A stretch of DNA of 22,301 nucleotides. Source: a virus. Made by a program: the position numbers and the translations under genes. Of the stretch, positions 1 through 22,301 are shown piece after piece. Each line of letters opens with the position of its first letter. Position 1 is the first letter of the stretch. Location of the stretch: positions 1 to 22,301 of IMG/VR virus record IMGVR_UViG_3300030012_001345; one strand, written 5' to 3'. The notes beneath the pieces were generated by a model. That model was not told the origin of the DNA and ran no database searches. It worked only from the letters and a program-made list of their open reading frames with translations.

Positions 1-408
1 AAACTTCACTGCTGACTCTATTAAGAGTGGATGAACTGCAGTACATGCACCTTCAAATGGTTCTGAAGTTTCTTTTAGTTTTAGTCCTAGTAAATCAAAA
101 CCCCTTTGGAAAGTTTCTTCCCATTCTTGTCTTGATTCTTTATCTGATTCGTACTTATCATAAACATCTGCACCAATCTCTTGCAGTTGTTCTTCATCAA
201 GAGTTGGAACTAAATTATCATAATGTCCTCCTGGCATACCTTCTTCAGGCATAATAGCAGGATTACCCATTAAGTCAACCACTGCTGACCCATCTTCCAT
301 CATTGCTACACTTTCATCAGGAAGAGGTTGATTAACTATTTCTTCAACTAGTTTTTCTTCTTCATCTAAATCTGGTGCTTTATCAAATGGATTTTTTTCA
401 GTTGGCAT
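1..408 (-). CDS. Phage portal protein, N-terminal part (runs off left edge)
   Basis: The minus-strand frame is open from an ATG at 408 to base 1 (136 codons, no stop). The protein begins MPTEKNPFDKAPDLDEEEK, has an acidic leader of about 80 residues, then a stretch ending in EWEETFQRGFDLLGLKLKE and a short EPFEGAC/VHPLL segment. I recognise that pattern from the start of portal proteins of marine podo- and myophages, where the same WE-x-T-x-x-(K/R)-G-hydrophobic motif precedes a TEPF-GA-HPLL segment. The portal is the dodecameric ring at the capsid vertex through which the terminase pumps DNA. Its start shares one base with the TAA of the upstream gene (TAATG), so it is probably translationally coupled, and the order terminase, unknown protein, portal is usual for a head module. 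The ring-forming core lies outside the window, so the call rests on the N-terminus and on context. Confidence 0.75.
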   Translation of the reverse strand, partial: MPTEKNPFDKAPDLDEEEKLVEEIVNQPLPDESVAMMEDGSAVVDLMGNPAIMPEEGMPGGHYDNLVPTLDEEQLQEIGADVYDKYESDKESRQEWEETFQRGFDLLGLKLKETSEPFEGACTAVHPLLIESAVKF

Positions 409-1115
409 TATATAGTCCTTTGTGTGTTATAATTATATGTATTCTTTTCAACCATTCCCCCTGTTTTCATATTTACTATTCTATCATAAACAACATGTTT
501 TTTACCTCTAACTGATATTGTTCCAACAGGTTCTCCTAATTCTACAAAACCTTTCATTGTTGGTCTTAGTCTGGGTTCTGATTTAGACTCAGCATATCTT
601 GATAAATTTACACCTTTAGGAAAATCAGCTTTTAATGCATAATAATGTTTACCTTTATTCTCAACAGAAACTAAAGTTGGAACTTCTTCAAAACCTTTTG
701 GAGCATCTATCCATTTCCATCCTGCTTTCTTTTTAAATAAATTTGTTTTTATTTTTGTTGCTCCTTTAACATCAGGACTTCCAACAATATCAGCTTCAAT
801 AGGACTAGCTTTAAAATTTGGTTTTCCATCTTCACTAATAGATATAGTTGCATCTTTTAAATTTTTATTAGTTAAAGATTCTTTTGTTACAGGGTTTAAA
901 TATTTTCCTCCTCTTTCATACTCTACATCTTTTAAAAAAGGTTTAAAATCTTTACTTGTTCTATCTAACATTCTTTGAGGGACTGGAAAAACATTAATTC
1001 TTTCGGCTATAGATTCTAATCCTTCTTTAGCAGGAGTAGTAGTTATTCCTCTAGTCGTAGGAATAGCTTTAGCTGATTGTAACTTTAATAAATTAAATAA
1101 TCCTCTGGGTAACAT
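408..1115 (-). CDS. Unknown protein between terminase and portal
   Basis: A 235-residue protein read from ATG 1115, preceded on the minus strand by a GAAAG-type ribosome site. It is basic (many K and R), has no membrane segment or signal peptide that I can see, and no motif I recognise. The C-terminal end (VNMKTGGMVEKNTYNYNTQRTI region, residues about 213-235) is reminiscent of short TGGMVE/YNYxxR tails on small head-module proteins of marine phages, but that is only an impression. It lies between the large terminase and the portal gene and overlaps the portal start by one base, so it is most likely a virion or packaging accessory protein made from the same message. A candidate promoter precedes it at 1144-1172. 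Function not assigned. Confidence 0.8.
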   Translation of the reverse strand: MLPRGLFNLLKLQSAKAIPTTRGITTTPAKEGLESIAERINVFPVPQRMLDRTSKDFKPFLKDVEYERGGKYLNPVTKESLTNKNLKDATISISEDGKPNFKASPIEADIVGSPDVKGATKIKTNLFKKKAGWKWIDAPKGFEEVPTLVSVENKGKHYYALKADFPKGVNLSRYAESKSEPRLRPTMKGFVELGEPVGTISVRGKKHVVYDRIVNMKTGGMVEKNTYNYNTQRTI

Positions 1116-1143
1116 AATTTTCTTTCACAGTTATTAATTTTAT

Positions 1144-1172
1144 ATTATATACTTAAAACTTCCAGTATGCAA
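1144..1172 (-). promoter_or_regulatory. Candidate sigma70 promoter, leftward, before the 235-aa gene
   Basis: On the minus strand there is a perfect TATAAT (1144-1149) preceded by a 17-base spacer and TTGCAT (1167-1172, first three bases of the -35 consensus). It overlaps the end of the large terminase gene. The -10 is perfect but the -35 is poor and the DNA is AT-rich, so this is tentative. Confidence 0.35.
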
Positions 1173-2697
1173 CCCTTTTTTTTCTTTCATAACCTTCTTC
1201 ATAGTCAGGGTCATCTGGATGAACTAAGTTCCAAGATTCTTTCATGTAATGTATTGCCATGGTCATTGCGTCTACTTGGTCATCATGTCGTGCATTTGGA
1301 AATGTAATCATCTCACTGTACAATGAATCACTCCAGTCGTGTCCTTTTGGTAGTATTACTCTACCTGCTTCCATCATTGGTGTGGCTGCGTACACTCTGG
1401 CAGTCTTGTCCCTATCAGGGATATAGTCCAACACAGGTAGACCTGCCCTACGCATGTCCTGTATAAGAGATTGACCACTTGCCTTTTTTTCAATTATGCA
1501 CACATCTGGCTGATGATACTCATACAATTCTTGAGCCTTTGCCCTTAATGTGGGATAGTCAAACCTACCACGTTCATTACCTAGTAATATAAGTTTTGAA
1601 ACCCAGTTCTCAACTCCACGTGAATCTACTTCCATCTCTTCAAAGATACCCCACGTTTGAATGACACTATAGTCAGCAGTTGTTTTGGTGGAAAAGGCAG
1701 TGTCATATGTTTGAATAATATAACTACATGCAGGTGGTTCTTCATAGTCCCACCATTTAACCCATTTCTTTTTAATCAGACCTCCCTCATCAGGGACAGG
1801 GTTTTGCATGTACAATGATTCCCAATAACGTGAACCATTACTTGCCTTTATTTCCTCTTCATCATTTTTCAATATTGAAGTAGGCTTCCACTCAGGAAAG
1901 TATGAAGAGCCTTCTGGGAGACCCAATAACTTACTTGACGATTCGTCTACCCAGGCAGGTATCTTTATTACTTCCCATTTATTCTCTAATTCAACTTGTG
2001 ATTCTTGTCGTAGTAACCACCCACATAAATCGTCTTCATGATAACGTGTATTGATAATGACAATTGAACCATTAGGCATGATACGAGTTCGTAAACCTGA
2101 AGGATACCATTCCTTTACATATCGTCTACCAGTTTCACTAAAGGAATCCTCTTCAGACATTACGTCATCCAGTATGGCAATGTGTGCACCACGACCTGCA
2201 ATCTGACTTCTAACACCTGCTGCATAATATGTACCACCTTGATTTGTTTTCCATTTACCTGCTGCCCTTACGTCACTACGTAAAGTAACAGATGGAAAGA
2301 CAGTGTTGAACAAATCATAATTAACCAAGTCTCGCACACTTCTACCAAAGTCTGAAGCTAGTTGGTCTGAGTGTGAAACAGTCAATATCTCACTTTGTGG
2401 TCTACGTCCTATGTACCATGCAGGAAATAACTTTGAACAGATTACTGACTTGGAAGAACGAGGAGGAAGAAAGACCATCAGTCTTTTTATTTCTCCACTC
2501 TCAACCTTTTGTAATCTATCAGCTATAACATGTATGTGTCTACCCATTAACCAGTCAGGTACGAGGGTAGGTGCAAACATAGCTATAAAATGTAAAAAGC
2601 TGTCCTTAGATTGTTGTACTGCTCTTTGAAAATATAACTCTCTTAATTTAATAAGATTGCTACTTGTATTATTATCTTGCGACTGTATTAGGTCCAT
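1153..2697 (-). CDS. terL: Terminase large subunit (TerL)
   Basis: A 514-residue DNA-packaging motor. The N-terminal ATPase has a Walker A-like FLPPRSSKS at residues 77-84, Walker B AILDD at 174-178, and an SIVIINTRYHEDD motif at 211-223 typical of the coupling region. The C-terminal RNase H-like nuclease shows YDTAFS (D332), IIEKKASGQ (E405) and the final acidic triad in RHDDQVDAM (D473, D474, D477). Length and domain order fit a complete TerL that cuts concatemers and pumps DNA through the portal using ATP. The start ATG at 2697 lies inside the end of a 41-aa ORF, 80 bases after the small-subunit stop, and has no strong SD, so coupled translation is likely. It sits upstream of the portal gene as expected. 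The family is confident; the packaging type (cos, headful or direct repeat) cannot be told from the sequence. Confidence 0.95.
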   Translation of the reverse strand: MDLIQSQDNNTSSNLIKLRELYFQRAVQQSKDSFLHFIAMFAPTLVPDWLMGRHIHVIADRLQKVESGEIKRLMVFLPPRSSKSVICSKLFPAWYIGRRPQSEILTVSHSDQLASDFGRSVRDLVNYDLFNTVFPSVTLRSDVRAAGKWKTNQGGTYYAAGVRSQIAGRGAHIAILDDVMSEEDSFSETGRRYVKEWYPSGLRTRIMPNGSIVIINTRYHEDDLCGWLLRQESQVELENKWEVIKIPAWVDESSSKLLGLPEGSSYFPEWKPTSILKNDEEEIKASNGSRYWESLYMQNPVPDEGGLIKKKWVKWWDYEEPPACSYIIQTYDTAFSTKTTADYSVIQTWGIFEEMEVDSRGVENWVSKLILLGNERGRFDYPTLRAKAQELYEYHQPDVCIIEKKASGQSLIQDMRRAGLPVLDYIPDRDKTARVYAATPMMEAGRVILPKGHDWSDSLYSEMITFPNARHDDQVDAMTMAIHYMKESWNLVHPDDPDYEEGYERKKRVAYWKF

Positions 2698-2797
2698 AGT
2701 TTATCACTGGTGACTTATATTCTTTTGGTTTTACTTTTCGTTCAAAGTCTAAAGGTAAAAACCAATATGTATTCCCCTTAATTATTTTTATTCCCAT
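2672..2797 (-). CDS. Small 41-aa ORF bridging the two terminase genes
   Basis: An ATG at 2797 opens a 41-residue frame (MGIKIIKGNTYWFLPLDFER then a K/P/Y-rich half ending NTVAR). It is preceded by GGAAAG with 5 bases of spacing, a better ribosome site than that of the large terminase itself. It overlaps the last 20 bases of the small subunit gene and the first 26 bases of the large subunit gene, so it exactly bridges the 80-base gap and could carry ribosomes from one terminase gene to the next. The composition (aromatics, prolines, balanced charge) looks like a real protein rather than random AT-rich frame. No function is recognised; it could be an accessory packaging peptide or only a coupling leader. 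Confidence 0.55.
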   Translation of the reverse strand: MGIKIIKGNTYWFLPLDFERKVKPKEYKSPVINYGPNTVAR

Positions 2798-3482
2798 TTA
2801 TACTTTCCAGTTTGACAACATTTTCATAATGTTTAATCTCACGTTCAAGTTCTTCAGGAGACTTGTTTGTTATGTCCTGTTTGATTTCTTTACGTTCAAT
2901 TAACATACCCATATGTTTACCTATGAACTCCATGGCTCTATTGGCATTAGTTAAATCATTTTCTGCCATACCTTGATTATAGACTTCCATAAACTTTTTA
3001 AGAACTTCATTGGCATCTAATGCCATATGTTTAACTGCCTCTTGTCGTAAGTCATCAATACGTGCTCCTATACGTTCCTTCTTTAATAACTCATTAGCTG
3101 ATGCACGAGTCTTTGCGTCACTGTCTAAATCTTTATAACCTGCTGCACGATATGCAGTTAATGTATCACCAGTGGATAAAAACTCCATACAAAATTTCTC
3201 TTGCATAGGTGACAATCCACCTGGCAGTTTGTTTGTTGCAAAGCTATTGTACTTCTTTTGTGCCTTATCAAGCATTTTGTATTTTTCTTCTTTGGAAATC
3301 TTTTTCATATACTTAATCCTTTTTATGTTAGCTTCTAATACTCTGCGATAATATTCCCTTTTCATCTCTACCAAGTCTGAACCTGCTGCTCTATGCTTAC
3401 GAGTCTCTGCAGTTTGTCTAATGAGAAGTTTAAGTTCTTCATCATTTAGATGTTGGTAAAGTAAATTACCTTTATATTCCAT
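2778..3482 (-). CDS. terS: Terminase small subunit (TerS)
   Basis: I start this 234-residue protein at ATG 3482 (MEYKGNLLYQHLNDEELK). An earlier in-frame ATG at 3539 would add a hydrophobic NFFYFIFSCIILI stretch that makes no sense for this family and overlaps promoter elements. The first 80 residues are helical and highly charged. The region LSPMQEKFCMEFLSTGD followed by TAYRAAGY and ASANELLKKERIGARIDDLR (residues about 90-145) is the classic DNA-binding helix-turn-helix of Terminase_2-type small subunits. The tail is helical and acidic/basic, suited to oligomerisation and TerL contact. It recognises the packaging site and hands DNA to TerL, which is encoded next. No SD lies before ATG 3482, and a TATAAT eight bases upstream would place the 5' end of the mRNA almost on the start codon, so initiation may be leaderless. 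Confidence 0.9.
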   Translation of the reverse strand: MEYKGNLLYQHLNDEELKLLIRQTAETRKHRAAGSDLVEMKREYYRRVLEANIKRIKYMKKISKEEKYKMLDKAQKKYNSFATNKLPGGLSPMQEKFCMEFLSTGDTLTAYRAAGYKDLDSDAKTRASANELLKKERIGARIDDLRQEAVKHMALDANEVLKKFMEVYNQGMAENDLTNANRAMEFIGKHMGMLIERKEIKQDITNKSPEELEREIKHYENVVKLESINGNKNN

Positions 3483-3489
3483 AATAAGT

Positions 3490-3518
3490 ATTATACATGA
3501 AAAGATAAAATAAAAAAA
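3490..3518 (-). promoter_or_regulatory. Candidate leftward promoter of the packaging operon
   Basis: The minus strand has a perfect TATAAT at 3490-3495, seven bases before the TerS start codon. The -35 region is only a T-run, so the match is one-sided. If used, transcription would begin at about 3483, essentially at the ATG. It lies back to back with the rightward promoter at 3533-3561. Confidence 0.35.
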
Positions 3519-3532
3519 GTTTTTATTAAGGG

Positions 3533-3561
3533 TTGACAAAATGAAAAAACTGTGATATAAT
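3533..3561 (+). promoter_or_regulatory. Perfect consensus sigma70 promoter, rightward, no gene behind it
   Basis: TTGACA at 3533-3538, a 17-base spacer and TATAAT at 3556-3561, a full match to the sigma70 consensus with ideal spacing. It points into about 590 bases without a convincing coding frame, so its product is probably an untranslated RNA (see 3568-3771). The nearest rightward gene starts at 4150. Confidence 0.8.
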
Positions 3562-3631
3562 CTATTCTAACTATAGGGGGTTAAAGCATACCCCTAGTCA
3601 ATCTTTTTAACTCAGTCCTGAGTCTATATAT

Positions 3632-3646
3632 GTTCTATACAAGTTC
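3632..3646 (+). promoter_or_regulatory. LexA-type SOS box 1 (GTTC-N7-GTTC)
   Basis: GTTC at 3632-3635 and GTTC at 3643-3646 with exactly seven bases between, the direct-repeat operator described for alphaproteobacterial LexA. It is the first of four such sites, all in gene-free DNA. It lies about 65 bases downstream of the predicted start of the 3533 promoter, where a bound protein would act as a roadblock. Confidence 0.55.
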
Positions 3647-3725
3647 ATGACATACCCCAAAATAATTTTACTGGGACTCCCCCGTCAATATTTTGACACC
3701 AAATATGATTTGTCGATAATTTTTT

Positions 3726-3771
3726 GGGGGTACCCTTTTTATTCTACACTCGTAGTCCCCTTGTTTTTTTT
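3726..3771 (+). terminator. Probable rho-independent terminator of the control-region RNA
   Basis: A GGGG run (from 3726) pairs with CCCC (3757-3760), with an inner 4-bp CTAC/GTAG hairpin over an ACTC loop, and a run of eight Ts begins a few bases later (about 3764-3771). The long, interrupted loop makes this weaker than the other terminators in the window. Confidence 0.4.
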
Positions 3772-3794
3772 GTCCCCATCCCTTAAATGTCTTA

Positions 3795-3811
3795 TTTAGA
3801 ATTATTCTAAA
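3795..3811 (+). promoter_or_regulatory. Irr-type iron-control element, copy 1
   Basis: A 17-base palindrome, TTTAGAA-TTA-TTCTAAA, that matches in all 14 defined positions the ICE consensus TTTAGAANNNTTCTAAA reported for the iron/haem regulator Irr of alphaproteobacteria (recalled from the literature). It begins a module repeated at 3864. It could equally be the operator of an unknown phage or host repressor with a GAA-N3-TTC core. Confidence 0.5.
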
Positions 3812-3838
3812 CTAGTAAGAATCCTTTTTTTTATAAAG

Positions 3839-3853
3839 TGTTATAATATAACA
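3839..3853 (+). repeat. Perfect palindrome containing TATAAT, copy 1
   Basis: TGTTATA-A-TATAACA is a perfect 7-1-7 palindrome with a TATAAT inside it. It recurs as a one-base variant at 3890-3904, in the same order relative to the Irr-type palindrome. It looks like an operator placed over a -10 box, though no -35 fits this copy. Confidence 0.5.
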
Positions 3854-3863
3854 GTAAATCTTA

Positions 3864-3880
3864 ATTAGAATTGTTCTAAA
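3864..3880 (+). promoter_or_regulatory. Irr-type iron-control element, copy 2
   Basis: ATTAGAA-TTG-TTCTAAA matches 13 of 14 defined positions of the same consensus and lies 69 bases after copy 1. Its TTGTTC half overlaps a possible -35 for the TACAAT at 3893-3898 (16-base spacer), so binding would cover that promoter. Confidence 0.5.
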
Positions 3881-3898
3881 TTAGCAAAGTGTTACAAT
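3871..3898 (+). promoter_or_regulatory. Weak candidate promoter inside the duplicated module
   Basis: TTGTTC (3871-3876), a 16-base spacer and TACAAT (3893-3898). The -35 sits in the second Irr-type palindrome and the -10 in the second TGTTA palindrome. The consensus match is modest; the interest is that both elements fall in repeated palindromes. Confidence 0.3.
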
Positions 3899-3904
3899 AT
3901 AACA
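3890..3904 (+). repeat. TGTTA..TAACA palindrome, copy 2
   Basis: TGTTACAATATAACA, a one-base variant of the palindrome at 3839-3853, followed in both copies by the same GTAAATCTT. The two copies show that a module of about 60 bases has been duplicated in tandem. Confidence 0.5.
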
Positions 3905-4081
3905 GTAAATCTTTTATAGTCTTTACTTGTCTTTTGATTGTCTTTATCTATTCCAATAAATCCTATATTCCTTTAATAAAACTATCCTACAACCTATATT
4001 GATTTTAATTCAATCTGAATAAGTTTAAACAAATCAATAATTTAATTGTTTAAAATGTATCACCAAAAACTATTTTATTTT

Positions 4082-4096
4082 GTTCATATTACGTTC
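4082..4096 (+). promoter_or_regulatory. LexA-type SOS box 2, on the promoter of the 81-aa gene
   Basis: GTTC (4082-4085), seven bases, GTTC (4093-4096). The second GTTC coincides with the -35 region (4092-4097) of the promoter ending in TATAAT at 4115-4120, the right place for repression of the gene at 4150. Confidence 0.55.
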
Positions 4097-4120
4097 ATAT
4101 TGATATGTAATTATTATAAT
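4092..4120 (+). promoter_or_regulatory. Promoter of the 4150-4632 gene pair
   Basis: A perfect TATAAT at 4115-4120 with CGTTCA at 4092-4097, 17 bases upstream. The -35 is poor, but the position, 30 bases before the start codon and ahead of a good SD, is ideal. It overlaps LexA-type box 2. Confidence 0.5.
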
Positions 4121-4149
4121 TGATATTAACATTAAAAGGAAAATACAAA

Positions 4150-4395
4150 ATGCTAGAACTAACAAAAAAAGAACTATTAAATGAATTAAATGAAATTTCT
4201 GAATTATCTTCTAAACTTGAAGAGAAAATTGGAGATTTAAGAAATATAAACTGTGATGAAGTATCTAATGATATTATAAGAGATATTGAAGATGAATGTG
4301 ATAGTTCACAGTTTGCCATTGCAATATCTGAAGAGTATTATTATTTCACTGAAATGATTGAAGATTATATTAATAGAATAATGGAAAAGGAATAA
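4150..4395 (+). CDS. Small acidic helical protein, possibly SOS-box controlled
   Basis: 81 residues from ATG 4150 (MLELTKKELLNELNEISELS), chosen because AAAAGGA lies nine bases upstream. The in-frame ATG at 4120 would start inside the -10 box. The protein is very acidic (many E and D), mostly helical by composition with heptad-like leucines in the first 45 residues, and has a Y/E-rich patch (EEYYYF) near residue 62. No membrane segment. It is the first gene of the rightward arm and follows a promoter overlapped by a LexA-type box. Small acidic first genes in phages are often DNA mimics or host-takeover proteins, but nothing here identifies a target. It forms a pair with the next gene, six bases downstream. 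Confidence 0.8.
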   Translation: MLELTKKELLNELNEISELSSKLEEKIGDLRNINCDEVSNDIIRDIEDECDSSQFAIAISEEYYYFTEMIEDYINRIMEKE

Positions 4396-4401
4396 AACAA
4401 A

Positions 4402-4632
4402 ATGAATTTAAGTAATGAACATATAATAACTTTATTTCAAAATCATTCTGATAATTTCAAATTTAATATAAAGGAACAATCTTTATTAATTGAATTGTTA
4501 GGAGTAGAAATTGAAAGTTATAAAAAAGATAATTTAGAAATTGATTTATTAGAAAATATTTTATTTAAATTAAAATTAAATAATAATGAAGATATAATAA
4601 AAGAATATTATAAAAGAGATATTTCAGAATAA
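4402..4632 (+). CDS. Unknown 76-aa protein, second gene of the pair
   Basis: A 76-residue protein (MNLSNEHIITLFQNHSDNFK start) whose SD, AAAGGA, lies in the last codons of the preceding gene. It is rich in N, L, I, E and K and looks all-helical: two or three amphipathic helices with no cysteines or recognised motif. It is followed 28 bases later by a strong terminator, so the two genes form a complete short transcription unit. Its composition matches the surrounding AT-rich DNA closely (mostly NNA/NNT codons). No function can be assigned. Confidence 0.8.
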   Translation: MNLSNEHIITLFQNHSDNFKFNIKEQSLLIELLGVEIESYKKDNLEIDLLENILFKLKLNNNEDIIKEYYKRDISE

Positions 4633-4659
4633 ATAAATAAATTTCCTCCCTTAAAAACT

Positions 4660-4696
4660 AGCCCAGATTAATTAATTTTTTTCTGGGCTTTTTTTT
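4660..4696 (+). terminator. Rho-independent terminator after the 4150-4632 unit
   Basis: AGCCCAG (4660-4666) pairs with CTGGGCT (4683-4689), seven base pairs extended by one A-T, followed by a run of eight Ts. It ends the two-gene unit and is followed at once by a 25-base element repeated at 6246. Confidence 0.9.
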
Positions 4697-4697
4697 A

Positions 4698-4722
4698 TCT
4701 AAAAAAGAACAAAACTAGAACA
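4698..4722 (+). repeat. 25-base direct repeat, copy 1 (contains a LexA-type box)
   Basis: A 25-base element starting TCTAAAAAAGAAC. It is identical to 6246-6270 except for one base (C at 4715, G at 6263). Both copies directly follow the T-tract of a terminator and both contain GAAC-N7-GAAC. Confidence 0.85.
4707..4721 (+). promoter_or_regulatory. LexA-type SOS box 3 (GAAC-N7-GAAC)
   Basis: GAAC at 4707-4710 and 4718-4721 with seven bases between; on the other strand this is GTTC-N7-GTTC. It lies inside the 25-base repeat, about 210 bases upstream of the gene at 4933. Confidence 0.55.
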
Positions 4723-4832
4723 AAATAAATCGTTTTAAGCTTCACCAGTAAACAAAAAAAACTTTTATGATATGTAACATTAAAAAATTAATATGTTTAT
4801 CTATGCTTTTTATATTGGATTTAAATATATAA

Positions 4833-4847
4833 TGATAATGATTATCA
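4833..4847 (+). promoter_or_regulatory. Fur-type box (perfect 7-1-7)
   Basis: TGATAATGATTATCA is a perfect 7-1-7 palindrome and an exact match to the Fur-family minimal site TGATAATnATTATCA (established for Bacillus Fur; the E. coli box is related). It lies 24 bases upstream of the TTGACA at 4871 and 86 bases before the Cys-motif gene at 4933. Alphaproteobacterial Fur/Mur sites can differ, so the binding protein is uncertain. Confidence 0.5.
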
Positions 4848-4870
4848 ATAAAATAAATTAAAATAAATAT

Positions 4871-4897
4871 TTGACAATTAAAAAAAGCTTTTATAAA
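4871..4897 (+). promoter_or_regulatory. Promoter of the Cys-motif gene
   Basis: TTGACA (4871-4876) with TATAAA (4892-4897) after a short 15-base spacer, or TAAACT at the ideal 17. A perfect TATAAT at 4903 is too far away. It lies between the Fur-type box and the SD of the 4933 gene. Confidence 0.55.
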
Positions 4898-4932
4898 CTG
4901 ATTATAATATTAACTAATAAGGAAAAAATACA

Positions 4933-5796
4933 ATGTTAAAACCAACAATAAAATATGATTTATCAAATTTAGAAAACATTCTATTTGATAGTTATAAATT
5001 TACTGCCAAAGAATTGGCAAAGCATTATATTGATTTAATATATTCTAACGATAAAAATATAAAAGCATTTAATGAATTTCCAAAAAATTTATTATCAATA
5101 GAAAAAGATAGTAAAACAATTAAATCAACAAATATTGAAAATAAATTAACTGCTATCCAATATTTATATCCAACAAAACAATCTTGCAATTATGCAAAAA
5201 TTGCGAATTGTTCTAAAGGGTGCTTAAAAGATTCTGGACATTCTTTAATATTTCAAAATGTTAATTTATACAGATTGAGAAAAGCATTGTTCAAAATGCA
5301 ATATACGAATCAATATATAGATTTATTAAAAAAAGATACTGATAAATTTTTATTACAATGTAATAAAAGAAAATTAGAACCTTGTATTAGATTAAATGGG
5401 ATTACTGACTATGATTATGAAAATGATTTTTTAATTTTTGATGAAATAATAAAACCTTATACTGATAAACATAATATAAAATTCTATGATTATACAAAAA
5501 ATGCCAATAGAAATACACAAGGTTATATTGATTTAACTTTTTCTTATAGTAATGAAAAAAGATATCAAAAATATGTTGATATTGCATTAAATAAAGGTAT
5601 GAGAATTGCAGTAGTGTTTAAGGATAAAGATACTTTAGAATATTATCAAAAGCATAGTTTTTTAAATAGAAAAGTAATTGATGGAGATAAACACGATTTA
5701 ACCTTTATTCACGATAACGATATTATATTAGGTTTAATTGCTAAGGGAAATTTAAAAAAAGATAATGATAATAACTTTATTGTTACTAAACCATAA
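4933..5796 (+). CDS. Conserved phage protein with N-terminal Cys cluster (DUF7227/Gp88-like)
   Basis: 287 residues from ATG 4933, SD AAGGAAAAA upstream. The first 80 residues are variable. Then comes a Cys motif, SCNYAKIANCSKGC (C-x7-C-x3-C, residues about 84-97), which could ligate zinc or an iron-sulphur cluster. The rest carries the signature I associate with a widespread family of phage proteins of unknown function: CIRLNGITD, then IKFYDYTKN, an LTFSYS strand, RIAVVFK, VIDGDKHDLTF and ILGLIAKG. This order resembles successive strands of a barrel. Family names such as DUF7227 or Gp88 come from memory and may be off. It stands alone behind its own promoter with a Fur-type box and a LexA-type box upstream, which fits, but does not prove, a metal-linked role. 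Confidence 0.75.
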   Translation: MLKPTIKYDLSNLENILFDSYKFTAKELAKHYIDLIYSNDKNIKAFNEFPKNLLSIEKDSKTIKSTNIENKLTAIQYLYPTKQSCNYAKIANCSKGCLKDSGHSLIFQNVNLYRLRKALFKMQYTNQYIDLLKKDTDKFLLQCNKRKLEPCIRLNGITDYDYENDFLIFDEIIKPYTDKHNIKFYDYTKNANRNTQGYIDLTFSYSNEKRYQKYVDIALNKGMRIAVVFKDKDTLEYYQKHSFLNRKVIDGDKHDLTFIHDNDIILGLIAKGNLKKDNDNNFIVTKP

Positions 5797-5818
5797 AAAG
5801 AAAAGGGAAAATAAAACA

Positions 5819-5935
5819 ATGAATAAAATTAAATCAAATCATAATAACTTATTAAATTATTTTATATATGATAATGAAAAATTATCTAAAGAATATATAA
5901 AAAAATGTCAAAAATATTTGACAAACTTAAAATAA
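5819..5935 (+). CDS. Small 38-aa ORF after the Cys-motif gene
   Basis: ATG 5819 opens a 38-residue frame (MNKIKSNHNNLLNYFIYDNE then EKLSKEYIKKCQKYL and TNLK) ending at 5935. A strong AAAAGGGAAA site lies eight bases before the start, and the leader resembles those of the larger genes nearby. The peptide is basic and probably helical with one cysteine. It lies 22 bases after the 4933 gene and before a terminator, so it would be the last gene of that unit. Short length and AT-rich composition leave real doubt; no function recognised. Confidence 0.5.
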   Translation: MNKIKSNHNNLLNYFIYDNEKLSKEYIKKCQKYLTNLK

Positions 5936-5971
5936 ATGTTATTATAATATTTCCTTTTTTACGTTAATATT

Positions 5972-6011
5972 AAAACGCCTAATTAATTAATTTAGTTAGG
6001 CGTTTTTTTTT
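5972..6011 (+). terminator. Strong rho-independent terminator
   Basis: AAAACGCCTAA (5972-5982) pairs perfectly with TTAGGCGTTTT (from 5996) over a 13-base loop, and the stem runs into a T-tract ending at 6011. It closes the 4933-5935 unit. Confidence 0.92.
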
Positions 6012-6041
6012 GTACTAAATAAAAAAAATTTAAATAACCTA

Positions 6042-6069
6042 TTGACAATAAAAAAAACCTATGTAATAT
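6042..6069 (+). promoter_or_regulatory. Promoter of the structured-RNA locus
   Basis: TTGACA (6042-6047), a 16-base spacer and TAATAT (6064-6069; four of six). It lies between the terminator at 5972-6011 and the foldable region starting at 6077, giving that region its own start and stop. Confidence 0.55.
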
Positions 6070-6076
6070 ATAATTA

Positions 6077-6244
6077 CTAACTTATGGAAAATTTGAGTAT
6101 ATCAATCCATAAAGGTTAATAACAACCTTTTAAACTGGGTTATTCTAGGGATTAGAATTTAGGTGCAAGTCCTAATTTTTCCAAAAAAAGATAAGTTAGA
6201 TTGCAGGAAAAGGTGGTTGACGCAATCCAATCACCTTTTTTTTT
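6077..6244 (+). ncRNA. Structured non-coding RNA with tRNA-like 3' half
   Basis: About 168 bases bounded by a promoter and a strong terminator. CTAACTTAT (6077-6085) is perfectly complementary to ATAAGTTAG (6191-6199), a 9-bp closing stem. Inside it GGAAAAT (6086-6092) faces TTTTTCC (6176-6182): six pairs plus one mismatch, the size of a tRNA acceptor stem. Immediately before the 3' strand is a 5-bp stem with a 7-base loop (TTAGG-TGCAAGT-CCTAA, 6159-6175), like a T arm; before that a 6-bp hairpin (6142-6158), like a type II variable arm. An A (6183) sits at the discriminator position. The loop has G instead of T at position 55, the anticodon-like region (6124-6141) pairs poorly and there is no normal D arm, so it is not an ordinary tRNA. 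Alternative pairings (TTATGGA/TCCATAA; AAAGGTT/AACCTTT) suggest more than one fold. Confidence 0.65.
6208..6244 (+). terminator. Terminator of the structured RNA, loop complementary to upstream bases
   Basis: AAAAGGTGGTTG (6208-6219) pairs with CAATCACCTTTT (6228-6239), twelve pairs including one G-T, over an 8-base loop, then nine Ts. The loop contains GCAATC (6222-6227), perfectly complementary to GATTGC at 6199-6204, so a pseudoknot or a competing antiterminator stem is possible. Confidence 0.9.
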
Positions 6245-6245
6245 G

Positions 6246-6270
6246 TCTAAAAAAGAACAAAAGTAGAACA
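6246..6270 (+). repeat. 25-base direct repeat, copy 2 (contains a LexA-type box)
   Basis: Twenty-four of 25 bases match 4698-4722. As in copy 1 it begins just after a terminator T-tract. Confidence 0.85.
6255..6269 (+). promoter_or_regulatory. LexA-type SOS box 4 (GAAC-N7-GAAC)
   Basis: GAAC at 6255-6258 and 6266-6269 with seven bases between, inside the second 25-base repeat and about 70 bases upstream of the promoter at 6337. Confidence 0.55.
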
Positions 6271-6336
6271 TAGATTTTATGAATAATAAAATAAATTAGT
6301 ATAAAGAAATAAAATATAAAAAAATAAATTTTATTG

Positions 6337-6365
6337 TTGACATTGTAAAATGTCTTGGTTACTAT
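6337..6365 (+). promoter_or_regulatory. Promoter of the small-gene operon, flanked by inverted repeats
   Basis: TTGACA (6337-6342), a 17-base spacer and TACTAT (6360-6365; four of six). GACAT overlapping the -35 is mirrored by ATGTC at 6350-6354. An 8-bp perfect inverted repeat, CTTGGTTA (6354-6361) and TAACCAAG (6381-6388), spans the -10 and start region and ends just before the SD, so it could be an operator or a 5' leader hairpin. Confidence 0.55.
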
Positions 6366-6401
6366 GGTATTATAAACAACTAACCAAGAAAGGAAAAAAA
6401 A

Positions 6402-6584
6402 ATGAAAATAAAAAATTTGATTAAATTTGTTTTAAACACTCACAAAAAAAATAAACCTTTACCAAAAGACATAGTAGAAATATTAGAAAATGGTCAAGTG
6501 TTTAGTGAGAGTAGGCAACAATTTATAAATATTGCTGACTTAGATTTTTTACATTTAATCAGAACAATAAATAAAAAACTTTAA
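6402..6584 (+). CDS. Unknown 60-aa basic protein, first gene of the operon
   Basis: 60 residues (MKIKNLIKFVLNTHKKNKPL start) behind a clear AGAAAGGA site. It has a basic N-terminal third, a middle segment PKDIVEILENGQVFSESRQQ and an IADLDFLHLIRTI tail, so probably two or three short helices. No cysteines, membrane segments or known motifs. It is the first gene after the promoter at 6337 and is followed 23 bases later by the next gene with a similar SD. Its position just behind a LexA-type box and an inverted repeat suggests early or regulated expression; function unknown. Confidence 0.75.
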   Translation: MKIKNLIKFVLNTHKKNKPLPKDIVEILENGQVFSESRQQFINIADLDFLHLIRTINKKL

Positions 6585-6607
6585 TTAAATAGAAAGGAAA
6601 AAATACA

Positions 6608-6928
6608 ATGGCTAAAAATAAATTTGGAAAAACTGTAAAGGTTGATAACCCTTACGCAATCTATAAAAATGATAGAACAAACTTTGAACATAGAGTTTTA
6701 AAAACTTATCAATCAAAAGATAAGGAAAGTAAAAATGAATATGCAAGGTGGTACGTTGCGAGTAGGTCACCTTATACCTATGGTTCGTGGGAGTATGGCG
6801 ATATCTATGTTAAAGATGTGATAAGTTATCACAACCTAATAGCTTCTACTGATGAGTGGAAAAAAGAATATGAGTTTATTGACAAAGTAAAAAAATCAGT
6901 TAACTTTAATTATAATGATATTATTTAG
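6608..6928 (+). CDS. Conserved marine-phage hypothetical protein (YARWYVA-SPYTYGSWEYGD)
   Basis: 106 residues, SD AGAAAGGA upstream. The core reads NPYAIYKN, FEHRVLKTYQ, EYARWYVASRSPYTYGSWEY and GDIYVKDV (residues 14-72), dense in aromatic residues. I recall close relatives as hypothetical proteins in marine podophages, usually with the same RVLKTYQ-x-YARW-GSWE-GD-Y order, but know of no assigned function. The rest is charged and helical. It lacks catalytic-looking triads and membrane segments; a small nucleic-acid- or protein-binding fold is the most one can guess. It sits second in the operon starting at 6402 and is less AT-extreme than its neighbours in the conserved core. Confidence 0.85.
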   Translation: MAKNKFGKTVKVDNPYAIYKNDRTNFEHRVLKTYQSKDKESKNEYARWYVASRSPYTYGSWEYGDIYVKDVISYHNLIASTDEWKKEYEFIDKVKKSVNFNYNDII

Positions 6929-6943
6929 AAAGGATTAAACAAA

Positions 6944-7120
6944 ATGGAAAAAGAAGAGATATCAAAACATAAACTTGATTATATAAAAGGGTGGTGTGAA
7001 CTTATTATTTCTCTCAATAATAAAAGAGAACCTGAGTCTAATGAATTTTTTAGTGAGTGGATACAAGGTAGAAATTCTCTAGCAAAAGATTTTTTAAAGA
7101 TAATAAATAGAAAGGATTAA
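6944..7120 (+). CDS. Unknown 58-aa protein
   Basis: ATG 6944, preceded by AGAAAGGATTAAACAAA, opens a 58-residue frame (MEKEEISKHKLDYIKGWCEL, ending LKIINRKD). The segment YIKGWCELIISLNNKREPE and the FFSEWIQGRNSLAKDFLK tail look like two helices with buried aromatics, so this is likely a real folded protein. The gene ends at 7120 in an AGAAAGGATTAA that is at once the final codons, the stop and the SD of the following gene. No family recognised. Confidence 0.7.
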   Translation: MEKEEISKHKLDYIKGWCELIISLNNKREPESNEFFSEWIQGRNSLAKDFLKIINRKD

Positions 7121-7125
7121 ATAAA

Positions 7126-7503
7126 ATGAGTGATGTACTATTAACTAACCATAAGAATCAACTTTATTCATCAATAGAGTTTGACTTAGAAAGACTTTAC
7201 CAAGATAAAACATCTAACTTTATCTACAATGGAGAGAGAATAACTAAATTTAACTTTGAAGAATTTGCATCAGATACTAAAGTTATAGATGATTTATTTG
7301 AAAGTATTATAGATGAAGTATGGCATATGTATGAGGTAGAATTTGCAAACTGTCAAGCACTTACTGAAGAAGCAGAATACTTTAGTGAAAAATCTAGTGA
7401 ATACTTGTATAATTTACTTGATGAAGATTTGCAAGAGCATAGGCAAGAGTATAGACAAAGTAAAATACCTAGTGAAGAACCCATTGACATAGGGGAATAC
7501 TAA
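7126..7503 (+). CDS. Unknown 125-aa acidic protein
   Basis: A 125-residue protein from ATG 7126 (MSDVLLTNHKNQLYSSIEFD), SD AGAAAGGA 11 bases upstream. It is strongly acidic, with two helical stretches: FEEFASDTKVIDDLFESIID (about 45-64) and a long charged helix LTEEAEYFSEKSSEYLYNLL onward. The end has a low-complexity HRQEYRQSK repeat-like segment and a PSEEPIDIGEY tail. No membrane segment, cysteine cluster or catalytic motif. Its stop TAA shares one base with the ATG of the next small ORF, so the two are coupled. Function unknown. Confidence 0.8.
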   Translation: MSDVLLTNHKNQLYSSIEFDLERLYQDKTSNFIYNGERITKFNFEEFASDTKVIDDLFESIIDEVWHMYEVEFANCQALTEEAEYFSEKSSEYLYNLLDEDLQEHRQEYRQSKIPSEEPIDIGEY

Positions 7504-7592
7504 TGTACGATAGATTATTATTAAAATTAATATTAGCATTTGGTTTGGCTATGTATGCCTTATGGCATAGTAACCAAGTGCTACCAATATAG
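7503..7592 (+). CDS. 29-aa single-pass membrane microprotein
   Basis: ATG 7503 overlaps the TAA of the previous gene by one base (TAATG) and encodes MYDRLLLKLILAFGLAMYAL followed by WHSNQVLPI. The first 20 residues form one hydrophobic helix after a YDR start, with a short polar tail. No separate SD is present, so translation would depend on re-initiation. Its stop TAG is followed at once by an AGAAGGG site for the next gene, leaving no unused bases, which supports it. It could modulate the host membrane or a host enzyme; nothing specific can be said. Confidence 0.5.
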   Translation: MYDRLLLKLILAFGLAMYALWHSNQVLPI

Positions 7593-7606
7593 AAGGGACT
7601 ATGACT

Positions 7607-7810
7607 ATGACTATGTATTACACAGAAAAAGAAATAAGAAATACTATTGCTGATGTTTATAAAGAATTAAATAAAGACTATAAAATTCTTATGGAAGATG
7701 GACAATATGATAATATTGCCTATGATGTAGGATACATAAATTCCTTATGTAACCTTATTGGTAAGGAAGAATTAGGTCAACAAATTTATAATAAATTTAT
7801 GAAAGGATAA
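7607..7810 (+). CDS. Unknown 67-aa protein
   Basis: Three in-frame ATGs (7601, 7607, 7613) follow an AGAAGGG site at 7591-7597. The second gives a normal nine-base spacing, so I start at 7607 (MTMYYTEKEIRNTIADVYKE). The protein is helical and acidic with conserved-looking aromatics (YDNIAYDVGYINSLCNLIG) and looks like a compact three-helix domain. The stop at 7808-7810 overlaps the first possible ATG of the next gene. No family recognised; the repeated ATGACT is probably a simple-sequence expansion at the initiation site. Confidence 0.7.
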   Translation: MTMYYTEKEIRNTIADVYKELNKDYKILMEDGQYDNIAYDVGYINSLCNLIGKEELGQQIYNKFMKG

Positions 7811-7815
7811 TGACT

Positions 7816-8022
7816 ATGAAAAGAAAATTACATACATATGATGATGCTAATGAATTGTCTATGGAGATTACTGACTTGATACTTAATGAGTATGACCCTA
7901 AACAGAACCAAGACAAAATTGAAATACCACTTGATGAAAGTGGTTACTCTTTTGAATTGCAAGATTTAATACGAGATGTTGTAATAAAAAGATTTGAAAT
8001 ATATGATGAATTCGCAGATTAG
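7816..8022 (+). CDS. Unknown 68-aa acidic protein
   Basis: GAAAGGA at 7801-7807 is only two bases from ATG 7810 but eight from ATG 7816, so I start at 7816 (MKRKLHTYDDANELSMEITD). The first reading would add only MT. The protein is acidic with a likely helix MEITDLILNEYDPK, a short PLDESGYSFELQ strand-turn segment and a helix LIRDVVIKRFEIYDEF. Its stop is part of TTAGAAAGGAATAAAAC, the reused junction that also starts the next gene. No function recognised. Confidence 0.7.
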   Translation: MKRKLHTYDDANELSMEITDLILNEYDPKQNQDKIEIPLDESGYSFELQDLIRDVVIKRFEIYDEFAD

Positions 8023-8036
8023 AAAGGAATAAAACT

Positions 8037-8573
8037 ATGAATATATTTTATTTATCAGATGACCCACAGATTTGTGCAGAGCAACACTGTGACAAGCACG
8101 TGGTCAAGATGTGTATTGAGTATGCACAACTATTATCAACTGCTCATAGAGTTCTTGATGGCACAGAATATACTGTTATACAAAATGGTAGAAGAATTAA
8201 AAGGTGGCGATTAGATTTTGATTGGATGGATAAAAACTTAATGTTAGCCAGTCACATTAATCACCCAAGTAATAAATGGGTAAGAGAAAATTATAGAAAT
8301 TATAGGTGGTTGTATATGTTATTAAAGTTTTTACTCAAAGAGTACACCCATAGATATGGTAAAACTCACGCAGTAGAAAGGAGATTAGATTATCTTAATC
8401 TATTTCCAAAAAATATAGATGAAAATGGTACTGGTACACCTATGCCACAATGTATGCCTGATGATTGTAAGGTAGAGCATATGCCTATACTTGCATATCA
8501 GAATTTTTATATGAAATATAAACGACCATTTTGTAATTGGACTAAAAGACCAAGACCAATATGGTTTACATAG
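8037..8573 (+). CDS. Conserved phage protein, HCDKHVVK / THRYGK family
   Basis: 178 residues from ATG 8037 (MNIFYLSDDPQICAEQHCDK). I recognise the order DDP-x-x-A-x-x-HCDKHVVKM, AQLLSTAHRVLDG, NHPSNKWVREN-x-x-NYRWLY, EYTHRYGKTHAVE, a TPMPQCMPDDCK segment, and a YQNFYMKYKRPFCNWTKRPRPIWF tail. It is a very widespread phage family, found in many tailed phages and always annotated as hypothetical. Conserved H, C, D, K and aromatic residues suggest an enzyme or nucleic-acid-binding site, but I know of no proven activity. It is the longest protein in this small-gene operon and is preceded by the shared TTAGAAAGGAATAAAAC junction. Confident as a gene and family, not as a function. Confidence 0.9.
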   Translation: MNIFYLSDDPQICAEQHCDKHVVKMCIEYAQLLSTAHRVLDGTEYTVIQNGRRIKRWRLDFDWMDKNLMLASHINHPSNKWVRENYRNYRWLYMLLKFLLKEYTHRYGKTHAVERRLDYLNLFPKNIDENGTGTPMPQCMPDDCKVEHMPILAYQNFYMKYKRPFCNWTKRPRPIWFT

Positions 8574-8586
8574 AAAGGATAAGTTA

Positions 8587-8748
8587 ATGTTTACATTAAA
8601 ACAAATAAAAGATATAGCAATGGAAATAAAAGCTGATGGTGAATGGGTTAATGATAGTCAAACACAATCTGAATACATTGGTGTATGTAATGGTCTAAAT
8701 TATTTAATAGATGAACTTGAAAAAATAGAAAGGAATAACAATGGGTAA
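8587..8748 (+). CDS. Unknown 53-aa protein overlapping the next gene
   Basis: ATG 8587, after a TAGAAAGGATAAGTTA junction, opens a 53-residue frame (MFTLKQIKDIAMEIKADGEW to the end ELEKIERNNNG). It looks like a small two-helix protein with a GEWVNDSQTQSEYIGVCNG middle; the IGVCNGLNYLIDELEK helix has an amphipathic pattern. It overlaps the next gene by eight bases in another frame, and its last codons supply that gene's AGAAAGGA site. Balanced composition and good SD support it. Function unknown. Confidence 0.7.
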   Translation: MFTLKQIKDIAMEIKADGEWVNDSQTQSEYIGVCNGLNYLIDELEKIERNNNG

Positions 8749-8971
8749 ATATTTAAAGACTGAAATAGATTGGCAGATGATTAATAACTTTGCCAAAGAG
8801 ATTTTAAGATTGGAGTTTGACAATCCAGTCTTGAAAAAATGGTGTGACACTGAAGGATATGAAGGTTCAGAGTTACGCAAATACTTAACTGAAAACTGCA
8901 ATGTAAAATTTCATCAAGAAAAATATGGTTCTTATGTTATGTTTCCAATGCACCCAAAAGTAAAGGAATAA
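8741..8971 (+). CDS. Unknown 76-aa protein
   Basis: 76 residues from ATG 8741 (MGKYLKTEIDWQMINNFAKE), with an AGAAAGGA site in the end of the previous gene. Two helices are likely (DWQMINNFAKEILRLEF; LRKYLTENCNV) around a KKWCDTEGYEGSE turn, then a HQEKYGSYVMFPMHPKVK strand-like tail. No recognisable domain. It is followed four bases later by the next gene through the same AAAGGAATAAAAC junction. Confidence 0.75.
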   Translation: MGKYLKTEIDWQMINNFAKEILRLEFDNPVLKKWCDTEGYEGSELRKYLTENCNVKFHQEKYGSYVMFPMHPKVKE

Positions 8972-8975
8972 AACT

Positions 8976-9305
8976 ATGGAAGATTTTGTTTATACTAAAA
9001 AGAATGGTGATAAAATTTATTGCTATGGAATAGCTAGTGAATGTTTAGATGGTACTTATGGTTTAAGTATTGCCTATGACTACCTAGATAAAAAAGATAA
9101 ACAAAGACTATCAGAACATTATAACAAAAAGATTTCTGGTGGTGCAGATTATTATGGTGAAGATGGAAGTTGGGATGGTGACCACGATTTGCCAGATAAT
9201 AAACATAACTGGGAAAATTTGTGTAAACATTTTGAAGATTACGAAAACAGAATGATTGATAAAGAAAGTAGTTATCCTGCTATCTGTCAGTTAGAATGTA
9301 TTTAG
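8976..9305 (+). CDS. Unknown 109-aa acidic protein
   Basis: 109 residues (MEDFVYTKKNGDKIYCYGIA start), SD AAAGGAATAAAAC. The N-terminal half looks like a small beta-sheet (FVYTKKNGDKIYCYGI, YGLSIAYDYLD). The middle is an unusual D/G-rich patch (GGADYYGEDGSWDGDHDLPD, about 57-76) that could bind divalent cations. The C-terminal third is a helix ending in an AICQLECI tail. Four cysteines are scattered without a metal-site pattern. Its TAG stop is part of the reused TTAGAAAGGA junction. Function unknown. Confidence 0.8.
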   Translation: MEDFVYTKKNGDKIYCYGIASECLDGTYGLSIAYDYLDKKDKQRLSEHYNKKISGGADYYGEDGSWDGDHDLPDNKHNWENLCKHFEDYENRMIDKESSYPAICQLECI

Positions 9306-9319
9306 AAAGGAATAAAACT

Positions 9320-9475
9320 GTGAAAGCTTACTTAGTTAATTGTATGGACTGTAAAAAACTTACACAAAAAACAAAAATGTGTTGGTTTGGAAGTGAAGAT
9401 AGGTTAGTATGTTATGAGTGTAGTTTTGAAAGACTACGAGAAACATATAAAGAACCAAGGAGAGCAATGAAATGA
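9320..9475 (+). CDS. 51-aa zinc-ribbon microprotein (GTG start)
   Basis: A GTG at 9320 follows the same AGAAAGGAATAAAAC leader that elsewhere precedes ATG, so it is very likely the start. The 51-residue product (MKAYLVNCMDCKKLTQKTKM start) has CMDC at 8-11 and CYEC at 31-34, two CxxC knuckles 20 residues apart, a typical zinc-ribbon arrangement, plus an extra Cys at 21. The tail is basic (ERLRETYKEPRRAMK), suited to contact nucleic acid or RNA polymerase. It ends in an ATGA overlap with the next gene. Small phage zinc ribbons often bind host polymerase or DNA, but that is inference. Confidence 0.75.
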   Translation: MKAYLVNCMDCKKLTQKTKMCWFGSEDRLVCYECSFERLRETYKEPRRAMK

Positions 9476-9690
9476 AACGCAAAGTTTTCATATTAACAAA
9501 TCTTGAGAGTGGTGATGTCAGCACTATGACTGAGAGAGATTTAGAAGATTGGGGAGTTGACGAGTTTATAGTTGATGACGCATACGAAAATGAGGAGGTT
9601 ACATTTGAGTATAAAGGCACTGAGTATACACTTGAAAATCCTGATATCTATGACACACTGAGTTACATAAACAAGAAAGGGGTAAAGTAA
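9472..9690 (+). CDS. Unknown 72-aa acidic protein
   Basis: ATG 9472 overlaps the previous stop (ATGA), with an AGGAGA site just upstream. The protein (MKRKVFILTNLESGDVSTMT start) begins with a strand-like KVFILTN and continues acidic: TERDLEDWGVDEFIVDD, then YENEEVTFEYKGTEYTLENP and YDTLSYINKKGVK. It looks like a small alpha/beta fold, strongly negative in the middle. No family recognised. It is closely coupled to the zinc-ribbon gene, so they may act together. Confidence 0.75.
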   Translation: MKRKVFILTNLESGDVSTMTERDLEDWGVDEFIVDDAYENEEVTFEYKGTEYTLENPDIYDTLSYINKKGVK

Positions 9691-9692
9691 CT

Positions 9693-10004
9693 ATGACTGA
9701 AGTAATTGATTTTAAAACTAAACGTATGCTTTCTAATCATAGAAAGAAACAAAAAGAAAAAGCTACAGATGCAAAGTTTGATATGGACATTGTGGCTGAA
9801 GACTTAGCAAAAGTAATTAACAAACATATCAAAAGAAAGACACACGGATTTGACATTGCGTGTGCCTTAGCAGATGTATCAGTGCAATTTATACACGATA
9901 CTGCACCTTCAACTGCGTCTGCTCAACATATAATATTAACTGCAATGCAACAACCATTGCAAGAAACAATAGAGTACGAGAAAGGGGAGTACGAAGATGA
10001 CTGA
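9693..10004 (+). CDS. Unknown 103-aa protein
   Basis: 103 residues (MTEVIDFKTKRMLSNHRKKQ start), SD AAGGGG nine bases upstream at the end of the previous gene. The N-terminal 30 residues are very basic, the middle is helical (MDIVAEDLAKVINKHIKRK), and HGFDIACALADVSVQFIHD reads like a buried helix pair with small residues, followed by ASAQHIILTAMQQPLQETIE. The VIDFKTKRML opening occurs in several small phage proteins. Basic N-terminus with a helical core could mean nucleic-acid binding; unproven. It overlaps the next ORF by eight bases. Confidence 0.75.
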   Translation: MTEVIDFKTKRMLSNHRKKQKEKATDAKFDMDIVAEDLAKVINKHIKRKTHGFDIACALADVSVQFIHDTAPSTASAQHIILTAMQQPLQETIEYEKGEYEDD

Positions 10005-10134
10005 AAAAGAATTTATTAAATGGCTAGATAAATATTCACCAGTTGACTATGAGGAAGTACAACGCTTCAGTGATGAAGCAGGTGCATCAATATGGATTAG
10101 GTTTGACATAGATAAGGGGGAAGATGATGAGTAA
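9997..10134 (+). CDS. Unknown 45-aa protein
   Basis: ATG 9997 lies inside the end of the previous gene with AAAGGGGAG nearby. The 45 residues (MTEKEFIKWLDKYSPVDYEE, then VQRFSDEAGASIWIRFDIDK and GEDDE) look like a helix followed by a short beta-strand pair, ending in an acidic tail. Its last codons supply the AAGGGGG ribosome site and both ATGs of the next gene. Composition and phasing support a true gene. No function recognised. Confidence 0.7.
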   Translation: MTEKEFIKWLDKYSPVDYEEVQRFSDEAGASIWIRFDIDKGEDDE

Positions 10135-10264
10135 AAATACTTGGGTATATTTATATGGAGATGAGTGTTCTGAAATTTGGGAACACTTTGGATTTGATAA
10201 TCCAAACCCTAATGATAGATTAAAATTAAAACTTATAGATTATGAAGGAGATAATGATGAGTAA
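10127..10264 (+). CDS. Unknown 45-aa protein
   Basis: Two adjacent ATGs (10124, 10127) follow AAGGGGG; the second has the normal six-base spacing. The 45 residues (MSKNTWVYLYGDECSEIWEH, then FGFDNPNPNDRLKLKLIDYE and GDNDE) show a strand start and an aromatic-rich core. It starts and ends in the same GATGATGAGTAA-type junction as its neighbours, overlapping both, which suggests the junction has been copied along with small genes. Function unknown. Confidence 0.65.
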   Translation: MSKNTWVYLYGDECSEIWEHFGFDNPNPNDRLKLKLIDYEGDNDE

Positions 10265-10463
10265 AGATAAAATAGAAATAGGTTTCCACGACAGTTATTA
10301 TTCTGAAGGATTCAAAAAAAGTATAAACCCTTTAAATGCTTTGTTGAAAAAATATGGTTTAAAATTAGAGACCACATTTATAGATGCTAATACAGAACCA
10401 GAATATAGGTGGTCTGTTGAGGTAGTATTTGCGTACCCTCATTTAGAAGGGGAGAGTAAGTAA
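10257..10463 (+). CDS. Unknown 68-aa protein
   Basis: An AAGGAG at 10245-10250 is six bases from ATG 10257, so I start there (MSKDKIEIGFHDSYYSEGFK) rather than at the upstream in-frame ATG 10242. The protein has a beta-like start (KIEIGFHDSYY), a helix (INPLNALLKKYGLKLE) and a second strand pair (RWSVEVVFAYPHLEG), a plausible compact alpha/beta domain. Its stop TAA shares one base with the ATG of the next gene. No family recognised. Confidence 0.7.
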   Translation: MSKDKIEIGFHDSYYSEGFKKSINPLNALLKKYGLKLETTFIDANTEPEYRWSVEVVFAYPHLEGESK

Positions 10464-10762
10464 TGCCAATACTAGTACAATATAAAATCATTGATGGTTT
10501 CAATGAGTATTATGACTATCTTATACATCAAGATGATACTGATGTGAGAGATAAGAGAGAACTAATCAGGGATGTGTTTCCTGATTCCCTACCTGATGAC
10601 AATGGTGGTGAGCAAGATGACTATAGAAAAATAGAAGTTGTGTATACCAAAAGCATAGGTATAAAACACGCAGAGTTTTTGATGGAATGTTTTATAGCTT
10701 TCCCTTTTGGTGGTAAAGAGTGGCTACGACAACTTGCAATAAAAGAAAGGAGAGATAGATGA
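10463..10762 (+). CDS. Unknown 99-aa protein
   Basis: 99 residues from ATG 10463 (MPILVQYKIIDGFNEYYDYL), SD GGGGAG seven bases upstream in the end of the previous gene. It has alternating aromatic and acidic residues in the first half, a DSLPDDNGGEQDDY acidic loop (about 46-59), and a C-terminal half (IEVVYTKSIGIKHAEFLMEC then FIAFPFGGKEWLRQLAI) that reads like a helix and a strand with a small turn. No recognised motif. It ends with the AAAGGAG ribosome site of the next gene and overlaps its start by four bases (ATGA). Confidence 0.75.
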   Translation: MPILVQYKIIDGFNEYYDYLIHQDDTDVRDKRELIRDVFPDSLPDDNGGEQDDYRKIEVVYTKSIGIKHAEFLMECFIAFPFGGKEWLRQLAIKERRDR

Positions 10763-10923
10763 AAGTTAAAGAACTTATAGAACAATTACAAAAGTGTGAC
10801 CCAGATTTATATGTGGGTTGCTACATGGATGATGGTAACATATTAGACATAGAAGGTGTTGATAATTCTATGGATGATAGAATTGATATAAATGTAACAC
10901 ATTCTTATGAAGGGAGTGAGTGA
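10759..10923 (+). CDS. 54-aa protein of the common phage MKVKELIEQL type
   Basis: ATG 10759 (ATGA overlap with the previous stop) encodes 54 residues. The opening MKVKELIEQLQKCDPDLYVG is a recurrent start of small phage proteins: a helix, then CDPD-x-x-V and a strand, then an acidic MDDGNILDIEGVDNS segment. Relatives are common in tailed phages and have no known function. An AAGGGAG site for the next gene lies in its last codons. Confidence 0.75.
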   Translation: MKVKELIEQLQKCDPDLYVGCYMDDGNILDIEGVDNSMDDRIDINVTHSYEGSE

Positions 10924-11177
10924 TGAAAATATGGGATGATTATGATGACTGTATCATAGGTGTAGGTACACGCAGTGGTATGGTGGACGTATTCGTGTAT
11001 GATAAGCACAGAATGATAACCAAACTGGTTAAAAGGGACGATATGTCTTATGATGAAGCTAAAGAATTTATAGACTTCAACATTGAAGGTGCATACATAG
11101 GTGAAGACACACCAATACTTGTCAATCTTTTGACACCTGAAGAGATACAAGACTATATAGAAACTTGTGATGAGTAG
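10923..11177 (+). CDS. Unknown 84-aa acidic protein, end of the operon
   Basis: I start at ATG 10923 (AAGGGAG six bases upstream) rather than at the GTG just before it; the protein begins MKIWDDYDDCIIGVGTRSGM. The first 40 residues look like a small beta-sheet (CIIGVGTRSGMVDVFVYDKH) followed by a helix (MSYDEAKEFIDFNIEGAYIG) and a leucine-rich helix (LVNLLTPEEIQDYIET). The phrase containing TPEE-I-Q-D-Y-I is common in small phage proteins. It is the last gene before a 106-base gap holding a new promoter. Function unknown. Confidence 0.75.
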   Translation: MKIWDDYDDCIIGVGTRSGMVDVFVYDKHRMITKLVKRDDMSYDEAKEFIDFNIEGAYIGEDTPILVNLLTPEEIQDYIETCDE

Positions 11178-11193
11178 GAGTTGCAATTATACA

Positions 11194-11205
11194 ACACATA
11201 TGTGT
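11194..11205 (+). repeat. 12-base perfect palindrome upstream of the lysis-region promoter
   Basis: ACACATATGTGT, a perfect palindrome with a high G/C share for this DNA, just after the end of the previous gene and about 30 bases upstream of the TTGACA at 11233. It could be an operator or activator site. Confidence 0.4.
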
Positions 11206-11232
11206 CAGTAATTTGACAAATGCATTTTTAAT

Positions 11233-11262
11233 TTGACAAGGTATTTTAAAAATGTGTATAAT
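11233..11262 (+). promoter_or_regulatory. Strong sigma70 promoter before the lysis-like module
   Basis: TTGACA (11233-11238), an 18-base spacer and TATAAT (11257-11262). A second TTGACA in the same ATTTGACAA context lies exactly 20 bases upstream (11213-11218). An AAAGGA ribosome site and ATG follow at 11270-11286. Confidence 0.75.
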
Positions 11263-11283
11263 TGTTTTTAAAGGAACGACATA

Positions 11284-11463
11284 ATGATAATTAAGTATAT
11301 AGTAATTGGAAATAAAGAAATTAAAAATAAAGATTGTTGTAAACAATTAAATGAAATATTTAATAATGTCTTTTTTAAACAGTTAGATAAACTATTAGAT
11401 AAAAGAGAGGAGTATAATGAGAAAAAGCGAAATGTACGAAAGAGAAATAAAAGAATTAAATAA
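11284..11463 (+). CDS. Unknown 59-aa basic protein
   Basis: The first ATG after the 11233 promoter, with AAAGGA eight bases upstream. It encodes 59 residues (MIIKYIVIGNKEIKNKDCCK) with a strand-like start, a helix (QLNEIFNNVFFKQLDKLLDK) and a very basic tail (KKRNVRKRNKRIK). It overlaps the following ORF by 47 bases in another frame, more than usual here. The basic tail is encoded in the overlap, so the tail may be a by-product of the second frame. Function unknown. Confidence 0.6.
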   Translation: MIIKYIVIGNKEIKNKDCCKQLNEIFNNVFFKQLDKLLDKREEYNEKKRNVRKRNKRIK

Positions 11464-11530
11464 ACAACTCTACAATTCTTATAAAAGAATTAAAGAACTT
11501 ACTGACAAAGATAAGAAAGGAAAAAAATAA
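11417..11530 (+). CDS. 37-aa coiled-coil-like peptide
   Basis: ATG 11417 follows one of the best ribosome sites in the window, GAGAGGAG with four bases of spacing, and encodes 37 residues (MRKSEMYEREIKELNKQLYN, then SYKRIKELTDKDKKGKK). Charged heptads suggest a coiled coil. Its TAA shares one base with the ATG of the endolysin gene (TAATG), so it may deliver ribosomes to it. It overlaps the 3' end of the preceding gene. Confidence 0.6.
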   Translation: MRKSEMYEREIKELNKQLYNSYKRIKELTDKDKKGKK

Positions 11531-11946
11531 TGTCACAAAGATTAAACTATTATGATAATAAATACTTTAGTGAAAAGGAATTACAATGTCCTACATCTAA
11601 AGATATTATTTTAGCTGAAGGTTTCTTAAATTGTTTAATAAATTTAAGAGAGAATGTAGGTGAACCATTACAGATAACTTCTTGTTGTCGTTCAACAGAA
11701 CATAATGAGTGGTTAAAAAATCGTGGCTATCCAGTAAGTCCTAATTCATTTCATAAAATTGGTAATGACAAATGGAACACAGATACTTGTGCAGTTGATA
11801 TAGCCATACCTAATTCAGTATTTAGAAAAGATTTAATTAAGAGAGCAATAGATTTAGGTTGGACTGTAGGAGTGGCAAGAACATTCATACACGTTGACAG
11901 AAGAATAGATTATACACCATTACCTCAGGTTGTTTATGTCTACTAA
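11530..11946 (+). CDS. Peptidase M15-family endolysin (L,D/D-Ala carboxypeptidase type)
   Basis: 138 residues with the M15 fold: ITSCCRSTEHNEWL (residues 49-62) is the conserved CRS-x-x-xN segment, H75 in NSFHK and D90 in CAVDIAI are the first two zinc ligands (the usual HxxGxAxD motif with a short insertion), and H121 in FIHVD is the third, with D123 beside it. It would cut the peptide part of peptidoglycan at the end of infection, or locally. No signal peptide is visible, so it needs a holin or other export; the next gene encodes a one-TM protein. Start at ATG 11530, sharing a base with the previous stop. Lysis genes inside the early or replication arm also occur in T7. Confidence 0.85.
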   Translation: MSQRLNYYDNKYFSEKELQCPTSKDIILAEGFLNCLINLRENVGEPLQITSCCRSTEHNEWLKNRGYPVSPNSFHKIGNDKWNTDTCAVDIAIPNSVFRKDLIKRAIDLGWTVGVARTFIHVDRRIDYTPLPQVVYVY

Positions 11947-12055
11947 AGCTGACAGAGCATTATGGTTTATACTACAAATCTTATTTGGATTTATGATGGG
12001 TATGTTTATATTTACAATATTATATTTTATAGGAGATTATTTTAATGGGAATTGA
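11936..12055 (+). CDS. 39-aa single-TM protein, holin candidate
   Basis: ATG 11936 overlaps the endolysin 3' end by 11 bases and the next gene by 11 bases. The product begins MSTKADRALWFILQILFGFM and continues MGMFIFTILYFIGDYFNGN: a short charged N-terminus, one hydrophobic stretch of about 25 residues rich in F, M and I with glycines, and a polar tail. Size, topology and the gene next to an endolysin without signal peptide fit a minimal class III-like holin or pinholin. The evidence is positional; it could be another membrane microprotein. Confidence 0.55.
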   Translation: MSTKADRALWFILQILFGFMMGMFIFTILYFIGDYFNGN

Positions 12056-12260
12056 AACAGTAATCATTGGGTTCATAATTAACTTGTATACCCTTGATAA
12101 CATTGATTTTTTTCACCAACGTGCAAACAATAACAAGACTATGACTTGTGTGTGGGAGTACGTTGGTAAGAAAAAACCTGACCCACATAACCCTAGTATC
12201 ACACTCTTGGGTAATGTGTATTATAAACAGAAGTGTGTAAGAAAGGAACTAGATAAATGA
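12045..12260 (+). CDS. Unknown 71-aa protein with hydrophobic N-terminus
   Basis: 71 residues (MGIETVIIGFIINLYTLDNI start), SD AGGAG nine bases upstream, overlapping the holin candidate. The first 15 residues are hydrophobic, followed by a soluble half with the pattern TCVWEYVGKKKPDPHNPSIT and a KQKCVRKE end. It could be a small membrane-anchored protein, perhaps part of the lysis module (spanin-like topology), but there is no lipobox and the hydrophobic stretch is short. Ends in an ATGA overlap with the next gene. Confidence 0.7.
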   Translation: MGIETVIIGFIINLYTLDNIDFFHQRANNNKTMTCVWEYVGKKKPDPHNPSITLLGNVYYKQKCVRKELDK

Positions 12261-12541
12261 TAAAAGAAATGTTTGCATTGTATTTAACTTTTGCTTCACC
12301 AGTTGGTGATGTAGAATTATTTGTTAGAGAATTACCTAACTGTGATAATGCCAGTATGATAGCTGAACAAGAATATGCAATAAGAAATATTGACAGAAGT
12401 AAATTAAGTCAATCAGGATATATGTGTATTGGTTGGGAACATCATATGTTAAGACAAAAGTTTTTAGAAGGTGTACCACTTGACCCTAAATACATACCAG
12501 TGCAAAGAAGACAATGCACTGTACCAATGGAGATTAGATAA
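12257..12541 (+). CDS. Unknown 94-aa protein
   Basis: 94 residues (MIKEMFALYLTFASPVGDVE start), SD GAAAGGA upstream and ATGA overlap with the preceding stop. A strand-like MFALYLTFASP is followed by ELFVRELPNCDNASMIAEQE, a helix, and a WEHHMLRQKFLEG segment containing a His pair, then a basic PVQRRQCTVPMEIR tail. It reads like a small alpha/beta protein; no family recognised. The next start is right behind it, with GGAG in its last codons. Confidence 0.75.
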   Translation: MIKEMFALYLTFASPVGDVELFVRELPNCDNASMIAEQEYAIRNIDRSKLSQSGYMCIGWEHHMLRQKFLEGVPLDPKYIPVQRRQCTVPMEIR

Positions 12542-12542
12542 T

Positions 12543-12767
12543 ATGTTCACATATTTTTTAATAACAGTATGGTTTGAGTACGATAATAAAATACATCAAA
12601 AGGTTTTACCTAAGTTGTATAAAGAATGTGAAAAAACTGTGATACAAATTTATGAAGAAACAAAACCACCTATTAAAATAAAAGGTGTAAAGTGTGACAC
12701 ACCAAAAGAATTTGGTAATAAAAGAAAGGATAAAGAATATGGACACGTCTATAAAAAAATACGATAA
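12543..12767 (+). CDS. Unknown 74-aa protein
   Basis: I start at ATG 12543 (GGAG ten bases upstream) rather than at an in-frame ATG 72 bases earlier inside the previous gene; this gives MFTYFLITVWFEYDNKIHQK. The protein has a strand-like hydrophobic start, a helix (LPKLYKECEKTVIQIYEETK) and a basic tail (KEFGNKRKDKEYGHVYKKIR). It overlaps the next gene by 29 bases, whose AAAGGA site lies within its tail. Function unknown. Confidence 0.65.
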   Translation: MFTYFLITVWFEYDNKIHQKVLPKLYKECEKTVIQIYEETKPPIKIKGVKCDTPKEFGNKRKDKEYGHVYKKIR

Positions 12768-13044
12768 CGTAAATAACCCAAGACATTATAACAAGGATGG
12801 CATTGAATGTATTGATGGTATCAAAGCTTCAATGTCAGAGAAAGAGTTCCTGGGATATTTAAAGGGTAACACAATGAAATATTTATGGAGATACGATTAT
12901 AAACAAAAACCTTTAGAAGATTTACAAAAAGCTAAATGGTATCTTGACAAAATGATAAATATAATTCATAATAAAGAAGAAAAAATGAAACAAATGACTA
13001 TGGATGGTTTCATAGAAGGAGTGCATAATGATACTAAAATTTAA
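12739..13044 (+). CDS. DUF3310 phage protein (SaV-like)
   Basis: 101 residues from ATG 12739, eight bases after AAAGGA; an upstream in-frame ATG (12694) lies deep in the previous gene. The sequence VNNPRHYNKDGIECIDGIKA (about 8-27), FLGYLKGNTMKYLWRYDYK and EDLQKAKWYLDKMINI is the full DUF3310 signature. These small helical proteins are common in tailed phages, often listed as putative nucleotide kinase (SaV-like) without firm proof. The tail MTMDGFIEGVHNDTKI is phage-specific. It lies between lysis-like and replication genes, as in many podophages, and overlaps the next ORF by 17 bases. Confidence 0.85.
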   Translation: MDTSIKKYDNVNNPRHYNKDGIECIDGIKASMSEKEFLGYLKGNTMKYLWRYDYKQKPLEDLQKAKWYLDKMINIIHNKEEKMKQMTMDGFIEGVHNDTKI

Positions 13045-13204
13045 AAGTTATGATGATATACCAACTTCAGTTGCTGACTTCATATTAACTGCAAGTGGTG
13101 AAACAAATATTAAACAAGTTCCATTGAAAGACATAAATGGTTTTGTTGAAATGATGGAAGGAGTTGATAGTGGAGCTGACAAAGTTAACAATAAAAGAAC
13201 GTGA
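13028..13204 (+). CDS. Unknown 58-aa protein
   Basis: ATG 13028 with AAGGAG seven bases upstream encodes 58 residues (MILKFKSYDDIPTSVADFIL start, ending DKVNNKRT). A beta-like MILKFKS is followed by a helix and a VPLKDINGFVEMMEGVD segment. It overlaps both neighbours (17 and 35 bases). The next gene's AAGGAG site lies inside it. The middle reads as a real folded sequence. Function unknown. Confidence 0.65.
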   Translation: MILKFKSYDDIPTSVADFILTASGETNIKQVPLKDINGFVEMMEGVDSGADKVNNKRT

Positions 13205-13472
13205 AGAAATAGTTATTAGAATACATAAAATAATTATGGAGTTAATAATTAAATATGATTCACCTGAAACTGTTTACTTAATGGCAAGAGCATTAGCAAT
13301 TACAGCTATAACTAAAGCTGAAAAAGATTACTATGGTTTTCTTACAATGCAGAACGCATTAAATGATACTGCTCAAGAACTTATAGCATTAGGTATGGGA
13401 GAAGAACCAACTGAAGGTGATGAAATCTTTGAGTTCATGTACGATAAAAATGATAATGACAAATTACACTAG
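13170..13472 (+). CDS. Unknown 100-aa helical protein (GTG start)
   Basis: AAGGAG at 13158-13163 is six bases from GTG 13170 but touches the upstream TTG 13164, so I choose the GTG; the protein then reads MELTKLTIKEREEIVIRIHK. It is almost entirely helical: IHKIIMELIIKYDSPETVYL, MARALAITAITKAEKDYYGF and ALNDTAQELIALGMGEEP, with an acidic tail. The pattern suggests a four-helix bundle. It overlaps the previous gene by 35 bases and ends in TAGGGG, the SD of the next ORF. No family recognised. Confidence 0.75.
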   Translation: MELTKLTIKEREEIVIRIHKIIMELIIKYDSPETVYLMARALAITAITKAEKDYYGFLTMQNALNDTAQELIALGMGEEPTEGDEIFEFMYDKNDNDKLH

Positions 13473-13480
13473 GGGTTTAT

Positions 13481-13552
13481 ATGAGAAAAATAATTGAACT
13501 TTGTTTAGCAATATTTTCAGTTGCTTTATTTTATTTAACTATAATTTTTTAG
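13481..13552 (+). CDS. 23-aa membrane microprotein
   Basis: ATG 13481, behind TAGGGGTTTAT, encodes MRKIIELCLAIFSVALFYLT plus IIF: three basic or polar residues and one hydrophobic helix. Its stop TAG starts the TAGGGGGTTTAA leader of the primase gene, a near copy of its own leader. Either a true one-helix peptide or a coupling leader for the primase; the twin leaders support translation. Confidence 0.45.
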   Translation: MRKIIELCLAIFSVALFYLTIIF

Positions 13553-13561
13553 GGGGTTTAA

Positions 13562-15202
13562 ATGTTAAAGATGGAAAGTAAATTTTTAAAACACGAAGCA
13601 TGTCCAAAATGTGGGAGTAAAAATAACTTAGCAAGATACACTGATGGTCATGCACATTGTTTTACACCTGACTGTGGGTACTATGAAAAAGCTGAAGGAG
13701 TAGCGACACCAATGAAAAATACTATGAACAATGATTTATATGTTGGGCAAACAACATCATTAAAAGATAGAGGTATATCTCAGGAAACTGCCAGTAAGTA
13801 TGGAGTAACAACTCTAACTAACAATGGTATGATAACCAAACACGTTTACCCTTATTATAGTGCAGATAAAAAACACGTAGCAAATAAGATAAGAACTTTA
13901 CCAAAAGAATTTACTGCTCAAGGTAACTTTGGATTATCACAATTATTTGGTCAACAGTTATTTAGTGGTGGTCAAAAGTACATTACCATATGTGAGGGTG
14001 AGTGTGATGCTATGTCTGCCTATGAAATGATGGGTTCTAAATGGGCATCAGTATCGATTAAGAATGGAGTTCAGTCAGCAGTTAGAGATTGCAAACAGAA
14101 CTTTGAATACCTAGATAGTTTTGAAAATATAATTATTTGTTTTGACAATGACGATATAGGTAAGGCAACTGCAAATAAAGTAGCAGAAATATTTTCACCT
14201 AATAAATGTAAGATTGTTAATATGGAATTAAAAGATGCTAATGAATATCTCAGGGCAGGACAAAGACAAAAGTTTGTTCAATGTTGGTGGAATGCAAAGG
14301 CACATACACCTGAAGGTATACTTAGAGTATCAGACATAAGAGATAATCTTTGGAAAAAGAAAGATAGAAAAACTTGTCCTTATCCTTTCAATGGATTAAA
14401 TGAAAAGCTTTATGGTGCAAGAACTGGAGAACTTGTAACGATTACTTCAGGGACTGGTATGGGTAAATCATCATTCATGCGAGAACTAGTCTATCACTTT
14501 TGGAAAACAACTCAAGATAATATTGGTTTAATATTTCTTGAAGAAGATGCAGAAAGAACTTTACAAGGTGTATTGGGTATACACACCAATAAACAATTAC
14601 ATCTTGATGAAGTATGGGAAAAAGAAAACATTGAAGACCTAAATAAAGTTGTTGATGAGTTTGATAGTGACAGATTAACTATCTATAATAATTCATTTGG
14701 CTCTCTCAGTGACGAACAAATTATGTCTCGTATACGTTTTATGGCTAAAGGTTGTGATTGTAAATGGATATTTGTTGACCACCTTAGTTTAATTATGTCA
14801 GCTCGTGAAGATAATAATGAAAGAAAAGCTATTGATTTATTAATGACTAAACTCAGAGGTCTTTGTCACGAAACAAAAGTGGGAATGTTTTTAGTTTCAC
14901 ATCTAAGAAGACTTGATAATGATAAGGGGCACGAAGAAGGTAAGCAAGTTTCTCTTTCTCATTTGAGAGGTTCACATGCCATTGCACAACTATCTGATGC
15001 AGTAATTGGTATGGAAAGAAACCAACAAGAAGAGGATGAAGTATCAGCTAACACTTCAATCATTAGAGTATTGAAGAATAGATACGCAGGCATTACTGGT
15101 ATTGCTTCTTATCTTTTATGGTCAAAAGAAAATGGTCGTATGACTGAAATAGAAAACCCTTTTAAGGAAAAAAATAATGGCAATGAAACCAACCAAGGAT
15201 AA
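13562..15202 (+). CDS. Primase-helicase, T7 gp4-like
   Basis: 546 residues. N-terminal zinc-binding domain: CPKC at 14-17 with Cys33 and Cys38. TOPRIM primase: ICEGECD with E145 and the CFDNDD motif at 193-198. C-terminal RecA-like DnaB/gp4 helicase: Walker A TSGTGMGKSS (295-304), a downstream FLEED (325-329), Walker B WIFVDHLSLI (402-411), the SHLRG motif, and a KNRYAGITG arginine-finger region (505-513). It unwinds the fork with NTP hydrolysis and lays RNA primers for the polymerase encoded two genes on. Length matches T7 gp4 (566) closely. Start at ATG 13562 behind a GGGGG site; ATG 13571 is an alternative. It overlaps the next gene by 26 bases. Confidence 0.97.
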   Translation: MLKMESKFLKHEACPKCGSKNNLARYTDGHAHCFTPDCGYYEKAEGVATPMKNTMNNDLYVGQTTSLKDRGISQETASKYGVTTLTNNGMITKHVYPYYSADKKHVANKIRTLPKEFTAQGNFGLSQLFGQQLFSGGQKYITICEGECDAMSAYEMMGSKWASVSIKNGVQSAVRDCKQNFEYLDSFENIIICFDNDDIGKATANKVAEIFSPNKCKIVNMELKDANEYLRAGQRQKFVQCWWNAKAHTPEGILRVSDIRDNLWKKKDRKTCPYPFNGLNEKLYGARTGELVTITSGTGMGKSSFMRELVYHFWKTTQDNIGLIFLEEDAERTLQGVLGIHTNKQLHLDEVWEKENIEDLNKVVDEFDSDRLTIYNNSFGSLSDEQIMSRIRFMAKGCDCKWIFVDHLSLIMSAREDNNERKAIDLLMTKLRGLCHETKVGMFLVSHLRRLDNDKGHEEGKQVSLSHLRGSHAIAQLSDAVIGMERNQQEEDEVSANTSIIRVLKNRYAGITGIASYLLWSKENGRMTEIENPFKEKNNGNETNQG

Positions 15203-15590
15203 TAGAAAAAAGTTTGACCTTGACTTAGCTTATGGTCAGGTCAGAGAAGATGCCATAAAGGATATGCTTCAAGATAAAAAGATTGAAGTAAAATCTGAAC
15301 GTGATGTATGGCAAAAGACTGGTAACATTGCGATTGAATATGAAAGTTATGGTAAACCTTCAGGGATTAATGCGACTGAAGCTGACTACTGGTTTCATAA
15401 TCTTTGTGTGGGTGAAGATGTTTATGCTACGTTAGTATTTAAAACTGACAATCTAAAAAAGATTATTAATTCTTTAGACAGAAAAGTTTCAGTAAGTGGT
15501 GGAGACCATAATGCTTCAAAGATGTATTTAATTAATTTACAAAAACTATTTGCCATACAAACCATAAAAGATTATATTCAGGTTAAATGA
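15177..15590 (+). CDS. PD-(D/E)XK-like nuclease of phage replication module
   Basis: 137 residues from ATG 15177 (AAGGA upstream; a second ATG two codons later). The sequence DLDLAYGQVREDAIKDML followed by KIEVKSERDVWQKTGNIAIE looks like the core of a PD-(D/E)XK fold: an acidic residue in helix 1 (E24), a strand with E-V-K (E37, K39), then IEYES. The YGKPSGINATEADYWFHNL segment is conserved in related phage proteins between primase and polymerase. It probably nicks or resolves DNA during replication. It overlaps the primase gene by 26 bases and the polymerase by four (ATGA). The fold call is by motif and position only; a metal-binding D between the two acids is not certain. Confidence 0.7.
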   Translation: MAMKPTKDNRKKFDLDLAYGQVREDAIKDMLQDKKIEVKSERDVWQKTGNIAIEYESYGKPSGINATEADYWFHNLCVGEDVYATLVFKTDNLKKIINSLDRKVSVSGGDHNASKMYLINLQKLFAIQTIKDYIQVK

Positions 15591-17287
15591 GAACAGTATT
15601 AGACATTGAAACTGATTCACTTGATGCAAAAAATATTCATTGTGTTGTTGCCAAGAACATTGATGAAAATAAAACCTATTCATTTGTAGGTGAAGATTGT
15701 TACACCAAACTACCTAACTTTATTAACAATTATTGTAAAGAAATCATAATGCATAATGGTGTTTCATTTGACGCACCAGTTCTAAATAGATTACTCAATA
15801 CAAAAATAACCATTGGACAAATAACTGATACATTAATTATGTCACAGTTATACAATCCTGAAAGAGATAAAGGTCATTCACTTGATTCCTGGGGTGAACG
15901 TATTGGTTTAAATAAAATTGAGTTCAATAACTTCTCACAGTTTAGTCAAGAGATGTTAACGTATTGTAAAAGAGATGTTGATGTAACTCATCAAGTTTAT
16001 AAAAGATTAATTGTTGAAGGTAAAAACTTTTCTAAAAAATCTTTAAGACTTGAGCATGATATACGTTCAATTATAACTAGACAAGAGAACAATGGTTTTT
16101 ATTTAGACCAACAAAAAGCAAGTAACTTATATGCTATGCTTGAAGATAAAGCTGAACAGTTAGAAAAAGAAGTACATAAAACTTTTCCACCATTAAAGAT
16201 TGAAGAAGAATTTATTCCTAAAGTAAATAATAAATCTCGTGGCTATGTAAAGGGTGTTCCTTTTACTAAAGTTAGTTATCAAGAATTTAATCTTGCATCT
16301 CGTAAACAAATAGCTGAACGACTTATGAAGTTAGGTTGGAAACCAAATAAGTTTACTGATAAAGGTTCACCTATTGTAGATGAAGGTGTATTGTCAAAGA
16401 TAGATAACATAGCTGAAGCTAAATTAATTTCTGAATATTTATTATTAAAAAAGAGAACGTCACAAATAACTTCATGGTTAGATGTTGTGAATGAAACCAC
16501 TGGTAGAGTTCATGGGCGTGTTCTTACTTTACGTTGTGTGTCAGGTAGAATGAGTCACCACTCACCCAATATGGCTCAAGTTCCTGCAGTTTATTCACCT
16601 TATGGTAAAGAGTGTAGAGAGGTATGGACAACTGACAAACCTGATACTCACGTTATCTTTGGTACTGATGCTTCAGGACTAGAGTTAAGAATGTTAGCAC
16701 ATTATATTGATACACCTGAGTACACAAATGAAATATTAAATGGAGATATTCATACAAGAAATATGAATATGGCAGGACTTACAAATAGAGACCAAGCTAA
16801 AACTTTTATCTATGCCTTTTTATTTGGAGCAGGTGCAAAGAAGATTGGTCAAATAGTTGGTTCAAAAGATATGGCAGTTGGTAAAAAACTTATTGATAAA
16901 TTTTTATCTGAACTTCCTAAATTAAAAAACTTTAGAAACCAAGTAGAAGAAGCTGCGAATATGGGTAAGGTAAGAGGTTTAGATGGTAGACTATTTAATG
17001 TACGTTCACCACACAAAGCAGTTAATACTATTGTTCAAGGTGCAGGAGCAATAGCTTGTAAAGTTTGGTTAAGACAAATGATAAACTTAATTAATAAATC
17101 AGGTATTGATTCTAAACTTGTAGCTTCAATACATGATGAGTATCAATTTGAAGTACATAAAAAAGATGTAGAAGAAATGGGTAGGATTGTAAAGACTGCT
17201 ATTCAAAATACTACTGAAGAGTTAACCCTGAAATGCCCACTGGATGCAGAGTTCAAGACTGGTTTGAGTTGGGCAGAGACACACTAA
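15587..17287 (+). CDS. polA: DNA polymerase I-type (family A), T7-like with 3'-5' exonuclease
   Basis: 566 residues. Proofreading domain: Exo I LDIETD (D6, E8), Exo II HNGVSFDAPVL (about 56-66), Exo III YCKRDVDVTH (127-135). Polymerase domain: motif A GTDASGLELRML with D361, motif B RDQAKTFIYAFLFGAG (401-416; R401, K405, Y409), motif C ASIHDEYQFEV with H516, D517 and E518. At 566 residues it is compact next to T7 gp5 (704). Y409 takes the place of E. coli Phe762 and T7 Tyr526; in viral metagenome studies Tyr or Phe here is linked to fast, mainly lytic phages and Leu to temperate ones. No thioredoxin-binding insertion is obvious. Coupled to the nuclease gene by ATGA. Confidence 0.97.
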   Translation: MRTVLDIETDSLDAKNIHCVVAKNIDENKTYSFVGEDCYTKLPNFINNYCKEIIMHNGVSFDAPVLNRLLNTKITIGQITDTLIMSQLYNPERDKGHSLDSWGERIGLNKIEFNNFSQFSQEMLTYCKRDVDVTHQVYKRLIVEGKNFSKKSLRLEHDIRSIITRQENNGFYLDQQKASNLYAMLEDKAEQLEKEVHKTFPPLKIEEEFIPKVNNKSRGYVKGVPFTKVSYQEFNLASRKQIAERLMKLGWKPNKFTDKGSPIVDEGVLSKIDNIAEAKLISEYLLLKKRTSQITSWLDVVNETTGRVHGRVLTLRCVSGRMSHHSPNMAQVPAVYSPYGKECREVWTTDKPDTHVIFGTDASGLELRMLAHYIDTPEYTNEILNGDIHTRNMNMAGLTNRDQAKTFIYAFLFGAGAKKIGQIVGSKDMAVGKKLIDKFLSELPKLKNFRNQVEEAANMGKVRGLDGRLFNVRSPHKAVNTIVQGAGAIACKVWLRQMINLINKSGIDSKLVASIHDEYQFEVHKKDVEEMGRIVKTAIQNTTEELTLKCPLDAEFKTGLSWAETH

Positions 17288-17316
17288 TTGAAAGGAGAAA
17301 TAAATGTAAAAAGTTC

Positions 17317-17345
17317 TTGACAATTTTACTACAATGAAATATAAT
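17317..17345 (+). promoter_or_regulatory. Perfect consensus sigma70 promoter of the SSB gene
   Basis: TTGACA (17317-17322), a 17-base spacer and TATAAT (17340-17345), a full match. Downstream a GTCAT/ATGAC hairpin (17361-17376) lies just before the SD of the SSB gene. It would give extra SSB from its own message. Confidence 0.85.
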
Positions 17346-17397
17346 TAGTATTTAAAATAAGTCATATTCAAATGACAATTATGAAAGGAGTACGAAA

Positions 17398-17865
17398 ATG
17401 ACTGTAATAAATGGAAAATCTTATTGGGCACAAGTTGTAGCACCTAGCACTAAGTTTGATGAAGGTGGAGTGTACAGTATAGATGTATCAGTTGATGCTG
17501 AAAACAAAAAGAAAGCTGAAGCTGATGGACTAACTATTAAAAATAAAGGAGACGAAAGAGGAGACTTTGTTACTATTAAGAGAAAAGCTACTCGCAAAGA
17601 TGGTACTCAAAATAGAGCACCTGAAGTCAAGGACAATATGAAACGTCCTTTGGAAGGGGTTCTTATTGGTAATGGGTCTAACGTAAATGTTCTTTATAGA
17701 ATGTACGATTGGAAGTGGGGAGGTAACTCAGGTAAAAGTGCTGAACTACAAGCCATTCAAGTTGTTGATTTAGTGCCTTATGTTGACAAAGAAGTTGACG
17801 AAGCTTTCCAGGAAATCCCTAAAGAAGGTGATGAATCAAATGACTTTGCTACAAACGTAGCTTAA
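17398..17865 (+). CDS. Single-stranded DNA-binding protein, T7 gp2.5-like
   Basis: 155 residues, AAAGGAG seven bases before ATG 17398. The N-terminal part (SYWAQVVAPSTKFDEGGVYS, then IDVSVDAENKKKAEADGL) matches the opening beta-strands of phage gp2.5-like OB-fold proteins, and the middle holds GDFVTIKRKATRKDGTQNRA, KRPLEGVLIGNGSNVNVLYR and SAELQAIQVVDLVPYVD. The C-terminus is acidic (KEVDEAFQEIPKEGDESNDF), the tail that such proteins use to contact polymerase and helicase. It would coat ssDNA at the fork and aid recombination. It has a private promoter and a terminator right behind it, as expected for a protein needed in bulk. Confidence 0.85.
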   Translation: MTVINGKSYWAQVVAPSTKFDEGGVYSIDVSVDAENKKKAEADGLTIKNKGDERGDFVTIKRKATRKDGTQNRAPEVKDNMKRPLEGVLIGNGSNVNVLYRMYDWKWGGNSGKSAELQAIQVVDLVPYVDKEVDEAFQEIPKEGDESNDFATNVA

Positions 17866-17880
17866 CAATAATAAAATAGT

Positions 17881-17913
17881 GGGACGTGGCTAATAACTAC
17901 GTCCCTTTTTTTT
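17881..17913 (+). terminator. Rho-independent terminator after SSB
   Basis: GGGACGT (17881-17887) pairs perfectly with ACGTCCC (17899-17905) over an 11-base loop, followed by eight Ts. The exonuclease start codon lies only six bases past the T-tract. Confidence 0.93.
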
Positions 17914-17918
17914 GTCTA

Positions 17919-18767
17919 ATGAAAAAAATTGATACTCTAGTTAAAGACATGTACGATACTATCTCTGAAGGTAAACAACCATCAATGAAAGATGTTGAAT
18001 CATTCGCAGAGAATATCAAAATAAATATCATGTCGTTATTTGACAAATATTCTGAGAATAATAATTTAAGAATGTCTCAGATTGGTAAACCTGATAGACA
18101 GGTATGGTATCAATCAAGAGATATAAAAAAAGAAAAGTTACCTGCATGGGCAAAAATAAAATTTGCTTATGGATATATGCTTGAAGAATTACTTTTACTT
18201 CTTGCAAAAACTGCAGGGCATGAAGTTAAGAATGAACAAAAAGAATTGGAGATTGAGGGAGTGTTAGGACACCAAGACTGTGAGATTGATGGTGTAATTA
18301 CAGATTGTAAATCTGCTAGTGCTTACTCATTTAAAAAGTTTTCTAATCGTTCATTGTTAAAAGATGACCCTTTTGGTTATATACCTCAACTATCAGCTTA
18401 TTCTGAAGCACAAGGTAAAGAGGGTGGTGCCTTTCTTGCTATAGATAAACAAAGTGGCAGGATATGTCTTATGCCTGTCCATCAAATGGAGATGATAAAT
18501 GCAAAAGATAGGGTCTTACATCTTAAAAATGTTGTCGCAAGTGATACAATTCCTAGCAAGTGTTATGACGATATTGCAGATGGTGTTAGTGGTAATCGTA
18601 AACTTGACGTTGGCTGTTCCTACTGTGCTTATAAAGTTGATTGTTGGAAAGATGCTAATGGTGGGAAAGGACTTAGAAAATTTGTCTATGCGAATGGACC
18701 AAGATACTTGACTGTGGTAGCTAAAACACCTGATGTACAAGAGGTAGCAGTAGATGACATTGGTTAG
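17919..18767 (+). CDS. PD-(D/E)XK exonuclease, RecB/Cas4-like, with C-terminal Cys cluster
   Basis: 282 residues from ATG 17919 (MKKIDTLVKDMYDTISEGKQ). The frame is open further upstream, but only through the terminator hairpin. Motifs: helix with E89-E90 (YMLEELLLLL), LGHQDCEIDGVITDCKSAS with D120, D124 and the catalytic D129-x-K131, then YIPQLSAYSEAQ (Q157), the usual order of motifs in RecB-like nucleases. Near the end C233-x2-C236-x5-C242 resembles the Cas4/AddB type Cys cluster, which binds 4Fe-4S, with a fourth Cys perhaps at C215. It would process DNA ends, a role T7 gives to gp6. There is no SD: the start follows the T-tract directly, so translation and transcription here are unusual. 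It overlaps the next gene by 14 bases. Confidence 0.85.
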   Translation: MKKIDTLVKDMYDTISEGKQPSMKDVESFAENIKINIMSLFDKYSENNNLRMSQIGKPDRQVWYQSRDIKKEKLPAWAKIKFAYGYMLEELLLLLAKTAGHEVKNEQKELEIEGVLGHQDCEIDGVITDCKSASAYSFKKFSNRSLLKDDPFGYIPQLSAYSEAQGKEGGAFLAIDKQSGRICLMPVHQMEMINAKDRVLHLKNVVASDTIPSKCYDDIADGVSGNRKLDVGCSYCAYKVDCWKDANGGKGLRKFVYANGPRYLTVVAKTPDVQEVAVDDIG

Positions 18768-18978
18768 TGTATTTGAATTACTAGCTGCAATTAGTGCAGT
18801 TGTTACTGTGTGGGTGTATGGTAATAAAGATAACTATGCACCTCTGTATGGGATGGTTTCAAATATAATATGGATTACATGGTCAGTGCTATCTGATAGT
18901 TATTATATGTTAATTATGTGTATAGTATTTACTTGCCTACATATACGAAACTATTTTCATATGAGGAATATTAAATGA
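18754..18978 (+). CDS. Small membrane protein, about three TM helices (PnuC-like?)
   Basis: 74 residues (MTLVSVFELLAAISAVVTVW start) with three hydrophobic stretches: about 4-21, YGMVSNIIWITWSVLS (32-47) and YYMLIMCIVFTCLHIRNYF (50-68), then a basic end. The order of a Gly-Asn turn, aromatic TM2, short turn and aromatic TM3 ending in H-x-R-N-Y is like short phage versions of the nicotinamide mononucleotide transporter PnuC fold, though far shorter than a full PnuC. It could also be a lysis or superinfection protein. A GAGGT site precedes the start, which overlaps the exonuclease gene; it ends in an ATGA overlap with endonuclease I. Confidence 0.7.
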   Translation: MTLVSVFELLAAISAVVTVWVYGNKDNYAPLYGMVSNIIWITWSVLSDSYYMLIMCIVFTCLHIRNYFHMRNIK

Positions 18979-19349
18979 AGTTTAGAAGTGGTTCAGAAGA
19001 AAAAGTTTATAAATTTTTTAAAGATAAAAAAATAAAAGTTAAGTATGAACCTAATAAATATAATTATGAATGGTTTGAAAATAAAACTTATTGCCCTGAC
19101 TTTTTGTTACCTAATGGTTCTTACATAGAAGTTAAAGGTAGATTAACTATTGAGATGAGAAAGAAACATTTGTTTTTTAGAAAATCTAATCCTAATATTA
19201 TAATTAGATTTGCTTTTGATAATCCAAATAAAAAACTAAACAAGGGTGGCACTATGACTTATGCAGGATGGTGTGATAAGCATAACTTTGAATACTGTAA
19301 AATAAGTGATGGTATTCCTAAACAATGGTATAATGCAAAAAGAGTATGA
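18975..19349 (+). CDS. Endonuclease I, T7 gp3-like Holliday junction resolvase
   Basis: 124 residues (MKFRSGSEEKVYKFFKDKKI start) matching phage endonuclease I: RSGSEEKVY (E9), KVKYEPNKYNY, YCPDFLLPNG with D42, YIEVKGRLT with E52 and K54, then KHLFFRKSNPNIIIRFAFDN and MTYAGWCDKH. E9, D42, E52 and K54 line up with E20, D55, E65 and K67 of T7. As a dimer it cuts branched DNA, resolving recombination intermediates and clearing them before packaging; in T7 it also degrades host DNA. GAGGA precedes ATG 18975. The ATGA overlap couples it to the membrane protein gene. Confidence 0.95.
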   Translation: MKFRSGSEEKVYKFFKDKKIKVKYEPNKYNYEWFENKTYCPDFLLPNGSYIEVKGRLTIEMRKKHLFFRKSNPNIIIRFAFDNPNKKLNKGGTMTYAGWCDKHNFEYCKISDGIPKQWYNAKRV

Positions 19350-19713
19350 AGATTTTTTACAACAAACAGAAACTAATTTTATCAGCTCAACAAGTGCTGA
19401 GAGGAGTCTATTCCTTGCAGTTATTTTACAAGCTTTACTTGATGCCACACAAAAAGATACAAGAGATTTGGAAAGTTCAAAGATTAAACGTGAAGCTATA
19501 TTGTGGTTCACGTCAAATTTTGGACAAACTAAAAAAGATTTTGAATATATATGTCATTCAGCTAAAATTAATCCTACATACATGCGAAAAGTAGCTATGG
19601 ATATATTGTCTTCAAAAAGAACTAACTTTATTCGCACACATATAAATGCTATATTGACAGATAAAGATAGTTATGATAGAGTAAAACATAATAAAAAAAG
19701 AAAGGGGAAATAA
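19333..19713 (+). CDS. Conserved phage protein with AERSLFLAVILQAL motif
   Basis: 126 residues from ATG 19333 (MQKEYEDFLQQTETNFISST); ATG 19309 and GTG 19306 lie further up in frame, none with a clear SD, so the exact start is uncertain. The core AERSLFLAVILQALLDATQK, KREAILWFTSNFGQTKKDFE and YICHSAKINPTYMRKVAMDI resembles a recurring phage and prophage protein of alphaproteobacteria that pairs an ER-x-LW-AV-L-x-A-x-x-DA helix with a WF-x-S...F-x-x-(V/I)C-x-x-A-x-(I/L)-x-P-x-x-(V/M)R segment, a likely helix-turn-helix. Function unproven; possibly a DNA-binding regulator. The basic tail (KHNKKRKGK) fits. It overlaps endonuclease I by 17 bases and leads into the RNR gene. Confidence 0.8.
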   Translation: MQKEYEDFLQQTETNFISSTSAERSLFLAVILQALLDATQKDTRDLESSKIKREAILWFTSNFGQTKKDFEYICHSAKINPTYMRKVAMDILSSKRTNFIRTHINAILTDKDSYDRVKHNKKRKGK

Positions 19714-19716
19714 ACT

Positions 19717-21630
19717 ATGTTACCAACTGAATACCAAAACTATATTGCCATCTCTCGTTATGCGAGATGGATTGAAAAAGAAAACAGAAGAGAAACGTGG
19801 AGTGAAACTGTTGAACGATATGTTAGTTATATGCAAGGACGTTATGAGAAACTAACATCTAAAAAACTAGATAAGAAAGAAAGAGATAGATGGATTGATG
19901 CTATCACTACATTAAAAGTTATGCCTTCTATGAGAGCATTAATGACTGCAGGAGCTGCTCTTGATAAAGATAATGTTGCAGGATTTAATTGTTCTTATGT
20001 TGCTATTGATAATGTAAGAACCTTTGACGAGATTATGTACATACTTATGTGTGGTACTGGTGTAGGGTTTAGTGTTGAAAGACAATACGTTGATAAGCTA
20101 CCTGAGATTGCAGAACAATTTCATACAACTGAAACAGTTATTAAAGTAAGAGACAGTAAAATAGGTTGGGCAAAATCTTATCGTGAACTTATTGCTATGC
20201 TTTACGCAGGACAAATACCACAATTTGATATGTCTCTTGTCAGACCTGCAGGTGCTAAACTAAAAACATTTGGTGGACGTGCTAGTGGTCCTGACCCACT
20301 TAGAGATTTATTTAAATTTAGTATCGAGACATTTCAAAAAGCTAAAGGTAGAAAATTAAATAGTATTGAGTGTCATGATATTGTGTGTAAAATTGCAGAC
20401 GTAGTTGTTTGTGGTGGTGTAAGACGTTCAGCTTTAATTAGCTTGTCTAATCTTTCAGATATTAGAATGAGAGATGCAAAGACTGGTCAATGGTGGGACA
20501 ATAATCCACAAAGAAGTTATGCTAATAACTCTGTAGCTTATACTGAGAAGCCTGATATAGGTACATTTATGAAAGAGTGGGTATCTCTTTATGATTCTAA
20601 ATCAGGTGAACGTGGTATATTTAATAGAGTTGCATCACAAAAGATGGCTACACGTTCAGGTAGAAGAGATGGTGACTTTGACTTTGGGACTAATCCATGT
20701 TCAGAAATAGTTTTACGAAATAAACAATTCTGTAATTTATCTGAAGTAGTTGTTAGACCTGATGATACTGAAGAAACTTTAAAAGAAAAGGTAGAGATAG
20801 CTACAATCTTTGGTACACTTCAGTCAACTCTATCAGACTTTAGATATTTAACTAAACAATGGAAAGATAATACTGAAGAAGAAAGATTACTAGGTGTTTC
20901 ATTAACTGGTATTATGGACCACGAAGTTCTATCAGGTAATATATATAATCAAACTGTTTTAAAAGAAATGTTAATTAACTTAAAAGAACATTCAATTAAA
21001 ACAAATAAGAAGTGGGCAGAGATGCTAGGAGTTAACCAAGCTACTGCTATTACTTGTGTGAAACCTTCAGGAACTGTATCACAATTAGTTGATTCAGCTT
21101 CAGGTATTCACCCACGTTATTCACCTTACTATCTTAGAACTGTAAGAGCAGATAAAAAAGACCCATTGTGTGATATGATGTTAGACAAAGGTTTCTATGG
21201 TGAAGATGACGTAATGAAACCTAATGATACAAAGGTTATTTACTTTCCTATGAAGTCTCCAACAAGTTCAATTATGAGAGATGCTAAATCTGCTCTTGAA
21301 CAACTAGAGATATGGAAGATGTATCAGCTACATTGGTGTGAACACAAACCTTCAATTACAGTTTATGTAAAAGAAGAAGAGTGGTTACAAGTTGGTGCAT
21401 GGGTATACGAAAACTTTGATGTGATGAGTGGTGTTTCATTCTTACCTCACTCTGACCATTCATATAAACAAGCACCTTATCAAGAAGTTGATAAGAAAAC
21501 TTATGAAGAATGGTTAGCTAAGACTCCAAGAAATATTAATTGGATGGACTTAACTAATTATGAAAAGGAAGATACAACTACTTCTTCAAAAGAACTTGCA
21601 TGTACTGCAGGAGCATGTGAAGTAGTTTAA
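19717..21630 (+). CDS. nrdJ: Class II (B12-dependent) ribonucleotide reductase, monomeric NrdJ/RTPR type
   Basis: 637 residues; AAAGGGGA and ATG at 19717. It reduces ribonucleotides to deoxyribonucleotides with an adenosylcobalamin-derived thiyl radical, without oxygen or a second subunit. Key residues: C92 (GFNCSYVA) and C339 (QFCNLSE), the active-site redox pair; C328 in GTNPCSEIVL, the radical cysteine, with N326 and E330; VKPSGTVSQL (448-457), the phosphate site; and C629/C634 in ACTAGACE at the C-terminus, the swinging redox pair. The 11-residue gap between C328 and C339 and the five-residue gap between the final pair equal those of the Lactobacillus leichmannii enzyme. It is shorter than that enzyme (739), with no obvious allosteric insertion. 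It needs host or environmental B12. Confidence 0.95.
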   Translation: MLPTEYQNYIAISRYARWIEKENRRETWSETVERYVSYMQGRYEKLTSKKLDKKERDRWIDAITTLKVMPSMRALMTAGAALDKDNVAGFNCSYVAIDNVRTFDEIMYILMCGTGVGFSVERQYVDKLPEIAEQFHTTETVIKVRDSKIGWAKSYRELIAMLYAGQIPQFDMSLVRPAGAKLKTFGGRASGPDPLRDLFKFSIETFQKAKGRKLNSIECHDIVCKIADVVVCGGVRRSALISLSNLSDIRMRDAKTGQWWDNNPQRSYANNSVAYTEKPDIGTFMKEWVSLYDSKSGERGIFNRVASQKMATRSGRRDGDFDFGTNPCSEIVLRNKQFCNLSEVVVRPDDTEETLKEKVEIATIFGTLQSTLSDFRYLTKQWKDNTEEERLLGVSLTGIMDHEVLSGNIYNQTVLKEMLINLKEHSIKTNKKWAEMLGVNQATAITCVKPSGTVSQLVDSASGIHPRYSPYYLRTVRADKKDPLCDMMLDKGFYGEDDVMKPNDTKVIYFPMKSPTSSIMRDAKSALEQLEIWKMYQLHWCEHKPSITVYVKEEEWLQVGAWVYENFDVMSGVSFLPHSDHSYKQAPYQEVDKKTYEEWLAKTPRNINWMDLTNYEKEDTTTSSKELACTAGACEVV

Positions 21631-21637
21631 TTTTTTC

Positions 21638-21665
21638 TTGACTTTATATTTAAAAGGAGTATAAT
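21638..21665 (+). promoter_or_regulatory. Promoter before the glycosyltransferase gene, overlapping its SD
   Basis: TTGACT (21638-21643), a 16-base spacer and TATAAT (21660-21665). AAAAGGAG at 21652-21659 lies inside the promoter spacer, so a transcript from here would begin at about 21672, the start codon, and lack that SD. Either a leaderless message or a site used only in transcripts from upstream. Confidence 0.6.
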
Positions 21666-21671
21666 AATACA

Positions 21672-22301
21672 ATGTTATTAAATGCTAGAACAAATTACGA
21701 GTCAGAGACTATACATCCATTGCACTATAGTAACACTAGCTTTGTTTTTATAGGGTATGATAGTCGTGAAGATATTGCTTATAGAGTTTGTGAACATTCC
21801 TTAATAAGAAAAAGTTCACGACCTCTTACAGTAATTGATTTAAACCATATCACTTTAAGAAAAGGTGGTTACTTTGATAGAGAGTGGAGAGAAAATGAAG
21901 AGGGTCAAAAATATGATGTGATAGATGACAAACCTTTTTCTACAGAGTTTAGTCACACACGTTTCCTTGCACCTGAGATTGCTAAACGTAATGGTGTTAA
22001 AGGTTGGATTATGTTTTGTGACTGTGACTTTTTATTCTTGGATGATATAGATAAACTATTTAGTTGGGTTGAAGTTAACTGTCCTGATAAAGCAGTAGCT
22101 TGTGTTAAGTTTGATTGGCAACCTACTGAAGATACTAAGATGGATAACCAAAAACAATTAGGTTATGATAAAAAGCTTTGGTCTTCCCTTATGTTATTAA
22201 ATATGTCACATAAAGATGTACGTAATCTTACATGTGAAGATGTAAATACTATGAGAGGTTTACATCTACATCAATTCAAATGGACTTCAGATAGTGAGAT
22301 T
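21672..22301 (+). CDS. Glycosyltransferase-like protein, partial (runs off right edge)
   Basis: The frame is open from ATG 21672 to the last base (210 codons). The sequence FIGYDSREDIAYRVCEHSLI (25-44), EFSHTRFLAPEIAK and GWIMFCDCDFLFLDDIDKLF (111-130) carries the DxD motif D117-C-D119 flanked by hydrophobic strands, typical of GT-A fold nucleotide-sugar transferases. Next come ACVKFDWQPT and a WSSLMLLNMS segment like the product-side strand of such enzymes, and LHLHQFKW near the edge. In phages these can modify DNA or virion proteins or alter host surface sugars; the acceptor cannot be read from the sequence. AAAAGGAG precedes the start. The C-terminus is missing, so its size is unknown. Confidence 0.75.
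   Translation, partial: MLLNARTNYESETIHPLHYSNTSFVFIGYDSREDIAYRVCEHSLIRKSSRPLTVIDLNHITLRKGGYFDREWRENEEGQKYDVIDDKPFSTEFSHTRFLAPEIAKRNGVKGWIMFCDCDFLFLDDIDKLFSWVEVNCPDKAVACVKFDWQPTEDTKMDNQKQLGYDKKLWSSLMLLNMSHKDVRNLTCEDVNTMRGLHLHQFKWTSDSEI

Follow-up and report, generated by a model that had tools for sequence, protein, structure and literature searches.

Small RNAs with which phages act in trans are encoded by short intergenic units that carry their own promoter and intrinsic terminator and contain no useful open reading frame (ORF). The RNA described here comes from a unit of the same layout. It differs from the phage RNAs described so far in that none of them matches it in sequence or through Rfam, and in its probable host group, SAR11. 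SAR11 phages rank among the most abundant viruses known, and no described small RNA of any SAR11 phage was found in the literature that we searched.

Riboswitch and attenuator leaders have in common with this RNA a multi-hairpin domain closed by a helix P1 with a terminator directly after it. Here, however, the next gene has its own promoter, an antiterminator is unfavoured and there is no Rfam match. In the bacterial Y RNAs of the YrlA type paired ends enclose a tRNA-like module, an arrangement that is also seen here. With type II tRNAs the RNA shares a T-loop hairpin and a possible arm directly 5' of this hairpin, but it has neither a D nor an anticodon arm, its acceptor is at chance level and a 9-bp helix lies outside the acceptor. 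Since T-loops occur repeatedly in non-tRNA RNAs (PMC4810234), a T-loop hairpin alone is no proof of tRNA descent.

Source phage and position of the unit

The analysed stretch of DNA, called the window in the following, is a virus fragment of 22,301 bases from IMG/VR. Its DNA polymerase (15587-17287) is nearest to those of the Pelagibacter phages HTVC115P, HTVC103P and HTVC104P (50-52% identity). The phage is related to the HTVC103P-type pelagiphages, of which HTVC103P is the namesake (PMC8528129), and its host is probably SAR11. The RNA unit is located in an early region of small genes between a Gp88-family gene and a 60-aa ORF (Table 1). The latter has a promoter of its own, which is present in relatives with or without the RNA.

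Table 1. Coordinates of the RNA unit, its neighbours and further structured elements (window positions unless a contig is given)
Feature	Position	Strand	Remarks
Gp88-family gene	4933-5796		Pfam PF17338; upstream neighbour
Sigma-70-type promoter TTGACA-N16-TAATAT	6042-6069	+	10/12; predicted start ~6076
Closing helix P1, 5' strand	6077-6085	+	pair probability 0.92-1.0; invariant in 4 members
5' hairpin, GGA/TCC and UUGA/UCAA	6086-6108	+	UUGA/UCAA part gone in L041
7-bp hairpin AAAGGUU-AAUAAC-AACCUUU	6111-6130	+	probability 0.6-1.0; invariant
Hairpin CUGGG/CUAGG	6135-6148	+	preferred over "variable arm" 6142-6158; 2 varying pairs remain paired
T-arm-like hairpin UUAGG-UGCAAGU-CCUAA	6159-6175	+	5 bp, 7-nt loop UGCAAGU
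Closing helix P1, 3' strand	6191-6199	+	perfect 9 bp with 6077-6085
Intrinsic terminator, hairpin and U run	6205-6244 (hairpin 6205-6242)	+	-16.8 kcal/mol, z -3.8
60-aa ORF	6402-6584		downstream neighbour; start of the operon at 6402 in the leader reading
GGTGCAG hairpin element	L200:2735-2845, L059:2377-2487, L064:2126-2236, L077:2303-2413		ten more in the alignment
Self-complementary insert	L200:2829-2951		also L049, L052-L055, L058, L059
L003-type structured element	L003:3490-3601	minus	also L002, L004, L008, L009, L013, L021

A self-contained unit with above-chance folding

The original prediction, made from the letters of the window, had described an independent structured RNA with its own promoter, a strong terminator and no useful ORF. 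All three parts were recovered. The complete promoter-RNA-terminator unit spans 6042-6244, with an RNA of about 165 bases. The promoter is kept in two of the homologous contigs presented below, L041 and L044; the third, L040, reads TAACAT. Within the RNA only a tiny ORF occurs (6084-6119, MENLSISIHKG); it is without ribosome-binding site and its frame is lost in L041. The predicted 5' end coincides with the start of the 9-bp helix by which the entire RNA is closed. In a scan of about 65 related loci on both strands, the combination of a promoter, a 9-bp helix at the start site and a terminator was seen solely in this RNA and its homologues.

When folding was compared with that of shuffled sequences, a z-score of -4.0 was obtained for the full unit and of -2.96 for the body without the terminator, for which 2 of 200 shuffles folded equally well. 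The predicted closing helix was recovered with high pair probability (Table 1). As a repeat it is not improbable by chance: the AT-rich window holds 23 perfect 9-bp inverted repeats at the spacing of P1, such that P1 alone is not rare. The T-arm-like hairpin was likewise confirmed, with 5 bp and a loop of 7 nt. The 6-bp "variable arm" placed next to it was not, as it reached a probability of only 0.19; the partner of 6135-6139 in the favoured fold is instead 6144-6148. Once P1 is open, the 5' hairpin can be extended to UUAUGGA/UCCAUAA.

That 9-bp inverted repeats are common in the window, and that the RNA has few members and is variably present, would fit a spacer relic that has no function and folds simply as a result of AT-rich inverted repeats. 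We consider this quite unlikely given the fold z-scores, the unique combination of parts and a compensatory change in the T stem (see below).

Homologues at one locus and block-wise presence

The RNA was found in three other IMG/VR contigs, L040 (also L035), L041 (also L019) and L044 (also L089). All four copies share one locus, with the same 60-aa ORF downstream. The unit is missing from six syntenic contigs (L042, L043, L045, L046, L047 and L048, with L047 equal to L048 at the site), which retain the upstream terminator as well as the downstream promoter. Because these relatives lack exactly the promoter-RNA-terminator unit, it behaves as an insertable RNA-gene cassette, and because they retain the downstream promoter, the next gene is independent of the RNA unit. 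The RNA body is identical in the window and L040, although the adjacent coding stretches show a difference of 5-7%. For L041 and L044, conservation of the RNA is not above that of the spacer behind it. Run on 22 related records plus 93 additional loci, a covariance model built from the four members retrieved only the known ones. Viral contigs were also scanned with patterns of the T-arm core, of P1 together with its conserved ends and of the terminator, which yielded zero further members.

A search for compensatory changes had been proposed for the helices 6077-6085/6191-6199 and 6086-6092/6176-6182. Among the four members the first helix is invariant and the second shows only a change from A-U to G-U. 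The sole compensatory change affects 6161/6173 in the T stem, where A-U is replaced by G-C in L044. The T-loop hairpin, which holds this pair, is accordingly the best-supported inner element of the predicted fold. Column shuffles equalled the observed covariation score in 121-141 of 500 cases, and with just four near-identical members the fold is not decidable by covariation. A further informative position is G6137, which is A in L041 and L044. This substitution breaks the anticodon-like pair 6108/6137; within the competing hairpin of lowest energy, 6135-6139/6144-6148 of the favoured fold, it turns G-U into A-U and the hairpin is kept. Small as the numbers are, the favoured fold is accordingly better supported than the tRNA-like one, without being established.

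Evaluation of a cis-acting leader

The main rival to a stand-alone RNA is a cis-acting leader (attenuator, riboswitch-like or put-like), in which P1 and the inner hairpins would sense a signal and their state would select between the terminator and an alternative fold that permits read-through into the operon at 6402. A closing helix with a terminator immediately behind it is how riboswitches are usually laid out, and all four copies precede the same 60-aa ORF. Moreover, the 5' strand of P1 has a second partner (UUAUGGA/UCCAUAA), which was equally stable in 1.9% of shuffles. GAUUGC (6199-6204), which starts at the end of the P1 3' strand, could pair with its complement GCAAUC (6222-6227) in the terminator loop; with the loop and 3' arm of the terminator, 4.2% of random 20-mers from the window pair equally well. 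However, the promoter of the downstream ORF is also kept in the RNA-less relatives. When the P1 pairs were penalised the terminator still formed in all members, and in step-wise folding of the growing chain an antiterminator was never favoured at full length. A leader appears unlikely to us. A pseudoknot between GAUUGC and the terminator loop was ruled out by reasoning, as no linker spans the 15-bp stem, and a T-box resemblance (GGUGGU in the terminator) was dropped for want of Rfam support.

Likeness to tRNA

The 3' half of the RNA had been taken as tRNA-like, either as a tRNA mimic or as a decayed type II tRNA, which would be processed by tRNA enzymes. The T-loop hairpin indeed carries equivalents of G53-C61, U54, C56 and A58, a cloverleaf-like fold lies just 2.2 kcal/mol above the best fold and the GGTGCAAGTCC arm also occurs in other viral tRNA-like sequences (L005, L015). 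Each shuffled window yields 0.2 hairpins of the T-arm type (0.07 under strict pairing). The 7-base acceptor-like helix with one mismatch did not rise above the level of shuffles: 58% of the shuffled T-arm-like hairpins (0.117 of 0.20 per shuffle) had an acceptor partner with a single mismatch or none, and since this is more than half of them the helix carries no weight. The cloverleaf reaches a probability of about 0.2; its pair probabilities were 0.25 for the acceptor and 0.19 each for the variable arm and the anticodon-like stem, which is moreover disrupted by the G6137 substitution in two of the four members. As had been noticed at the outset, the 5' half forms neither a normal D nor a normal anticodon arm; there is also no G18-G19 equivalent and position 55 is G. 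ARAGORN reported 0 tRNA genes in the window and its relatives. An Rfam search of the window gave no match at gathering and only chance matches at E 10, with no tRNA among them, and on the loci of the relatives likewise only chance matches. The expectation that the RNA is neither a standard tRNA nor a member of a known family was thus borne out, while descent from or mimicry of a tRNA has become very unlikely.

A Y RNA of the YrlA kind is not supported, as Rfam returned no Y RNA at gathering or among the weak matches; a TROVE (Ro60) gene was present in 0 of 8 related phage records.

A tRNA-derived phage attachment site was considered as well, as the T-arm and acceptor-like 3' end resemble tRNA-borne sites and a HTVC019P-type pelagiphage integrates at tRNA-Cys (PMC12753301). 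Against this, the 22-base tRNA-like 3' end (one position free) had a single hit among 84,980 species genomes, in a Cytophagales bin that is unrelated, no integrase match was obtained among the proteins tested and the four members differ within the would-be core. This reading is already largely refuted and hardly credible.

The 17-base T-arm pattern also matched viral tRNA-like sequences and, in about 13 contigs, another structured element (the L003 type); beyond the hairpin, these have nothing in common with the RNA of the window. The L003-type element lies behind a promoter-like site, has the ends GGGAAACAAAA/TTTTGTTTCTC and the hairpin GTTAGGTGCAAGTCCTAAC, and is matched weakly by marine single-cell viruses and by Synechococcus phage S-SSM7; Rfam gave no match.

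Further elements in the window and its relatives

Direct repeats of the form GAAC-N7-GAAC, which we take to be the alphaproteobacterial LexA-box form, occur five times in the window, both strands counted (3632, 4082, 4707, 6255 and 6675), with 0.44 expected and a maximum of 3 in 100 shuffles. One of them lies directly behind the RNA terminator and is present also in RNA-less relatives. Small arrays are found in L199 and L201.

In more distant relatives a separate hairpin RNA element, GGTGCAG...TATG-TGAAAG-CATT...CTGCACC, is located upstream of early genes. Its inner stem shows compensatory changes, the scanned loci gave no Rfam match, and in L200 it precedes the 60-aa ORF that also follows the RNA of the window. 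Behind this hairpin lies a long self-complementary insert with the closing stem GGTAGCTAGA/TCTAGCTACC, which is shortened in L065 and absent from L064 and L077; it looks like a palindromic inserted element.

In the window region 3535-4120 a strong promoter (TTGACA...TATAAT) precedes the hairpin CTATAGGGGGTTAAAGCATACCCCTAG, and for about 550 bases no plus-strand ORF is listed; the arrangement is conserved in L044:355-960. In L044:1720-1850 a promoter-like site is followed by the ends ATGATAAAAAATAT...ATATTTTTTATCAT around a noncoding stretch, possibly another closed-end leader. TCTAAAAAAGAACAAAA lies behind two terminators (window 4691-4722 and 6240-6270) and is repeated in the window and relatives; it may be a joint for the exchange of promoter-gene-terminator cassettes.

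Discussion

Rather than a tRNA, this is probably a small regulatory RNA. From the sequence we give an even chance to its unit being a stand-alone gene for an early phage small RNA that acts in trans. The gain or loss of the cassette leaves the neighbouring promoter untouched, and this speaks for a stand-alone transcript with a role in trans. Transcription by the host RNA polymerase would begin from the consensus promoter at about 6076 and end near 6244 at the terminator. The ends of the RNA would pair as P1 around three to four hairpins, the T-loop hairpin included, and closed ends and terminator would provide a stable early transcript. Of the readings that had been suggested, the new small RNA has held up, being self-contained, folded above chance, present at the same locus in homologues, gained or lost as a block and without known family; the tRNA mimic or decayed type II tRNA has not.

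Most likely, exposed segments would base-pair with messages of the phage or the host, or the T-loop hairpin would bind a protein. The GGAAAAA ribosome-binding sites of the phage have a complement in AAUUUUUCC (6174-6182), and the segment 6174-6190, one of seven tested, outdid 99% of its own shuffles in binding to 29 phage start regions. With correction for the seven segments no target is singled out, and we regard AAUUUUUCC as a weak lead for an anti-ribosome-binding-site segment. Antisense matches within the window do not exceed 11 bases. More speculatively, the RNA could belong to a new class that is not a tRNA but, early in infection, displays a T-loop hairpin in a closed stem to engage host tRNA machinery (RNase P, the ribosome or a tRNA-modifying enzyme); we regard this as a long shot.

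Judged on these data, the unit appears to be a gene for an orphan small RNA, a new family of an ordinary kind. If it were merely a spacer relic, it would have no consequences. As a small-RNA cassette that varies at one site among close phages, it would be a natural experiment, and a clean one, on the contribution of such RNAs to infection.
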